From Cellulomonas sp. URHE0023 (lineage in GTDB: Bacteria; Actinomycetota; Actinomycetes; Actinomycetales; Cellulomonadaceae), in contig NZ_JIAN01000010.1 of assembly GCF_000688475.1 (NCBI RefSeq), positions 62,001 to 126,000 on the forward strand: 64,000 nt of DNA, read 5' to 3'. The notes below the pieces were generated by a model. That model searched no databases and had not been told where the DNA came from. It was given only the letters and a program-made list of their open reading frames with translations. Of this stretch, positions 1 to 64,000 are shown piece by piece (the stretch's first letter is position 1; every line of letters begins with the position of its first letter). Position numbers and translations under genes: made by a program.

Positions 1-2
1 CG

Positions 3-1145
3 CTGCGGCTGATCATGGACTCCCTGCGGTACTGGATCCTCGAGATGCACGTGGACGGCTTCCGCTTCGACCTCGCGACGACCCTGGCCCGCGAGGACGG
101 GAGCTTCGAGAAGACCGCCTCGTTCTTCGACCTGATCACCCAGGACCCCGTGGTGGGCCGGACCAAGCTCATCGCGGAGCCGTGGGACGTGGGGCAGATG
201 GACAGCTACAGCCTGGGCCGCTTCCCGCCCCTGTGGAGCGAGTGGAACGGAAGGTACCGCGACAGCGTCCGGGACTTCTGGCGGGGGGCGGACGGGATGC
301 TCGGAGAGCTCGCCACCCGGCTCTCGGGATCGTCCGACCTGTTCGGCGGCTCGGTCCGGCGCCCGTCGGCGTCCGTCAACCTCGTCACGGTGCACGACGG
401 CTTCACGTTGCGGGACCTCGTCAGCTACGACCACAAGCACAACGAGGCGAACGGCGAGCAGAACCGTGACGGGTCGACCGACAACCGGTCCTGGAACAGC
501 GGCGCCGAGGGCGTCACGCAGGACCCGACGGTGAATGCCGTGCGAGGGTTGCGCACCCGGGCGATCCTCACGACGCTGCTCACCTCGCTGGGCACGCCGC
601 TGCTGCTCGGCGGCGACGAGCTGGGTCGGACCCAGGACGGCAACAACAACGCGTACAGCCAGGACGGCCCGATCACCTGGGTCGACTGGGCCACCGCGGA
701 CCAGACGCTGCTCGCCTTCACCCGTCGCCTCGTCGCGCTGCGCCGCGAGCACCCGGTCCTGCGCCGGCGGCGCTTCCTGACGGGCGCGCAGAGCGAGGAG
801 ATCGGCTGGTACTCGCCGACCGGCCGGTTCATGAGTGGTGCCGACTGGTCCGATCCTCGCGCTCGGTCGGTCGCCCTGTACCTCGACGGCGCGGACGCCC
901 CTGACCGTGACGACCACGGCAGGCCCCTGGTCGACTCGGACCTGCTGCTGCTCGTGAACGGCTGGTCGGGCGCGGTCGACTTCACGCTCCCCGACCCTCG
1001 CCCCGGCGCGTCGTGGACCATCGCCCTCGACTCCTCCAGCCCGCTCGGCGAGCCCGCCGACGCAGCACGGCGGGGTGTCGGTGAGCAGGTGCGGGTGCCG
1101 GGATGGTCGGTGCTCGTACTCACGAGTCCCGTTCCGGGGCTCTGA
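3..1145 (+). CDS. glgX: Glycogen debranching enzyme GlgX, C-terminal part (5' end outside window)
   Basis: Cytosolic GH13 isoamylase-type enzyme that hydrolyses alpha-1,6 branches of glycogen. The reading frame is open from the first bases of the window, so the N-terminal half lies upstream. About 380 C-terminal residues remain. Visible GH13 motifs are VDGFRFDLA (near residue 18 of the fragment, with the nucleophile Asp), IAEPWDVGQ (the acid/base Glu) and VTVHDGFTL (conserved His-Asp), followed by GTPLLLGGDELGRTQDGNNN, which is typical of GlgX/TreX. The C-terminal beta-domain ends at the stop codon. The family call is firm; GlgX versus the close relative TreX rests on general similarity. Confidence 0.92.
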   Translation: MRLIMDSLRYWILEMHVDGFRFDLATTLAREDGSFEKTASFFDLITQDPVVGRTKLIAEPWDVGQMDSYSLGRFPPLWSEWNGRYRDSVRDFWRGADGMLGELATRLSGSSDLFGGSVRRPSASVNLVTVHDGFTLRDLVSYDHKHNEANGEQNRDGSTDNRSWNSGAEGVTQDPTVNAVRGLRTRAILTTLLTSLGTPLLLGGDELGRTQDGNNNAYSQDGPITWVDWATADQTLLAFTRRLVALRREHPVLRRRRFLTGAQSEEIGWYSPTGRFMSGADWSDPRARSVALYLDGADAPDRDDHGRPLVDSDLLLLVNGWSGAVDFTLPDPRPGASWTIALDSSSPLGEPADAARRGVGEQVRVPGWSVLVLTSPVPGL

Positions 1146-1150
1146 CCGCA

Positions 1151-1186
1151 AGTATCAAATTCCGACCTGCTTAGTCCAATATTCGA
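1151..1186 (+). promoter_or_regulatory. AT-rich candidate promoter/operator ahead of the ssu leader
   Basis: This is the only AT-rich patch in the 410-base gap before ssuA. It contains ATCAAATTCC and TTAGTCCAATATTCG with an imperfect dyad (TCCGAC, seven bases, GTCCAA). It lies 45-80 bases upstream of the Cys-rich leader ORF, a sensible place for a promoter or a sulfur-responsive repressor site. No clean -35/-10 pair can be assigned, so this is only a candidate. Confidence 0.3.
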
Positions 1187-1230
1187 GACGCGGGTGTTGC
1201 GCGCGCCCTCGGACGGTCATCCTTCTTCAC

Positions 1231-1311
1231 ATGCAGACCATCCGCGCGGCCTCGACGTGCTGTCACGTCGCCATGGCTCCCGCGCGCACCTGCTGTCCGC
1301 GGACCTTCTGA
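1231..1311 (+). CDS. Cysteine-rich leader peptide (uORF) upstream of ssuABC
   Basis: ATG-started ORF of 26 codons ending in TGA at 1309-1311. The peptide has two adjacent-cysteine pairs, residues 10-11 and 21-22, encoded as TGC-TGT both times. Four Cys in 26 residues is far above background for this genome. No Shine-Dalgarno sequence precedes it. Cys-rich, often leaderless uORFs upstream of sulfur-assimilation genes are established cysteine-responsive attenuators in mycobacteria and are also annotated in other actinobacteria. Here the downstream operon is a sulfonate importer, which fits. Inference: ribosome stalling at the Cys codons when cysteinyl-tRNA is scarce alters folding of the roughly 245-base leader and raises ssuA expression. 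Confidence 0.62.
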   Translation: MQTIRAASTCCHVAMAPARTCCPRTF

Positions 1312-1420
1312 ACCTCGGCCCCGTCCCCCCTCGGCCGCACGTTCACCGCTCGGCCTTCGTCCTGCAGGACGGCCAGGCAGAACCGCGACCACCCCCGTCC
1401 CCCGCGGAGGAAACGCCCTC

Positions 1421-1531
1421 ATGGCGTCCACCCAGATCGTCCCTGCCCGAGTCCGCGACCACGCCGTCGCGCCTGCACGCGCCGCCGCGCGATGTCGACG
1501 ATGTCCGTCGCCCGCCCACCGCACGCGCTGA
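1421..1531 (+). CDS. Second short ORF in the ssu leader, with a strong ribosome-binding site
   Basis: ATG-started ORF of 36 codons, preceded by GGAGGAAA (1406-1413) at ideal spacing, a better ribosome site than that of ssuA itself. The predicted peptide is basic and Ala/Arg-rich and carries a CxxC-like CRRC at residues 25-28. It stops 25 bases before the ssuA start. It may be a second leader cistron that couples translation into ssuA, or a chance ORF whose Shine-Dalgarno belongs to a regulatory fold. No family is recognised. Confidence 0.35.
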   Translation: MASTQIVPARVRDHAVAPARAAARCRRCPSPAHRTR

Positions 1532-1556
1532 CCGACTCGATCCCCAAGGACCCGAC

Positions 1557-2684
1557 ATGACTGCTCGCCCCGCGCACCGCGCGCGCCGCCTCGCCGCCAC
1601 CCTCACAGCCCTGCTCACCGCGGGTGTCCTCACCTCTCTCGCGGCGTGCTCTGCCGACAGCGGAGCCGCCGCAGAACCGTCCGCGACGGCGTCGGACGAC
1701 GCGCCCGCAACACTTGCCGAGGCCGACGAGCTGCGTCTCGGCTACTTCGCCAACGTCACGCACGCGATCCCCGTGATCGGCGTCGAGGACGGCACCTACC
1801 AGGAGACTCTCGGCGACACGAAGCTGACGACCGAGATCTTCAACGCCGGACCGGCGGCCGTCGAGGCGCTGTTCGGCGGCGCGATCGACGCCGCCTACGT
1901 GGGCCCGAACCCCGCGATCAACGCGTTCTCGAAGTCGGACGGCAAGGCGATCCGGATCGTCTCGGGCGCGACCTCGGGCGGCGCACAGCTCGTCGTGGTC
2001 GACGCCATCACGAGCCCGGCGGACCTCAAGGGCAAGACCCTCGCCACGCCGCAGCTCGGCAACACCCAGGACGTCGCGCTGCGCGCCTGGCTCGCCGACG
2101 AGGACCTGACCAGCTCGCTCACCGGCGCCGCATCCGACGTCAACGTCGTGCCGCAGGAGAACTCGCAGACGCTCGACGCCTTCAAGGCCGGCCAGGTCGA
2201 CGGCGCGTGGCTCCCCGAGCCGTGGGCGTCGCGACTGGTCGACGCGGGGGCGCACGTGCTGGTCGACGAGAAGGACCTGTGGCCGGACGGCGACTTCGTC
2301 ACCACCCAGCTCATCGTCTCCACCGACTTCCTCGACAAGTACCCCGGCACCGTCAAGAAGCTCATCGAGGCGGAGTACGCCACCAACGAGTGGATCACGG
2401 CGAACCCGGACGAGGCCAAGACGGCCGTCAACACGAACATCGAGAAGCTGACGGGCAAGCCCCTCGCAGACGGCGTGCTCGACCGGGCGTGGGACAACCT
2501 GCGCCTCACGCTCGACCCGATCGCCTCGAGCCTGCAGACGTCGGCGGACCACGCCGTCGCCGTGGGAACGTCCAAGAAGACGGACCTCACGGGCATCTAC
2601 GACCTCGCGCTGCTCAACCAGGTGCTCGAGGCCAACGGACAGGAACCGGCCGACGACGCCGGGTTGGGAGCTGGCGGGAAGTGA
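1557..2684 (+). CDS. ssuA: ABC transporter substrate-binding lipoprotein, aliphatic sulfonate/taurine type (SsuA-like)
   Basis: Extracytoplasmic solute receptor of 375 aa for an organosulfur importer. The ATG at 1557 has AAGGA six bases upstream. Residues 1-31 form a twin-Arg-rich lipoprotein signal with lipobox LAAC, so Cys31 should be lipidated. The rest is an NMT1/SsuA-type periplasmic fold: RLGYFANVTHA opens the first lobe, and AAYVGPNPAIN and LPEPWASRLV are characteristic stretches. It overlaps ssuB by GTGA. Nitrate, sulfonate and taurine receptors share this fold; the Cys-rich leader and the nearby flavin monooxygenases argue for a sulfur substrate rather than nitrate or thiamine precursors. 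The exact ligand cannot be read from sequence. Confidence 0.85.
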   Translation: MTARPAHRARRLAATLTALLTAGVLTSLAACSADSGAAAEPSATASDDAPATLAEADELRLGYFANVTHAIPVIGVEDGTYQETLGDTKLTTEIFNAGPAAVEALFGGAIDAAYVGPNPAINAFSKSDGKAIRIVSGATSGGAQLVVVDAITSPADLKGKTLATPQLGNTQDVALRAWLADEDLTSSLTGAASDVNVVPQENSQTLDAFKAGQVDGAWLPEPWASRLVDAGAHVLVDEKDLWPDGDFVTTQLIVSTDFLDKYPGTVKKLIEAEYATNEWITANPDEAKTAVNTNIEKLTGKPLADGVLDRAWDNLRLTLDPIASSLQTSADHAVAVGTSKKTDLTGIYDLALLNQVLEANGQEPADDAGLGAGGK

Positions 2685-3472
2685 CCACCACCGCGACGGC
2701 GGCCGGCGGCCCGGGCATCGACGCCCCGGCCGCTGTTGCGGCGCGCCTCACCGACGTCACCCAGCACTTCGGTGAGGCCTCGCGCCCGCCCGTGCTCGAG
2801 CACATCGACCTGACGGTCCAGCCCGGCGAGTTCGTCTGCCTGCTCGGCGCCTCAGGGTGCGGCAAGTCGACCCTCCTGTCCCTGGTCGCCGGGCTCGACA
2901 AGCCCGTCTCGGGTCAGGTCGACGTGCCCGGTGGCCGACCGGCGCTCATGTTCCAGGAGCCGGCGCTCTACCCGTGGCTCTCCGCGGGCGCCAACGTCGA
3001 GCTCGCCCTGCGTCTGCGCGGCGTGCCGCGCAAGGAGCGCAAGGCCGAGGCCCAGCGGCTTCTGTCGCTCGTCCGGCTCGACGGCGCCGCTCCGAAGCGC
3101 GTCCACGAGCTCTCCGGTGGCATGCGCCAGCGCGTCGCACTGGCCCGTGCGCTCGCGCAGGAAGGCGACCTGCTGCTCATGGACGAGCCGTTCGCGGCTC
3201 TCGACGCGATCACCCGCGACGTCCTGCACGAGGAGCTCACCCGCATCTGGTCGGAGACCGGACGCGCCGTGATCTTCGTGACCCACAACGTCCGGGAGGC
3301 GGTGCGGCTCGGTCAGCGCGTCGTCCTGCTGTCGTCGCGACCCGGACGGGTGGTGCGCGAGTGGCGCATCGACATCCCGCAGCCGCGTCGCATCGAGGAC
3401 GCCGACGTGTCCGCGCTCAGTGCCGAGATCACGGAGCACCTGCGTGAGGAGATCGCCCGCCATGGCCACTGA
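2681..3472 (+). CDS. ssuB: ABC transporter ATP-binding protein, sulfonate type (SsuB-like)
   Basis: Cytoplasmic ATPase (263 aa) that powers the SsuABC importer. The start is the GTG at 2681, overlapping the ssuA stop (GTGA), with GGGAG about ten bases upstream. Walker A is GASGCGKST, the Q-loop is FQEPALYPW, the signature is LSGGMRQRVALARAL, Walker B is LLLMDEPFAALD, and the H-loop is VTHNVREA. These are the usual SsuB/NrtD/TauB features. The last 11 bases overlap ssuC, so all three genes should be translated together. Confidence 0.88.
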   Translation: MTTTATAAGGPGIDAPAAVAARLTDVTQHFGEASRPPVLEHIDLTVQPGEFVCLLGASGCGKSTLLSLVAGLDKPVSGQVDVPGGRPALMFQEPALYPWLSAGANVELALRLRGVPRKERKAEAQRLLSLVRLDGAAPKRVHELSGGMRQRVALARALAQEGDLLLMDEPFAALDAITRDVLHEELTRIWSETGRAVIFVTHNVREAVRLGQRVVLLSSRPGRVVREWRIDIPQPRRIEDADVSALSAEITEHLREEIARHGH

Positions 3473-4382
3473 GACCAGCACCCCCGCCGCACCGGCGGTC
3501 CACGGCCGCCCGTCGGACAGCGCACTTGCCGCCGGGCTCGATGCGCTCGAGACGCCGATCGTCAACCCGCGCCCCTCGTTCGCCGTGTCCGTGTGGCGCT
3601 CGGCGTGGCCCGTGCTCGCCGCCCTCGCTGCGCTCGTCGTCGTCTGGCAGGTCGCGTACACGCTCGAGCTGAAGCCGCCCTACGCGCTGCCGAGCCCCGC
3701 CGACACCTGGCAGACGTTCGTCTCGACCGTCCAGGACGGGACCGCCTGGCTTGCCATGAGCACGAGCGTGCGCCGCGCGGCCGTCGGGTTCGTGCTGTCG
3801 GTCGTCGTGGGTGTCGCGATCGGCACGGCGCTCGCTGCGTCGCAGCTGTTGCGCCGTGCGTTCGGACCCATCATCACCGGACTGCAGTCCCTGCCGTCGG
3901 TGGCCTGGGTGCCCGCAGCGGTCATCTGGTTCGGCCTGACGGACGCCACGATGTACGCGGTCGTCCTGCTCGGTGCGGTGCCGTCGATCGTCAACGGCCT
4001 GCTCACGGGCACCGACCAGGTACCGCCCTTGTTCCTGCGCGTCGGTCAGGTGCTCGGGGCCCGCGGCTGGACCCGGATCCGGTACGTGCTCCTCCCGGCG
4101 GCGCTCCCTGGCTTCCTCGGAGGCCTCAAGCAGGGCTGGGCGTTCGCGTGGCGCTCGCTCATGGCTGCCGAGCTCATCACCGTGGCCATCGGCGGTGGCC
4201 TCGGCCAGCTGCTGGACACCGGCCGGAGCCTCAACGACATGTCCTTGGTGATCGTGTCGATCTTCCTCATCTTCCTGGTCGGCATCGCGATCGAGCTGAT
4301 CGTCTTCTCGCCCCTCGAGCGCGCGGTGCTCCACTCGCGCGGCCTGACGGGTCAGACATCGAGCACGGGCCGCCGCAAGTAG
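3462..4382 (+). CDS. ssuC: ABC transporter permease, sulfonate type (SsuC-like)
   Basis: Inner-membrane permease of 306 aa. An ATG inside the ssuB end (3462) with GAGGAG upstream is preferred over the longer reading, because the first residues of the longer version are only ssuB read in another frame. About six membrane segments follow a soluble N-terminus of about 45 residues. The coupling (EAA) loop is visible as GARGWTRIRYVLLPAALPG, which docks onto SsuB. The gene ends the ssuABC operon; no ssuD or flavin reductase follows. Confidence 0.87.
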   Translation: MATETSTPAAPAVHGRPSDSALAAGLDALETPIVNPRPSFAVSVWRSAWPVLAALAALVVVWQVAYTLELKPPYALPSPADTWQTFVSTVQDGTAWLAMSTSVRRAAVGFVLSVVVGVAIGTALAASQLLRRAFGPIITGLQSLPSVAWVPAAVIWFGLTDATMYAVVLLGAVPSIVNGLLTGTDQVPPLFLRVGQVLGARGWTRIRYVLLPAALPGFLGGLKQGWAFAWRSLMAAELITVAIGGGLGQLLDTGRSLNDMSLVIVSIFLIFLVGIAIELIVFSPLERAVLHSRGLTGQTSSTGRRK

Positions 4383-4437
4383 TGCCGACCGGCGGTTCAG
4401 GCTCGATCTGAGTCGCACCCTCTGCCACCATCAGCAC

Positions 4438-5265
4438 GTGACCACCCGCGATGCGATCTGGACCCAGGCACATCTGAGACTCGCCGGCCACGACGTCTTC
4501 TACCGACGTAGCCCCGACGTCGAGGGCGGCATCCCGATCGTGCACGTCCACGGGTTCGGGATCTCCGGCTCGTACCTCATGCCGACGGCCCGGCTGCTGA
4601 CCGACAGGGGCGCCAACCTGGTGCCCGACCTGCCGGGCTACGGCCGGAGCGAGCGCTGGGACCGCACCCTGGGCATCCCTGCGCTCGCGCACGCCCTGCT
4701 GGAGATCCTCGACATCCTGGGGTTCGAGAAGGTCATCCTCGTGGGGAACTCTCTGGGATCGGTCATCAGCCTCGAGGTCGCGCACGCGGCGCGCGAGCGC
4801 GTGCACCGGCTCGTGCTCGTCTCCCCCGCCGGTGGCCAGCACAACCAGCCGCTGCGGCGCGCTCTGATGCAGCTCGCGACGGACGGCATCCGCGAGAGTC
4901 CGCAGATGGCGCGCGTCGCCGTGCCGGACTACCTGAAGTTCGGCCCGATCAACACGCTGAACCTCCTCTCCGAGCTCACGCGGTTCCCCTCGCTCGAGCG
5001 GCTCCTGCGGGTGCAGGTGCCCTCGCTCGCGGTCATCGGCTCCAAGGACCCGCTCATGCCGGCCCCGCCCCGGGTCCGGGAGGTCGGCACGAGCGCCCCC
5101 GACCACGTCACCGTCGTGCTCATCGAGGGCGCCGCCCACGCGATCAACTTCAGCCACCCGGGCGAGCTCGCGCACGTGATCACGTCGTGGTTGGACGACA
5201 AGGAGATCGTGGACGACCCCGACCAGCCGGGTTTGACGCGGGTGCTGCGGCTGCCGCGCGGCTGA
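4438..5265 (+). CDS. Alpha/beta-fold hydrolase downstream of ssuC
   Basis: Predicted cytosolic serine hydrolase of 275 aa starting at GTG 4438. The oxyanion segment is HVHGFGISG, the nucleophile elbow is VGNSLGS, the acid is in VIGSKDPLM, and the catalytic His is in GAAHAINFS, giving a complete Ser-Asp-His triad. It lies 55 bases after ssuC on the same strand and ends exactly where the opposing esterase gene ends. A CACCAT box six bases before the GTG hints at a separate leaderless transcript. The substrate is unknown; proximity to sulfur-scavenging genes suggests, but does not prove, action on an organosulfur ester or a monooxygenase product. Confidence 0.8.
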   Translation: MTTRDAIWTQAHLRLAGHDVFYRRSPDVEGGIPIVHVHGFGISGSYLMPTARLLTDRGANLVPDLPGYGRSERWDRTLGIPALAHALLEILDILGFEKVILVGNSLGSVISLEVAHAARERVHRLVLVSPAGGQHNQPLRRALMQLATDGIRESPQMARVAVPDYLKFGPINTLNLLSELTRFPSLERLLRVQVPSLAVIGSKDPLMPAPPRVREVGTSAPDHVTVVLIEGAAHAINFSHPGELAHVITSWLDDKEIVDDPDQPGLTRVLRLPRG

Positions 5266-5272
5266 TCAGCCG
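5259..5272. terminator. Perfect palindrome spanning two convergent stop codons
   Basis: CGGCTGATCAGCCG is perfectly self-complementary and its centre TGATCA contains both stop codons, TGA of the plus-strand hydrolase and TGA of the minus-strand esterase. It could form a short hairpin in either transcript and act as a weak bidirectional end signal. There is no T-run. Confidence 0.35.
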
Positions 5273-5979
5273 GTCAGCCGCTCCAGCAGGAGCGCCCGGA
5301 GCTGCGGGTCTGCGAGGGGTCTGAAGTGCCCGGGGGTCTGCAGCACGACGTCCTGCGCACCGTCCAGGTGGCTGCCGGCCGGGATGTGCGGGTCCCAGAA
5401 CGCGTGCGCCGACGTGATCCGGTGGTTGACCTCGACCTCCGCGGCCAGGGCCACGATCGTGGCGTCGGACGGGACGAACGCCCGGACGGACCGCATCGGG
5501 ATCCAGCGCGCGTAGACCGAACCCGAGAACGGCGTGTTGACGGCCACCATCGAGGAGATCCGGCCCTGCGGGTCGTGCTCCAGCATGGCGAGCTTCCCGA
5601 CGAGACCGCCCTTGCTGTGCGCGACCAGCACGACGTCGCGCAGGTCGTGCTCCTCGAGGAACTCGGAGAGCACCCGCGCGGTGTCGGGGACGGGTCGTCG
5701 GTTGTAGCCGAGCGTCGGCACGGCGTACACCCGCACACCGTGCGCGTAGAGCATCTCGGCGACCGGTCGCAGGAACTGCCAGGGCTCCCACACGCCCGGC
5801 ACGAGCACGACGGGCGGGCCGACCGGCTGCTCAGGCTCGAGGTAGTCGTCCGAACCACGGGGGCTGCCCGCCTGCCAGCGCAGCACGCTGGCGTAGTCCC
5901 GGACCCGCCACCACAGGTGACGCACCGCCCCGGGGGCTGGTGGCGCGTCGGCGTCCGGCATGCGGCCATAGTGCCGCAT
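5266..5979 (-). CDS. Esterase/lipase-like alpha/beta hydrolase, last gene of the SAM-riboswitch operon
   Basis: Predicted hydrolase of 237 aa. The ATG at 5979 is chosen because GGAGG lies six bases upstream; an internal ATG at 5961 and a longer frame to 6090 are alternatives without a ribosome site. VVLVPGVWEPWQFL resembles the oxyanion region of triacylglycerol lipases, and LVAHSKGGLVG is the nucleophile elbow with Ser in HSKGG, a form seen in lipases and PGAP1-like hydrolases. A late His (TPGHFRPL) may complete the triad. It starts 16 bases after the upstream monooxygenase stop, so the two genes form one operon. No signal peptide is seen. The substrate is unknown. Confidence 0.75.
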   Translation of the reverse strand: MRHYGRMPDADAPPAPGAVRHLWWRVRDYASVLRWQAGSPRGSDDYLEPEQPVGPPVVLVPGVWEPWQFLRPVAEMLYAHGVRVYAVPTLGYNRRPVPDTARVLSEFLEEHDLRDVVLVAHSKGGLVGKLAMLEHDPQGRISSMVAVNTPFSGSVYARWIPMRSVRAFVPSDATIVALAAEVEVNHRITSAHAFWDPHIPAGSHLDGAQDVVLQTPGHFRPLADPQLRALLLERLTG

Positions 5980-5995
5980 GCCGGACCTCCGAGTC

Positions 5996-7357
5996 TCAGA
6001 CTCGTGCAGGCTCTCGCACGCGGACGGGCACCGGCAGACCGAGGTTGTCGCGCAGCGTCGTCCCGGTGTAGTCCGCCCGGAGCGAACCACGCTCCTGAAG
6101 CAGCGGAACGACCTTGTCGACGAACTCGTCGAGCCCGGTGGGGACGAGGTGCGAGCCGACGATGAACCCGTCGGACCCGTCGTCCTGCACGAAGTCGTCG
6201 ATCTGGTCGGCCACCTGCTGCGCCGTCCCCACGAACTCGGCCCGCGTGTACTGGTCGATCACGACCTCACGGGCGGACAGGCGCTTCTCGGCCGCCACCG
6301 CGCGCAGCCGCTCGGCCCAGACCAGCAGGTCGGACTCGAGCCGGGCACGGCCCTGGATGAACGGCGGTGCGTCGACGTCCGGATCGAACGACGGCAGCGG
6401 GCCGTCAGGGTCGAAGTCGGACAGGTCGCGGTTCCAGACCAGCTCGAGGAGTACGCGCGCGGTCTGCGGGGTGACCTGCTGCTCCCGCACCCAGACCGCC
6501 TTCTCCTGCGCCTCGGCCTCGGTGTCTGCGAGCACGAACGACCCGCTGGGCAGGAGCTTGACGTCCTGGGGTCGGCGCCCGAACGCGACCGCCCGCCGTT
6601 TGATGTCGGCGTAGTACGCCTTGGCCTCCGGCAGGTGCGTGAACGGCGAGAAGATCGCGTCCGAGTTGGCAGCGGCAAAGTCCCGGCCCTGAGGCGAGAC
6701 GCCGGCCTGCAGGATCACCGGCTGCCCCTGCGGCGACCGCGGGACGGTGAACCGTCCGTGGACGTCGAACTGGGGCCCGGCGTGCCGGAACGCCCCGACG
6801 TCGCCCGAGCGCACGAACTGCCCGGTCGCCTTGTCAGCCACGATCTCGTCGTCGGCCCACGAGTCCCACAGCTCGCGGACCAGGGCCAGCGACTCCGCCG
6901 CCCGCTCGTACCGCGCCGACCGGTCGAGGAAGCCGCCGCGGCGGAAGTTCTGGCCCGTGAACGCATCGAACGACGTCACGATGTTCCAGGCCGCACGTCC
7001 TCCTGACAGATGGTCCAGGGACGCCAGCTGACGGGCGAGCTCATACGGCTCGTTGAAGGTCGCGTTGATCGTCCCGGCGAGTCCGAGGTGATCGGTCACC
7101 GCCGCGAGCGATGCGAGCACCGTGAACGTGTCCGGCCGGCCGATGATGTCCTGGTCGAAGATCTGCCCGCCGCGCTCCCGCAGTGCGAGCCCCTCGGCAA
7201 GGAAGAAGAAGTCGAACTTGCCGCGTTCGGCGGTCCTCGCCGTGTGCTCGAAGCTCGAGAACTCGATCTGGCTGCCCGACTCGGGCAGGCCCCACAGCGT
7301 GTGGTGGTTCACCCCGCCCAGGTAGGCACCGAGGATGATCTGCTTGCGTGTCGTCAT
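5996..7357 (-). CDS. LLM-class FMN-dependent monooxygenase, NtaA/SnaA/DszA type (first copy)
   Basis: Flavin-dependent monooxygenase of 453 aa that would use reduced FMN supplied by a separate reductase. It opens MTTRKQIILGAYL and contains NHHTLW, the NtaA-family core FDFFFLAEGLALR, and SGGRAAWNIVTSFD with the FMN-binding NIVTS stretch. PVILQAGVSPQGRDFAA is another family signature. Relatives oxidise nitrilotriacetate, dibenzothiophene sulfone, dimethyl sulfide or long-chain alkanes. Location beside ssuABC and behind a SAM riboswitch points to desulfonation or sulfone cleavage, an inference from context. It starts 16 bases after the second copy and precedes the esterase gene. Confidence 0.88.
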   Translation of the reverse strand: MTTRKQIILGAYLGGVNHHTLWGLPESGSQIEFSSFEHTARTAERGKFDFFFLAEGLALRERGGQIFDQDIIGRPDTFTVLASLAAVTDHLGLAGTINATFNEPYELARQLASLDHLSGGRAAWNIVTSFDAFTGQNFRRGGFLDRSARYERAAESLALVRELWDSWADDEIVADKATGQFVRSGDVGAFRHAGPQFDVHGRFTVPRSPQGQPVILQAGVSPQGRDFAAANSDAIFSPFTHLPEAKAYYADIKRRAVAFGRRPQDVKLLPSGSFVLADTEAEAQEKAVWVREQQVTPQTARVLLELVWNRDLSDFDPDGPLPSFDPDVDAPPFIQGRARLESDLLVWAERLRAVAAEKRLSAREVVIDQYTRAEFVGTAQQVADQIDDFVQDDGSDGFIVGSHLVPTGLDEFVDKVVPLLQERGSLRADYTGTTLRDNLGLPVPVRVREPARV

Positions 7358-7373
7358 GGTCGTCGTCCTCGTC

Positions 7374-8585
7374 TCAGCGGGCTGTCGCGTAGCGGTTGGG
7401 CACGTCGGTCGGCAGGCCGATCAGGCCTCGCAACGAGCCGGCGTCGTAGGCGGGGCGTGTCAGACCACGCCGCCGCAGCTCGGGGGCGAGGTCCCGGGCG
7501 ATCAGGGCCAGGTCGTCGGGCAGCGTCGCGGGCCGCAGCCGCACGCCCGCGTAGCCGAGCTCGTGCCACGCAGCGATCTGGTCCGCGACGACGGACGCGC
7601 TGCCCGCCACCACCACGGCGTCCGTGAACCACGGCTCACCGGTCGCCGCGTCGAGCCGGGCCTTGCGATCGGCACCAGCCTCCTGCGGCGTGTCGAGCAC
7701 GACCACGAGGTCGGCCCACACCTGCAGCGGCAACCCCGGGCGCCCGACGCGTTCCTCCGCGTCGCGCACCTCCCTCAGCGTCGCCACGGCACCCTCGTCG
7801 TCGTGCGGTGTCACGAAGACGAGGTCCGCGGCACGCGCGGCCAGCTCGTACGGGATCCGGGAGTGTGCCAGCACGGTGACCACAGGCTGTCCCTGCGGCG
7901 GTCGGGGTGTGATGGACGGACCTCGGACGGAGAACCGCGCACCCTGGAACTCGACGTGGTGCAGCTTGTCGCGGTCGATGAACCGGCCCGTGCCCACGTC
8001 CCGGATCTCCGCATCGTCCTCCCAGCTGTCCCAGAGCCGGCGGACCACCTCCACCACGTCGGCCGCCTCGTCGAACGTCTCGCTGACGTGCGGTGCGATG
8101 GCGGGGTCGTCGAGGTCGATGGGCGGGGCGAAGCTCGGGAACTCGCGACGACCGAACAGGTCCGCCTGGGAGGCTCCGGCGGACACGCGCACCTGCCAGC
8201 CGGCCCGACCGTGACTCGTGTGGTCCAGCGTCGCCAACGCCTTCGAGACGTGGAAGGGCTCGGTGTGCGTGACCGTCACGACCGGCACCAGGCCGATGCC
8301 CCTGGTGACGGGTGCGAGCCTCGCGGCGACGAGCTCGGCATCGAGGCGGCCCCGGACCTGGTCGGTGCGGTCGTCGGGGCCTTCGAACCGGGATGACTGC
8401 AACGCGAAGGTGTCCTCGATCGTGACGAGGTCGGCCACCGCCTCCTGAGCGGTGTGGACCAGGTCGGCCCAGTATCCGGCGGTGAACAGGTCGCCCGGTC
8501 GGGCGTGCGGCTCGCGCCAGGCCGCGGGGTGCCAGCCCGCGCCGTCGAGGGCGATCGCGAGGTGGAGACGGGCAGTGTCGGACAT
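7374..8585 (-). CDS. LLM-class flavin-dependent monooxygenase, first gene of the SAM-riboswitch operon
   Basis: Second luciferase-like monooxygenase, 403 aa, distant from its neighbour. The start at 8585 follows GGAGAGG and gives the N-terminus MSDTARLHLAIALDG; the frame stays open further upstream but only through the riboswitch leader. Family features include LVTIEDTFAL, ALATLDHTSHGRAGWQVRVS (the flavin-binding strand, with QVRVS replacing NIVTS) and VADQIAAWHELGYAGVRL near the end. Function in sulfur scavenging is inferred from the leader RNA and neighbours. The two LLM proteins may be separate enzymes for different substrates or successive steps. Confidence 0.86.
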   Translation of the reverse strand: MSDTARLHLAIALDGAGWHPAAWREPHARPGDLFTAGYWADLVHTAQEAVADLVTIEDTFALQSSRFEGPDDRTDQVRGRLDAELVAARLAPVTRGIGLVPVVTVTHTEPFHVSKALATLDHTSHGRAGWQVRVSAGASQADLFGRREFPSFAPPIDLDDPAIAPHVSETFDEAADVVEVVRRLWDSWEDDAEIRDVGTGRFIDRDKLHHVEFQGARFSVRGPSITPRPPQGQPVVTVLAHSRIPYELAARAADLVFVTPHDDEGAVATLREVRDAEERVGRPGLPLQVWADLVVVLDTPQEAGADRKARLDAATGEPWFTDAVVVAGSASVVADQIAAWHELGYAGVRLRPATLPDDLALIARDLAPELRRRGLTRPAYDAGSLRGLIGLPTDVPNRYATAR

Positions 8586-8618
8586 GGAGACGACCTCTCC
8601 GGGACGCTCGGGCGCCCC
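8586..8618 (-). promoter_or_regulatory. Tandem hairpins covering the ribosome-binding site (riboswitch expression platform)
   Basis: Two adjacent perfect hairpins abut the monooxygenase ATG. The first, 8618-8601 in minus orientation, is a 7-bp stem, GGGGCGC/GCGTCCC with a CCGA loop (one G-U pair). The second, 8600-8586, pairs GGAGA with TCTCC and takes up most of the Shine-Dalgarno GGAGAGG. This arrangement suggests translational control by SAM rather than transcription termination, since no T-run is present. The pairing is read directly; the switching role is inferred. Confidence 0.5.
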
Positions 8619-8643
8619 GCATCGCGCTTGCCGGACGAGAACC

Positions 8644-8735
8644 GCCCGGCCAGGTCTGCACCTGGAGGCACCCACCGTGCGGAGGGGTTGCCGACCGGCG
8701 AGCCAGGGCCCTCGCGCCGGTCTCGTGACCTTGGC
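8644..8735 (-). ncRNA. SAM-IV-type (SAM-I/IV clan) riboswitch
   Basis: In minus orientation the leader contains GGTCACGAG at its start, then a stem closed over GGCCCTGGC, GTCGGCAACCCCTCCGCAC, GGTGGGTGCCTCCAGGTG and a closing GACCTGGCC. These blocks occur in the order and spacing of the actinobacterial SAM-IV / SAM-I-IV-variant aptamers: the CGGCAACCC core strand, the GGGTGCC strand and the GACC-tail that pairs with the initial GGTC. It lies about 60 bases before the first LLM monooxygenase gene and directly after a promoter. The role is to shut off organosulfur oxidation genes when S-adenosylmethionine is plentiful. Assignment to SAM-IV versus the I/IV variant needs a covariance search. Confidence 0.8.
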
Positions 8736-8739
8736 GCGG

Positions 8740-8767
8740 AAAGTAGCAGCGAGTCTGGCGTGTGCAA
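8740..8767 (-). promoter_or_regulatory. Promoter of the riboswitch-monooxygenase operon
   Basis: In minus orientation TTGCAC (8767-8762) and TACTTT (8745-8740) are separated by 16 bases, a good vegetative sigma-factor match. The predicted transcription start, near 8733, falls at the first bases of the aptamer, so the transcript begins with the riboswitch. Confidence 0.6.
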
Positions 8768-8940
8768 GGTCCCCGGCACGACGTCTCGTCCATCGGACAC
8801 GCCCGTGTCCTGCCGTTCGACATGCCCGCCCCGGAGGACGTCCACGCAGGCCTCCTACCAGGCCGGACCCTGTCATCGGCGGCCGGCTGACCTCCGGAGG
8901 GCCGCTCCCGAACGGATGAATGTGCCACCCGGACGAAGTC

Positions 8941-8969
8941 TCACAATTCGTCCGAACTGCGGCTAAGGT
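8941..8969 (+). promoter_or_regulatory. Candidate promoter for the DUF6325-SHOCT gene set
   Basis: TCACAA (8941-8946), 17 bases, then TAAGGT (8964-8969). The -10 fits TANNNT; the -35 is weak. It would give a leader of about 150 bases before the gene at 9125. The stretch 8768-8940 shows no gene or other structure I can support. Confidence 0.35.
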
Positions 8970-9124
8970 CGCAATGACGCACCACCTCATCCACGGCGGG
9001 TGAGGCGGGCGGGTACGTCGGCATCGTCCGATCCGGGCGAGGCTTGCGGGCACGCCTGGCACCGGTGGGTCGACCCCGGGCGACGAGCGCGCCCGGCAGA
9101 GAGCGCGACGAAAGGACTGCCCCC

Positions 9125-9583
9125 ATGACCGACGAACTTGCCGGCTCGGCCAGCCTCGATGAGACCGGCCCCATCGACTACCTGGTCGTGGAGTTCCCCG
9201 GCAGCAAGTTCAACGGCGAAGCGTTCCCCCTGCTCCTGGACCTGGTGGACCAGGGTCTGATCCGGATCCTCGACCTCGTGTTCATCTCCAAGGACGAGGA
9301 CGGCAACGTCGGCGCCCTGACGCTGGACCAGCTCGACGGGGGCGGGTTCGACCTGACGATCTTCTCGGGCGTCCAGTCCGGCCTGATCGGTGACGACGAC
9401 ATCACCGAGGCCGGTGTGGCGCTCGAGCCGGGCAGCGCCGCGGGAGTGCTCGTCTACGAGAACGTCTGGGCCGCGCCGTTCGCTGCCGCGCTGCGCCGCA
9501 CCGGCGGCCAGCTCGTCGCCAGCGGCCGCATCCCCGTCCAGGCGCTTCTCGCGTCCCTGGACGCCCTCGACACCCTCGAGTGA
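9125..9583 (+). CDS. DUF6325-like (DUF1269-related) conserved protein
   Basis: Acidic protein of 152 aa with AAAGGA upstream of ATG 9125. The start of the conserved domain, GPIDYLVVEFPGSKFNGEA, and the Gly/Ala-rich ending GSAAGVLVYENVWAAPFAAA match a family of small actinobacterial proteins (DUF6325/DUF1269 group) whose function is not known. No membrane helix is strong enough to call. It precedes a SHOCT-domain gene, a pairing often seen for this family. I cannot assign a role. Confidence 0.7.
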   Translation: MTDELAGSASLDETGPIDYLVVEFPGSKFNGEAFPLLLDLVDQGLIRILDLVFISKDEDGNVGALTLDQLDGGGFDLTIFSGVQSGLIGDDDITEAGVALEPGSAAGVLVYENVWAAPFAAALRRTGGQLVASGRIPVQALLASLDALDTLE

Positions 9584-9614
9584 CCGACCCGCAACCTGAG
9601 AGAGAGGCCAGAAC

Positions 9615-9938
9615 ATGCCAGGACTGATCCGCGGGGTCGCCCGCACAGCCGTTGTCGCAGGAACCGCCACCGCCGTGTCCAACCGGGTGTCCCGCCGCCA
9701 GGCAGGTCGGTGGAACGACCAGGCGCAGCAGCAGGCGGCCCCGCAGTACGCGGAGCCGCAGTACGCGCCGCCGCCGCCCCCGCCGCCCGTCTACGCCGCA
9801 CCCGCAGCGCCAGCACCCGAGGCTCCGGACATGGACGCCAAGCTCGCCCAGCTCGCGCAGCTGGGTGCGCTGCGCGACGCCGGCGTCCTGAGCGACATCG
9901 AGTTCGAGGTGCAGAAGAACAAGGTTCTCTCCTCCTGA
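9615..9938 (+). CDS. SHOCT domain-containing protein
   Basis: Small protein of 107 aa, preceded by GAGAGAGG. A hydrophobic Ala/Val-rich N-terminus (residues 8-25) is followed by a Gln/Pro/Tyr-rich linker (about residues 35-75) and a C-terminal SHOCT module beginning near LAQLAQLGALRDAGVLSDIE. SHOCT segments are short helical oligomerisation modules found at protein ends. The 31-base gap to the upstream gene suggests one operon. Function unknown. Confidence 0.8.
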   Translation: MPGLIRGVARTAVVAGTATAVSNRVSRRQAGRWNDQAQQQAAPQYAEPQYAPPPPPPPVYAAPAAPAPEAPDMDAKLAQLAQLGALRDAGVLSDIEFEVQKNKVLSS

Positions 9939-10014
9939 GAAGACCCACGCAGGCACGCCCGGGGACGCCACGTCCTCGGGCGTGCGTGCGTCCGATGCCG
10001 GAGAGAGGTACCTG

Positions 10015-10704
10015 GTGACCGACGAGGTCCCCGCATCGGTGGCCACCTCGCCACGTTGGCACCGACACCTGGAGCTCACTGCGACGATCATGCTCGCGGT
10101 CGCCACCGTGATGACCGCCTGGTCGGCGTTCCAGGCCAACAAGTGGAACGCCGTGCAGACCCGCTCCTACAGTGCCGCGGGCGCCCACCGCACGGAGTCC
10201 ACCAAGGCCTCGACCCTCGCGGGACAGCAGCAGATCATCGACGTCCTGCTCTTCACCGACTGGCTGCAGGCCACGGCCGACGAGACCGGCGGACGACTCC
10301 CCACCACGTACGTCGAGGACCCCGGCACCTACTCGACGTTCCTGTACCGCCGGTTCCGTCCGGAGTTCGAGCCTGCGCTGCAGGCCTGGTTGGCCGCCGA
10401 CCCGGGCACCAACGCCTCGGCACCGTCCAGCCCTTTCGTCATGCCGGAGTACAAGCTCGAAGCACGGGAGAAGTCGGCAGCCCTGGAGCGCGCCGCCGAG
10501 GCGTCCGCCGCCACGGCTCGACAGGCGACGGCGCGGGCGGGCAACTACGTGCTCGCGACCGTCCTGTGCGCCTCGGTGCTGTTCTTCTGCGGCATCGGCC
10601 TCAAGCTGAGCTCACCGAGACGCCGAGCGTGGATGGTGGGCTGCGCCGCAGTGCTGCTGCTCACCACGCTGATCGTCCTGGCCACGTTCCCGGTGCAGCT
10701 CTAG
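10015..10704 (+). CDS. Predicted membrane protein, unknown function
   Basis: Protein of 229 aa. GTG 10015 is chosen because GGAGAGAGG (10000-10008) sits just upstream. One membrane segment near residues 22-38 is followed by WSAFQANKWN, a long soluble part with Arg/Tyr-rich stretches, and two C-terminal membrane segments (about residues 170-190 and 203-225). The layout resembles DUF4337-type membrane proteins, but I do not recognise a specific family. It is the last plus-strand gene before a strong terminator. Confidence 0.7.
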   Translation: MTDEVPASVATSPRWHRHLELTATIMLAVATVMTAWSAFQANKWNAVQTRSYSAAGAHRTESTKASTLAGQQQIIDVLLFTDWLQATADETGGRLPTTYVEDPGTYSTFLYRRFRPEFEPALQAWLAADPGTNASAPSSPFVMPEYKLEAREKSAALERAAEASAATARQATARAGNYVLATVLCASVLFFCGIGLKLSSPRRRAWMVGCAAVLLLTTLIVLATFPVQL

Positions 10705-10720
10705 CGACCGCGGCAAGCAC

Positions 10721-10758
10721 GACGAAGGGCCCGGAGGCGATCCCCCGGGCCCTTCGTC
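10721..10758. terminator. Bidirectional terminator hairpin between convergent genes
   Basis: Perfect 14-bp inverted repeat GACGAAGGGCCCGG / CCGGGCCCTTCGTC around a 10-base loop. It lies 16 bases after the membrane-protein stop and 13 bases past the pyk stop on the other strand, so it can end both transcripts. As usual in this clade it has no clear U-run. Confidence 0.8.
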
Positions 10759-10771
10759 CTACGCGTCTAGC

Positions 10772-12211
10772 TCAGGCGACGCGGCCGTTCGCTCGCTCGT
10801 CGTCACCGATCTTGTGCACCACGATCGAGTTGGTCGAGCCCACGACGCCGACCGGAGCTCCCGCGACGACGACGACGTAGTCGCCGATCTCGGCGAGACC
10901 GTTGGCGCGCAGGGTCGAGTCGACCTGGTTCACCATCTCGTCGGTGCTCTCGACCGACGGCGAACGGTACGTCTGGACGCCCCAGCTGAGCGACAACGTG
11001 TTGCGGACGCCGTCGATCGGCGTGAACGCGAGCAGCGGGATCGCCGAACGCAGTCGCGACATGCGCCTGGCGGAGTCGCCGGACTGGGTGAACGTGACGA
11101 GGTACTTCACGTCGAGCGTCTCGCCGATCTCGGCGGCCGCGCGCGTGATGGCCCCACCGCGCGTGTGCGGCGTGGAGCCCAGGGGCGCCATGCGCTCGCG
11201 ACCCATCTCCTCGGTCGCCTCGATGATGCGTGCCATCGTGCGCACGGTCTCGATCGGGTAGTCGCCCACCGACGTCTCGCCCGAGAGCATGACGGCGTCG
11301 GCACCGTCGAGCACCGCGTTGGCGCAGTCCGAGGTCTCGGCGCGCGTCGGACGCGGGCTGGTCGTCATGGACTCGAGCACCTGGGTGGCGACGATGACCG
11401 GCTTGGCGTTGCGACGTGCGAGCTCGACCGCACGCTTCTGGACGAGCGGGACCTGCTCGAGCGGCAGCTCCACCCCCAGGTCACCGCGGGCGACCATGAT
11501 GCCGTCGAAGGCGGCGACGATCTCGGCCAGGTTCTCGACGGCCTGCGGCTTCTCGATCTTGGCGATCACCGGGACGACCCGGTTCTCCTCTTCCATGATC
11601 CGGCGCACGTCGGCGTAGTCCTCGGCGGACCGCACGAACGACAGGGCGATGATGTCCGCCCCGACACGCAGGGCCCAGCGCAGGTCGTCCTCGTCCTTGT
11701 CGCTCATGGCGGGCACGGAGACCGCGACGCCCGGCAGGTTCAGACCCTTGTTGTTCGAGACGGGACCGGGGACCTCGACGCGGGTGACGACGTCGGAGCC
11801 CTCGACAGCGGTGACGCGAACCAGCACCTTGCCGTCGTCGATGAGGATCGGGTCGCCGACACGGGCGTCTCCGGTCAGACCCTTGTGCGTCGTGGAGACG
11901 CGCTGCTTGGTGCCCTCGATGTCGTCGGTCGTGATGGTGAACACGTCGCCGACCGCGAGGTGGTGCTTCTCGTCGTCGATGAACCGCCCCAGGCGGATCT
12001 TGGGGCCCTGGAGGTCGACGAGGACGGCGACCGAACGTCCTGAGGCCTGTGCCGCGGCACGGACGTTGTCATAGACGCGCTGGTGGACCTCGGTATCGCC
12101 GTGGCTGCGGTTGAGTCGCGCCACGTCCATCCCGGCGTCGACGAGGGCCTGAATCTGCTCTGCTGATTCTGTTGCGGGGCCGATGGTGCAGACAATCTTC
12201 GCTCTACGCAT
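10772..12211 (-). CDS. pyk: Pyruvate kinase
   Basis: Glycolytic enzyme converting phosphoenolpyruvate and ADP to pyruvate and ATP; 479 aa, normal length. Motifs: KIVCTIGPATES at the N-terminus, LVDLQGPKIRLG near residue 66, the catalytic KIEKPQAVENL near 218, ARGDLGVELP near 241 and MLSGETSVGDYP near 308. ATG 12211 has no Shine-Dalgarno but a TAGGCT box six bases upstream, so it is probably read from a leaderless mRNA. gltD lies 98 bases upstream on the same strand. Confidence 0.97.
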   Translation of the reverse strand: MRRAKIVCTIGPATESAEQIQALVDAGMDVARLNRSHGDTEVHQRVYDNVRAAAQASGRSVAVLVDLQGPKIRLGRFIDDEKHHLAVGDVFTITTDDIEGTKQRVSTTHKGLTGDARVGDPILIDDGKVLVRVTAVEGSDVVTRVEVPGPVSNNKGLNLPGVAVSVPAMSDKDEDDLRWALRVGADIIALSFVRSAEDYADVRRIMEEENRVVPVIAKIEKPQAVENLAEIVAAFDGIMVARGDLGVELPLEQVPLVQKRAVELARRNAKPVIVATQVLESMTTSPRPTRAETSDCANAVLDGADAVMLSGETSVGDYPIETVRTMARIIEATEEMGRERMAPLGSTPHTRGGAITRAAAEIGETLDVKYLVTFTQSGDSARRMSRLRSAIPLLAFTPIDGVRNTLSLSWGVQTYRSPSVESTDEMVNQVDSTLRANGLAEIGDYVVVVAGAPVGVVGSTNSIVVHKIGDDERANGRVA

Positions 12212-12217
12212 GAGGCG

Positions 12218-12223
12218 AGCCTA
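12218..12223 (-). promoter_or_regulatory. -10 box for leaderless pyk transcript
   Basis: TAGGCT in minus orientation, six bases before the pyk ATG, which places the predicted transcription start at the A of the start codon. Confidence 0.55.
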
Positions 12224-12309
12224 TGCCTTCCTGGTTTTCGATGGTCGGGCCGAACGTCCCGTCCGACCCCATGGGTCAGACGGTTGTCGACGCCGGTCGA
12301 TCGGGTGGT

Positions 12310-13776
12310 CTACGGCCGCAGCGCGACTGTGGAGGCGGTGACGGGCGACGGCAGCTCCGTGCTGCCCGAGAGATAGGTGTCGACGGCGGCGGCCGCGGCG
12401 CGCCCTTCCGCGATCGCCCAGACGATGAGCGACTGCCCGCGGCCGGCATCGCCGGCGACGAACACCCCGGGAACCGACGTCGCGAAGTCGTCGGACCGCG
12501 TGACAAGCCCTCGCGGGCTGAGCTCGATGCCGATCTGGTCGGTCAGCGGAGCCGTCTCCGGGCCCGAGAAGCCCATGGCGACCAGGACCAGGTCGGCCGG
12601 GATGTCGCGCTCGGTACCCGCCTGGGGAACCCGACGACCATCCGGGAGGTATTCCGTCGTGGCGAGCCGGAGCCGGTTCACGGCACCGTTCTCGTCCCCG
12701 ACGAACTCGACCGTGGACGCGAGGTAGTCGCGGTCACCGCCCTCGGCGTGCGACGACGACACCTCGAACAGGATCGGGTCGGTGGGCCACGGCTGGTGCT
12801 CGGGACGGTCCAGCGGAGGACGCTTGCCGATGGCCAGCGTCGTCACGCTCGCCGCACCCTGGCGCAGGGCCGTGCCGAGGCAGTCCGAGCCGGTGTCGCC
12901 GCCGCCGATGATGATGACGTGCTTGCCGGTCGCGGTGATCTGGTCGGCGACCGGCTTGCCGGCCGCCACCGCGTTCGCCTGGTGCAGGTAGTCCATCGCG
13001 ACGTGCACGCCGCTGAGCTCCTTGCCGGGCACGGTCAGCTCGCGCGGAACGGTCGCGCCGGTCGCGATGACGATCGCGTCGTACCGCGCCTGCAGCTGCG
13101 GCCACGTCACGTCACGTCCCACCTCGACGCCCGGGCGGAACCGCGTGCCCTCGGCCTCCATCTGCTCGAGGCGTCGGTCGATGTGGATCTTCTCCAGCTT
13201 GAAGTCCGGCACGCCGTACCGGAGGAGCCCGCCGATCGCGTCGTCCCGCTCGTACACCGCGACGGTGTGCCCAGCCCGCGTCAGCTGCTGGGCGGCAGCC
13301 AGGCCCGCCGGACCGGATCCCACGACCGCGACGGTGTGACCCGTGAGCCGCTGTGGGACCTGCGGCGTCACCAGACCCTGCGCGTAGGCCTCGTCGATGA
13401 TCGAGACCTCGATGTTCTTGATCGTCACCGCGGGCTGGTTGATGCCGAGCACGCAGCTCGACTCGCACGGTGCCGGGCAGATCCGACCGGTGAACTCCGG
13501 GAAGTTGTTCGTCGCGTGCAGCCGGTCGATCGCGTCCGACCACTGCCCGCGCCACACCAGGTCGTTCCACTCGGGGATCAGGTTCCCGAGCGGGCAGCCG
13601 TTGTGGCAGAACGGGATCCCGCAGTCCATGCAGCGGCCGGCCTGCTCCTTGAGATACGGCTGCCCCTCCTGCAGGTGCTCGTGCACGTCTGCCCAGTCAC
13701 GCAGACGCACCTCGACGGGCCGGTTGGGCGGGAGCTCGCGGTCACGGACCTTGAGGAAGCCGCGGGGGTCAGCCAC
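12310..13776 (-). CDS. gltD: Glutamate synthase small subunit
   Basis: NADPH-oxidising subunit (488 aa) that feeds electrons to GltB. GTG 13776 has GGAGG six bases upstream and gives [10 protein letters not shown]. Cysteines in CMDCGIPFC and [11 protein letters not shown] (49, 52, 57, 61) and in [12 protein letters not shown] ligate the Fe-S clusters. [14 protein letters not shown] binds [16 protein letters not shown] binds NADPH, and [18 protein letters not shown] is the second FAD motif. It overlaps the end of gltB by eight bases, so the subunits are translationally coupled. Confidence 0.96.
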
Positions 13777-16700
13777 GGGCCACCTCCAGGATCGTGTCCC
13801 ACACGCCGGGCGCGGCAGGGTCGAGGCCGTCCGCCTCGGCCTGCGCGAGCGCGCGACGGACGCGGGCGTACTCGGTCGGGAGCAGGCGCGTGAACCGCGC
13901 CCGCGTGGACGGCATGTCCTCGAGGAGCTCGGCCGCCACCGGCGAGCCCGTCTCCTCGTGATGTGTGCGCAGGAGCCGCTCGACGACCGTGGCGTCCTCG
14001 TCGTCCAGTGGGTCCAGGGAGAGCTCACTGGTCCGCACGGCGTCGACGTTCACGAGTGCGGGCACGAGGTCGAGCACGTAGGCCGTGCCGCCCGACATGC
14101 CGGCGCCGAAGTTGCGGCCCGTCCGGCCGAGCACGAGGACCGTGCCGCCGGTCATGTACTCGCAGCCGTGGTCGCCGACGCCCTCGACGACGAGCGTCGC
14201 GCCCGAGTTGCGGACGCCGAACCGCTCGCCGACCAGTCCACGCAGGAAGATCTCCCCGGTCGTGGCGCCGTAGCCGATGACGTTGCCTGCGACCACGTTG
14301 TGCTCGGAGGAGAGCACCGCGTTCCGGTCGGGGCGGATCACGATGCGACCGCCGGACAGGCCCTTGCCCACGTAGTCGTTCGCGTCGCCGAAGAGCCGCA
14401 GCGTGACACCACGCGGCAGGAACGCCCCCAAGGACTGACCCGCTGAACCGGTGAGCGTGACGTCGATGGTGTCGTCGGGCAGTCCCGCACCGCCGAACCG
14501 CTTGGTCACCTCGTGCCCGAGCATCGTCCCGACCGTGCGGTTGACGTTGCGCACGGGTAGGTCGATCCGGACCGGCTCACGACGCTCGAGGGCGTCTGCC
14601 GCGAGCGAGATGATCCGGTTGTCGAGCGCACGCTCCAGGCCGTGGTCCTGCACCTTCGTCTGGTGCAGCTGGGTGCCCGCGACGGGCGCCGGGACGGCGA
14701 GCACGGGAGCGAGGTCCAGGCCCTCGGCCTTCCAGTGGTCGATCGCGGCGCGCGTGTTCAGCAGCTCGACGTGGCCGACAGCCTCGAGCAGCGTGCGGAA
14801 GCCGAGCTGCGCGAGCAGCTCCCGAACCTCCTGCGCGATGAACTCCATGAACGTGACGACGAACTCCGGCTTGCCCGTGAACCGCTCGCGGAGCTCGGGG
14901 TTCTGGGTGGCCACGCCGACGGGGCAGGTGTCGAGGTGGCAGACGCGCATCATGATGCAGCCCGACACGACCAGCGGGGCGGTGGCGAAGCCGAACTCCT
15001 CGGCCCCGAGCAGCGCGCCGATCACCACGTCACGGCCGGTCTTGAGCTGACCGTCGACCTGGACGACCACCCGGTCGCGCAGGTTGTTCAGGACGAGGGT
15101 CTGCTGCGTCTCGGCGAGGCCGATCTCCCAGGGCGTGCCGGCGTGCTTGAGCGACGTCAGGGGCGACGCGCCCGTGCCGCCGTCGTGCCCCGAGATGAGC
15201 ACCACGTCCGAGTGCGCCTTGGCGACACCTGCCGCGATCGTGCCCACGCCGAACTCGCTGACGAGCTTGGTGTGGATGCGGGCCCGCGGGTTCGCGTTCT
15301 TGGCGTCGTGGATCAGCTGCGCCAGGTCCTCGATCGAGTAGATGTCGTGGTGCGGGGGCGGGGAGATGAGCCCGACGCCGGGCGTCGAGTGCCGCGTCTT
15401 GGCGACCCACGGGTACACCTTGTGCCCCGGCAGCTGGCCGCCCTCACCGGGCTTGGCGCCCTGTGCGAGCTTGATCTGGATGTCGTCGGCGTTGGTCAGG
15501 TACTCGCTGGTCACGCCGAACCGGCCGGACGCGATCTGCTTGATCGCCGAACGGCGCACCGGGTCGTGGAGCCGGTCCGCGTCCTCGCCGCCCTCACCCG
15601 TGTTCGACTTGGCGCCGATGCTGTTCATCGCCACCGCAAGCGTCTCGTGCGCCTCCGCCGAGATGGAGCCGTAGGACATCGCACCGGTGTTGAACCGCTT
15701 GACGATCTCGCTGACCGGCTCGACCTCGTCGATCGGCACCGGCGTGCGCACGCCGTCGTTGAACTCCAGCAGGCCGCGCAGCGTCATGAGCCGCGAGGAC
15801 TGCTCGTCGACCCGCCTCGTGTACTGCTGGAAGATGTCGAACTGCCGCGTGCGCGTCGAGTGCTGGAGGCGGAACACGGTCTCCGGGTCGAACAGGTGGT
15901 CCTCACCGTCACGGCGCCACTGGTACTCCCCACCGACGGCGAGCCGCAGGTGTGCCTGGCGGTTCCCGCTCGCCGGGTACGCGTCGGCGTGCCTGGCCGC
16001 CACCTCGGCAGCGATGACGTCCAGGCCGATGCCACCGAGGCGGCTCGTCGTTCCCGTGAAGTACCGGTCGACCAGCGCCTGGGACAGGCCGATGGCCTCG
16101 AACACCTGCGCGCCGCGGTACGACGCGATGGTGGAGATGCCCATCTTCGACATGACCTTCAGGACACCCTTGCCGAGCGCCTTGATGAGGTTGGCGACCG
16201 CCTTCTCCGGGCCGACGCCGGGCAGGTACCCGGAGCGGGCGAGGTCCTCGACGGTCTCCATCGCCAGGTACGGGTTCACGGCTGCCGCGCCGTAGCCGAT
16301 CAGCAGCGCGGTGTGGTGCACCTCGCGCACGTCACCGGCCTCGACGACGAGCGAGATCATCGTGCGGGTGTGCCGGCGCAGCGTGTGGTGGTGCACCGCG
16401 CTCAGGAGCAGGAGCGACGGGATCGGCGCCAGGTCGGCGTCCGAGTTGCGGTCCGAGAGCACCAGGAAGCTGACCCCGTCGGCCACCGCCGCGTCGACCT
16501 CGGCGAAGATCTCCTCGAGGCGCGCCTCGAGAGCCTCTCCCCCGCCGCTGACCTTGTAGAGCCCGCGGATGATCGTGGAGCGGAAGCCGAGGGACGGCTC
16601 CTTGGCCACGTGCACGATCTTGGCCAGCTGGTCGTTGTCGATCACGGGGAACGGCAGGATCAGCTTGCGGGCGTGCCCCGGACCGTCCTCGAGCAGGTTG

Positions 16701-18331
16701 GGCTCCGGGCCGATCGCGCCGCCGATCGCCGTGACCAGCTCCTCGCGGATCGCGTCCAGCGGCGGGTTGGTGACCTGCGCGAACATCTGCGTGAAGTAGT
16801 CGAACAGCATCCGAGGACGGCTCGACAGGACCGCGACAGGCGTGTCGGAGCCCATGGCGCCCAACGGCTCCGCACCCGCTGCGGCCATCGGGCTGAGCAG
16901 GATCTTGAGCTCTTCCTCGGTGTACCCGAACGCGCGCTGGCGGCGACGCACCGACGCCGCCGAGTGCGCCACGTGCTCACGCTCGGGAAGCTGGGCGAGG
17001 TAGACGGAGTTCTCGCGGACCCACTCGGCGTACGGCTTCTGCGCCGCGAGGGTGGCCTTGATCTCCTGGTCGTCGATGATCCGGCCCTTGCCGGTGTCGA
17101 CGAGGAACATGCGACCCGGCTCGAGACGGCCCTTGGCGACGATCGTCGCAGGGTCGATGTCCAGGACGCCGGCCTCCGACGCGCAGACGACCAGACCGTC
17201 CTCGGTGACCCAGTACCGACCCGGGCGCAACCCGTTGCGGTCCTGCACCGACCCCACGAGGGTGCCGTCGGTGAACGTCATCGCGGCCGGACCGTCCCAC
17301 GGCTCCATGAGCGTCGAGTGGTACTCGTAGAACGCGCGGCGTGCCGGGTCCATCTGGGCGTGGTTCTCCCACGCCTCAGGGATCATCATCATCACGGCGT
17401 GCGGGAGCGACCGACCCGAGAGGTGCAGGAGCTCGAGCACCTCGTCGAAGCTGCCCGAGTCGGAGCCGCCGGGAGTACAGACCGGCAGGAGCGGCGCGAG
17501 GTCGCCCAGCTCGTCGCTGGCGAGCGTGCCCTCGCGGGCCGCCATCCAGTTGCGGTTGCCGCGCACCGTGTTGATCTCACCGTTGTGCGCGACCATCCGG
17601 AACGGCTGCGCGAGCGGCCACGACGGGAACGTGTTGGTGGAGAACCGCGAGTGCACCAGGGCGATCTCGGAGGCGTACCGCGGGTCGGACAGGTCCGCGA
17701 AGAACGGCTCGAGCTGGCCGGTGGTCAGCATCCCCTTGTACGCGAGGGTCCGCGCGGACAGTGACGCGAAGTAGAGCCCGTGCTCGCGCTCCGCGCGCTT
17801 GCGCAGGCGGTAGGCGCGTCGGTCGAGGTCGACGCCGGAGAGCTCACGCGACGGGTCCGCCACGACGAGCTGGCGGAACACCGGCATGGATGCGCGAGCG
17901 GTGGGGCCGACGAGGTCAGCCGTGACGACGACCTCGCGCCAGGCGAGCACGTCGAGCTTCTCCTCGGCCGCGATGGACTCGATCGCGGAGACGGCGGAGC
18001 GCTGCTCGGCGTCGTCGACAGGCAGGAACGCCATGCCGATCGCGTAGTAGCCCGCGGGCGGCAGCTCGGCGTCGACGACGTCCCGCAGGAAGGCGTCCGG
18101 GATCTGCGTCAGGATGCCCGCGCCGTCACCGCTGTCCTCCTCCGCGCCCACGGCGCCGCGGTGGTCGAGGTTGAGCAGCGCGGTCAGTCCCGCGTCGACG
18201 ATGTCGCGGCCGGGCGTGCCACGCAGGGTGGCCACGAATGCGAAGCCGCATGCATCGTGCTCGGCGGCTGGGTCGTACAGACCTTGCGGCGATGGCGCGT
18301 GCGCGCCAGGGCTCACCGGCGACGTCGACAT
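13769..18331 (-). CDS. gltB: Glutamate synthase large subunit
   Basis: Ferredoxin/NADPH-type GOGAT large subunit of 1520 aa: transfers the glutamine amide to 2-oxoglutarate. ATG 18331 has GAGGACGG upstream. Cys28 in [10 protein letters not shown] is the N-terminal glutaminase nucleophile, so 27 residues are expected to be removed. Later regions include the central domain, the FMN-binding synthase domain ([19 protein letters not shown]) and the Fe-S cysteines in [16 protein letters not shown], then the beta-helical C-terminal domain ([14 protein letters not shown]). gltD follows with an overlap; lgt lies upstream in the same direction. Confidence 0.97.
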
Positions 18332-18349
18332 CAGCACCGTCCTCACGGT

Positions 18350-18364
18350 CCCCGAGGGTCGGGG
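18350..18364 (-). promoter_or_regulatory. Small hairpin just upstream of the gltB start
   Basis: In minus orientation CCCCGACCCTCGGGG forms a perfect 6-bp stem with a 3-base loop, ending 18 bases before the gltB ATG and just before its ribosome site. It may modulate initiation or mark an end for lgt transcripts; there is no direct evidence for either. Confidence 0.3.
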
Positions 18365-18449
18365 AATAGCACGAACATGGGGGGAACGTGGGACGCCGTC
18401 GGCCCAGACGTGGTGACGATACAGCGCGGTCCGCGGACCACACGCATCA

Positions 18450-19352
18450 TCAGAGCTGAGAAGCGCTTCCGGCTTCCCGCGGGTCTGCGGGTGGGTCGGT
18501 CGTTGTCTTCTCGTCGTCCTGCGCGGTCGGGGGTGCCAGCAGGAGGGTCGTATCACGTCCGGGATGGCGGCGCCCGACCACAACGAACGCTACCAGCGCT
18601 CCGACGCCCACGATGATCGACGTCCAGACGTTGAGTCGAAGGCCGAGAATCTCGTTGGCCGGGTCGATGCGCAGAAGCTCGATCCAGAGGCGACCCGTCG
18701 TGTACATCACCACGTAGAGCCAGAAGACCCGGCCGTGACCGAGGCGGTAGCGGCGGTCGATCCAGATCAGCAGGGCTGCTGCGGCGAAGTTCCAGAGCAT
18801 CTCGTAGAGGAACGTCGGGTGGAACAACGTCCCGGAGACCGCGCCCGCAGGCAGGTGCGCGTCATCGATGCGCAGGCCCCACGGCAGGGACGTCGGGCCA
18901 CCGAACAGCTCCTGGTTGAACCAGTTGCCGAGCCGGCCGATCCCCTGAGCCACCAGCAGGCCGGGAGCGAGCGCGTCCGCGTACGGCGCGAGCCGTACCC
19001 CTTGGCGGCGGCAGCCGATCCAGGCACCGACCGCCCCGAACGCGACGGCACCCCAGATGCCGAGCCCGCCCTCCCAGATGTACAGCGCCCGGACCGGGTG
19101 TCCGCCTGCACCGAAGTACGCCTGGGGAGAGGTGATGACGTGGTAGATCCGACCGCCGACGATCCCGAACGGGACCGCCCAGAACGAGACCTCCAGAACC
19201 GTGTCGGCGTCGCCGCCGCGCTCGACCCAGCGCCGGCGCGTCATCCAGAGTGCGGCCGCGATGCCCAGCAGGATCGCGAACGCGTACGCGCGCAGCGGGA
19301 ACGGGCCAAGGTGCCAGACGCCCTGCGAGGGACTCGGGATGGCGACGATCAT
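18450..19352 (-). CDS. lgt: Prolipoprotein diacylglyceryl transferase
   Basis: Membrane enzyme (300 aa) that attaches diacylglycerol to the lipobox Cys of prelipoproteins, such as SsuA and the FKBP lipoprotein in this window. About seven membrane helices are visible. The Lgt signature reads [15 protein letters not shown], with the conserved Arg, Asn and Glu present. ATG 19352 overlaps the trpA stop (ATGA). A hydrophilic tail of about 40 residues rich in Asp, Thr and Pro is common in actinobacterial Lgt. The trpCBA-lgt order is frequent in actinobacteria. Confidence 0.96.
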
Positions 19353-20158
19353 CGAGCGGACCTCACACCGTCTGCGAGGGCGGACGTGACTCGAGCGAGC
19401 TCCGCGCGTCCGGCCGCGGCATCCGGTGCCTCGACCAGCGTCCGCACGAGCGCCGAGCCGACGATGACCCCGTCGGCGTAGCGCGCCACCTGAGCCGCCT
19501 GCTCCGGCAGGGACACCCCGACTCCCACGCACACCCGTCCTGCGCCTGCGGCGCGCGTGTCCGCGACCAGCTGCTCCGCCCTGGTTCCGAGGGTCGCACG
19601 CTCACCCGTCACGCCCATGGTCGACGCCGCGTAGACGAACCCGCGCGAGGCCGCGCTGGTCGACGCGAGCCGCTCGGGCGTGCTGCTCGGGGCCACCAGG
19701 AAGACGCGGTCCAGGCCGTGCGCGTCCGACGCGGCGACCCAGTCGGCAGCCTCGTCGGGAACGAGGTCCGGCGTGATGAGACCGGCGCCGCCCGCGGCAG
19801 CGAGGTCGCGCGCGAACGCGTCGACGCCGTAGCGGAGGACGAGGTTCCAGTAGGTCATGACGAGGATCGGCGCGCCCTGTCCCGCGACCTGCTCGACCGC
19901 CCGGAGGGTGTCGCGAACCTTGACGCCGCCGGTCAGGGCGGAATCGACGGCCTTCTGGATCAGCGGGCCGTCCATGACGGGGTCCGTGTACGGCATGCCG
20001 AGCTCGACGACGTCGGCGCCGGCGTCGATCATCGTGCGCACGGCGTCGATCGAGCCGTCGACGTCCGGGTACCCGACCGGCAGGTAACCGATCAGGGCCG
20101 ACCTGCCCAGGGCGTCGAGGTGCTCCGCGACCTGCGAACGGACTCCGACCGCGGTCAC
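19349..20158 (-). CDS. trpA: Tryptophan synthase alpha subunit
   Basis: Cleaves indole-3-glycerol phosphate to indole and glyceraldehyde 3-phosphate; 269 aa. GTG 20158 overlaps the trpB stop (GTGA); the frame continues upstream only through trp[11 protein letters not shown] lies in the N-terminal strand. [16 protein letters not shown] carries the catalytic Glu and Asp. [14 protein letters not shown] and [14 protein letters not shown] are the phosphate-binding region. Translation is coupled to trpB on one side and lgt on the other. Confidence 0.97.
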
Positions 20159-21471
20159 AGCTGCTCCCCCTCGTCGGCGAGCACGACCGGCTCGTCCTCG
20201 ATCAGGTCGAACCAGGCCGCCGCCGTGGCCACGTCCTTGTCGCCACGTCCGGAGAGGTTCACGAGCAGCACCGGCTCGTGACCGTCGTCGCCGGTCCAGC
20301 CTGCGAGCTCCTGGCCCAGCGCCATGGCACCCGCGAGGGCGTGCGCCGACTCGATCGCCGGGATGATGCCCTCCGTCCGGCACAGGATGCGGAAGGCTTC
20401 CATGGCCTCGACATCGGTGACAGGGCGGTACTCGGCACGGCCGATGTCGTGGAGCCACGCGTGCTCGGGTCCGACGCTCGGGTAGTCCAGACCCGCGGAG
20501 ACCGAGTGGCTGGGCAGCGTCTGGCCGTCCTCGTCCTGCAGGAGGTACGACTTCGCCCCGTGCAGCACCCCGAGCTCACCGCCGGAGAACCGCGCCGCGT
20601 GCCGCCCCGACGCGATGCCCTCGCCGCCCGCCTCGAACCCGAACAGCCGCACGTCGGGATCGTCGAGGAACGCGTTGAAGATGCCCATCGCGTTGGAGCC
20701 GCCGCCCACGCAGGCCGCCACGGCGTCCGGCAGGCGGCCGATCTCCTCGAGGAGCTGCGCCTTGGCCTCCTCGCCGATGATCTTGTGGAAGTCACGGACC
20801 ATCTCCGGGAACGGGTGCGGTCCCGTGACGGTGCCGAGCAGGTAGTGCGTCGTCTCGACGTTGGCCACCCAGTCGCGCAGCGCCTCGTTGATCGCGTCCT
20901 TGAGCGTGCGCGTGCCGATGGTCACCGGGATCACCTCGGCGCCGAGCAGGCGCATGCGCGCCACGTTCAGCGCCTGGCGACGCGTGTCCTCCTCGCCCAT
21001 GTACACCGTGCACTCGAGATCGAGCAACGCGGCGGCGGTCGCGGTGGCGACGCCGTGCTGGCCCGCGCCCGTCTCGGCGATCACGCGCGTCTTGCCCATG
21101 CGCTTGACCAGGAGCGCCTGGCCGAGGACGTTGTTGATCTTGTGCGATCCCGTGTGGTTCAGGTCTTCGCGCTTGAGGAAGACACGCACACCGTCCGCCA
21201 CGTGCCGCGCGAACCGTGGCACCTCGGTCAGCGGGCTCGGACGTCCCGTGTAGGTGCGGTGCAGCCTGGCCAGCTCGCGACCGAACGCCGGGTCGGTCAA
21301 CGCCTTGTGGTACTCGGTGTCCAGCTCGTCCAGGGCCGCGATCAGGGCCTCCGGCACGAACCTGCCACCGAACTCACCGAAGTACGGACCCGCGTGCGTC
21401 GACAGCGGGCCGCCTGCCACGGCCTCGAGCAGCTTGTCGGACAACGGCCCGACCGACGGCCGACCGCTCAC
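20155..21471 (-). CDS. trpB: Tryptophan synthase beta subunit
   Basis: PLP enzyme joining indole and serine to give tryptophan; 438 aa. [15 protein letters not shown] is the N-terminal signature. [15 protein letters not shown] holds the PLP lysine, [12 protein letters not shown] binds the serine carboxylate, and [10 protein letters not shown] binds the PLP phosphate. ATG 21471 overlaps the trpC stop (ATGA). The N-terminal extension of about 25 residues before the conserved start is normal for the clade. Confidence 0.97.
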
Positions 21472-22280
21472 TGGCGCACTGCTCGCAGAGACGGGTGGGA
21501 CCCTGCGGCGACGAGGTCCGCGACCGACTCACGGGGCGCGTCGTCGGTGACCAGGGCCTCGCCGACGAGGACCGCGTCCGCGCCGGCGCGGGCGTAGTCC
21601 ATGACGTCGTGCGGACCGCGGACGCCCGACTCGGCGATCTTGATGATGTGCGCCGGGATGGCCGGGGCGACGCGCGCGAACGTGGTGCGGTCCACCTCGA
21701 GCGAGCGCAGGTCGCGGGCGTTCACACCGATCACTCGCGCGCCGGCGTCAGCCGCGCGCGCCACCTCCTCGACGTCGTGCACCTCGACCAGGGCCGTCAT
21801 GCCGAGCGAGTGGACCCGCTCCACGAGCGACTCGAGGACGGTCTGCTCGAGCGCGGCGACGATGAGCAGCACGAGGTCCGCACCGTGCGCCCGCGCCTCC
21901 CAGACCTGGTAGGGCGTGACGACGAAGTCCTTGCGGAGGACGGGGATGTCGACCCGGGCGCGCACCGCGTCCAGGTCTGCCAGCGACCCGTGGAAACGGC
22001 GCTCCTCGGTGAGCACCGAGATCACGGCGGCGCCACCCTTCTCGTACTCGGCGGCCAGTGCGGCGGGGTCCTTGATGGCAGCGAGTGCGCCCTTGCTCGG
22101 GCTCGAGCGCTTGACCTCGGCGATGACCCGCACGGCGTCCTCGGCACGCAGCCGGTTCAGGCAGTCGAGCGCGGACTCGCGACGGTCCGCCTGCTCCTTG
22201 ACCAGCGCGAGCGGCGTGGCCTCCTCGCGGACGGCAAGGTCCTGCCTGACTCCGGCGATGATGTCGTCCAGCACGGTCAT
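21468..22280 (-). CDS. trpC: Indole-3-glycerol phosphate synthase
   Basis: TIM-barrel enzyme of 270 aa making indole-3-glycerol phosphate. ATG 22280 follows GGGGAGAG. Motifs: [13 protein letters not shown] (catalytic Lys), [26 protein letters not shown] and [12 protein letters not shown]. It starts the tightly overlapping trpC-trpB-trpA-lgt block and probably has its own promoter about 72 bases upstream. trpD and trpF are not in the window. Confidence 0.97.
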
Positions 22281-22351
22281 CGAAGTCTCACTCTCTCCCC
22301 TGTCGGCACGGCCCGTGCACACCGTCGTGACGTGGCTCGGGACCGGGATCC

Positions 22352-22357
22352 ATCGTA
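22352..22357 (-). promoter_or_regulatory. Candidate -10 box for trpC
   Basis: TACGAT in minus orientation, giving a leader of about 65 bases. Two CACCGGTT direct repeats with a 19-base period lie just upstream (22374-22367 and 22393-22386), where a regulator could cover the -35 region. Confidence 0.4.
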
Positions 22358-22502
22358 GAGGCGCAGAACCGGTGACCTGGACCACAACCGGTGGGTGGGA
22401 CGCCACCCCTGCGACGCCGCCGGAGCGAACGCCCAGCCCACCGCGTCGGGGCCGGGCGGTGACGATCACCACGGGCCCGACGGCCCCCGCCCGCCGTCGC
22501 CG

Positions 22503-22907
22503 TCAGGGCGCGAGATACGGAGCCAGTGCAGGCAGGTTGCGCAGGACGCCGAACGCGACGAGGACGCCGAGCGTGATCCACGGCAGGCCTGCAGGGAGGC
22601 GACGCACCGTCTGTCCCCGGGCCCCCGCCACGAGCCAGCGCAGCCAGCCGAGCACGAGCAGCGGTGCGGCGACGACCCAGAGCGGGTTCATGCCCCACGC
22701 CGCAGCGACGTCTCCATGACCGAGGTCGTACGTGGCGCGCAGCCCGCCGCACAGCGGGCACCACAGGCCCGTCGCCGCATACAACGGGCAGACCCCGTAG
22801 CTCCCGGCCACGTGCGGATCGTGGAGCACGACCGCGAGCGCGCCCACCGCCACGGCGGCGCCGACGATCAGCGGCGCGCGGGGTGTACCCCGGCCGACCG
22901 TCGACAG
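22503..22907 (-). CDS. DUF2752 family membrane protein
   Basis: Small membrane protein. The family hallmark is GSYGVCPLYAATGLWCPLCG: two Cys-Pro motifs followed by GG and the LRATYDL helix. Three membrane segments are visible. The start is uncertain: no in-frame ATG exists. A CTG at 22907 gives a complete first helix (134 aa). A GTG at 22853 gives 116 aa but cuts that helix. TTG/GTG codons at 23072/23069 would overlap the upstream DUF4190 gene by more than 150 bases. None has a good ribosome site. The gene stops 222 bases before trpC. Function unknown; it commonly neighbours trp genes in this clade. Confidence 0.8.
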   Translation of the reverse strand: MSTVGRGTPRAPLIVGAAVAVGALAVVLHDPHVAGSYGVCPLYAATGLWCPLCGGLRATYDLGHGDVAAAWGMNPLWVVAAPLLVLGWLRWLVAGARGQTVRRLPAGLPWITLGVLVAFGVLRNLPALAPYLAP

Positions 22908-22914
22908 CTCACGG

Positions 22915-23676
22915 CTAGAACTGGAAATCGCGGCTGAACCCCCGGACGGAGAACAGGCTCCAGTAGGCGAACCCGAACACCAGACCGATGATGCCCAGGA
23001 CGAGTGCTGCCGTCGCCATCGACCCGTTGGTCGCCTCGCCGCGGGCGACGGCCTTGCGAGCGAGCGCACCAAGGACGACGGCGGCGATCGACAGAGCGAA
23101 CACGCTGCAGAAGCACGGGATCACACCGACGATGCCCGTCACGAGCCCCCACACCGCGAGGGCGTTCTTGTTCTGCACCGGGTACGCCGGCGGGCCGTAG
23201 CCGCCGGGGTACTGCGCCGGCTGCCCGTACTGGGGCACCTCGCCGTACTGCGGAGGCTGCCCGTACTGGCCGTACGGCGGCGGCGGCCCGTACTGCGGGG
23301 CCTCGCCGTACTGCGGCTGGCCGTAGGGAGCGGACGTGCCGTACTGCGGTGAGCCGTACGGGCTAGGCGCCGGGTACTGCAGCGCACCAGGATCGACCGG
23401 AGGCGAACCGTACGGACTTGCCGGCGAGGGCTGTGGAGCGCCTGGGTCGACTGACGACGGCCCATAGGGATCGGGAGGTGAGGCCGGCGGCTCAGACGGT
23501 TCCGACGGCGCCGCGGGTTCCTGTGGCTCGCCCGCCTCACCCTGTGGATCGACCGGCTCGACCTGTGGCTCGACCGGCTCACGCTGTGGCTCGGCCGGCT
23601 CACCCTCTGACTCGGCCGCCGGTCCCTGCCGCTCACCGTCCCCGTGAAGGTCCTGCGGTTCGTCGGGCGTCGACAT
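22915..23676 (-). CDS. DUF4190 domain membrane protein with long Pro/Tyr-rich N-terminus
   Basis: Protein of 253 aa; ATG 23676 is favoured by GGAGG at close spacing over an ATG 30 bases upstream. Residues 1-75 are rich in Glu/Pro/Gln in roughly five-residue repeats (EPVEPQ, EPVDPQ). Residues 75-170 are made of PYG and PQYG repeats. Two C-terminal membrane helices form the DUF4190 module (LAVWGLVTGIVGVIPCFCSV, then a second one near MATAALVLGIIGLVFGFAYW). Such proteins may act at the envelope, but the function is unknown. It sits in the trp cluster between the HGxxPAAW and DUF2752 genes. Confidence 0.82.
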   Translation of the reverse strand: MSTPDEPQDLHGDGERQGPAAESEGEPAEPQREPVEPQVEPVDPQGEAGEPQEPAAPSEPSEPPASPPDPYGPSSVDPGAPQPSPASPYGSPPVDPGALQYPAPSPYGSPQYGTSAPYGQPQYGEAPQYGPPPPYGQYGQPPQYGEVPQYGQPAQYPGGYGPPAYPVQNKNALAVWGLVTGIVGVIPCFCSVFALSIAAVVLGALARKAVARGEATNGSMATAALVLGIIGLVFGFAYWSLFSVRGFSRDFQF

Positions 23677-23832
23677 CTGACCTCCTGGGTCGCGGCTGCT
23701 CGGCATCCGAGGTCATGGCCTGGCGGCCGGGCGTCGTGAGGTGCCCGGCACTGTCCCATGACTGGTCGTGCGCCTCATCGTAGGGGCGGCCGGCGAACCG
23801 ACACGGTTCCACACCTCGCGAGGGAGAGTGGG

Positions 23833-24138
23833 TCAGTGGCCGCCGTGGCTCGCCTGGGAGGCGCGAGTCTTGGCCCCGCCCTGGCCGTACCCGGCCGAGA
23901 CCAGGAGCCGTGCCACGATCAGGCTCAGAGCGATGAGACCGATGCCTGTCCAGAAGAGCCACACCTGCGCGAAGGCGACGCCGAGCCCCGCCACCGTGAA
24001 CGCGATGATGACCGCGTAGGTGGTGAACCACGCAGCGACGGTCTTGCCGTGGTTGGCCGGTGCCGCGGTGGGCGGCAGGTTCAGCTTCTCGGTGACGGTG
24101 ACGTTCTGCGCGCGGTGCGCGAGGGTGTTGTCGGCCAT
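23833..24138 (-). CDS. HGxxPAAW motif small membrane protein
   Basis: Protein of 101 aa with two membrane helices. ANHGKTVAAWFTTY corresponds to the motif that names this actinobacterial family (HGxxxAAW), with Val in place of Pro. It is typically encoded between trpE and trpC, as here. ATG 24138 follows GGAAGG. The C-terminal tail is Gly/Ser/His-rich. Function unknown; its conservation beside trp genes suggests a membrane role linked to tryptophan synthesis or uptake, which is inference. Confidence 0.88.
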   Translation of the reverse strand: MADNTLAHRAQNVTVTEKLNLPPTAAPANHGKTVAAWFTTYAVIIAFTVAGLGVAFAQVWLFWTGIGLIALSLIVARLLVSAGYGQGGAKTRASQASHGGH

Positions 24139-24218
24139 GGTTGTTGCCTTCCGTGCTCGGTTCTGCGGCTCACCCTAGCCGACCGGACGCCCCCGTCGGT
24201 CGAGGTCGGACGTCACGC

Positions 24219-24800
24219 TCAGGACGGGTCGTCGCCGCGGCTCAGAGCGTCCCAGTCCGCCCGTTCGTCCGGGGCCGTCGCGAGTGCGGCGGGATCGGGC
24301 GTCGCCTGGTACCGGCGGGTCGGAACGTTCCAGCGACGCGATGCCACGACGAGCCAGACGGCGGCCACGAGGTCGACCACTCCCACCACCAGGGCGATCG
24401 TCGGCCAGGGGGTCGCGGTGACCGGTCCGGCAAGGTGTCCGACCCCGGTCTGCGTGGCGACCTCGGATGCGACGGCGGCTGCCGGGTCGGCGAGTGCGGA
24501 CGCCGCCGTCGCGACGACGAGGCCCCCGCACGCTGCGACGACCAGAGCGACCACCCAACGCCCCGCACGACCGACGAGCCCGGTCGCCGCACCCGCGGCC
24601 AGGATCGCCACCGCCGCCGCGAGGATCGCCGGCGCGACGTCCGTGCCGCGAACCGCGATCTGGACCGTGCCCTCGAGTGCGGTCGTGCCACTCGTCGTGA
24701 ACCACACAGGCACCGCCGTCAACGCGGTCAGGCCGGCGAGGACGACCAGCACGCCCGCGGCCCGGCCGCGACCGGCCCGTGCGCGAGCCGGATCGCTCAC
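24219..24800 (-). CDS. Trp biosynthesis-associated membrane protein
   Basis: Protein of 193 aa with four predicted membrane segments and a charged C-terminus. GTG 24800 overlaps the trpE stop (GTGA). Position directly after trpE and overall composition match the TIGR02234-type family found beside actinobacterial trpE. A Trp-containing final helix (LVAAVWLVVASRRWNVPTRR) precedes the soluble tail. No enzymatic motif is seen and the role is unknown. Confidence 0.85.
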   Translation of the reverse strand: MSDPARARAGRGRAAGVLVVLAGLTALTAVPVWFTTSGTTALEGTVQIAVRGTDVAPAILAAAVAILAAGAATGLVGRAGRWVVALVVAACGGLVVATAASALADPAAAVASEVATQTGVGHLAGPVTATPWPTIALVVGVVDLVAAVWLVVASRRWNVPTRRYQATPDPAALATAPDERADWDALSRGDDPS

Positions 24801-26377
24801 GCGCCTGCGCGCCGCAGCCGGGACGCGACCTGCACGGCGCGCACCGCGGCTGCGGCCTTGTTGCGGGACTCCTCGTACTCCAGCGCCGGCACCGAGTCGG
24901 CGACGATCCCGCCACCGGCCTGGACGCTTGCGCGGCCCTCCCGGATCAGGGCCGTGCGGATGGCGATGGCCATGTCCATGTCGCCCGCGAAGTCGAAGTA
25001 GCCGACCGTCCCGCCGTAGATCCCACGCCGGGACGGCTCGATCTGGTCGATGAGCGCGATGGCGCGGGGCTTGGGGGCGCCCGAGAGCGTGCCGGCAGGG
25101 AACGTGGCGATCAGCGTCTGCAGCGCGGTCGCGCCCTCCCGGAGCCGACCGACCACGGTCGAGCAGATGTGCATGATGTGCGAGTAGCGCTTGACCGCCA
25201 TGAACTCGACCACCTCGACGCTGGTCGGTTCGCACACCTTGACGAGGTCGTTGCGCGACAGGTCCACGAGCATCACGTGCTCGGCGCGCTCCTTGGGGTC
25301 CGCTAGCACCTCGTCCTGCAGGCGCAGGTCCTCCTCCGGCGTCGCGCCGCGGGGTCGCGACCCCGCGATGGGGAACGTCACGACGCGTCCGGACGTGACC
25401 TTGACCAGCGTCTCCGGGCTCGAACCGACGACCGCGAAGTCGCGGCCGTCCGCGTCCTGCAGCTGCAGGTAGTACATGTACGGGCTCGGGTTGATGGTGC
25501 GCAGCACCCGGTAGACGTCCAGCGGGTCCGCCGGGCAATCGAGGTCGAGGCGCTGGGACAGGACGACCTGGAACACCTCGCCGTCCCGGATGGCCTCCTG
25601 GCCGGTCCGGACCGAGTCCTCGAACTCGTCGCGAGTGGACCGGAAGCTCAGCGCCGGTTCCTCGATGTCGGCCAGCACAGCCAGGCCCGGCTCCACAGGG
25701 CGCAGGAGCGCGTCCTGCATGGCGTCGAGCCGCGCGACGGCGTCGGCGTGCGCGTCGTCGACCCGCTCGTCGGTGTCGTCGAAGTTGATCGCGTTGGCCA
25801 CCAGCCAGACCGAGCCGTCGTGGTGGTCCATGACCGCGAGGTCGGTGGCGAGCAGGAGCGTCAGCTCGGGCACGCCCAGCTCGTCGGGCGCGTTCGCGGG
25901 CAGCGTCGGCTCCCAGTGCCGGACGATGTCCCAGCCGAGCGCGCCCACCAGTCCGCTGGTCAGGGGCGGCAGCCCGCCGATCGCGGGCGTCCTCAGCGCG
26001 TCGAGCGTCCCCGCCAGCACGTCCAGCGCGTCACCGTGGGTCGGGACGCCGACCGGCACGTCGCCGATCCAGACCGGTGCTCCGTCGCGGACCGTCAACG
26101 TCGCGCGGGAGTGCACGCCCACGAACGAGTAGCGGTCCCAGGTCCCGTCGGCCTCAGCCGACTCCAGGACGAACGTCCCGGGACGACCTGCCGCGAGGGT
26201 GCGGTACAGGCCGACGGGCGTGAGGTCGTCGGCGAGCAGCCGACGGACCACGGGGATGACGCGGCGTTCCGCTGCGAGCGCTCGAAACGTGTCCAGGGAG
26301 GGCCACGTGCCGCCCCACGGGACCTCCGCCGCGGCGACGTGGGCAGGCGCCTGGACGGGCGCTGTGGGGGCGGTCAT
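24797..26377 (-). CDS. trpE: Anthranilate synthase component I
   Basis: Converts chorismate to anthranilate with ammonia from TrpG; 526 aa. ATG 26377 has GGAGG six bases upstream and overlaps the hisI stop (ATGA). LES at residues 71-73 belongs to the tryptophan feedback pocket, so allosteric inhibition is likely retained. Catalytic-domain motifs: [31 protein letters not shown] and [14 protein letters not shown]. trpG is not in the window. The first gene of the trp part of the cluster. Confidence 0.97.
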
Positions 26378-26772
26378 CTCGATCCTCCGGTCTCGGTCGG
26401 GCGGGCGCCGACCAGGGCGGGCAGGGGGCCGCCCGCCTCGAAGCACGTGCGGCTGCCGGTGTGGCAGGCGGCTCCGACCTGGTCGACCTCGACGAGAAGC
26501 GCGTCGCCGTCGCAGTCGAGACTGACCGCCTTGACGTACTGGGCGTTGCCGGAGGTGTCGCCCTTGCGCCAGTACTCCTGCCGCGACCGGCTCCAGAACA
26601 CCACGCGACCGCTGGTCAGCGTCCGGTGCAGGGCCTCGTCGTCCATCCAGCCGAGCATGAGGACCTCGCGCGTGTCGTGCTGCTGCACGATCGCCGCCAC
26701 GAGCCCGTTCGGGTCGTGGCGCAGGCGTTCGGCGACGGCGGGATCGAGCGTGGGGACAGGTGCGGACGACAC
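26374..26772 (-). CDS. hisI: Phosphoribosyl-AMP cyclohydrolase
   Basis: Third step of histidine synthesis, opening the purine ring of PR-AMP; 132 aa. GTG 26772. Zinc and magnesium ligands lie in [10 protein letters not shown] and in [27 protein letters not shown] is the core substrate motif. The stop overlaps the trpE ATG. It is isolated from other his genes here, since the genes upstream encode an ABC exporter; hisI next to trpE is a common actinobacterial arrangement. Confidence 0.96.
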
Positions 26773-26816
26773 CCCACGAATCCTGCCATGCGGCGGCCGC
26801 GGGTCCGGATGGCGTC

Positions 26817-28616
26817 TTACCGGGTCTGCGAGACCCAGGCGGCGTGCAGTGCGGCGTAGTGCCCCTCGCGGGCGACCAGGTCGTCGTGGTGCCCGGTCTC
26901 GACCACTCGGCCTGCGTCCACGACGACCACCGCGTCCGCCGCCTCCGCGGTGGACAGCCGGTGCGCGATCGTCACGGTGCTCCGGCCCTGCGTCAGGGAC
27001 TCGAGCGCACGGGCGATGCGCACCTCGGTCGCCGGGTCGACCGCCGAGGTCGCCTCGTCGAGGAGCAGCAGGTCCGCGTCCGCGAGGTACGCACGGGCCA
27101 GCGCGACCAGCTGCCGCTCCCCCGCGGACAGCGACTCACCACGCTGGCCGACCTGTGTGCCGAGGCCCGCGGCGAGGTCGTCGACCCAGTCCGCGAGACC
27201 CAACGCGTCGACCGCTTCGCGTACCCGAGCGTCGTCGGGCGCGGCAGCGTGCGCGTCGCCGTCGGGCCGCAGGCCGTACGAGATGTTCTCCGCGAGCGTC
27301 CCGTCGAACAGGAAGCCCTCCTGCGGCACCAGCACGATCCGGCGGCGCAGCTGGTCCACGGGAATGTCGCGCAGGTCGACGCCGTCCAGCAGGACCGCGC
27401 CGGCCGTCGGATCCATGAAGCGGGCGACGAGCTTCGCGATCGTCGTCTTGCCCGAGCCCGTCGCCCCGACGACCGCGACCGACGACCCGGCGGGAACGGA
27501 CACGTCGACGTCGACCAGCACGGCAGGACCGTCCGGGTAGTGGTAAGCCACGTCGCGCAGCTCGAGCGTCGCCGGGCCGCGCGGGCTAGGCACGCCGGCG
27601 GCGCCCGCGTCGACCACCTCGATGGGCGTCTCCAGAACACCGAGCACGCGGCGCCAGCCGGCGACCGCGTTCTGGAGCTCGTTGAGGACCTCCGTCGCCA
27701 TCTGGACGGGCCCGGTGAACAGCTGGACCAGGAAGAGGAACGCGAGCAGCTTGCCGACGGACATCTGGCCGGCGACCCCGAGGTAGGTGCCCACGACGAC
27801 CACCACCGCGAGAACGAGGTTCGCCACGAGGACGCCGCTGGAGAACACCACTCCGACCAGGTTCTGCGCGCGGACCATCGCAGCACGCGTCGCACCGACG
27901 GACGCGTCGATCCGTCGCTGCGTCCGCTCGCCGACACCGTAGGCGCGGATGGTCTCCGCGCCGACGACGGCCTCCGAGATCGCGCCGAGCATCGCGCCCA
28001 CACGCTCGCGCACCACCGTGTACCGGCCGTTGACCCGTTTCTGCAGGGGGCGCAACGCGAGGAACAGCGGAACGAAGCCCGCCCAGACGACCAGCGTGAG
28101 CTGCCAGGAGTAGACCGCCATCAGGATGGTCGCGACGCCGATCTGCAGCACGGAGACGAGCAGCATGATCCCGCCCCACTGCACGAACAGCGAGATGGTG
28201 TCGACGTCCGACGTCACCCGGGAGACCAGCGATCCACGTCGCTCCGTGTTCTGGGTCAGGACGGACAGGTCGTGCACGTGGCGGAACGCCTGCGTCCGCA
28301 GCGAGAGCAGCCCGCTCTCGCTGGACCGGAACAGCCGGACGTTGACGTACCCGGAGCAGACCGCACCGACCAGCAGGCCTGCTGCGGCGACGCTCGTCAG
28401 GACGGCGACCCGACGGACGTCCGGGCCGCCCGGCGCGAGGATCCCGGTGTCCACCGTCTGCTGCACCGCGATCGGGACGAGGACGCGTCCGAACGACGCC
28501 ACGACGGCCAGCAGGAACGTGACCTTCCAGCCGACGACGAGCTGCGGTGAGGCCGACAGCCCTCGCCGGAGCGTCGCGACGACGCCGAGCGAGCTCGCGG
28601 GTGCCATCGCGCTCAT
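26817..28616 (-). CDS. ABC exporter half-transporter, subunit with canonical ATP site residues
   Basis: Membrane-ATPase fusion of 599 aa: six membrane helices (residues about 20-310) then a nucleotide-binding domain. ATG 28616 overlaps the stop of the partner gene (ATGA). Walker A is GATGSGKTT, Walker B is [12 protein letters not shown] with the catalytic Glu, and the switch His is in TIAHRLST. The signature, however, is LSAGERQ instead of LSGGQRQ. With the partner gene this makes an asymmetric heterodimer. Substrate unknown; multidrug, lipid or peptide export are all possible. Confidence 0.9.
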
Positions 28617-30499
28617 GCGGGGTCCTGCACGAACGAGTCGACGACCTCGTCGAGCGCCAGGGCGTCGGCCGACTCCGCTGCGCGTCGCGCTGACTCCTGC
28701 TCGTAGGCCGTGGCCAGCTCGCGGTACCCGGGATCGCGGGCCAGCAGCTCGTCGTGGGTCCCCCGATCCACCACGCGGCCGCCGGCGACGTGCACGACCT
28801 CGTCGGCGAGGAGGACGGAGGACATCCGGTACGCGACGAGCAGGACCGTCGGGCCACCCTCGCCCCGCAGACCCCGCAGGATCGCCTGCTCGATGCGCGG
28901 GTCGACCGCTGAGGTCGCGTCGTCCAGGACCAGCACGGCGGGCTGCCGCACGAGCGCCCTGGCGAGCGCCAGCCGCTGACGCTGCCCACCGGACAGGTTG
29001 GCGCCGCGCTCCCCCAGCTTCGCGTCCAGGCCTCCCGGCAGCGCACGCACCACGTCGTCGACGCGGGCGACGCTCAGAGCAGCCCACACGGCGTCGTCGT
29101 CCGGGACGCCGTGCTCGGACTCGTCGGCGAGCGTGACGTTGCTGCGCACGCTGTCCTCGAACACGAACGTCGACTGAGCGACGAGTGCGACGTGCCGGGC
29201 AAGGTCAGCTGGTCGCAGGTCACGCACGTCGACCCCGTCGACCCGCACGACGCCCGACGTCGGATCGGTCAACCGGCTGACGAGCGAGACGAGCGTGGTC
29301 TTCCCAGCACCCGTCGGCCCCACGATCGCCACCGTTCGGCCGGGAGAGATGTCCAGGTCGATGTCCTTCAGGAGTGCCAGCTCACCGCCGCCCGGCAGGC
29401 CGACCGTGAGCCCGACGTCGCGCAGCTCGACGCGTGCCCCGCCGCTCGGCGTCCAGGACCGACCACCGGGTGGGAGCTCGCTGCGCGCGTCGAGCACCCG
29501 GGCGATCCTGTCGTAGCCGACCAGCGCGCGAGGCACCTCGCCGAGCACCCAGCCGAAGGCCCGGACAGGGATGGCGAGGAGGGTCAGCAGGTAGGCCGCC
29601 GCGACGACGTCCCCCGTCTGGATGTGCCCGGCGCGGACCTGGACGGTGCCGACGACCAGGACGAGGAGCGTGCCCAGCCCGGGCAGGACGTCGATGACCG
29701 GGTCGAAGAGCGCACGCACGATGCCCACCCGGACGTTGGCGTCCCGCAGCTCCTGCGCCCTCTCGGTGAACCGCGCCTCCTCGCGCCCAGCGGTGCCCAG
29801 CGAGGTCACGAGCACAGCAGCCTCGAAGCTCTCGTGCGCGATGTCCGCGACGTCCGCACGCAGCTGCTGCGCGCGGATGGCCGCCGGCGACATCCGACGC
29901 TGGAAGACCAGGTTCGCGACGACGGCCACGGGCAGCACGACCAGCGCGGCCAGTGCCAGCCAGACGTCCGTCCGGAACAGCGCGACGGTGGCGACCACCA
30001 GCATGACGGCGACACCGAGCGCGAACGGCAAGGGGTTGAAGATGTTGGTCGCGGCCTCGACGTCCGCGCTGGCGTTCGACAGCAGCTGCCCGGTCGGGTG
30101 CTGACGGTGCCAGCTCATCGGCAGGTGCAGGTACTGGCGGGTCACACCCGAGCGGTGGTCCTCCTGGATGAGCGCGAACCCACGGCCGGCGAAGATGCGT
30201 CGCATCGCGACCGTCACGGCGAGCGAGACGGCAACGAGGGCGATCGCGGCTCCTGCGAGCCAGATCCGCCCCTGTGCCTCCTTCGAGCCCGCGATCGCGG
30301 GGACGACGACCTCGTCCGTGATCGTGCCGAGCACTCGGCTGACTCCCACGGTCAGCACACCGAACACCGCCGACGTGCCTACGGCGGTCACGTAGGTGCC
30401 CTTGTGCGCGCACATGCCTCGCCAGATGAGCTGCGTCGCACGGCGAGGAACGGACCCGGTCAGCGTCGTCGGTCGCGGTGGCTGGGCTCGCGTGGGCAC
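28613..30499 (-). CDS. ABC exporter half-transporter, subunit with degenerate ATP site residues
   Basis: Membrane-ATPase fusion of 628 aa. GTG 30499 is preferred because GGAAGG precedes it at good spacing; an ATG at 30514 lacks one. Walker A GPTGAGKTT and signature LSGGQRQRLALARAL are normal, but Walker B reads VLVLDDATSAVD (Asp for the catalytic Glu) and the switch region reads LLVAYRMSSV (Tyr for His). Together with the altered signature in the partner, one of the two ATP sites of the dimer should be inactive, as in BmrCD/TM287-288-type exporters. A C-terminal acidic helix follows the ATPase domain. Confidence 0.9.
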   Translation of the reverse strand: MPTRAQPPRPTTLTGSVPRRATQLIWRGMCAHKGTYVTAVGTSAVFGVLTVGVSRVLGTITDEVVVPAIAGSKEAQGRIWLAGAAIALVAVSLAVTVAMRRIFAGRGFALIQEDHRSGVTRQYLHLPMSWHRQHPTGQLLSNASADVEAATNIFNPLPFALGVAVMLVVATVALFRTDVWLALAALVVLPVAVVANLVFQRRMSPAAIRAQQLRADVADIAHESFEAAVLVTSLGTAGREEARFTERAQELRDANVRVGIVRALFDPVIDVLPGLGTLLVLVVGTVQVRAGHIQTGDVVAAAYLLTLLAIPVRAFGWVLGEVPRALVGYDRIARVLDARSELPPGGRSWTPSGGARVELRDVGLTVGLPGGGELALLKDIDLDISPGRTVAIVGPTGAGKTTLVSLVSRLTDPTSGVVRVDGVDVRDLRPADLARHVALVAQSTFVFEDSVRSNVTLADESEHGVPDDDAVWAALSVARVDDVVRALPGGLDAKLGERGANLSGGQRQRLALARALVRQPAVLVLDDATSAVDPRIEQAILRGLRGEGGPTVLLVAYRMSSVLLADEVVHVAGGRVVDRGTHDELLARDPGYRELATAYEQESARRAAESADALALDEVVDSFVQDPA

Positions 30500-30614
30500 G
30501 ACACAACCTTCCATGGTGCACCGGGGGGTTACCAGCAAGTTTCGCACCCGCCAGGACCGGTCGCCCGCGGCGCGGACACCGCGCGCCTCGTGCTGAGGCG
30601 GCCCTGCGTCCGGA

Positions 30615-31508
30615 TCAGCCGGCGGAAGCGCCCGCCGACGGGTGTCCTGTGTCGAGGATGTCGACCACGTACACCACCGTCTGCCCGGCCATCTCCTCGC
30701 TCTGGGTGATCCCCAGCGCGTAGGTCGGCGGCACCACGAGCATCACCTGGCTGCCGACCGGCTGGTCGACCAGCCCCTCGGACCAGGCCTGCACGTCCTG
30801 CAGGGAGAACGACACCGGCAGTCCGGTCCGCGACCACGTCGAGTCGAACGACTCCCCCGACGTCCATGAGAAACCTGTGTACTGGACGGTCACCATGTCG
30901 TTCGCCTGGACCTGCTCACCGGTACCCCGGATGAGCGGCTGCGCGACGAGCGCCCCAGGAGGCTCCGTACCCGTCGGGGCGATGCTCGGTGCGCCCGAGG
31001 GGTCGAGGGTCACGACGGGAAGGTCGGCGCGCACCGGGGCGGGCTCGCCCGATGCGCGGGTCGGCAGCACGTCGATCACGGTGACGGTCGGGTAGTCCGT
31101 GGCTCCGGTGCCGCTGCCTGGGCTGATCTGGAGCAACCGGGCTCCCACCTTCTGGCCCTGCAGGGTGTTGTACAGGTCCTTGCCCAGGTCGACCTCGGTG
31201 AGCAGCAGCGCCGTGGGCTTCGTGCTGAAGGACTCCTTGACCAGCGACGCGTCGGAGGCGTCCTCGAGCCAGAAGTCGATGAGCACGGCCTGCCCGTCGA
31301 CGAGCGACGGTCCGTCGCCCGGCCAGATCTGCTCCGTGTGCGTCGACGTGACGTCCAACGGGGTGAGGTACGTGATCGTCGGCGCTTCGCCCGGCTCCCC
31401 GGTCACGTTGACGTCAGGGACGAGCGAGTCCTGGGGGCTGCACCCTGCGAGTCCGACGAGCGTCAGCGCCAGTGCCGCAGCCGCCGCCAGGGCACGCAGT
31501 CGTCGCAC
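30615..31508 (-). CDS. FKBP-type peptidyl-prolyl isomerase lipoprotein
   Basis: Secreted, lipid-anchored folding factor of 297 aa. GTG 31508 has GAGGAGG seven bases upstream, giving a short signal peptide with lipobox LAGC. The C-terminal FKBP domain begins near GTGEQVQANDMVTVQYTGFS and includes GESFDSTWSR and LPVSFSLQDV, ending VVYVVDILD. The middle part (GDGPSLVDGQAVLIDFWLED onward) looks like a diverged first FKBP-like domain. It lies 141 bases after pafA in the same direction, as in other actinobacteria, and probably has its own promoter. Confidence 0.88.
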   Translation of the reverse strand: MRRLRALAAAAALALTLVGLAGCSPQDSLVPDVNVTGEPGEAPTITYLTPLDVTSTHTEQIWPGDGPSLVDGQAVLIDFWLEDASDASLVKESFSTKPTALLLTEVDLGKDLYNTLQGQKVGARLLQISPGSGTGATDYPTVTVIDVLPTRASGEPAPVRADLPVVTLDPSGAPSIAPTGTEPPGALVAQPLIRGTGEQVQANDMVTVQYTGFSWTSGESFDSTWSRTGLPVSFSLQDVQAWSEGLVDQPVGSQVMLVVPPTYALGITQSEEMAGQTVVYVVDILDTGHPSAGASAG

Positions 31509-31583
31509 GTGTTTCCTCCTCGTGGTCGCAGCCCGCGGCGCGGACACGGCGTCGACCGGGACCACCGGACGACGCACCGGGAC

Positions 31584-31589
31584 ACTGTA
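31584..31589 (-). promoter_or_regulatory. Candidate -10 box for the FKBP gene
   Basis: TACAGT in minus orientation, about 75 bases before the GTG. A small hairpin (GCAGCC/GGCTGC at 31625-31641) lies between it and the pafA stop and could separate the two transcripts. Confidence 0.35.
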
Positions 31590-31649
31590 CGGTCCCGACC
31601 TGGGGCTCGAGGACTCCGTGCCGAGCAGCCACCGAGGCTGCCCGCACGC

Positions 31650-33011
31650 TCACATCGACTCGATGAGCCGGTCCACCCGCTCGTCGACACTGCGGAAGGG
31701 GTCCTTGCACAGGACCGTGCGCTGGGCCTGGTCGTTGAGCTTGAGGTGCACCCAGTCCACGGTGTAGTCACGCCGTGCGTCCTGCGCGGCGCGGACGAAG
31801 TCACCGCGCAGCTTGGCGCGCGTGGTCTGGGGCGGGACCGCGGTGGCCTCGAAGATCTCCAGGTCGGTGGTGACGCGCTCGACCATCCCGCGGGCCGCGA
31901 GCAGGTTGTACAGCCCTTCGGTCCGGGAGATGTCGTGGTAGGCCAGGTCGAGACGCTGCACGCGGACGTCCGACAGCTCGAGGTTGTGCTTGGCCCGGTA
32001 GCGCTCGATCAGCTTGTACTTGATCACCCAGTCGAGCTCCCGGTCCACGAGCGACAGGTCACCGGTGCGCAGCGCACGCAGCCCGCGCTCCCACAGGTCC
32101 AGAACCTGCTTGTTCTCGGGCGTCGGTCCCCCCTCGGAGGCCAGGAAGTCGCCGACGCGCGTCAGGTACTCCTCCTGCAGGTCGACGGCCGTGACCGTCC
32201 GCCCGTTGGCCATCGTGATCGGGTGCATCCCGGTCATGTCGTGGCTGATCTCGCGGATCGCGCGGATCGGGTTCTCGAGGGCCATGTCACGCATCGGAGC
32301 GCCGGCCTCGATCATGCGCAGCAGCAGGTCGGTCGTCCCCACCTTGAGCATGGTCGTCGTCTCGGACATGGACGAGTCGCCCACGATCACGTGTAGACGG
32401 CGGTAGTGCTCGGCGTCGGCGTGCGGCTCGTCGCGCGTGTTGATGATCGGACGCGACCGCGTCGTGGCGCTGCTCACGGCCTCCCAGATGTGGTCGGCGC
32501 GCTGCGAGAGGCAGTAGACGGCACCTCGGGGCGTCGCGAGGACCTTGCCCGCGCCCGTGAGGATCTGCCGCGTGATGAGGAACGGCACCAGAACGTCCGA
32601 GAGGCGCGAGAAGTCTCCCTGGCGCCGGACCAGATAGTTCTCGTGGCAGCCGTAGGAGTTCCCGGCAGAGTCGGTGTTGTTCTTGAAGAGGTGGATCTTG
32701 CCCGGAAGGCCTTCGTGCTCCAGCCGCTGCTGCGCGTCCGCCACGAGACCCTCGAGGATCCGCTCACCCGCCCTGTCGTGGGTGACCAGCTGCCGCACGT
32801 CGTCGCACTCCGCCGTGGCGTACTCGGGGTGCGACCCGACGTCGAGGTAGAGCCGCGAACCGTTGCGCAGGAACACGTTGGACGAGCGCCCCCACGCGAC
32901 GACCTTGCGGAAGAGGTACCGCGCGACCTCGTCGGCCGACAGCCCCCGCCCGTCCTGAGCCGCGCACGTCACGCCGTACTCGGTCTCCAGACCGAAGATC
33001 CGCCTGTCCAT
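31650..33011 (-). CDS. pafA: Pup--protein ligase
   Basis: Attaches the C-terminal Glu of deamidated Pup to lysines of target proteins (pupylation), using ATP; 453 aa. The ATG at 33011 is chosen: it is seven bases from GGAGG and yields the canonical [13 protein letters not shown]; an ATG two codons earlier sits only one base from the ribosome site. Carboxylate-amine ligase motifs: [33 protein letters not shown] and [12 protein letters not shown]. It follows prcA by 30 bases, so the pup-prcB-prcA-pafA operon is complete. Confidence 0.97.
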
Positions 33012-33041
33012 CGCCATCCCTCCTTCGTGTGGTGCACGCCG

Positions 33042-33737
33042 TCAGTCGAGCAGGTCCTCCAGCAGGGCGCCGGCCAACCGACGGAACGTCCGGCGCGGTC
33101 GCGTCCGGTCCAGCACGGCCACCTCGAGCTGTGCGGCCGGGATCGCCCGCTGCTCACCGCCGTCCTCCGCCGGCGACCCGAGCGCCCCGACGGCCAGAGC
33201 GAGAACCTCGGGCAGGGTCATTCCTGCGTGCCAGCCGTCGGACACGACAGAGCCGAGACGTTCGGCCTGCCCGCCCATGACCACGAAGCCGTGCTCGTCG
33301 GTCACCGAGCCGTCGTAGGCGAGGCGGTAGATCTGGTCGCCCGACGCCTCGCGTCCGACCTCGGCCACGACGATCTCCACCTCGAGCGGCTTGGACTCCG
33401 TCGTGAACACCGTGCCGAGCGTCTGGGCGTACGCGTTGGCGAGGCCGCGCACGCTGACGTCCTCGCGGTCGTAGGAGTACCCCCGCAGGTCGGCGTAGCG
33501 GACACCGGCCACGCGCAGGTTCTCGAACTCGTTGTACTTGCCGACGGCTGCGAAACCGATCCGGTCGTAGATCTCGGAGATCTTGTGCAGCGCCCGTGAG
33601 GCGTTCTCGGTGGCGAACGCGATGCCGTCGTCGTACTGCAGCACGACGACCGAACGGCCCCGCGCGATGCCCTTGCGCGCGTAGTCGGCGCGGTCCTTCA
33701 TCAGCTGCTCGGGCGACACGTAGAAAGGCATGCTCAT
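33042..33737 (-). CDS. prcA: 20S proteasome alpha subunit
   Basis: Forms the outer rings and gate of the 20S core; 231 aa. ATG 33737 overlaps the prcB stop (ATGA) with GGAGG upstream. The N-terminus [20 protein letters not shown] is the conserved actinobacterial gating segment. Unlike PrcB it has no propeptide or catalytic Thr. [20 protein letters not shown] is a conserved stretch. Confidence 0.97.
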
Positions 33738-34570
33738 CGCTGGCCACCTCCCCGCGCCCGGTGGGCACCCCGCCGCTGCTCCTCGACCTGCTCGACGATC
33801 GCCGCGAGCTGGTCGTCCGGCGCGCGCAGGTAGCCCGCTTCGGTGACGGTCGCGACAACCGGCCAGATACCCCGCGTCCGGTCCGGGCCGCCCGTGGCCG
33901 AGTCGTCGTCGGCCGCGTCCCACAGCGCCTCGACCGCCACGCGCACCGAGCTCTCAGCGTCCAGGTCGTGCTTCCACAGCTTCTTCAACGACCCGCGCGC
34001 GAACACGGAGCCCGACCCCACCGCGTGATGGTCGTGCTCCTCGTAGCGACCGCCCGTGACGTCGTAGGAGAAGATCCGGCCGGCGCGCCTGTCGAGGTCG
34101 TACCCGCCGAACAGCGGCACCACGGCCAGGCCCTGCATCGCGAGCCCGAGATTCCCCCGGATCATCGTCGCCAGCCGGTTCGCCTTTCCGTCGAGCGACA
34201 GCAGCGAGCCCTCGATCTTCTCGTAGTGCTCGAGCTCGAGCTGGAACAGCCGGACCAGCTCGATCGCCAGGCCGGCGGTGCCCGCGATGCCGACCGCCGA
34301 GTACTCGTCAGCCGGGAACACCTTCTCGATGTCCCGGCTCGCGATCATCGAGCCCATCGTGGCGCGACGGTCGCCCGCCATGACGATGCCGCCGTCGAAC
34401 GCGAGCGACACGATCGTGGTGCCGTGTGGTGCCTGCAGCTCGCCGGCCGGTCGGTTGCCCGGGAGCAGGTGCGGCGCGTGGCTGGACAAGAACTCCACGA
34501 ACGACGACGAGCCGGGCGTCGTGAACGCGTGCGGCAGCCGCCCGGAGGCGGACGTGTCGTACCGGTTCAC
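33734..34570 (-). CDS. prcB: 20S proteasome beta subunit
   Basis: Catalytic subunit of the 20S core; 278 aa. GTG 34570 overlaps the pup stop (GTGA). A propeptide of about 50 residues precedes the processing site in [14 protein letters not shown]; the Thr after Gly becomes the N-terminal nucleophile. [15 protein letters not shown] and the GSGS motif of the mature subunit are present. The C-terminal tail is Gln/Arg/Gly-rich. Confidence 0.97.
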
Positions 34571-34764
34571 TGGCCGCCCTTCTGGACGAACCCGCGGACG
34601 AACTGCTCGGCGTTGGACTCGAGGACGTCGTCGATCTCGTCGAGCAGGGCGTCGACATCGGCGTCACGGGACTGCGCGCTGGCGCTGGCAGGCGCCGGGG
34701 TGTCCGGCCCGTCGTCCGGCTCCTCGTCCTCGCGACGTGGGCGTACGTGTTCCTGACCAGCCAT
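34567..34764 (-). CDS. pup: Prokaryotic ubiquitin-like protein Pup
   Basis: Protein tag of 65 aa marking substrates for the proteasome. Disordered, acidic N-terminal half; the C-terminal helix [20 protein letters not shown] binds the Mpa coiled coils; the end is VQKGGQ, so the final Gln must be deamidated by Dop before ligation by PafA. ATG 34764 has GGGAGG upstream. Confidence 0.97.
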
Positions 34765-34803
34765 CGTGGGCCTCCCGGTGTGCCAGCTGACGCGTTCAGC
34801 TCC

Positions 34804-34809
34804 ACCCTA
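34804..34809 (-). promoter_or_regulatory. -10 box for the pup-prcB-prcA-pafA operon
   Basis: TAGGGT in minus orientation, about 40 bases before the pup ATG, leaving room for a short leader with the ribosome site. Confidence 0.45.
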
Positions 34810-34930
34810 GGCCCATCATCGGACGCACCTGGCTCCGGCGCTCGGCAGGCGGACGGCTGGATGGGCGAACGTTGTGCACAGTCGGGCCGATGCCGCGTCG
34901 CGGGGCCATCCGTACTGACACGATCTCCCG

Positions 34931-37900
34931 ATGACGGACCCGGAGATCCACCTGACGCCCGCCCTGGCTCATGCACGGCGTCTGCTCCTCGACGCCAGAC
35001 TCTGCCCTGGCTGCGACAGCACCATCGCCGGACCCACGTGCGGAACGTGCCGGCTCGAGCTGTCGGGCGACCGCGGAGCGCGACTCTGGCGGTCGTCGCT
35101 GGACGCCGTCGCCGCACTCGAGGCCCGTGCCGTGCTGGTGGCCGACCTCCGCGCCGCTCAGGCCGTGTCAGCACCCCGTGCCGCGACCGTCGTGCCGACT
35201 CCGCCCGACCGGCCGACACCCGTCTCGCTCCCCGCCTTCGCAGCTGCGCAGCCCGCCCACGCCGCCGGTGTACCCGTCCCACGCCCTCCGGCACGACCGT
35301 TCAGCGGGCCGCCACGGACCTCCGCTCCGCCCTCGGCGCCGTGGCGGGTGCAGACGGTGCTCCAGGTCCTGGGAGTCGCTCTGCTCGCCATGGCGAGCCT
35401 CGTGTTCCTCGTCTTCAGCTGGGACGTGATGAACGTGAGCCAGCGAGGTGCGGTCATCGGCCTCGGGACGGTCGTCGTGCTCGTGCTGGCGGTGTGGCTC
35501 AACCGGCGCGGCCTCGGTGCGTCGGCCCAGGCGGTCGGCGTCCTCGGCTCGGTGCTCGTGGTGCTCGACGCCTGGGCGGTCTACGCGATCGGCGTCCTCC
35601 CGGACGTCGACCCCGCGGCGTACGCAGCCGTCGCCTGTCTCGTCTGCGCGACCGGCCTCGCAGCGTACGGCTGGGCGACGGGGATCCGGTCGGGGACCGT
35701 CGGCGCGAGCCTCCTGCTCCCCCTCGCACCCGTGATGGTGCTCGTGCACGCGCAGAGTGCCGCCCAGGGTGGAGTGATCCTGCTCACCGCGACCGTCCTC
35801 GCCACCGTGCGCTTCGTGCCCGCGCTGACGCCGCTCAGGGCCGAGCGCACGCTGCTCTGCGTCGCGGCGACGTCCGGCGTCGTCACCGGCTGGATCGCGG
35901 CGCTCATCGGGGTCGCCTCGGACGGCGAGGCGTGGCCCCCCATCGGCGTCCTCGGAGCCGCGGCGGTGCTGGCGGTGCTGCAGGCCGTACTCGCGGCACG
36001 GGCAGCCGGCTCGGCCGGACGGCCCGCCAGGGCTGGTCGCGCCTGGGCCGCAGCTGCCGGCATCGCCGCCGTCTCGGCCGCGACGGCAGCGTCGGTCGAG
36101 CTCGACCTTGCCGGAACGGCGCTGCCGGCGCTGCTGGCCGTCGCACTCGTCGCAGCGCTGCCCCGTTGGCCGGTGACCCGGCCCGGACGTGGGCTCCTGC
36201 GCGCATGCGCTGACGGTGCGACGATCGCGACGCTCGCGGTCGGTGCACCGAGCGTGGTGCTCGCGCTGACGGCCGGGACGGACGTCGTCGCAGGGCTCGA
36301 CGGCCTCGACCGGTCGGCGGCCGTCGAGCAGGTCGTCGGGTCAGCGGCTCTCGTCCTCATGCTCGTCGCCGACGCGATGTGGCGCGGTGGCCGGGCAGCG
36401 GCGGCGGCTCGCCATGCGTCGGCGGTGCTGACGATCGAGGTCGTGCTCGTCTCCGCCGCGCTCGTCGGTGCAGAGCGCGCGACGATCACCCTCCTCGCAG
36501 CGGGTGTCGTCGCGACGGTGGTCGGGCTGCTGCGGATCGGTTGGCTGCGCTGGTACGTCCGTGCCGGCGCGGCGCTCGGCGTGGCCGGTGCGCTCGCCGC
36601 GAGCCTCGGTGAGCCGTGGTGGACCGGCCTGGCCCTGGCTGCGTGTGCAGCGTTCGCGTTGTCCGCCCGCTGGTGGACCGACGCGGATCCTGCGCGTGCC
36701 AGCTCGACCTTCGCGACCGCGGTCCTCGCCTGGGCTGCGGTCGCCCAGCTGCTGTTCGCGGGTGACGTGGCGGCACCGGTGATTGTGGCCGCAGCGGTCG
36801 CCGTAGCGGTTCTCACGACGACGGCTCTCGGCCTGGCGCGGAGCGACGGGGACCGGCACGCGGCGCTCGCCGTGGCTGCCCTGGTCGGTGCGGGCTGCTG
36901 GGTGACCGGCGTCTCGCCCACGCCGGCGGTCGTCGGCCCGACCGTGGTGCTCGGAGCCGTGGTCGCCGCGGCGGTGCTGGCCGTCGCCGTCTGGGGGCAG
37001 GGTCGCCTCGTCGGGCCGGTCGTCGTCGTCGCCACCGCAGCCGTCGCCCCGGTGACGGCGCTCGCACTGGTCACCGCCCAGGCGCTCACGGGACAGCCGC
37101 CGGTGGTGGTCGCCTGCCTCCTGACCGTCGTCATCGGTGGAGCGGCAGCGGTGGCTGCTGGGGCGCTACCGCCGACCGTGGCCGACCGACGCATCCCCGT
37201 GGAAGCCGTGGGGTGGCTCGTGGTCGCCGCCGGGATCCTCGCCTCGGGCGCGCAGGGCGTCTCCACTGCCGCACTGGGCTTGGTGCTGGCCTCGGTCGTC
37301 GCCGCCGCGTGTGCGGCCCGGCGGGACCGGCGGGTCGAGCTCTGGGTGGCCCTCGGGCTGCTGGTCGCGGCATCGTGGTGCGCGCTCGTGATCAGGGATG
37401 TCGGCGTGCCCGAGGCGTACCTCGCCCCGCTCGGGGTGGTCCTGGTCGGGGTCGGCCTCGTGCGCTGGCGTTCGGGCGGTGCTGCGGCTGCCGAGCTGCT
37501 CGGCTGCGGGCTCGCCCTCGCGACCGTGCCGACCTCCGTGATCGCCGACCCACTGGTCGTAGGTGCGCTGGCTCTCGACCGGGCGGTTCTCGCGACCGCA
37601 TCGTCCGCCGTGCTGGTGCTGGCCGCCTCCCTCGTCGTTCGCCGAGGTCATGCGCCCCCCACGGTGGGCCACGACCCCGTGCTGGCCCTCGCTGCGGTCG
37701 GGGGCGCTCTCGCGCTGCTCGGCCCGGCCCGCCGCGCCGTCATGATCACCGTCGAGAGCTGGACCGAGCCTCAGGGGTCCGTCGAGCTGTGGGCCCTTCC
37801 CGCCGCCATGCTGCTCGCCGGCGCGTGCACCACGTGGCTGCTGGCTCGGCCGGGACGCGACGCACACCTGCGACGGGCAGCCCCGTGGGCCGTGCTTGCG

Positions 37901-38560
37901 CTCGCGACTGTGCCCGCCCTGCTCACGCACGACGAGGGGCCCGCGGGACTGGTCCGGATCTGCGTGGGCGCCCTTCTCGGCACGTACCTCGCCGGCCGTG
38001 GGGCCGCGGGACGCGCCGTGCTGCCGGGCGTGCGCTGGTCACCGCCCGCGGACGACGTGCTCGGGATGGGGGCGATGGTGCTCGTCGCCAGCGCGGTTGC
38101 CGCTCTGAGTCGCACGTGGGCCGTGCCGCACGACGCCGTGCTCGTGGTGCTCGGGCTGATCGTCCTGCTCGTCGGCGGGGTGCGGATGCGCACGCGGCCG
38201 GCTACGGCCACCTGGCTGGCGTTCGGTCCCGGACTCGCCCTCGCCCTGGGGGTACCCACGCTCACGGCGCTGGCCACCGGAACCACCTGGCGAGTGGGGG
38301 TCGTGATCGCCGGTGGGATCCTCGCCGTCGTCGTCGGCGCCGTGCGGCGGTGGCAGGCGCCGTTCGTCGTCGGGTCGCTGGCGCTCCTGGTCCAGCTCGT
38401 GGTCCAGCTCGCTCCGGTGACCCGCGAGGCGATCGGCGGGCTGGGCTGGTGGCCGGTGCTCGCCCTCGGCGGCGCGGCGCTGCTCGGCCTGGGGCTCACC
38501 TACGAACGGCGGCTGCGGGACGCCAAGGAGGCTGTCCGGTACGTCGGGCAGATGAGCTGA
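34931..38560 (+). CDS. Large many-pass membrane protein, SCO7613 C-terminal-domain type
   Basis: Protein of 1209 aa. Near the N-terminus a zinc-ribbon-like pair of motifs is seen: CPGCDSTIAGPTCGTC. After a Pro-rich linker (to about residue 135) almost the whole chain is hydrophobic, with some 30 predicted membrane segments separated by very short loops and poly-Ala/Val/Leu sequence. This matches the actinobacterial family annotated as SCO7613 C-terminal domain proteins. It is oppositely oriented to, and inserted between, dop and pup. A CACGAT box six bases before the ATG may be a leaderless promoter. Function unknown; no transport motif is apparent. Confidence 0.8.
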   Translation: MTDPEIHLTPALAHARRLLLDARLCPGCDSTIAGPTCGTCRLELSGDRGARLWRSSLDAVAALEARAVLVADLRAAQAVSAPRAATVVPTPPDRPTPVSLPAFAAAQPAHAAGVPVPRPPARPFSGPPRTSAPPSAPWRVQTVLQVLGVALLAMASLVFLVFSWDVMNVSQRGAVIGLGTVVVLVLAVWLNRRGLGASAQAVGVLGSVLVVLDAWAVYAIGVLPDVDPAAYAAVACLVCATGLAAYGWATGIRSGTVGASLLLPLAPVMVLVHAQSAAQGGVILLTATVLATVRFVPALTPLRAERTLLCVAATSGVVTGWIAALIGVASDGEAWPPIGVLGAAAVLAVLQAVLAARAAGSAGRPARAGRAWAAAAGIAAVSAATAASVELDLAGTALPALLAVALVAALPRWPVTRPGRGLLRACADGATIATLAVGAPSVVLALTAGTDVVAGLDGLDRSAAVEQVVGSAALVLMLVADAMWRGGRAAAAARHASAVLTIEVVLVSAALVGAERATITLLAAGVVATVVGLLRIGWLRWYVRAGAALGVAGALAASLGEPWWTGLALAACAAFALSARWWTDADPARASSTFATAVLAWAAVAQLLFAGDVAAPVIVAAAVAVAVLTTTALGLARSDGDRHAALAVAALVGAGCWVTGVSPTPAVVGPTVVLGAVVAAAVLAVAVWGQGRLVGPVVVVATAAVAPVTALALVTAQALTGQPPVVVACLLTVVIGGAAAVAAGALPPTVADRRIPVEAVGWLVVAAGILASGAQGVSTAALGLVLASVVAAACAARRDRRVELWVALGLLVAASWCALVIRDVGVPEAYLAPLGVVLVGVGLVRWRSGGAAAAELLGCGLALATVPTSVIADPLVVGALALDRAVLATASSAVLVLAASLVVRRGHAPPTVGHDPVLALAAVGGALALLGPARRAVMITVESWTEPQGSVELWALPAAMLLAGACTTWLLARPGRDAHLRRAAPWAVLALATVPALLTHDEGPAGLVRICVGALLGTYLAGRGAAGRAVLPGVRWSPPADDVLGMGAMVLVASAVAALSRTWAVPHDAVLVVLGLIVLLVGGVRMRTRPATATWLAFGPGLALALGVPTLTALATGTTWRVGVVIAGGILAVVVGAVRRWQAPFVVGSLALLVQLVVQLAPVTREAIGGLGWWPVLALGGAALLGLGLTYERRLRDAKEAVRYVGQMS

Positions 38561-38562
38561 CG

Positions 38563-40170
38563 TCAGGCGCCGAGGGCCGCCAGCAAGGACGCAGCGTCAG
38601 GGCTGCGGTCGAGCAGGTCGCCGACGTGCGCGGCCGTCCCGCGTAGGGGGTCCCGCATGGGCACCCGCTGCAAGGTCGCGGCACCCTGCACGTCGAACAC
38701 GACCGAGTCCCAGCTCGCCGCAGATATCTCCGCGCCGTAGCGCGCGACGGCCTCGCCGCGGAAGTACGCACGGGTGTCCCGTGGCGGGTGGAGCACCGCC
38801 TCACTCACCTGCTCGGGGGTGACGAGCAGCTCGACGGCCCCCGCGTTGACGAGGCGGTGGTAGAGCCCCCGCTCGGGCCGGACGTCCGACCACTGCAGGT
38901 CCATCGCGGCGAGGCGCGGGTGGTCCCACGCCAGGTGGTCACGATGGCGCATCCCTTCGAGCAGCCTCAGCTTGGCGAGCCACTCGACCTCACGTGCGCA
39001 GCTGGCGGGGTCGGTTGCCAGACGGTCCAGCAGCGACGCCCACCGCTGGAGGACGTCCTCGCTCTGCTCGTCGAGGTCGTCCCCGGTGTGCGCGAGCGCG
39101 GTCCGGACCGCCATGAGGTACTCACGCTGGATCTCCAGCGCCGTGAGGTGCCTGCCGTCCACCAGCTCGACGCGGGCGGTCAGGGTCAGGTCGTGGCTGA
39201 TCAGGTGGACGGCCTGCACCGGGTCGCGGAGGGTCAGCCGGTCGACCGTGGCGAGCGCCCCGCCCGCACCACCTTCAGCGACGGCCCGTTCGATGAGCCA
39301 CAGGACCAGCGACGTGGTGCCCAGGCGCAGGTACGTGGAGACCTCGAGCATCGTCGCGTCACCGATGATGACGTGCAGCCGGCGCCACCGGTCCGGGTCG
39401 GCGTGCGGCTCGTCGCGCGTGTTGATGATCGGACGCCGCAAGGTCGTCTCGAGGCCGATCTCGGCCTCCATGTAGTCGGCGCGCTGAGACAGCTGGAAGC
39501 CGGCAGCCTCCCCGCGCTGCCCGACGCCGACCCGGCCGGCCCCCGTGAACACCTGTCGGGTCACGAAGAACGGGATCAGGCGGGCGGCTAAGTCGTTGAA
39601 CGGCACCGCGCGGTCCACCAGGTAGTTCTCGTGCATGCCGTAGGTGGCGCCCTTACCGTCCACGTTGTTCTTGTACAGCGCCACGTCCGGAAGAGCCTGG
39701 GTCGAGGCGAGGGCCCGTACCGACGCGAGCATGACGCGCTCGCCGGCCCGGTCCCACCGCACGACGTCGAGCGGGTTGGTGACCTCCGGCGAGGAGTACT
39801 CCGGGTGAGCGTGGTCGACGTACAGGCGAGCACCGTTCGTCAGGATGACGTTGGCCGCGCCCGGGTCCTCGTACTCGTCGGCGGTCGCCCGCGGCAGCGC
39901 TTGGGGCCCGTCGCCCGAGGGTGCCGGGGCCTCCGGTTCGTCGGTGAGCATCGACGGGTGGGCGGACGCTCGCTGCAGGTGGAACCCGCGGGCGTCGTGC
40001 AGCGGGTCCTCGTCGTCGTAGTCCCACCTGGCCCTGGTCCGCGCGCCCTCGCGAGCAGCCGCGTGCACCGCGACCACGTGCGACGACAGCAGCATCGGGT
40101 TGGCCAGCGGGCGTCCGGGCTGGAGGATCCCGTACTCGGTCTCGATCCCCATCACGCGGCGCACGGTCAC
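38563..40170 (-). CDS. dop: Pup deamidase/depupylase
   Basis: Deamidates the C-terminal Gln of Pup and can remove Pup from substrates; 535 aa, PafA homologue. GTG 40170 is supported by a TAGGGT box six bases upstream. [11 protein letters not shown] is the N-terminal ATP-grasp-like motif. A longer segment rich in Arg and Asp around residues 40-65 corresponds to the Dop loop. [33 protein letters not shown] and [12 protein letters not shown] match the PafA/Dop catalytic core. Confidence 0.96.
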
Positions 40171-40176
40171 GACACC

Positions 40177-40182
40177 ACCCTA
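40177..40182 (-). promoter_or_regulatory. -10 box for leaderless dop transcript
   Basis: TAGGGT in minus orientation, six bases before GTG 40170, with no Shine-Dalgarno. It implies dop can be transcribed separately from mpa, which ends 59 bases upstream. Confidence 0.5.
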
Positions 40183-40228
40183 GGGTCGTCCCGCGACCGT
40201 GCGTCGACGTGTCCGCCGCGGCGGTGGT

Positions 40229-41863
40229 CTACAGGTACTGCCCGGTGCTCGTCACCGTCTCGATCGTCCGCGAGCCCTCCGCACCCTTCTTGCCCTGGAC
40301 GATCGTCCGGATGAAGACGATGCGCTCGCCCTTCTTCCCGGAGATCCGCGCCCAGTCGTCGGGGTTGGTGGTGTTGGGCAGGTCCTCGTTCTCGCGGAAC
40401 TCGTCGACGCACGCCGTGAGCAGGTGGTCGACGCGGATGCCGCGCGTGCCGCTGGCCAGGAAGTCCTTGATGGCCGACTTCTTGGCGCGGTCGACGACGT
40501 TCTGGATCATGGCGCCCGAGTTGAAGTCCTTGAAGTACAGGACCTCCTTGTCGCCGCTGGCGTAGGTGACCTCGAGGAAGCGGTTCTCGTCGCTCTCCGT
40601 GTACATCCGCTCGACCACGCGGCTGATCATCGCCTCGACCGCCTCGTTCGGCGACCCACCGTGCTCGGCCAGGTCGTCCGGGTGGATGGGCAGGCTGGGC
40701 ACGAGGTACTTGGCGAAGATCTCGCGCGCACCCTCGGCGTCCGGCCGCTCGATCTTGATCTTCACGTCCAGGCGGCCGGGCCGCAGGATGGCCGGGTCGA
40801 TCATGTCCTCGCGGTTCGAGGCGCCGATGACGATGACGTTCTCGAGCCGCTCGACGCCGTCGATCTCGGACAGGAGCTGCGGCACGATCGTCGTCTCGAC
40901 GTCGCTCGAGACACCCGTCCCACGGGTGCGGAAGAGCGACTCCATCTCGTCGAAGAACACGACGACGGGGTGCCCCTGGGACGCCTTCTCCCGGGCGCGG
41001 GCGAAGATCAGGCGGATGTGCCGCTCCGTCTCGCCGACGTACTTGTTGAGCAGCTCCGGACCCTTGACGTTCAGGAAGAAGCTCTTGGTGTCGGCCGTGT
41101 CCTCCCCACGGGCAGCGGCCGCGGTGGCCGCGAGAGAGTGCGCGACGGCCTTGGCGATGAGCGTCTTGCCACACCCGGGCGGGCCGTACAGCAGGACACC
41201 CTTCGGCGGCTTCAGACCGTGCTCGCGGAACAGCTCAGGGTGCAGGAACGGCAGCTCCACAGCGTCACGGATCGCCTCGATCTGCGGGCCGAGGCCGCCG
41301 ATGTCCTTGTAGTCGATGTCCGGCACCTCTTCGAGGACCAGGTCCTCGACCTCGGCACGTGGGATGACCTCGAAGACGAATCCGCTGCGCGAGTCGATGG
41401 TGAGCGCGTCACCGATGCGCACGTGTGCGTCACGGACCTGCCCGGCGAACCGCACGACGCGCTCCTCGTCGCCGCGTCCCACCACGAGCGCACGGTCGGT
41501 ACCGAGCAGCTCCTTGACGGTGACGAGCTCGCCGACCTCTTCGTAGCCGCCCGCCTCGACGACCGTGAGGGCCTCGTTGAGCATGACCTCTTGGCCAGGA
41601 CGGAGCCTGCCGACGTCGAGCGACGGGCTCGCGCCCACGTGCATCTTGCGACCTGCCGAGATGATGTCGACGCTTCCGTCGTCACGCGACCCCAGGTAGG
41701 TGGCGTAGGTGCCCGGCGGCTTCGCGAGGTCATCGACCTGGCGCTTGAGGTCCACGATCTGCTCACGTGCGGCCACGAGCGCGTCGCTCAGACGCTCGTT
41801 CTTGGCCGTCAGGACACTGAGCTCTCGCTGCAGGTCTCGCTCAGGGGCACCCGGATCTGTCAT
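40229..41863 (-). CDS. mpa: Proteasome-associated ATPase Mpa/ARC
   Basis: AAA+ ring that recognises Pup, unfolds substrates and feeds them to the 20S core; 544 aa. ATG 41863 has GGAGG eight bases upstream. Residues about 8-50 are the coiled coil that binds Pup, followed by the interdomain OB folds. Walker A is YGPPGCGKT, Walker B is [12 protein letters not shown], and the Arg finger region is [11 protein letters not shown]. The C-terminus GQYL is the motif that docks into the alpha ring. Confidence 0.96.
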
Positions 41864-41949
41864 GTCGTCGGCCTCCGTTCCGCTCGCATGGTCTCCGTCG
41901 TCGACGCTCCGTCTCCATCGTGCACCGCGCTGTGCCTGCTGGTCCGACG

Positions 41950-41969
41950 ACCCTAACCACAAGTGTCAA
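41950..41969 (-). promoter_or_regulatory. Candidate promoter of mpa
   Basis: In minus orientation TTGACA (41969-41964) is followed after only eight bases by TAGGGT (41955-41950). TAGGGT can serve as -10; the TTGACA is too close to be its -35 and may be an activator site or a chance match. The leader would be about 80 bases. Confidence 0.4.
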
Positions 41970-42026
41970 CACCGGGCAGCGCGACGCGGCCGACTCGGCC
42001 GAACGTCCCGCTCCGCGGACAGCTGC

Positions 42027-43037
42027 TCAGGTGGTCGGTGCCTGGCCGACGTCACGGCGGGCACGGCGCAGCTTCTTGTCCGAGACGGCGCGCTCCCCCA
42101 TGGCCTCGGACGACCAGAGCTCGGCGTCGTCCACGGCGGGTGCCCCGTCGGCCGCGACCGGGTACGCGCCCTTGGCCGGTCGACGCCGACGCTGCGGTGC
42201 GTCGACACCGTCCGCGAGCCGACGCGTGGTGAGCAGGAACCCCGTGTGCCCGATCATCCGGTGCTGCGGGCGGACCGCGAGACCTTCGAGGTGCCACCCG
42301 CGCACCATCGACTCCCACGCCTCGGGCTCGGTGTACCGCCCGTCGGAGCGGATGTCCTCGGCCAGGCGAGAGAGCTGCGTCGTCGTCGCGACGTAGGAGA
42401 TGAAGACGCCGCCGGGGGCCAGGGCGACGGCGACCGCGTCGAGGTTCTCCCAGGGCGCGAGCATGTCGAGGACGACCCGGTCGACACTTCCGGGCCCTGC
42501 CACCGTCGGCAGGACGTCCGACAGGTCCCCGACGGACAGCTCCCACGCCGGGTGCGGGCCGCCGAAGAAGCCCTCCACGTTCCCGCGCGCGATGGCTGCG
42601 AAGTCCTCGCGCCGCTCGATGGAGTGCAGCGAGCCGGCGTCGCCGACGGCACGCAGCAGCGACATCGTCAGTGCGCCGGACCCGACGCCGGCCTCGATCA
42701 CGCGCGCGCCGGGGTAGATGTCGGCCATCGCGACGATCTGGCCCGAGTCCTTCGGGTAGACCACGGCTGCGCCGCGCGGCATCGACAGGACGTAGTCGGC
42801 GAGCAGCGGGCGGACCGCGAGGTACTCGATGCCCGAGGTGTTGCGCACGACCGTGCCCTCCGGCGCGCCCAGGAGCGAGTCGTGCGTCAGGTAGCCGCGA
42901 TGCGTGTGGAACGAGCCGCCCTCGGCCAGCGTGATGGTGTGAAGACGTCCGCGCGGGTCCGTCAGCTGCACGCGGTCGCCCGCTCGGAAGGGGCCGCGGC
43001 GTTGCGCGGCACCGGTGGACGTCTGCTCGGGGGTCAC
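42027..43037 (-). CDS. trmI: tRNA (adenine(58)-N(1))-methyltransferase
   Basis: SAM-dependent methyltransferase of 336 aa modifying A58 in the T loop of tRNAs. GTG 43037. Substrate domain at the N-terminus (FRAGDRVQLTDPRGR, THRGYLTHDSLLG). The SAM-binding motif is VIEAGVGSGALTMSLLRAVG and the catalytic acidic motif is VVLDMLAPWENLD. Basic C-terminal tail. Placement just upstream of mpa is typical for actinobacteria. Confidence 0.94.
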   Translation of the reverse strand: MTPEQTSTGAAQRRGPFRAGDRVQLTDPRGRLHTITLAEGGSFHTHRGYLTHDSLLGAPEGTVVRNTSGIEYLAVRPLLADYVLSMPRGAAVVYPKDSGQIVAMADIYPGARVIEAGVGSGALTMSLLRAVGDAGSLHSIERREDFAAIARGNVEGFFGGPHPAWELSVGDLSDVLPTVAGPGSVDRVVLDMLAPWENLDAVAVALAPGGVFISYVATTTQLSRLAEDIRSDGRYTEPEAWESMVRGWHLEGLAVRPQHRMIGHTGFLLTTRRLADGVDAPQRRRRPAKGAYPVAADGAPAVDDAELWSSEAMGERAVSDKKLRRARRDVGQAPTT

Positions 43038-43045
43038 GGTCCCCG

Positions 43046-43051
43046 AGTCTA
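43046..43051 (-). promoter_or_regulatory. -10 box near the trmI start
   Basis: TAGACT in minus orientation, eight bases before GTG 43037, giving a leader of no more than one or two bases. Confidence 0.4.
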
Positions 43052-44185
43052 GGAGCGGATGGCCGCCACGACGTCCATCGCGCGGATCAGCCCGACCACC
43101 TTGCCGTCGACCAGAGCCGCGACGACCGGCGAGTGCCTCGTGGCCTCGCCGATCGCGCCCACGAGCGCCTGCCCGCTCAGCGTCCCGTCCACGAAAGCCC
43201 CGACGGGCAGGGGGATGGCGACGGCCGTGACCGGCGTGGCGCCGGCCGCCTCGGCCGGCACCGAGGCGGCCGCGGCACGGTCCACGTAGGCCGCGGGTCG
43301 GCCGTCGGGCGAGAGGATGACCACCTCGTCGGCCCCGGCTGCGGCCGCGACGGCCCCCGCGTGCGCCAACGAGTCGGTGTGGCCGACACCGACGGCGCGG
43401 CGGCCGACCGAGTCCAGCGTGATCTGCTGGACGGCCTTCTGCGAGCGCCCGCCCCGGACGGCCGTCGACGCCCCTGACCACAGGAACGCGCCGATCAGCG
43501 CGGACCACATGACGCTGCTGATCTCCGGCTGCCGACCGTTCAGGAGGGGAACCACGAGGGCCCAGGCCAGGACGCCGACTGCGACGACGCGCCCGGCCCA
43601 CCCCGCGACGACGGTGCCCGTGTGCCGGTTCTTGGTGATGCCCCACACGGCGGCCTCGAGCACCCACCCGCCGTCCAGAGGCAGGCCGGGGATGAGGTTG
43701 AACAGGCCGAGGAACCCGTTCGAGACGGCACCGGACCACAGCAGCAGACCGCCGACGGTGTCCGTGCCGACCTGCGCCGCGAGCCAGGTGAAGACCCCCG
43801 CGAGCAGGAGGTTGCTCAGTGGGCCGACGATGGCGACCAGAACGCTGGTGAGCGGAGTCGGGGACACGCCACCGAAGCTCGTGTGGCCGCCCCACAGCGT
43901 CAGGACGAACTCGCGTGGCTGCTGCCCGCGGGCGCGGGCCATGAGACCGTGCGCGAGCTCGTGCACGAGCACCGAGCCGAAGAGGAGCACGACGAACCCG
44001 AGGGCGACCACGTAGATGCGGACACCGACGTCTCCGCCGAGCCAGCGGCGCACGCTCGGTGCGATGAACAACGTCAGCACGACCGCTGCGAGCACCCAGC
44101 TGGGCGCCAGGATGATCGGGGCGCCGACGACTCGGCCGATCACCCAGCCTGGCGTGCGACGTTCCGAGGGGCGGTCTGTGCTCAC
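43049..44185 (-). CDS. Site-2 protease family (M50) membrane metalloprotease with CBS-like C-terminus
   Basis: Intramembrane zinc protease of 378 aa. GTG 44185 is supported by TACGCT six bases upstream, whereas the longer frame to 44254 has no signal. HELAHG (about residue 76) gives two zinc ligands and LFNLIPGLPLDGGWVLEA provides the third Asp. Several membrane helices. The last 110 residues contain CBS-domain features (IPLPVGAFVDGTLSGQ, VVAALVDGKVVGLI) that may bind a nucleotide. It ends 11 bases upstream of the trmI start, so the two genes may be co-transcribed. Substrate unknown. Confidence 0.9.
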   Translation of the reverse strand: MSTDRPSERRTPGWVIGRVVGAPIILAPSWVLAAVVLTLFIAPSVRRWLGGDVGVRIYVVALGFVVLLFGSVLVHELAHGLMARARGQQPREFVLTLWGGHTSFGGVSPTPLTSVLVAIVGPLSNLLLAGVFTWLAAQVGTDTVGGLLLWSGAVSNGFLGLFNLIPGLPLDGGWVLEAAVWGITKNRHTGTVVAGWAGRVVAVGVLAWALVVPLLNGRQPEISSVMWSALIGAFLWSGASTAVRGGRSQKAVQQITLDSVGRRAVGVGHTDSLAHAGAVAAAAGADEVVILSPDGRPAAYVDRAAAASVPAEAAGATPVTAVAIPLPVGAFVDGTLSGQALVGAIGEATRHSPVVAALVDGKVVGLIRAMDVVAAIRS

Positions 44186-44191
44186 GTGCCC

Positions 44192-44197
44192 AGCGTA
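44192..44197 (-). promoter_or_regulatory. -10 box for leaderless M50 protease transcript
   Basis: TACGCT in minus orientation, six bases before GTG 44185; no Shine-Dalgarno present. Confidence 0.5.
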
Positions 44198-44235
44198 GGT
44201 GTGCGTCGGTCCGCGCCCGTGTCGGTGGTGACGCC

Positions 44236-44241
44236 TACTGT
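44236..44241 (+). promoter_or_regulatory. -10 box upstream of the RecB-like nuclease gene
   Basis: TACTGT, seven bases before an ATG at 44249 that opens a 10-codon ORF. The transcript would start at or next to that ATG. Confidence 0.5.
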
Positions 44242-44248
44242 CGGAGGC

Positions 44249-44281
44249 ATGCACCTCCCTGACCCGCCGGCTCCCTCATGA
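44249..44281 (+). CDS. Leaderless mini-ORF coupled to the RecB-like gene
   Basis: ATG-started ORF of 10 codons (MHLPDPPAPS) whose TGA overlaps the ATG of the next gene (ATGA). The preceding TACTGT box places the RNA 5' end at its ATG. The downstream gene has no Shine-Dalgarno, so reinitiation after this peptide is a plausible way to translate it. The peptide itself probably has no function. Confidence 0.4.
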   Translation: MHLPDPPAPS

Positions 44282-45195
44282 GCGCCGACTCCCTCGAGCT
44301 CGAGGTCGCGGACGAGGCGGTCGAGGACGCGGTCGAGCAGCTCGTCACGGGCGGCCGACCGCCGTCGCGACCCGGCCTGTCGCCGTCGCGGGCCAACGAC
44401 TTCCTGCAGTGCCCCCAGCTGTTCCGGTTCCGGGTGATCGACAGGCTGCCCGAGCCGCCCAGTCCGGCTGCGGCCCGCGGCACCCTCGTGCACTCGGTGC
44501 TGGAGCACCTGTTCGACCTGCCCGCTCTCGAGCGAACCGTCGAGGCCGCCCATGCGCTGCTGCCGGTCGAGTGGGAGATGCTCCTCGAGCGGGACCCGTC
44601 CATCGGTGAGCTGTTCGCCGAGCCGGCCGACCTGACCGAGTGGCTGACGAGTGCAGAGTCGCTCCTGGCGACGTACTTCACCCTCGAGGACCCCACGCGA
44701 CTCGAACCCCGTGAGCGCGAGCTGATGGTGTCGACCGAGCTCGACGAGAACGGTCCGCAGCTTCGCGGGATCATCGACCGCGTCGACGTCGCGCCGAACG
44801 GCTGGGTGCGCGTCGTCGACTACAAGACGGGCCGGTCTCCCCGTGCGGGGTTCGAGAGCTCGGCGCTCTTCCAGATGCGGTTCTACGCCTACGTGATCTG
44901 GCGCACCCGGGGCGTCCTGCCCAAACGCCTGCAGCTCGAGTACCTGGGCGACGGGGTGATCCTCACGCACGAACCGTCGGAGTCCGAGATGGCGACGATC
45001 GAGGCACGGGTGCGCTCGATCTGGGGCGGGATCGAGGATGCTGCGCGGTCGGGCGACTGGCGCCCCCGGCCCTCCAAGCTGTGCGACTGGTGCTCGTACA
45101 AGGCACTGTGCCCGGCGTTCGGCGGGACACCGCCCGAGGTGCCTGCGGGAGCGGTCGAGCGGTCGATCGGCATCGTGCCCGACGTCCGCCCCTGA
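44278..45195 (+). CDS. RecB-family (PD-(D/E)XK) exonuclease with Fe-S cysteines
   Basis: Single-domain nuclease of 305 aa resembling Cas4/AddB C-terminal domains. LSPSRANDFLQCPQLFRFR gives the first cluster Cys; the last three lie in CDWCSYKALC, forming the usual CxnCxxCx5C iron-sulfur site. Catalytic motifs: GTLVHSVLEHLF, LRGIIDRVD and VRVVDYKTGR. No helicase domain or cas gene is nearby, so a role in DNA repair rather than CRISPR is likely. ATG 44278 overlaps the stop of a 10-codon leader ORF. Confidence 0.88.
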   Translation: MSADSLELEVADEAVEDAVEQLVTGGRPPSRPGLSPSRANDFLQCPQLFRFRVIDRLPEPPSPAAARGTLVHSVLEHLFDLPALERTVEAAHALLPVEWEMLLERDPSIGELFAEPADLTEWLTSAESLLATYFTLEDPTRLEPRERELMVSTELDENGPQLRGIIDRVDVAPNGWVRVVDYKTGRSPRAGFESSALFQMRFYAYVIWRTRGVLPKRLQLEYLGDGVILTHEPSESEMATIEARVRSIWGGIEDAARSGDWRPRPSKLCDWCSYKALCPAFGGTPPEVPAGAVERSIGIVPDVRP

Positions 45196-45203
45196 CCGCC
45201 CTC

Positions 45204-45896
45204 TCAGCCGGCGGTGCGCAGGTCGAGCACGGCGCCCTCGGCGACCCGCACCAGGTCGTCCAGGGACACCACCTCGAGGGACGCGACCCGGCTGAGGCCC
45301 TCGCGGTGCTCGACGCGGTGGTGCACCTCGATGGCGACCGTCCGGGCGCCCGAGCTGACCGCCGACGCGATCCCTGAGCGGGAGTCCTCGACCGCGACGC
45401 ACGTGGCGATGTCGACCCCGAGACGTCGTGCGGCCAGCAGGTAGGGCTCCGGATCGGGCTTCGGCCGGCTGACCTCGTCGCCGCTGACCACGACGTCGAA
45501 CAGGCCGACGGCCGCGGCGAACGGTTCGGCGAGCACCGCGAACGACGACGTCACGAGCGCCATCGGCACACCCGCCGCGTGCAGCGCGACGAGGAGCTCA
45601 TGTGCTCCGGGCTGCCACGGGATACCGGCCGCGACGGCGGCCGCGACCCGCAGGTTCAGGAAGTCGACGATCTCGTCGTACGGCAGGTCGACACCGCGCG
45701 CGGCCAGGGCCTTGGCGCTGACGATCATCGGGTTTCCGACCATCGCCAGCCCGTCCTCATGCGTCCACACACCACCGTGGGCCTCGACCAGCTCGGTCTC
45801 CGCCGCGATCCAGAACGGCTCCGTGTCGATCAGGGTGCCGTCCATGTCCCACAGGACGGCGCTCAGACGGGGATCGTGGCCGGTGGCTGGGTTCAC
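45204..45896 (-). CDS. HAD-family hydrolase (phosphatase/phosphonatase-like)
   Basis: HAD subfamily IA hydrolase of 230 aa. GTG 45896. Motif I is VLWDMDGTLIDTE, motif II is ALVTSSFAV, motif III Lys is in RPKPDPEPYL, and motif IV is AVEDSRSGIASA. An alpha-helical cap (type C1) lies between motifs I and II. Substrate is probably a small phosphorylated metabolite. Convergent with the nuclease gene; a leaderless promoter precedes it. Confidence 0.9.
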   Translation of the reverse strand: MNPATGHDPRLSAVLWDMDGTLIDTEPFWIAAETELVEAHGGVWTHEDGLAMVGNPMIVSAKALAARGVDLPYDEIVDFLNLRVAAAVAAGIPWQPGAHELLVALHAAGVPMALVTSSFAVLAEPFAAAVGLFDVVVSGDEVSRPKPDPEPYLLAARRLGVDIATCVAVEDSRSGIASAVSSGARTVAIEVHHRVEHREGLSRVASLEVVSLDDLVRVAEGAVLDLRTAG

Positions 45897-45902
45897 CGCG
45901 CC

Positions 45903-45908
45903 ATCCTA
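45903..45908 (-). promoter_or_regulatory. -10 box for leaderless HAD gene transcript
   Basis: TAGGAT in minus orientation, six bases before GTG 45896, with no Shine-Dalgarno. Confidence 0.5.
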
Positions 45909-45968
45909 AGAGGGGGCACCGACTCGCTCGCGCACGGTCCCGTCCGGCGGCTCGGCAACACCGCGCCC

Positions 45969-45974
45969 TAGGCT
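45969..45974 (+). promoter_or_regulatory. -10 box for leaderless PAC2 gene transcript
   Basis: TAGGCT, six bases before ATG 45981, the same box and spacing as upstream of pyk. Confidence 0.55.
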
Positions 45975-45980
45975 GGTCGG

Positions 45981-46835
45981 ATGAGCACGCCACCCGCGGA
46001 CCTTCCTGCCCACGAGACGGTGCTGCTCGCGGCGTTCGAGGGGTGGAACGACGCCGGGTCGGCAGCCACCCAGGCCCTGGAGCACCTGCACGAGGTCTGG
46101 GACGCCGAGCACGTCGACGAGCTCGACCCCGAGGAGTACCACGACTTCCAGGTGAACCGCCCGATCGTGGGTCTCGGACCGGACGGGCGCCGCGAGATCA
46201 CCTGGCCGACGACCGCGGTCGCTGTCGCCACCGCACCGGGCAGCGGGAGACGCGTGGTTCTCGTGCACGGCATCGAGCCGTCCATGCGGTGGCGCCGCTA
46301 CTGCACCGAGCTGCTCGACATCGCCGCCAGTCTCGGTGTGAACACCGTCGTCACGCTCGGCGCGCTCCTCGCCGACGTACCGCACACGCGCCCGATCCCC
46401 GTGAACGCCACCAGCGAGGATGCCGAGGTCCGAGACATCTTCGGCCTCGAGCCCAACAGCTACGAAGGTCCGACCGGCATCGTCGGCGTCCTGCAGCACG
46501 AGGCCGCCACCCGTGGGCTGCGTTCGCTCTCGCTGTGGGCAGCGGTCCCCCACTACGTCGCGCACCCACCGTCCCCGAAGGCCACGCTGGCGCTCCTGCA
46601 CCGGATCGAGCAGCTGCTCGGCGAGCCGGTGCCGCTCGGTGAGCTCCCGGACGACGCCGCCGCCTGGCAGCACGGGGTCGACGAGCTCGCTGCAGAGGAC
46701 GCCGAGATCGGCGAGTACGTGCAGCAGCTCGAGGAGGCCAAGGACACCGCCGACCTCCCGGAGGCCAGCGGTGAGGCGATCGCCCAGGAGTTCGAGCGGT
46801 ACCTGCGGCGGCGCGACAAGGGCACCGGCGGCTGA
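45981..46835 (+). CDS. PAC2 family protein
   Basis: Protein of 284 aa of the PAC2 (proteasome assembly chaperone-like) family, as in Mycobacterium Rv2125. VLLAAFEGWNDAGSAAT opens the conserved fold. RPIVGLGPDGRREITWP, VLVHGIEPSMRWRRY and the core YEGPTGIVGVLQHEA are family features. A helical C-terminal region follows (QQLEEAKDTADLP). Biochemical function in bacteria is unsettled. It is about 4 kb from the proteasome genes but not in their operon. Convergent with mshC. Confidence 0.88.
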   Translation: MSTPPADLPAHETVLLAAFEGWNDAGSAATQALEHLHEVWDAEHVDELDPEEYHDFQVNRPIVGLGPDGRREITWPTTAVAVATAPGSGRRVVLVHGIEPSMRWRRYCTELLDIAASLGVNTVVTLGALLADVPHTRPIPVNATSEDAEVRDIFGLEPNSYEGPTGIVGVLQHEAATRGLRSLSLWAAVPHYVAHPPSPKATLALLHRIEQLLGEPVPLGELPDDAAAWQHGVDELAAEDAEIGEYVQQLEEAKDTADLPEASGEAIAQEFERYLRRRDKGTGG

Positions 46836-46839
46836 CCGG

Positions 46840-48087
46840 CTACAGGCGGATTCCCAGGAGCGCGTCGACGGTGCGTGCGATGACTCCCGGGGCACCCTCG
46901 ACGGGGTCCGCCGTGCCGGCGAGCGAGAGGGCCGCCCAGGCGTCGACCACTGCGAGCGCGCTCGGCGTGTCAAGGTCGTCCGCGAGGGCGGCCCGCACCG
47001 CGGCGAGGGCAGCGTCGGGGTCGGGTCCGCCGTTGCCGGAGACCGCGTCGCGCCAGCGCTCCAGCCGCTCGCGTGCCTCCACGAGCCCGGCGTCGGTCCA
47101 GTCCCAGTCGTCGCGGTAACGGTGCGCCAGGATCGCCAGCCGGATCGCCATCGGGTCGACGCCCTGCTCGCGCAGCCGCGAGACGAGCACGAGGTTGCCG
47201 AGCGACTTGCTCATCTTGTGCCCGTCGAGACCGACCATGCCCGTGTGGACGTGTACTCGCGCACCGTGCCCGGCGTCGAGCAGGCGAGCGTGCGAGGTGC
47301 TCATCTCGTGGTGCGGGAACAGCAGGTCGGAGCCGCCACCCTCGACGTCGAACGGCAGTCCGAGGGCGTCGCGCGCGATGACCGCGCACTCGATGTGCCA
47401 ACCCGGGCGGCCGGCCCCCAGGCTGCCGCCGTCCCAGGCCGGTTCACCGTCGCGGGCGCGGCGCCAGAGCAAGGGGTCGAGCGGCGCTCGCTTGCCGTGC
47501 CGTCCGGGATCCCCACCGCGCTCGGCAGAGAGCGTCCGCATCAGGTCGTCCTCCAGCCCGGCGACCTTGCCGAACGAGACGTCGGCCGACAGGTCGGCGT
47601 AGACGTCACCGAGCTCGTGGCCTTCCGTGGGCACCCGGTAGGCGGCACCGGCTGCGAGGAGCTTCTCCACGGCCTCGACGACAGCGGGAATGGCCTCGAC
47701 CACACCCGAGTAGGCGTCCGGCGGGATGACGGCCAGTGCCGCCATGTCCTCGGCGTAGAGGGCGGTCTGCGACTGCGCGAGGTCACGCCAGTCGACGCCC
47801 GTGGCCGCTGCCCGCTCGAGCAGCGGGTCGTCGACGTCCGTGACGTTCGAGGCGTACCGGACCGTGTGCCCGGCGTCGCGCCACGCCCGGCCGAGCACGT
47901 CGAAAGCGACGTAGGTGGCGGCGTGACCCATGTGGGTCGCGTCGTAGGGCGTGATGCCGCAGACGTACAGCGTCGCCTCGGTCCGAGTCGCGGCGACGAC
48001 GACCTGTCCGGTGGACGAGTCCAGGACCCTGACCGGGTCACCGGTCCCGGGGAGCGCAGGGACATGCGGCGGCGGCCAGGTGAGCAC
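46840..48087 (-). CDS. mshC: Cysteine--1-D-myo-inosityl 2-amino-2-deoxy-alpha-D-glucopyranoside ligase
   Basis: Mycothiol synthesis step joining Cys to GlcN-inositol; 415 aa, derived from cysteinyl-tRNA synthetase. GTG 48087. The HIGH-type motif is [10 protein letters not shown] and the KMSKS motif is [18 protein letters not shown] and [11 protein letters not shown] with the HH pair in [13 protein letters not shown] hold the zinc and substrate sites. The C-terminus is shorter than in CysRS, as expected for MshC. Leaderless promoter upstream. Mycothiol synthesis links to the sulfur-uptake theme of the window. Confidence 0.95.
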
Positions 48088-48093
48088 GGCGGC

Positions 48094-48099
48094 AGCCTA
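48094..48099 (-). promoter_or_regulatory. -10 box for leaderless mshC transcript
   Basis: TAGGCT in minus orientation, six bases before GTG 48087. Confidence 0.55.
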
Positions 48100-48131
48100 A
48101 CCGCGTCCCCGCACCGCGTGGGTGCGAGGTC

Positions 48132-48137
48132 CACAAT
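48132..48137 (+). promoter_or_regulatory. -10-like box for leaderless corA transcript
   Basis: CACAAT, six bases before GTG 48144; a one-base mismatch to TANNNT at the usual leaderless spacing. Confidence 0.35.
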
Positions 48138-48143
48138 GCCCAC

Positions 48144-49169
48144 GTGAAGGATGAACCGATCCACCTGCTCGACATCACCCCCAACGCCTCCGGCGAACGC
48201 GTGGTGGCACGCACGGCGACCGGATGGGGCGACCCGGCGCTCGCTCTGCGGCGAGACGGCACGCTCTGGGTGATCGTCGAGTCACGTTCCGACCTGGCCG
48301 CGGCCTGCCGCCGGCACGGCATCGGTGAGACCGCGCTGAACATGTTGGAGCACCGTGGGCCGGGTGCGCACCCGTCGTCCGCGGACCACCCGCTGCGGGC
48401 GCGGCTCGACCGCTCGCCCGACGGCGAGATCGTGCTCACGGTCCCGACCTTGTCCTACGTCGAGCAGACCAAGGATGTGCACACCGGCGCACTTGTCAGC
48501 GTCGTCGGCGCAGGAGTCGTGCTGATGTGCGAGCTCGGTGACGCGGACGTGGTCGGCCGCGCGCTGGAGAAGCTCACAGGAGGCATCCCCGTTCCCGACG
48601 AGGGCGTCCACCAGATCCTGGCTGCGACGCTGACGTCGCTCGTCGCGGAGGCGTCTGATGTCGAGGTCGGGCTCGGCGACGCCGTTGCCGCCGTCGAGGG
48701 CGCGGTGTTCTCCAGCAGCCGGCGCAGCCCCGTGCAGGAGATCTACGACCTCAAGCGCGAGATCGCCGAGGCACGGCGCGCGCTCAGCCCCGTCACCACG
48801 GTGCTGCCCGAGCTCGTCGCCGAGGCCGAGGAGGCCGACCAGCGCAGGCAGTCGCAACCGTGGCTGCACCGGCTGACCGCCTGGGTGGACCGCCTCGACA
48901 AGCACCTGGACGCCTACGACGACCTGCTGACCGACATGCTCTCCGCGCACCTGTCCCAGGTGTCGGTGCGGCAGAACGAGGACGTCCGCAAGATCTCGTC
49001 GTGGGCGGCGATCGCCGCCGCACCGACCCTGCTGGCCAGCGTCTACGGCATGAACTTCCGGCACATGCCTGAGCTCGACTGGACCTACGGCTATCCCCTC
49101 GCCGTCGGGGCGATGCTCGTGATCTGCGGCTCCCTGTACGTGCTCTTCCGCAGGTCCGGCTGGCTGTAG
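48144..49169 (+). CDS. CorA-family divalent cation (magnesium) transporter
   Basis: Pentameric channel subunit of 341 aa. A large cytoplasmic N-terminal domain with a long helix (AWVDRLDKHLDAYDDLL region) is followed by two C-terminal membrane helices. The selectivity motif YGMNF is at about residue 293, at the end of the first helix, and the charged tail RRSGWL ends the protein. GTG 48144; divergent from mshC. Substrate could include Co or Zn. Confidence 0.9.
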   Translation: MKDEPIHLLDITPNASGERVVARTATGWGDPALALRRDGTLWVIVESRSDLAAACRRHGIGETALNMLEHRGPGAHPSSADHPLRARLDRSPDGEIVLTVPTLSYVEQTKDVHTGALVSVVGAGVVLMCELGDADVVGRALEKLTGGIPVPDEGVHQILAATLTSLVAEASDVEVGLGDAVAAVEGAVFSSSRRSPVQEIYDLKREIAEARRALSPVTTVLPELVAEAEEADQRRQSQPWLHRLTAWVDRLDKHLDAYDDLLTDMLSAHLSQVSVRQNEDVRKISSWAAIAAAPTLLASVYGMNFRHMPELDWTYGYPLAVGAMLVICGSLYVLFRRSGWL

Positions 49170-49173
49170 CGGC

Positions 49174-50076
49174 CTACGCGGTCGCGTTCGGCTCCAGCAC
49201 GCCGGTCAGCAGGAGGATGACGACGAGGGCGGCCAGCCCGAGGCGGTAGTAGACGAACGGGCGGTAGCTGAACGTCGAGACGATCTTCAGGAACACGATG
49301 ATCACCAGGTAGCCGACGACGAAGGCCACCAGCGTCGCGACGAGCGTCGCGAACAAGCCGGGCGTGCCGGCGGTGCCGAAGTCCCCGACGCTCTTGGCGA
49401 GCTGGAAGAGCCCCGACCCGAACACCGCGGGGATGGCTAGCAGGAACGAGTACCGCGCGGCCGCCTCTCGGGTGTAGCCCATGAGCAGGCCGCCGGTGAT
49501 GGTGCCGCCGGACCGGGACACACCGGGCACGAGCGCGAGGGCCTGCCAGAACCCGAACTGGACGGCGTTCCTTCCCGTCATCTGCTCGAGCGCGAGGCGT
49601 TTCGCACCCACCTTGTCCGCCCAGCCGAGCAGCAACCCGAAGACCGCCAGCGTGAGAGCGATGAGCCACAGGTTGCGGAACGTCTTCTCGATCGCGTCCT
49701 GGAAGAGGAGTCCGAGCACGACGATGGGGATGGAGCCGAGCACGATGAACCACGCCATCAGGGCGTCGTGGTCAGACGTCTCACCGACCGGTGCACCGAG
49801 CCGCGCCTGCCAGGACGTGCCCAACGACCCGCGCAGCGCGGACCACCACGCCCGGGCGATCCGTGCGATGTCCCGCCGGAAGTACAGGAGAACCGCTGTC
49901 TCGGTGCCCAGCTGGGTGATCGCCGTGAAGGCCGCGCCGGGATCGGAACCGATCAGGTCGCCGACGATGCGCAGGTGCGCGCTCGACGAGATCGGCAGGA
50001 ACTCGGTCAACCCCTGGACGAGCCCCAGCAGGATCGCCTCACCCACACCCATTCCCGAAGTCACGAGCCGAACCAT
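49174..50076 (-). CDS. uppP: Undecaprenyl-diphosphatase
   Basis: Membrane phosphatase (BacA family) recycling undecaprenyl pyrophosphate for peptidoglycan synthesis; 300 aa. Glu/Ser motif [11 protein letters not shown] and the second motif [14 protein letters not shown] are present, as well as about eight membrane helices. The start is uncertain: ATG 50076 is used, but GTG 50064 and ATG 50052 ([10 protein letters not shown]) are possible and none has a strong ribosome site. Convergent with corA (4 bases between stops). Confidence 0.94.
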
Positions 50077-50116
50077 AACGGTGCCGTGTTGCCCCGAACG
50101 TGCAGGCGGCGCCGAT

Positions 50117-50122
50117 TAGTGT
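50117..50122 (+). promoter_or_regulatory. -10 box for near-leaderless aldo/keto reductase transcript
   Basis: TAGTGT, eight bases before ATG 50131; no Shine-Dalgarno. Confidence 0.45.
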
Positions 50123-50130
50123 TGCGCCTC

Positions 50131-51090
50131 ATGGAACAGCGCCACCTGGGCCGCACCGGTCTGCGGGTCTCCCGGCTCGGGCTCGGCACGATGACGTGGA
50201 GCCGCGACACCGACGCGCACGACGCGTCCGAGCAGCTACGCGACTTCGCCGACTCCGGCGGCACCCTGATCGACACGTCGGCCTCCTACGCCGACGGGGG
50301 TGCCGAAGAGCTCCTCGGCACGCTCCTGGGTGACGTGGTCCCGCGTGAGGAGATGGTGCTGTGCACCAAGGCGGGCATCCGCCAGACCGCCACGGGCGGG
50401 GTGGTGGACGCCTCACGCGGTGGCCTGCTCAGCTCGCTCGACGCATCACTGCGACGGCTGCGCACCGACCACGTGGACCTGTGGCTCGTCCAGACGCCCG
50501 ACCCTCGCACCCCGCTCGACGAGACCATCTCGGCGCTGCGACTCGCGGTCACGAGCGGGCGCGCACGCTACGTCGGCCTGTCCAACCACGCCGGCTGGCA
50601 GGTTGCCCGAGCCGCCACCTTGCTCGAACGTGAGATCGGACTGACCGCCGTCGAGGCGGAGTACTCGCTGCTGCAGCGCGGGATCGAGCGAGAGGTCCTC
50701 CCCGCGTCCACCGTGCTGGGCGTCGGCGTGCTCGCCTGGTCGCCGCTCGGCCGTGGCGTCCTGACGGGGAAGTACCGCCGGACCATCCCGGCGGACTCCC
50801 GGGCGGCGTCACCTCACCTGGCCGGGTTCGTCGAGCCCTACCTGGCACGGTCGTCGGCCGCGATCGTCGAGGCGGTGGCCACCGCGGCAGAGGGACTCGA
50901 GCGCACAGCGCTGGAGGTGGCCCTCGCCTGGGTGCTCAGCCAGGGGATCTCGTCAGCGATCGTGGGAGCCCGGACCGCGACGCAGCTCCGGGCCTCGCTC
51001 GCCGCACAGGATCTCGAGCTCCCCGACGAGCTGCGTCGCGCGCTCAGCGAGATCAGCGCACCGGCTCTCGGGTACCCCGAGCGGTTCTAG
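50131..51090 (+). CDS. Aldo/keto reductase
   Basis: NADPH-dependent TIM-barrel oxidoreductase of 319 aa. ATG 50131 gives MEQRHLGRTGLRVSRLGLG. The catalytic Asp and Tyr are in IDTSASYADGGAEE and the Lys in VLCTKAGIR. The usual His of the tetrad (QIH/LIH motif) is replaced by Gln in DLWLVQTPDP. YVGLSNHAGW and IVGARTATQL are coenzyme-contact motifs. Substrate unknown. The His change may alter reactivity but also occurs in some steroid reductases and other AKRs. Confidence 0.9.
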   Translation: MEQRHLGRTGLRVSRLGLGTMTWSRDTDAHDASEQLRDFADSGGTLIDTSASYADGGAEELLGTLLGDVVPREEMVLCTKAGIRQTATGGVVDASRGGLLSSLDASLRRLRTDHVDLWLVQTPDPRTPLDETISALRLAVTSGRARYVGLSNHAGWQVARAATLLEREIGLTAVEAEYSLLQRGIEREVLPASTVLGVGVLAWSPLGRGVLTGKYRRTIPADSRAASPHLAGFVEPYLARSSAAIVEAVATAAEGLERTALEVALAWVLSQGISSAIVGARTATQLRASLAAQDLELPDELRRALSEISAPALGYPERF

Positions 51091-51098
51091 GCGTCCGC

Positions 51099-51386
51099 TC
51101 AGGCCTCGGCCAGATCGTCGACAGACGCGTCGACGTCCTCGTCCTCGTACTCCTCGTCGTCCTCGTCGTCGTCCTCGTCGTCGTCCTCCTCCGCGAGGTA
51201 GAACGGCGTCGCCTCGCCGTGCACCGTGCCGAGGGCGTCGTCGTAGACCTCGAAGGCGTCAGCCAGGATGTCGTACGCGTCGTCGACTGCAGGGTCGTCC
51301 TCACCGTGGGGTGAGGCGACTGCTGTGTAGTGGGCCTCGAGGGCTGCGATCAGGCGGTCCAGTGCGGCACGCGGGTCGACGGTCAT
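51099..51386 (-). CDS. Highly acidic small protein, conserved hypothetical
   Basis: Protein of 95 aa. The first 60 residues look helical (RAALDRLIAALEAHYTAVA). Residues 65-90 are an almost uninterrupted Asp/Glu run with a few Tyr/Val. ATG 51386 has TAACGT six bases upstream and no ribosome site. Homologues in related genomes carry inconsistent names; I do not assign a function. Confidence 0.7.
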   Translation of the reverse strand: MTVDPRAALDRLIAALEAHYTAVASPHGEDDPAVDDAYDILADAFEVYDDALGTVHGEATPFYLAEEDDDEDDDEDDEEYEDEDVDASVDDLAEA

Positions 51387-51392
51387 GCGACG

Positions 51393-51398
51393 ACGTTA
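51393..51398 (-). promoter_or_regulatory. -10 box for leaderless acidic-protein transcript
   Basis: TAACGT in minus orientation, six bases before ATG 51386. Confidence 0.5.
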
Positions 51399-51426
51399 GC
51401 CTCCTGCGCGGCACAATGGCAGCGCG

Positions 51427-51432
51427 TAAGGT
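51427..51432 (+). promoter_or_regulatory. Candidate -10 box for the DUF5703 gene
   Basis: TAAGGT, 65 bases before ATG 51498, on the strand opposite to the leaderless box at 51393, forming a compact divergent promoter region. Confidence 0.35.
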
Positions 51433-51497
51433 GTCTCGGCACCGGGAGGACTTCGAGTTGCGACGTGGGTCCGACCACGGCGAGGACGAGGTGACGG

Positions 51498-51752
51498 ATG
51501 GCAGACGGTCAGACACGGACGAAGCGCCCCGACTGGGTCGCACAAGGCGGTCAGTACGAGTACCGCGTGCTCAGGATCCCTGCGGCCGTCTCACGCAACG
51601 ACGCGCGCCGCATGCTCACAGAGCAGGCCGAGCTGGGCCGCTGGGAGCTCTCGAGAACACTCCTGTTCGCGGGCGGGGAACGCAAGGTCTGGTTGCGGCG
51701 CAAGGTGATCCGCGTCCGCTCGACCCTCGCCGAGACCACGACCTCCGAGTAG
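51498..51752 (+). CDS. DUF5703 family protein
   Basis: Small basic protein of 84 aa. YEYRVLRIPAAVSRNDARRM, LGRWELSRTLLFAGGERKVW and LRRKVIRVR form the whole conserved domain of this actinobacterial family. No membrane segment. Function unknown. The ribosome site is weak (GAGG about ten bases upstream). Confidence 0.85.
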   Translation: MADGQTRTKRPDWVAQGGQYEYRVLRIPAAVSRNDARRMLTEQAELGRWELSRTLLFAGGERKVWLRRKVIRVRSTLAETTTSE

Positions 51753-51785
51753 CCGCTGCGCCGCTGACGCGAAGCCGACGCTCGC

Positions 51786-52127
51786 TCAGGCGTGGGCGAC
51801 GCGCCGAGCACGAGTCACGCGATCCCGTCCCCGGAACTCGTCCACGGTGATCGCTGGACGGCAGTCGCGGAGCCAGCTCTGGACCTCGATGAGGTTCGCC
51901 ACGTCCCCGCCGGAGTCCTGGGTCTCGTCGTCCGCCGGATCCGCTGCGGCGCCGTCGTGGGAGACGGTGATCCCGAGGGCGGTGAGGAACGCCGTCGCGC
52001 GGTAGACGTTCAGCGTCCGGTCTGCGAGGTCCAGACGGTCCATGGCGATGCGCACCTCGCGCTCGTCGACCCGGTGGACCGGCGCGTCCAAGGGACCAGC
52101 CGTCCTGCTGTGCGCGTACTCGTTCAT
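51786..52127 (-). CDS. Hypothetical protein
   Basis: Protein of 113 aa, ATG 52127 with GAGGGAG upstream. A helical segment VDEREVRIAMDRLDLADRTL and ATAFLTALGITVSHDG are the most ordered parts; the middle is acidic. No family recognised. Codon usage and the good ribosome site support it as a real gene. Confidence 0.6.
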   Translation of the reverse strand: MNEYAHSRTAGPLDAPVHRVDEREVRIAMDRLDLADRTLNVYRATAFLTALGITVSHDGAAADPADDETQDSGGDVANLIEVQSWLRDCRPAITVDEFRGRDRVTRARRVAHA

Positions 52128-52215
52128 GGCCGACTCCCTCGTCGCGGGGCTTCCTTGCCCCCTCCATCGACAGCAGGTGCCCCGTTGAGGAGCAGTTCAC
52201 CCCGACGAACAGAGA

Positions 52216-53547
52216 TCAGCAGTCGCGCAGCAGCCGGTCGAGCACCCGGGTCCCGAACAGGAGTGCGTCTGTGGGCACGCGCTCGTCCACGCCGTGGAAC
52301 ATGCCTGCGAAGTCCAGCTCGGGGGGCAGTCGAAGCGGCGCGAAGCCGTAGCCGCGGATGCCCAGACGGGCCAGAGACTTGTTGTCCGTGCCGCCCGAGA
52401 GCGTGTAGGGCAGGACGACGGCGTCCGGATCCTCGGCGACGAGAGCGTCGACCATCCGGTCCACCAGGTCGCCGGAGAACGGGACCTCGAGCGCTTGGTC
52501 GTGGTGCAGCGGCGTGACCGTGACGTGCTCGCCCGCGAGCGCACGGACGGTCGTCAGGAACTCCTCCTCGTACCCCGGCAGGAAGCGCCCGTCGACCGTC
52601 GCCTCCGCCGAGCCTGGGATGACGTTCGCCTTGTAGCCGGCGGTGAGCTGCGTGGGGTTGGTGGTGTTGCGCAGCGTGGCGCCGACGAACTTGCCGGCGG
52701 GTCCGAGCGCGGCGACGAGGGCGTCGATCCCGGCAGGGTCCTCGGGGTCGTACGGGAGCCCGGTGAGCTTGCCGACGCCGTCGAGGAGCGCCCGAACCGT
52801 GGGCGTGAGCTGCAGCGGCCACGGGTGCCGGCCCAGCCGGGCGACCGCCTCGGCCAGGTGCGTCACCGCGTTGTCGACGTTCACCTGGCTTCCATGGCCC
52901 GCACGGCCGTCTGCGACGAGGCGCAGCCAGGACAGGCCCTTCTCGGCCGTCTGCAGCAGGTAGGCGCGGCGGCCGTCGACGTCGACGGAGAAGCCGCCGA
53001 CCTCGCTGATCGCCTCGGTCGCACCCTCGAAGAGCTCAGGCCGGTGGTCGACGGCCCAGCGTGCACCCTTGGCGCCGCCCGCCTCCTCGTCGGCGAACAT
53101 CGCGACCACGACGTCCCGCGCCGGCCGACGACCCTCCCGGGCCATCTGCCGCACGACCGCCAGGATCATCGCGTCCATGTCCTTCATGTCCACGGCCCCG
53201 CGGCCCCAGATCAGGCCGTCGACCTCCTCGGCGCCGAAGGGGTCCACCGACCAGTCGTCGGCCCGTGCCGGAACCACGTCGAGGTGCCCGTGCAGGACGA
53301 GCGCGGGGCGGGACGAGTCCGAGCCTTCGAGCCGGACGACGACGCTGGAGCGACCCGGTTCGCTCTCGAACAGCTCGGGGTCGAGTCCGACCTCGGTGAG
53401 CAGGCCCATCACGTGCTCGGCGGCTGCTCGCTCCCCCGGGCCCGAGTCGTCACCGTAGTTCGACGTGTCGATCCGGATCAGGTCCCGGCAGATCTCGACG
53501 ACCTCGTCCTGGGCGGTCACGGGCGAGGACGGTCCGGTGGCGGGCAT
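52216..53547 (-). CDS. M20-family metallopeptidase/deacylase
   Basis: Two-zinc hydrolase of 443 aa (ArgE/DapE/CPG2-like). ATG 53547. Metal and catalytic residues: LVLHGHLDVVP, WGRGAVDMKD, FADEEAGGAKG and SGGTDNKSLARLG near the end; the dimerisation domain is the region around GHGSQVNVDNAV. Full set of ligands is present. The substrate is probably a dipeptide or N-acyl amino acid. It lies 22 bases downstream of the M3 peptidase gene, so both may act in peptide turnover. Confidence 0.9.
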   Translation of the reverse strand: MPATGPSSPVTAQDEVVEICRDLIRIDTSNYGDDSGPGERAAAEHVMGLLTEVGLDPELFESEPGRSSVVVRLEGSDSSRPALVLHGHLDVVPARADDWSVDPFGAEEVDGLIWGRGAVDMKDMDAMILAVVRQMAREGRRPARDVVVAMFADEEAGGAKGARWAVDHRPELFEGATEAISEVGGFSVDVDGRRAYLLQTAEKGLSWLRLVADGRAGHGSQVNVDNAVTHLAEAVARLGRHPWPLQLTPTVRALLDGVGKLTGLPYDPEDPAGIDALVAALGPAGKFVGATLRNTTNPTQLTAGYKANVIPGSAEATVDGRFLPGYEEEFLTTVRALAGEHVTVTPLHHDQALEVPFSGDLVDRMVDALVAEDPDAVVLPYTLSGGTDNKSLARLGIRGYGFAPLRLPPELDFAGMFHGVDERVPTDALLFGTRVLDRLLRDC

Positions 53548-53569
53548 GGCGACCAACCTACCGGGGCCG

Positions 53570-55642
53570 TCAGGATGCCGTGGTGGCCGTCAGACCCCGC
53601 CGCACGAGCAGCGGCTCGATGATCGGGTCACGGCCACGCAGGTCGCGGAACGCCTCCATCGAGTCGACCGAACCCCCGCGCGAGAGCAGCTTCGTGCGGA
53701 ACGTGTCGCCGTTCTCCCGCCGCAGGCCGCCGTTCTCGCGGAACCACTCGACCGTGTCCGCGTCCAGCACCTCCGACCAGATGTAGGAGTAGTAGCCGGC
53801 CGAGTAGCCGCCTCCGAAGATGTGGTTGAAGTAGCTCGTCCGGTACCGGGGCGGCACCGGCGTGAAGGCGACGCCCGCCTTCTCCAGCGCGGCCGCCTCG
53901 AACGCCTCGACCTGCGTGACATCGGTGGGGACCTCGTCGGGCGAGAGCCGGTACCAGGCCTGGTCGAGCAGCGCGGCAGCCAGGTACTCGGTCGTCGCGA
54001 AGCCCTCACCGTCCTGACGGGCGGCCAGGAGCGTGTCGACCCATGCGCTCGGCATGGGCTCGCCGGTCTCGTGGTGCAACGCGAACGCGCGCACGATCGA
54101 GGGCTCCCACGCCCAGATCTCGTTGACCTGGGACGGGTACTCCACGAAGTCCCGAGGCACCTCGGTGCCGGACTGGGACGGCCACCGCACCGCCGAGAAC
54201 AGCCCGTGGAGGGCATGACCGAACTCGTGGAAGAGCGTGATCACGTTGTCCCAGGTCAGCAGCGTGGGCTCACCTGAGGGTGGCTTCGGGATGTTGAGGT
54301 TGTTCACCACGACCGCCGGCTCACCCAGGAGAGCGGACTGGTCGACGAGGTTGTTCATCCAGGCTCCGCCGCGCTTCGACTCCCTGGTCCAGAAGTCACC
54401 GAGGAACAGGCCGGTCCCGGTGCCGTCCTCGTCGAACACCTCGAACACCCGGACGTCCGGGTGGTAGCCCACCAGGTCGTGCCGCTCGGCGAACGTCACG
54501 CCGTACAGGTGGTTCGCGGCCCGGAACACCCCGTCGGCGAGCACCCGCTCGAGCTCCAGGTACGGCCGCAGCTGGTCCTCGCTCAGCGACCGCTTCTCCT
54601 TCTTGACCCGCTCGGCGTAGAACGCCCAGTCCCACGGCTCGAGGGTTGCGCCCGGGTGGTCACCCTCCAGGGCGGCAGCCAGCTCCGCCGCCTCGACCTT
54701 CGCGTTGGCGACAGCGGCAGGGGCGAGCTTCTCGAGGATGTCTGCCACGGCCTCGGCCGTCTTGGCCGTGGCGTCGGCGGCCACGTACTCCGCGTGGTGC
54801 GCGTACCCGAGCAGCTGCGCACGTTCGGCTCGCTTGCGGGCGAGGCCGAGCAGCGTCGCCCGTGTGTCGTGCGCGTCGCCTGCGGCACCACGGCCGATCG
54901 ACGCGCGGAACACCCGCTCGCGCACGGCCCGGTCGGTCAGGGACGTGAGCGGCGCCTGCTGCGTCGGCAGCTCCAGCTCGATCAGCCAGCCGTCCTCGTG
55001 GCCACGGTCCCGGGCCGCCTTGGCAGCCGCGTCCCGCGCGTCCTCGGGGAGCCCGTCGAGCTCGCGCTCGTGCGTCACCAGGACGGCCGCGGCATTCGTG
55101 GCGGCGAGCAGGTCCCGACCGAATGCCGTCTCGAGCGAGTTGATCTCGGCGTTCAGGACGCGCAGGCGGTTCTGGGAGGGCTCGTCGAGACCCACACCCG
55201 ACCGGACGAACTGGATGTACGTGCGCTCGAGAAGCCACGCGGTGTCGGGCTCGAGGTCCTTCGCCGACGCCTTGAGGGCCTCGATGCGGGCGAACAGCCG
55301 CGGGTCCAGGTAGATCGCGTCGTGGTGCGCGGCGAGCAGCGGGGCGATCTCCTCCTCGATCGCGTCGAGGCCGGGCGAGGAGTCCGAGCTGGACTGGTTG
55401 AAGAACGAGACCGCCGCACGATGCAGCAACCGGCCCGAGCACTCGAGCGCTGCCAGCGTGTTCTCGACCGTCGGGTCGTCCGGGTCGGACGCGATCGACT
55501 CGATCTCGGCGCGCTGCTCGGCCATGCCGGCGAGCAGCGCCGGACGGTAGTGCTCCTCACGGATTCGTGCATGGTCCGGCAGGCCGTACGGCAGCGTCGG
55601 CGGGGTCGCGAAAGGGTTGTCAGCGGCGAGATCGGTCGTCAT
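53570..55642 (-). CDS. M3-family metallopeptidase (peptidyl-dipeptidase Dcp type)
   Basis: Cytosolic zinc peptidase of 690 aa; ATG 55642 with GAGG upstream. The frame extends another 330 codons upstream across ald, which is clearly another gene. The active site is LFHEFGHALHGLFS with the third ligand Glu downstream in VEYPSQVNEIW. FNHIFGGGYSAGYYSYIWSE is the conserved substrate loop. Length and C-terminus match Dcp/OpdA-type enzymes degrading short peptides. Confidence 0.92.
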   Translation of the reverse strand: MTTDLAADNPFATPPTLPYGLPDHARIREEHYRPALLAGMAEQRAEIESIASDPDDPTVENTLAALECSGRLLHRAAVSFFNQSSSDSSPGLDAIEEEIAPLLAAHHDAIYLDPRLFARIEALKASAKDLEPDTAWLLERTYIQFVRSGVGLDEPSQNRLRVLNAEINSLETAFGRDLLAATNAAAVLVTHERELDGLPEDARDAAAKAARDRGHEDGWLIELELPTQQAPLTSLTDRAVRERVFRASIGRGAAGDAHDTRATLLGLARKRAERAQLLGYAHHAEYVAADATAKTAEAVADILEKLAPAAVANAKVEAAELAAALEGDHPGATLEPWDWAFYAERVKKEKRSLSEDQLRPYLELERVLADGVFRAANHLYGVTFAERHDLVGYHPDVRVFEVFDEDGTGTGLFLGDFWTRESKRGGAWMNNLVDQSALLGEPAVVVNNLNIPKPPSGEPTLLTWDNVITLFHEFGHALHGLFSAVRWPSQSGTEVPRDFVEYPSQVNEIWAWEPSIVRAFALHHETGEPMPSAWVDTLLAARQDGEGFATTEYLAAALLDQAWYRLSPDEVPTDVTQVEAFEAAALEKAGVAFTPVPPRYRTSYFNHIFGGGYSAGYYSYIWSEVLDADTVEWFRENGGLRRENGDTFRTKLLSRGGSVDSMEAFRDLRGRDPIIEPLLVRRGLTATTAS

Positions 55643-55716
55643 GTCCTCATCATGTCCGACGTCGGAAGGGCGCTCCTCCCTGTTTCCGGTCCGTCGCCGT
55701 GCCGGCCGACTCGACG

Positions 55717-56823
55717 TCAGCGCGAGGCGAGGGCCTCCTCGTAGCCGTGCGCCTGCGCGACCGCGCTGTTGCGGAGCCTGCCCGCGTGCGTCGTCAGGCC
55801 CCTGCCGAGCGACGGCAGCGCAGCTGTCGCCGCATCCCAGCCGAGGTCCGCGAGCGCGGCGAGGTAGGGAAGCGTCGCGTTGGTGAGGGCACGGGTCGAC
55901 GTCACGGGAACCGCGCCGGGCATGTTCGCGACGCAGTAGAAGACCGATCCGTGCACACGGAAGGTCGGGTCGTCGTGGGTGGTCGCCCGGGTGTCCTCGA
56001 AGCAGCCGCCCTGGTCCACGGCGACGTCGACGAGCACGGATCCCGGCTTCATCCGCGAGACGAGCTCGTTGGTGACGAGTCTCGGCGCCCGGGCACCGGT
56101 CACCAGGACGGCGCCGATCACCAGGTCGGCGTCCAGGACCTCGCGCTCGACGGCGTACGCGCTCGACGCCACGGTCCGCACGCGTCCGCCGAACGCCGCA
56201 TCGGTCTCCCTGAGGCGCGGCAAGGACAGGTCGAGGACAGACACGTCCGCCCGCATGCCCACGGCGATCTCCGCGGCGTGACGCCCCACGGTCCCGGCTC
56301 CGAGCACGACGACCTTGGCAGCGTCCACGCCCGGCACCCCGCCGAGCAGGATCCCCGAACCGCCTTCGTTCTTCATCAGGTGGTACGCGCCGACCTGGGT
56401 GGACAAGCGGCCCGCGACCTCGCTCATCGGCGCCAGGAGCGGCAGAGACCCGTCGGGCAGCTGGACCGTCTCGTAGGCGATCGACGTGGTTCCGGCCGCG
56501 AGCAGCGCGTCCGTGCACGGACGGTCGGCCGCGAGGTGCAGGTAGGTGAACAGGAGCAGGTCGTCGCGCAGGTACCCGTACTCCGAGGCCACCGGCTCCT
56601 TGACCTTGCAGACGAGGTCCGAGCGACCCCACACCTCCGCCGCCTCGCCCACGACCGAGGCTCCGGCCGCGACGAAGTCGTCGTCGCTGATCGCGGAGCC
56701 GACCCCCGCTCCGGCCTGGACGAGGACCTCATGACCCGATCCGACGAGGTGGTGCACGCCCGCAGGCGTGATGGCCACGCGGTACTCGCGGTTCTTGACC
56801 TCGCTGGGGATTCCGACCTTCAT
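55717..56823 (-). CDS. ald: Alanine dehydrogenase
   Basis: NAD-dependent oxidative deamination of L-alanine to pyruvate; 368 aa, usual length. [20 protein letters not shown] is the signature start; [12 protein letters not shown] and FTYLHLAAD are in the substrate domain, [15 protein letters not shown] binds NAD, and [20 protein letters not shown] is the C-terminal helix. GGAG lies upstream of ATG 56823. Divergent from an Lrp/AsnC regulator that probably controls it. Confidence 0.96.
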
Positions 56824-56912
56824 CGCGGTGACGCTCCGTCCGGGTGCGTGTGGTGTCGCCGACAGTCTGAACTTCCTGTGTTACATGCGGGCGCGTTCAG
56901 CGCATCATTCGG

Positions 56913-56918
56913 TAGATT
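56913..56918 (+). promoter_or_regulatory. -10 box for leaderless Lrp-type regulator transcript
   Basis: TAGATT, six bases before ATG 56925. It lies in the 101-base divergent region with ald, where the regulator is likely to bind. Confidence 0.5.
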
Positions 56919-56924
56919 CGCCCG

Positions 56925-57449
56925 ATGTCCGCAACCGATTCTACGTCGAGCCCTTTGGCCGACACGGGCCGAACGACATTCGGTGCCGGCACCGCACTCG
57001 ACGATATCGACCGCGACATCCTGCGTGAGCTCGAGCGCGACGGTCGGATCTCCAACAAGGACCTCGCCACCCTCGTCGGCGTCGCACCGTCGACGTGCCA
57101 CGCCCGCGTCCGGGCGCTGCGGGAGTCTGGCGTGCTGCGCGGCTTCCACGCCCAGGTGGACCCCGAGGCCGTCGGTCGGGGCCTGCAGGCGATGATCGCG
57201 GTCCGGCTGCAGGCCGCCGCCCGGTCACGGCTGTCCGAGGTCGCCCACCGCCTCGCGCAGCGCCCGGAGGTGCGCGACGTCTACCTGCTCGCCGGCGTCG
57301 ACGACGTGCTCGTGCACGTGGCGGTGCGCGACTCCCCGGAGCTGCGCCGGTTCGTCCTCGAGCACCTGAGCACCCGCCCCGAGGTCGCACACACCCAGAC
57401 GAGTCTCGTGTTCGAGCACGTACACGCTCCCGGCACGGCTGCCCTGTGA
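56925..57449 (+). CDS. Lrp/AsnC family regulator (AldR-like)
   Basis: DNA-binding protein of 174 aa. An N-terminal tail of about 25 residues precedes the helix-turn-helix LDDIDRDILRELERDGRISN, KDLATLVGVAPSTCHARVRA; the C-terminal RAM domain follows (AMIAVRLQAAARSRLSEVA; VYLLAGVDDVLVHVAV). Orientation opposite to ald matches the AldR-ald arrangement of actinobacteria, in which the regulator activates ald in response to alanine. This specific role is inferred from position. Confidence 0.9.
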   Translation: MSATDSTSSPLADTGRTTFGAGTALDDIDRDILRELERDGRISNKDLATLVGVAPSTCHARVRALRESGVLRGFHAQVDPEAVGRGLQAMIAVRLQAAARSRLSEVAHRLAQRPEVRDVYLLAGVDDVLVHVAVRDSPELRRFVLEHLSTRPEVAHTQTSLVFEHVHAPGTAAL

Positions 57450-57467
57450 CCCGGCTCGGCACCCTTG

Positions 57468-57521
57468 CCCACGCTCGGTGCCCTGCTCACGCTCGGTGCC
57501 CTGCCCACGCTCGACCGTCCC
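57468..57521. repeat. 18-bp tandem repeat (about three units)
   Basis: CCCACGCTCGGTGCCCTG, CTCACGCTCGGTGCCCTG, then a diverged third unit beginning CCCACGCTCG, end to end. A partial unit (GGCTCGGCACCCTTG) precedes them. It lies 18 bases after the Lrp-regulator stop in the 168-base gap before the APH(6)-like gene. A small variable-number repeat; no function apparent. Confidence 0.75.
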
Positions 57522-57617
57522 GGCCGGCCCGGCAAGTAGCACCAGGCTCGGCGCCCGCTTGCCGTGGAGCAGCTGACGACCCGGGTACCGGCGGAGTGGG
57601 TCACGGACGAGGACGCG

Positions 57618-58520
57618 TCATCCGAGGAGAGCGGCCACTCTCGCCCAGGTCCGCGCACGGTCCAGCCCGTCACGCGCGCCGGCCTCGTCGTCGAGCACGT
57701 CCCACCGCCACATCGCGGACTCCGTGGCCCGCGCCCTCCCCCACGCCGCGACACGACGCGGGTCGAGGCCCAGCAGGTCGGCGACGAGGCATACGCGCCG
57801 AGTGAGCACCGAGTCGTCGTACCTGAACGGGTCGTCGACCTGCTCCAGCAGCGGCCACAGGTCGTACGCGGGGTCCCCGCGCATCGGCTTCGGGTCGATC
57901 GCGAGCCACCGGTCCGCGCCCACCCGCAGGATGTTGCCCGGGTTGAGGTCGCCGTGCACGACCACCCCGGGGTCCGGCGCGGGCAGTGTCCGCAGCAGAG
58001 CGGCGGCAGCGCGGACATCGACACCGTGCAGGGCTCCACGGTGCTCCAGGACGTCGGCCCAGGCAGCACAGACCTCCGCCATCGGCGGGACCATCAGCGC
58101 CGCTGCGCCGGGCGCCTCGTACAGGCGCCGGGCGACGAGCGCTCCGGCCTCGAGCTGCTCCGCCGGGGTTCCGCTCAGAGGCGTCCCGGGAACCACGCGC
58201 TCGAGCAGGAGCGCCCAGTCGTCGGCGTCGTGGTCCAGCAGTGCCGGAGCACCTCCCCCGTCCCATGCCCCCAGCGCGGCCGCCTCGTGGCGCGCCTCGT
58301 CGTGAGGGAACGCGATCTTGAGCACCACATCTCGGCCGCGGCCGTCGCGCGCAGGCGCTGCCCAGCCCGACGCCCCGTCCTCGAACGGGTGATCCAGGAC
58401 CAGGCCCCACCGTTGCACCGAACGGGTGACGAGCTCCGGCAGCCTGGACAGCCAGACCGCACCCTCCGAGGTGCGCCCGACGCCGTCCCGCACGGTCGCA
58501 GGGACGTGAAGGGCCGGCAC
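57618..58520 (-). CDS. Aminoglycoside/hydroxyurea kinase, APH(6)-like
   Basis: Small-molecule kinase of 300 aa in the streptomycin 6-phosphotransferase fold. GTG 58520 is supported by TACCCT six bases upstream; the longer frame to 58631 has none. VVLKIAFPHDEARHEA gives the ATP-binding Lys, the catalytic loop is VVVHGDLNPGNIL, and the Mg-binding Asp is in AIDPKPMRGDPAYDLW. Resistance is possible but chromosomal homologues are often of unknown substrate. Confidence 0.85.
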   Translation of the reverse strand: MPALHVPATVRDGVGRTSEGAVWLSRLPELVTRSVQRWGLVLDHPFEDGASGWAAPARDGRGRDVVLKIAFPHDEARHEAAALGAWDGGGAPALLDHDADDWALLLERVVPGTPLSGTPAEQLEAGALVARRLYEAPGAAALMVPPMAEVCAAWADVLEHRGALHGVDVRAAAALLRTLPAPDPGVVVHGDLNPGNILRVGADRWLAIDPKPMRGDPAYDLWPLLEQVDDPFRYDDSVLTRRVCLVADLLGLDPRRVAAWGRARATESAMWRWDVLDDEAGARDGLDRARTWARVAALLG

Positions 58521-58526
58521 CGGTCG

Positions 58527-58532
58527 AGGGTA
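58527..58532 (-). promoter_or_regulatory. -10 box for leaderless APH(6)-like gene transcript
   Basis: TACCCT in minus orientation, six bases before GTG 58520. Confidence 0.5.
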
Positions 58533-58651
58533 CCGACCCCGATCTCGCGGCCTGTGCGCGCTCGCGACGAGTTCCGACCGTGTGCGATCCTTCGCGGACC
58601 GGTGCGCTCGACGCAGAGTCGTGCCGGTCACGAAGGAGCAGGAGGCACGCG

Positions 58652-59563
58652 GTGAGCGGTGGAGACCCGCACGGGTTCGATCCGTGGGTGGACGCGCAGG
58701 GGAACGGGCGGCTGACCTCGTTGGTCCCCCGCCCTAGGTCACCGCTGGAGGACGAGTTCGGGATCCGGTTCCTCGGACCGCCCGTGCACGTGCGCCGCGG
58801 CCCCCGCCGAGGACTCGTGCTCGCCATGGCGTTCCTCGTCGCCGTCTCGGCGATGATCATCGGACGCTGGTGGGCGATCGGTCACGACTCCGTACCGCCG
58901 GCAGGGTACGAGGAGGCGGCGACACCGCTGGGCAGTCCCTCGTACGAGACGCTCGCGGCGACCGGGAACCACGCGTTCGCCGCCATGCAACCGGACGGAA
59001 GTGGACCGGTCGCGTGGAGCCCGTGCCGGCCGATCCACTTCGTCGTCCGGCAGGACGGCGCACCCCCGAACGGCGACCAGCTCGTCACGACGGCCATCGC
59101 GCGGATCTCGGCCGCGACCGGGCTGGTGTTCGTCGACGACGGAGCCACGCAGGAGGCGCCGAGCACCGACCGCGCGGCGTACCAGCCCGACCTGTACGGC
59201 AAGCGCTGGGCGCCAGTGCTCGTCGCGTGGTCGACACCCGAGGAGACGCCCGAGCTCGCAGGCGACACGATCGGGATCGGCGGCTCCGCACCCGTCACCC
59301 AGACCGGGCAGTCCGTCTACGTCACGGGCTCGGTGACGCTGGATGCTCCGGGCATGTCCGAGCTGCTCGCCACGCCGAACGGCGTGAACAGCACGATCGG
59401 GGTGATCACCCACGAGTTCGCCCACGTCGTCGGTCTCGACCACGTCGACGACCCCACCCAGCTCATGAACCCGCGCGCGTCGGCGGCGATCTCGACCCTC
59501 CAGCAGGGTGACCTCGCCGGACTTGCGGTGCTCAGCCTAGGAGCCTGCGCGCCCCACCTGTGA
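58652..59563 (+). CDS. Membrane-anchored matrixin-like zinc metalloprotease
   Basis: Protein of 303 aa; GTG 58652 has AGGAGG seven bases upstream. A cytoplasmic N-terminus of about 50 residues, one membrane helix (RGLVLAMAFLVAVSAMIIG), then an extracytoplasmic domain. The zinc site is HEFAHVVGLDH (HExxHxxGxxH) with the Met-turn in PTQLMNPR, as in matrixins/metzincins. Other features are PCRPIHFVVRQDG and ATGLVFVDDG. Physiological substrate unknown. Confidence 0.88.
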   Translation: MSGGDPHGFDPWVDAQGNGRLTSLVPRPRSPLEDEFGIRFLGPPVHVRRGPRRGLVLAMAFLVAVSAMIIGRWWAIGHDSVPPAGYEEAATPLGSPSYETLAATGNHAFAAMQPDGSGPVAWSPCRPIHFVVRQDGAPPNGDQLVTTAIARISAATGLVFVDDGATQEAPSTDRAAYQPDLYGKRWAPVLVAWSTPEETPELAGDTIGIGGSAPVTQTGQSVYVTGSVTLDAPGMSELLATPNGVNSTIGVITHEFAHVVGLDHVDDPTQLMNPRASAAISTLQQGDLAGLAVLSLGACAPHL

Positions 59564-59611
59564 CGCTCTCTCACGAAACTCCCAGGGGAGCCGATTACCC
59601 TCGTAGAGGCC

Positions 59612-60313
59612 GTGAACGTCCCACCGGCCACCCGAGGTCAGGAGCAAGCCATCCACCGTCGCCCGATCGTCTTCGTCCACGGCACACGGACGTCGTCGGC
59701 CATCTGGCGACGACAGGTCGACGCGCTCGAGCGCTCCGGGCACCGCACCATCGCCATCGACCTGCCCGGGCACGGCTCCCGCTCGAGCGAACGGTTCAGC
59801 CTCCCCGGGGCGATCGCCGCCATCGACGGTGCCGTCGAGAGCTGCTCCGAGCCGCCGCTGCTGGTCGGCCTGTCGCTCGGCGGGTACGCGAGCCTGGCGT
59901 ACACGCGTGAGCACGAGGCAAAGCTCGCCGGCGTCGTCCTCGCGGGATGCTCCACCGAGATCAAGGGCAAGCCCGTCAGCGCCTACCGCCGGGTCGCCCA
60001 CGTCGTCGCCCGCACCCTGCGCCCCGAGGGTGGCACCTGGCACGTCGTCACCGACATGCTCAGGTCGCTGGCCGGCTACTCCCCCTTGGAGGACCTGCGG
60101 AGCACGGCCGTACCCGTCTGGCTCGTCAACGGCAGCCGGGATCCCCTGCGCCTCGACGAGCGCCGGTACCTTGAGGCACGTCCGGGCGCCCAGCTGACCG
60201 TCGTCCCGCGCGCCGGGCACGACGTGAACGCGCACGCGCCCGTCGCGTTCAACCGCGTCCTGCTCAACGCCCTGCACGAGCTCAAGCCACGCGACTCGCT
60301 CGCCGTCGCCTGA
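59612..60313 (+). CDS. Alpha/beta-fold hydrolase
   Basis: Hydrolase of 233 aa, GTG 59612. Oxyanion segment IVFVHGTRTSS, nucleophile LVGLSLGGYASL, acid in WLVNGSRDPLR and catalytic His in VPRAGHDVNAH: complete triad. A TACCCT box lies ten bases upstream. It is 48 bases after the metalloprotease gene and before dinB. Substrate unknown; esterases and epoxide hydrolases share this fold. Confidence 0.85.
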   Translation: MNVPPATRGQEQAIHRRPIVFVHGTRTSSAIWRRQVDALERSGHRTIAIDLPGHGSRSSERFSLPGAIAAIDGAVESCSEPPLLVGLSLGGYASLAYTREHEAKLAGVVLAGCSTEIKGKPVSAYRRVAHVVARTLRPEGGTWHVVTDMLRSLAGYSPLEDLRSTAVPVWLVNGSRDPLRLDERRYLEARPGAQLTVVPRAGHDVNAHAPVAFNRVLLNALHELKPRDSLAVA

Positions 60314-60361
60314 CACCGGACCGCTTCCCGGCAGGTCCCCCGCAGCGGGCAGAGTAGGGCC

Positions 60362-61696
60362 GTGATCGACCGCCAGCGCACCCGCGCGACCGTGCTGCAC
60401 GCCGACGCGGACTCGTTCTTCGCCGCCGTCGAGCAGCGCGACAAGCCGTCGCTGCGCGGCAAGCCGGTCCTCGTCGGGGGAACAGGTCCGCGCGGTGTCG
60501 TCTCGACCGCGTCGTACGAGGCACGGCAAGCGGGTGCACGTTCCGCGATGCCGATGAGCCGCGCCCGCCGGCTGGCCCCGGCGGCGGCCGTGCTGTTCCC
60601 ACGCTTCGAGGCGTACAGCGCGTACTCGCGGGCGATCATGACCGAGCTCGCGACGCTGTCACCGCTGGTCGAGCAGCTGAGCATCGACGAGGCGTTCGTC
60701 GACCTCGAGGAGGGTCCGTTCGCCGACGACCCGACGACGGCCGCGTCTGCGGTCCGCGCCCGGATCCGCACCCTGACGGGGTTGGCCGTCTCCGTCGGGA
60801 TCGGCAGGACGAAGCTCGTCGCCAAGCTGGCCTCCGACGCCGCCAAGCCGGACGGCCTGCTGCTGGTCGAGCCGGCCGACGAGGACGCCTTCTTGCTGCC
60901 CCTCCCCGTGCGAGCGGTGCCCGGCATCGGACCGGCGACGGCGGCGGCCCTCGAACGGCTCGACGCGCGCACGGTCGCCGACCTGCGGCGGCAGCCTCTC
61001 GACATGCTGACCATGACGGTTGGCGAGTCGTCCGGCACGAACCTCTACCGGCTCGCCCGGGGGATCGACCCACGCCCCGTCTCGCCCGGCGCCGAACGCA
61101 AGTCGGTGGGCGCGGAGCGGACGTTCGCCGCGGACATCTTCGGGCACGACGCCATCAGCGCAGCCGTGGACGCCGTGACGGACGAGGCACTGCGCCGGCT
61201 GACGTCGCATGGCGGGGGCGCTCGGACCATCGTCGCCAAGGTCCGGTTCGCCGACTTCACCACCCTCACGCGCTCGGTCACGCTCGCGCAGCCGTCGGCG
61301 GACCCTGCCGAGCTGCGGGCCGCGGCGCACCGGGCCGCCATCGCCGCCGGGCTGACCGACTCGGTGCGCCTGCTGGGGGTCTCGTTCCACAACCTCTCTG
61401 CGCACGCACAGTTGACGTTGCCGTGGGACGCTCCCGACGAGGTCACCCCAGAGCCGCTGGACCTCCCGGCAGAGGACCCGACGCAGTCCCGCCCGCTGAC
61501 GGAGGACAACGCACGACCCGGCCTCGACATCGAGCACCCGACGTTCGGTCGCGGCTGGGTCGTGCACGTGCGAGGCCGGGAGGCGACCGTCCGTTTCGAG
61601 TCGGTCGGCACCCCGCCGGCCCGCTCCCGCGTGCTCGACCTGGACGCCGACCCGATCCTGCTCGTCCCGCCGCTCGTCGCGCTCGAGCCCTTCTAG
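60362..61696 (+). CDS. dinB: DNA polymerase IV (Y family) with C-terminal extension
   Basis: Error-prone translesion polymerase of 444 aa; GTG 60362. Palm motifs: LHADADSFFAAVEQ and LSIDEAFVDLEE with the catalytic Asp/Glu. The thumb helix-hairpin-helix is VPGIGPATAAALERL. The little-finger domain runs to about residue 355, and QLTLPW there resembles a sliding-clamp motif. The last 60-70 residues (HPTFGRGWVVHVRGREA onward) form an extra domain beyond typical DinB (about 350-360 aa). It looks like a small beta-barrel or Tudor-like tail. Confidence 0.93.
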   Translation: MIDRQRTRATVLHADADSFFAAVEQRDKPSLRGKPVLVGGTGPRGVVSTASYEARQAGARSAMPMSRARRLAPAAAVLFPRFEAYSAYSRAIMTELATLSPLVEQLSIDEAFVDLEEGPFADDPTTAASAVRARIRTLTGLAVSVGIGRTKLVAKLASDAAKPDGLLLVEPADEDAFLLPLPVRAVPGIGPATAAALERLDARTVADLRRQPLDMLTMTVGESSGTNLYRLARGIDPRPVSPGAERKSVGAERTFAADIFGHDAISAAVDAVTDEALRRLTSHGGGARTIVAKVRFADFTTLTRSVTLAQPSADPAELRAAAHRAAIAAGLTDSVRLLGVSFHNLSAHAQLTLPWDAPDEVTPEPLDLPAEDPTQSRPLTEDNARPGLDIEHPTFGRGWVVHVRGREATVRFESVGTPPARSRVLDLDADPILLVPPLVALEPF

Positions 61697-61812
61697 GCCC
61701 CGCGTCGGACGGCGGGACGGCCCGTCAGGCGCCCGCCCCGCAGGAGACGGCCAGTGCGACATCTCGGGCAGGTTTCGCGTCGTCGCTGCGGTCGTTCGCC
61801 CGGGACGCGCCC

Positions 61813-61818
61813 TAGTCT
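61813..61818 (+). promoter_or_regulatory. -10 box for leaderless cupin gene transcript
   Basis: TAGTCT, six bases before ATG 61825; no Shine-Dalgarno. Confidence 0.5.
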
Positions 61819-61824
61819 CGAGCG

Positions 61825-62190
61825 ATGACGACCGTGCGCAACATCGGGGCCGCCCTCGACACCATCACGCACCCCTGGCAGCCCCATCTGCTCGCGAGGG
61901 TCAACGACTACGACGTCAAGGTGGTCAAGCTCGACGGCGAGTTCGTCTGGCACAGCCACCCCGACACAGACGAGCTGTTCCTCGTCGTGTCCGGGCGGTT
62001 GACCATCCAGCTGCGCGACGGTGACGTGGAGCTCGGCCCGCAGGACGTGTACGTCGTCCCCAAGGGAGTCGAGCACTGCCCCCGGGCGGACGGCGAGGTG
62101 TGCGCACTGCTCGTCGAACCGGCCGGGACGGTGAACACTGGTGACGCGGGTGGCGCCCGGACCACCGTGCTGCGCGAGCTCGAGCACTGA
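61825..62190 (+). CDS. Cupin domain protein
   Basis: Single-domain beta-barrel of 121 aa. Motif 1 is FVWHSHPDTDELFLVVSG (His-His-Glu metal site) and motif 2 is QDVYVVPKGVEHCPRA (His). A metal-dependent role such as isomerase, dioxygenase or sugar-epimerase is possible; the family is too broad to be more specific. Confidence 0.9.
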   Translation: MTTVRNIGAALDTITHPWQPHLLARVNDYDVKVVKLDGEFVWHSHPDTDELFLVVSGRLTIQLRDGDVELGPQDVYVVPKGVEHCPRADGEVCALLVEPAGTVNTGDAGGARTTVLRELEH

Positions 62191-62267
62191 ACGACGCCAG
62201 ACCCGTTCGCTCGTCGACGCGGTCCGGCCGACCCGACAGCTGAGCTCCGACGACCACAGGAGGACCG

Positions 62268-62882
62268 ATGGCGACGATCGTGTCGACGCTCTTCATCTCG
62301 CTCGACGGCGTCGTCGAGATCGACCCGGCATGGCACTTCCCCTACTTCGACGCGTCCATGGGCGCCGCCGTGGGCGACGACTACGCCGACGTCGACATCC
62401 TGCTGCTCGGACGCGTGACCTACGACAGCTTCGCGGGCGCGTGGCCGCTCCGCGAGGCTGCCGGCGGAGACGACGCGACGTATGCGGCGCAGCTGGGTGA
62501 CACCCGCAAGATCGTCGTGACGCGAGGGAGCCAGGACCTCGGCTGGCGGAACGCGGAGCGGGTCGACGGCGACCTGGTCGCGGCTGTGACCGCTCTGCGC
62601 GCCGACCCGAACCTCGGCAAGGTCCTCGTCCCCGGGTCGATCTCCGTCGTCCGTCAGCTCCTCGCGGCCGGGCTGCTCGACGAGCTGCGACTCCTGGTCC
62701 ACCCGGTCGCGGCACGGCACGGCGAGCGGCTCTTCGACGAGGGCGAGCCGATCTACCCGCTGACGCTGCTGCGCTCCGAGGCCTTCCCTACCGGGGTCGT
62801 GCGTCTGATCTACGCGCCGAGCGAGCTGCCCAGCGCGGCCGGGTACGAGGACGTCACCGACAAGGTGCCAGGGAACGAGTGA
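62268..62882 (+). CDS. Dihydrofolate reductase family protein (RibD C-terminal domain type)
   Basis: NADPH-dependent reductase fold, 204 aa. AGGAGG precedes ATG 62268. VSTLFISLDGVVEIDPAWHF is the characteristic start; DILLLGRVTYDSFAGAWPL binds substrate, KIVVTRG and KVLVPGSISVVRQLL the nucleotide, and DELRLLVHPVAAR ends the domain. Not the housekeeping folate enzyme; substrate unknown. Confidence 0.9.
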   Translation: MATIVSTLFISLDGVVEIDPAWHFPYFDASMGAAVGDDYADVDILLLGRVTYDSFAGAWPLREAAGGDDATYAAQLGDTRKIVVTRGSQDLGWRNAERVDGDLVAAVTALRADPNLGKVLVPGSISVVRQLLAAGLLDELRLLVHPVAARHGERLFDEGEPIYPLTLLRSEAFPTGVVRLIYAPSELPSAAGYEDVTDKVPGNE

Positions 62883-62942
62883 CCTCTCGTCCTCGGCGGC
62901 GAGGACGGCCGACCACGACGCACCGTCCACGCAGGGGGATCG

Positions 62943-63650
62943 ATGGGACTCGGACCGCAGGTCGGAACCGTCAACGCGCTCGTGACGTTCGCCCGCTGGT
63001 GCCAGCGGAACGGACTGAGCGTGGGAGAGATGTACGGCTTCGGACCCGTGCACAGTGGTCACGTCGACGGCAGCTGGCACCTCGACAGCCAGGGCGGCTT
63101 CGGGAAGGCCGCCGACATCAACCAGCCCGCCGGCGGGCAGACCGAACGCAACGCTCTCGCGGCGGCCTCCGACGTCGCCGTGCAGCTCGGGCTCGGCGCC
63201 ATCTACGCGCGGTTCGGCACTGACGGCCCGAGCGCGCAGCACACGACGCACCTGCACGTCGATGTGGGCGGGTACACCAACCTCGGCGACGGAGAGCGGG
63301 CGGTCCCCGGCGGCGGTGACGTGGTCACCGAGCAGATCCAGCGAGCCGTGCACGCGGTGCCGGACCAGATCTGGGGTGCCGACACCGACCAGCGCATCGA
63401 GGCGGTACGCGCGGCGAGCCGCTACGCCGGACACACGTTCCCGTGGGGCGTCGCGTACACCCAGTCGGTGATCGGCACGACGCCTGACGGAACCTGGGGC
63501 CCGAGGAGTGCAGCCGCGCACGACGCGTCCGTGAGAGCGATCCAGGGGGCGCTGCGCTCGCGAGGTCTGTACTCGGGTGCCGTCGACGGCATCTGGGGAC
63601 CCGGCACGGAAGCCGGATACCGAGCCGCCCGGGGAATCCGGAAACGCTAG
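62943..63650 (+). CDS. M15/VanY-like peptidoglycan peptidase with peptidoglycan-binding C-terminus
   Basis: Protein of 235 aa. GGGGG precedes ATG 62943. The N-terminal domain has a metallopeptidase pattern like bacteriophage L-Ala-D-Glu or D-Ala-D-Ala peptidases: SWHLDSQGGFGKAADIN (His and Asp zinc ligands) and THLHVDVGG (third His). The C-terminal half contains a diverged peptidoglycan-binding repeat (RSRGLYSGAVDGIWGPGTE). No signal peptide or transmembrane segment is seen, as in phage endolysins, but no other phage genes are near. Confidence 0.72.
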   Translation: MGLGPQVGTVNALVTFARWCQRNGLSVGEMYGFGPVHSGHVDGSWHLDSQGGFGKAADINQPAGGQTERNALAAASDVAVQLGLGAIYARFGTDGPSAQHTTHLHVDVGGYTNLGDGERAVPGGGDVVTEQIQRAVHAVPDQIWGADTDQRIEAVRAASRYAGHTFPWGVAYTQSVIGTTPDGTWGPRSAAAHDASVRAIQGALRSRGLYSGAVDGIWGPGTEAGYRAARGIRKR

Positions 63651-63699
63651 TGACACGTCCGAGGCCAGCAGCCGTCCCGAGCGCTCGGCCCCGGGCTGG

Positions 63700-63724
63700 T
63701 TGAGCGCCGTCACCAGGCGCTCGA
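63700..63724 (+). terminator. Hairpin after the M15-like gene
   Basis: TTGAGCGCC / GGCGCTCGA, a 9-bp stem (one G-U) with a 7-base loop, 50 bases past the stop. No U-run; candidate terminator. The rest of 63651-63799 shows nothing else. Confidence 0.4.
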
Positions 63725-63799
63725 CTGATCGAGGAGGCTGGGTGCCGGAGAGCCCTGCGACGAACACCGGGCGCGTGCTCGGGATGGCGCGAGGACGCA

Positions 63800-64000
63800 C
63801 TACGACGTGAGGTGCGCCTCGAGCATGCCCACCCACCTGGCGATCTGCTCCGCGTCCCGCCAGTCGCCGGCCGAGCTCTTCGCCATGGCAGACGCAGGGA
63901 ACCCCGTCGCATCGGCGAGCAACCGCCCGCCGAACGTCTGCGTTCCCCGCGCGCCGATCCGGTGTGCCGCAGCACGCACGTGGCCCACCGGTGCGATCTG
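63800..64000 (-). CDS. C-terminal fragment, possibly a flavodoxin-domain protein (5' end outside window)
   Basis: Open frame of 66 codons entering from the right edge and ending at 63800. TQTFGGRLLADATGF and AGDWRDAEQIARWVGMLEAH resemble the C-terminal tail of flavodoxin-domain/HemG-like proteins of actinobacteria (FGGRL followed by GDxRDxxxIxxW). The rest lies outside, so this is a guess from the tail. A GTG at 63988 could be a start, but the frame is open to the edge. Confidence 0.45.
   Translation of the reverse strand, partial: QIAPVGHVRAAAHRIGARGTQTFGGRLLADATGFPASAMAKSSAGDWRDAEQIARWVGMLEAHLTS

Follow-up and report, generated by a model that had tools for sequence, protein, structure and literature searches.

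A SAM-IV riboswitch probably turns down an organosulfur-scavenging operon of Cellulomonas sp. URHE0023 when SAM is plentiful, as judged from sequence. The window (the whole 64-kb stretch of DNA analysed) was searched in its entirety against 4227 Rfam families (cmscan, Rfam 15), and it gave a single match at the gathering threshold. This match was to SAM-IV (RF00634), on the minus strand at 8730-8619, with 71.3 bits against a cut-off of 38 and an E-value of 1.2e-10, and was full length, covering model positions 1-116 of 116. The initial annotation had placed a SAM-IV element on this strand in front of an operon and had proposed an Infernal search against Rfam as a check. The search, when run, gave this significant covariance-model match and confirmed the element. 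The interval given earlier, 8644-8735, overlapped the aptamer (8619-8730), but it started 5 nt too far upstream and missed the last 25 nt, with the PK-2 tail and the 3' side of the P5 hairpin.

The aptamer comprises P1, P2a/b, PK-1, P3, P5 and the PK-2 tail. In the covariance-model alignment the helices P1, P2, P3 and P5 were all present, and non-standard pairing was marked solely at the loop end of P5, a helix drawn from this alignment alone and lying outside the covariation count. PK-1 had all five of its pairs, one of them carrying a compensatory change from C-G to U-A. PK-2 formed three of five standard pairs in the usual register, and four of five in the copy at the orthologous locus of a related genome (G019). 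By eye, an alternative PK-2 of 7 bp, in a shifted register with the tail, can be drawn as well; it would compete with the leader hairpin. The pocket residues numbered for SAM-IV in the consulted part of PMC6890682 are 2-4, 7-8, 63-65 and 77, a list without the counterparts of SAM-I 44-47. When the numbered positions were mapped by eye on the Rfam consensus, the window letters GUC, GA, UGC and A equalled the consensus. Position 73, before P1 and nearly invariant as A, was C in the window copy and in the G019 copy; among 43 SAM-IVs, it was A in 39, C in two and G in two. We infer that SAM is the ligand of the window aptamer.

Covariation was counted in these 43 SAM-IVs, which included the window copy, with the structure drawn on one member (L034) and relatedness not removed. 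Paired cells amounted to 94.2%, versus 31-49% in slid structures, and 107 double-sided changes were observed versus a mean of 33 in shuffles. The double-sided changes fell in P1, P2a, P3, PK-1 and PK-2, and P2b showed one-sided changes only. PK-1 was paired in 97.2% of the cells and PK-2 in 80.8%. The number of pair types was less striking, being reached by 59 of 500 shuffles. The MAFFT alignment misplaced a gap in P2/P3 of the window and G019 rows, and the covariance-model alignment was used there.

Compared with the G019 locus, 103 of the 112 aptamer columns were identical (92%), versus 88 of 177 positions (50%) in the DNA upstream of the aptamer, and 50% (229 sites) and 52% (237 sites) at the fourfold sites of the two monooxygenase genes of the operon. 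The leader was identical at 23 of 33 positions, and the proteins of the two loci were 85% identical. The excess of identity in the aptamer over the upstream DNA and the fourfold sites indicated that it is under strong selection. The E-value, the double-sided changes and the conservation above the surroundings together argued that the match was not due to chance.

Behind the aptamer lie three genes of the minus strand, separated by gaps of 16 nt (LLM1-LLM2 and LLM2-hydrolase). The first, LLM1 (7374..8585), encodes a 403-aa luciferase-like flavin monooxygenase (PF00296, 2.2e-25). The second, LLM2 (5996..7357), encodes a 453-aa FMN-dependent monooxygenase of the NtaA/DmoA family (TIGR03860), and the third (5266..5979) a 237-aa alpha/beta hydrolase (PF00561, 5.1e-06, 26.8 bits against a cut-off of 25.8). 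Gene calls and Pfam bore out the earlier description of two flavin monooxygenases and an esterase downstream. Neither an acetyltransferase, nor a flavin reductase, nor an N-acetylcysteine deacetylase was found by Pfam among the three genes.

Against TIGR03860 (NtaA/DmoA), LLM2 scored 409.6 bits, above the curated cut-off of 279.7, but LLM1 scored 241.1 bits, below it, and is counted as a fold relative outside the family. Among solved structures, YtnJ/MoxC (CmoJ in the PDB) came nearest to LLM2, with 304 bits, ahead of BdsA (257) and NTA monooxygenase (255). For LLM1 these three were nearly tied by sequence: NTA monooxygenase 124, YtnJ 121 and BdsA 116 bits. An AlphaFold2 model of LLM1 (mean pLDDT 78.8) matched BdsA, HcbA1, YtnJ and other LLM oxygenases in Foldseek, with BdsA first. 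The initial annotation had spoken of an NtaA/DszA-type desulfurisation operon. With respect to the NtaA/DmoA cut-off this stood for LLM2 but not for LLM1, and since the nearest solved relative of LLM2 is YtnJ/CmoJ rather than BdsA, desulfurisation of the DszA type is one option among several.

The operon is faced by a convergent ABC importer of the SsuA-SsuB-SsuC type on the plus strand (1557..4382; TIGR01728, PF00005, PF00528), which is not under the window riboswitch and had no Rfam match of its own at the gathering threshold. Its SsuA-type gene scored 185 bits with TIGR01728, over the cut-off of 163.5, and the SsuB and SsuC genes were matched by PF00005 and PF00528, respectively. A second alpha/beta hydrolase gene (4438..5265, plus strand; PF00561, 3.5e-22) follows the importer genes.

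The end of the aptamer lies 33-34 nt from the start codon of LLM1 (8585), and the intervening DNA (8586..8618, minus strand) is the probable expression platform. It holds a 7-bp tetraloop hairpin (8618-8601), followed by a Shine-Dalgarno-like GGAGAGG (8600-8594). A possible GGAGA/TCTCC hairpin, drawn by eye at 8600-8586, overlaps the latter. A 7-bp tetraloop hairpin was likewise predicted at the matching place of the orthologous G019 leader, with its sequence changed. No sigma-70 promoter was found in 8200-9200 by a scan that covers actinomycete promoters poorly. The predicted fold of the leader did not stand out from those of its shuffled versions (z -0.58), 50 of 200 of which did as well. 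By folding, the mean openness of the AGAGGU/AGAGGA hexamer was 0.21 with the aptamer free and 0.07 with it occupied in the window leader, and 0.30 and 0.27, respectively, in the G019 leader. Prediction of the switch in this way was abandoned, as the openness of the Shine-Dalgarno sequence with versus without the aptamer was inconsistent over 17 leaders. Folding gave no clean switch and decides neither for nor against the mechanism proposed here, which is drawn from the short distance and the shared hairpin.

SAM riboswitches of the SAM-IV clan are generally OFF switches. In the proposed mechanism, bound SAM would lock P1, PK-1 and PK-2. With GGAGAGG 18 nt past the aptamer and the 7-bp hairpin filling the gap, the locked form would probably keep the ribosome off GGAGAGG and the AUG. 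A drop in SAM, at sulfur shortage, would then allow LLM1, LLM2 and the hydrolase to be translated. Both the OFF direction and the translational mechanism are presumptive.

Control by the window aptamer is likelier to be translational than by attenuation, because only 33 nt separate the aptamer from the AUG and no terminator-like site or intrinsic terminator was found in 8200-9200. Transcription attenuation has some precedent: a premature transcript at the SAM-IV leader of S. clavuligerus, in the consulted part of PMC8269248, suggests that it occurs for other members of the class, and among the 21 SAM-IVs whose first gene is an LLM gene, 18 have the called start codon 212-528 nt from the aptamer. 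For the window leader we regard it as rather unlikely. It is improbable that the aptamer has begun to decay or has lost its response to SAM, as a relic or a form of altered specificity. Such a state would fit its score, the lowest of the four SAM-IVs in the genome, the A73C change and the weakened register of PK-2. On the other hand, the 92% identity of the aptamer to the G019 copy against 50% upstream speaks for maintenance, as do the intact PK-1 with its compensatory change and the intact pocket residues listed by the numbering in the consulted part of PMC6890682. A73C itself is common to the G019 copy and thus appears to have been kept, which counts against decay. We give hardly any credence to a third reading, that the aptamer-like stretch is protein-coding. 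The frame of LLM1 is indeed open upstream (a 562-aa ORF, 7374-9062), with no stop for 171 codons before the ATG in the window and for 105 in G019, but long open frames are common on both strands of this G+C-rich DNA. The G019 gene start was called at the same ATG (starts of more distant homologues vary), conservation falls to 50% upstream of the aptamer, and the RNA model was matched over its full length.

The 4.2-Mb genome contains four SAM-IVs, all over the cut-off, among which the window copy scored lowest (71 bits versus 82-114). One (C5:588374) precedes a SufS-like class V aminotransferase-fold enzyme, another (C6:701542) a peptide-type ABC importer and then an LLM pair, and another (C5:758593) an operon in which an LLM gene is accompanied by a GNAT acetyltransferase, an importer of the amino-acid type and a gene resembling FAD oxidases. 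LLM oxygenases are thus found in three of the four operons, and the SufS-like enzyme in the fourth. Not every gene of these types is under SAM-IV, since another LLM1-LLM2 pair (C5:592-595 kb; L267:6181-8635), adjoined by DUF1684 and GNAT genes, lacks a SAM-IV, and none is within reach of two other NtaA-type genes that score above the cut-off (C6:752-760 kb). Two genes of the PAPS-reductase family (PF01507) lie side by side in the genome, from which it follows that the organism can probably use sulfate too.

In 58 genomes of the genus and the order, its own included, SAM-IV was found in 47, with 117 copies. The operons behind them contained a SufS-like gene in 40 cases, an LLM oxygenase in 29 (as the first gene in 21) and MetY/MetX as the first gene in 10, with other types fewer. 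In these counts, six SAM-IVs with no called gene were kept in the denominator and seven sequence duplicates were counted. To delimit operons, genes were called by codon usage, the first had to lie within 650 nt, and the run was followed under a 200-nt gap rule for no more than 6 kb downstream. A simple GC3-based gene finder was tried and set aside, as it missed the LLM1 of the window. Within the genus, LLM operons followed 25 of 87 SAM-IVs, and longer stretches added at least two, the C6 operon of the same genome and one in G013.

Seen from the enzyme, 19 of these genomes contained 22 LLM1 homologues (E at most 1e-40), of which 17 lay 33-1309 nt downstream of a SAM-IV on the same strand and five had no SAM-IV upstream. 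The binomial figure for this linkage, about 2e-49, ignores common descent and is not usable as a probability. The suggestion of the initial annotation that SAM-IV control extends to genes of probable organosulfur oxidation was supported, with the link between SAM-IV and LLM genes recurring in the genus.

The partners of the LLM genes varied. Where the window operon has its hydrolase, the orthologous pair of G019 has a GNAT gene, and a peptide-type importer begins 269 nt further on. Other operons contained GNAT acetyltransferases, FMN reductases, importers of the amino-acid and peptide types, and SsuD-like, MsnO8-like and CE1758-like oxygenases. In four genomes (G017, G025, G032 and G007) one SAM-IV appeared to head a long same-strand run. 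That of G017 consisted of an LLM pair, a peptide-type importer, DUF1684, GNAT, an amino-acid-type importer and a FAD oxidase, followed by LLM genes of the MsnO8-family, SsuD-like and CE1758-like types. The peptide-type importer was lacking in G007, and no GNAT was called in G025 and G007; a stretch of 1.9 kb in the G025 run lay outside the reading. At L271, L276, L277 and L270, a single SAM-IV is followed by a very long same-strand gene run that includes several different LLM oxygenases together with one or two ABC importers.

Several other arrangements were observed in the course of this survey. Divergent SAM-IVs stand back to back, 81 to 234 nt apart, at L113, L116, L105, L121, L110 and L138, and at L201:2403-2712, between two divergent operons with sulfur-type genes. 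A SAM-IV precedes CysD at L087 (G057:C20:237966) and an SfnB/DszC-like oxidoreductase at L115 (G042:C1:252661), which places the class on sulfate activation and on another type of organosulfur oxygenase, respectively. In a genome of the same order, a 90-bit SAM-IV (L102; G049:C76:4909-5014) precedes nif-like genes: NifH-like (over the cut-off), NifB-, NifD/E- and NifK/BchB-like. These presumably recall the nitrogenase-like methylthio-alkane reductase of sulfur salvage.

A wider scan, with one genome per species, found at least 590 stretches holding LLM1 relatives, of which the best 80 (52-66% identical) were taken. By record title, 79 of the 80 were actinobacterial and one was labelled Melainabacteria. 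LLM2 was directly adjacent, downstream or upstream, in 77 of these best 80 loci (76 by the coordinate rule and L245, outside the rule). It was not adjacent at L175, L182 and L208, the contig of L175 ending there. This adjacency points to LLM1 and LLM2 as partners, perhaps two subunits. No homologue of the operon hydrolase was found in the examined flanks of the same best 80 loci.

A SAM aptamer headed the operon of the pair in three of these best 80 of at least 590 loci, with up to 3 kb upstream examined, a span in which longer operons could be missed. In Ornithinimicrobium cavernae, SAM-IV is followed by LLM1, LLM2, two flavin reductases and a binding protein, and in Blastococcus by a SufS-like gene, DUF1684, LLM1 and LLM2. 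In Pseudonocardia KRD291, a SAM-I aptamer precedes LLM1, LLM2 and a binding protein, and a divergent SAM-IV precedes a SufS-like gene. The SAM-IV and SAM-I of the last locus (L245:1502-1852) stand back to back, one for each divergent operon. A SAM aptamer was nearby without heading the pair at L184 (opposite strand) and L177 (downstream). The strongest independent indication that LLM1-LLM2 has its place in sulfur metabolism is that aptamers of two classes have been recruited to it. SAM control of the pair is lineage-specific, as the remaining 77 of the best 80 loci had no heading aptamer in the upstream span examined. A wide SAM-IV/LLM regulon across the phylum was considered and found unsupported: besides the three headed loci, SAM-IV was present in nine of 100 phylum genomes, a count made with stricter filters in which the nine include this genome and three relatives of its order.

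Because SAM-IV heads the oxygenase pair and the pairing recurs in related bacteria, LLM1 and LLM2 probably release sulfur from organic compounds at sulfur shortage. The two flavin monooxygenases would be fed FMNH2 by a reductase encoded elsewhere and would oxidatively cleave the C-S bonds of an imported organosulfur compound, and the freed sulfur would enter cysteine and methionine synthesis. Chances are about even for a broader proposal, that the SAM riboswitches of this lineage run a dedicated organosulfur-oxidation regulon and that LLM1 and LLM2 form a conserved C-S monooxygenase of two subunits (LuxAB-like), its sulfur role marked independently by SAM-IV and SAM-I. The genes behind one aptamer of this regulon could number about 15, all on the same strand, and would comprise several different LLM oxygenases, an acetyltransferase and two importers.

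In B. subtilis, the ytn, yha and scm clusters free cysteine from S-alkylcysteines with an acetyltransferase, an FMN monooxygenase and a deacetylase, according to the consulted part of PMC12757645. The GNAT genes found next to the pair in relatives agree with this scheme; the SsuABC importer that neighbors the window operon is in keeping with sulfonates. We place a compound like an S-alkylcysteine or N-acyl-S-alkylcysteine slightly ahead, with a sulfonate or sulfone second. It is possible, if somewhat doubtful, that the aptamer is genuine but the operon serves SsuD/DszA-like desulfurisation of sulfonates or sulfones taken up by the convergent importer, and not salvage of S-alkylcysteines. The SsuA-family binding protein next door, the first place of BdsA among the structural matches of LLM1, and the SsuD-like and SfnB/DszC-like genes (below curated cut-offs) behind SAM-IVs of relatives are all in its favor. 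The convergent orientation of the importer, with no Rfam match of its own, argues against it, as do the closer relation of LLM2 to YtnJ than to BdsA and the GNAT and peptide-type importer that follow the pair in G019.

Among known systems, the Ssu alkanesulfonate system resembles the window locus in the convergent SsuABC-type importer and in the SsuD-like gene behind SAM-IVs of relatives. It differs in that neither LLM protein of the window is SsuD (LLM2 scored 45 bits against a cut-off of 518) and the importer lies outside the control of the window riboswitch. To DszA/BdsA and NTA monooxygenase (TIGR03860), the likeness is that LLM2 exceeds the family cut-off and LLM1 shares the fold; the differences are that LLM1, with 403 aa, stays below the cut-off and that no DszB- or DszC-like gene is among the three of the operon. 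The clusters of CmoJ/YtnJ and ScmK (YxeK) in B. subtilis, as far as described in the consulted part of PMC12757645, have the FMN-dependent LLM oxygenase in common with the window operon, and GNATs and importers in common with related SAM-IV operons of this lineage. The window operon differs from them in its tandem LLM genes, the lack of an acetyltransferase and the SAM riboswitch ahead.

Actinomycetes possess many LLM flavin monooxygenases, and for a good number of these enzymes no substrate is known. A SAM riboswitch before the conserved LLM pair would tie the pair to sulfur supply, and suggests that SAM-IV controls the release of organic sulfur, beyond methionine and cysteine synthesis. The SAM-IV targets named in the consulted parts of the literature are O-acetylhomoserine sulfhydrylase in M. 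avium (PMC3774663), cysteine desulfurase in S. lividans (PMC8079986), a class V aminotransferase-fold enzyme in S. clavuligerus (PMC8269248) and cg1478 in C. glutamicum (PMC3890552). No SAM-IV with an LLM monooxygenase target turned up in the literature searched; the gene list of Weinberg 2008, outside this search, may name one. The riboswitch class is thus a known one, and the LLM type of target looks undescribed within the literature searched. In comparison with the published SAM-IVs, as far as the consulted parts describe them, the window copy is alike in the full-length model match, PK-1, the pocket letters and the position in the 5' leader, but differs by A73C, the weakened register of PK-2 and its target, an LLM monooxygenase operon.
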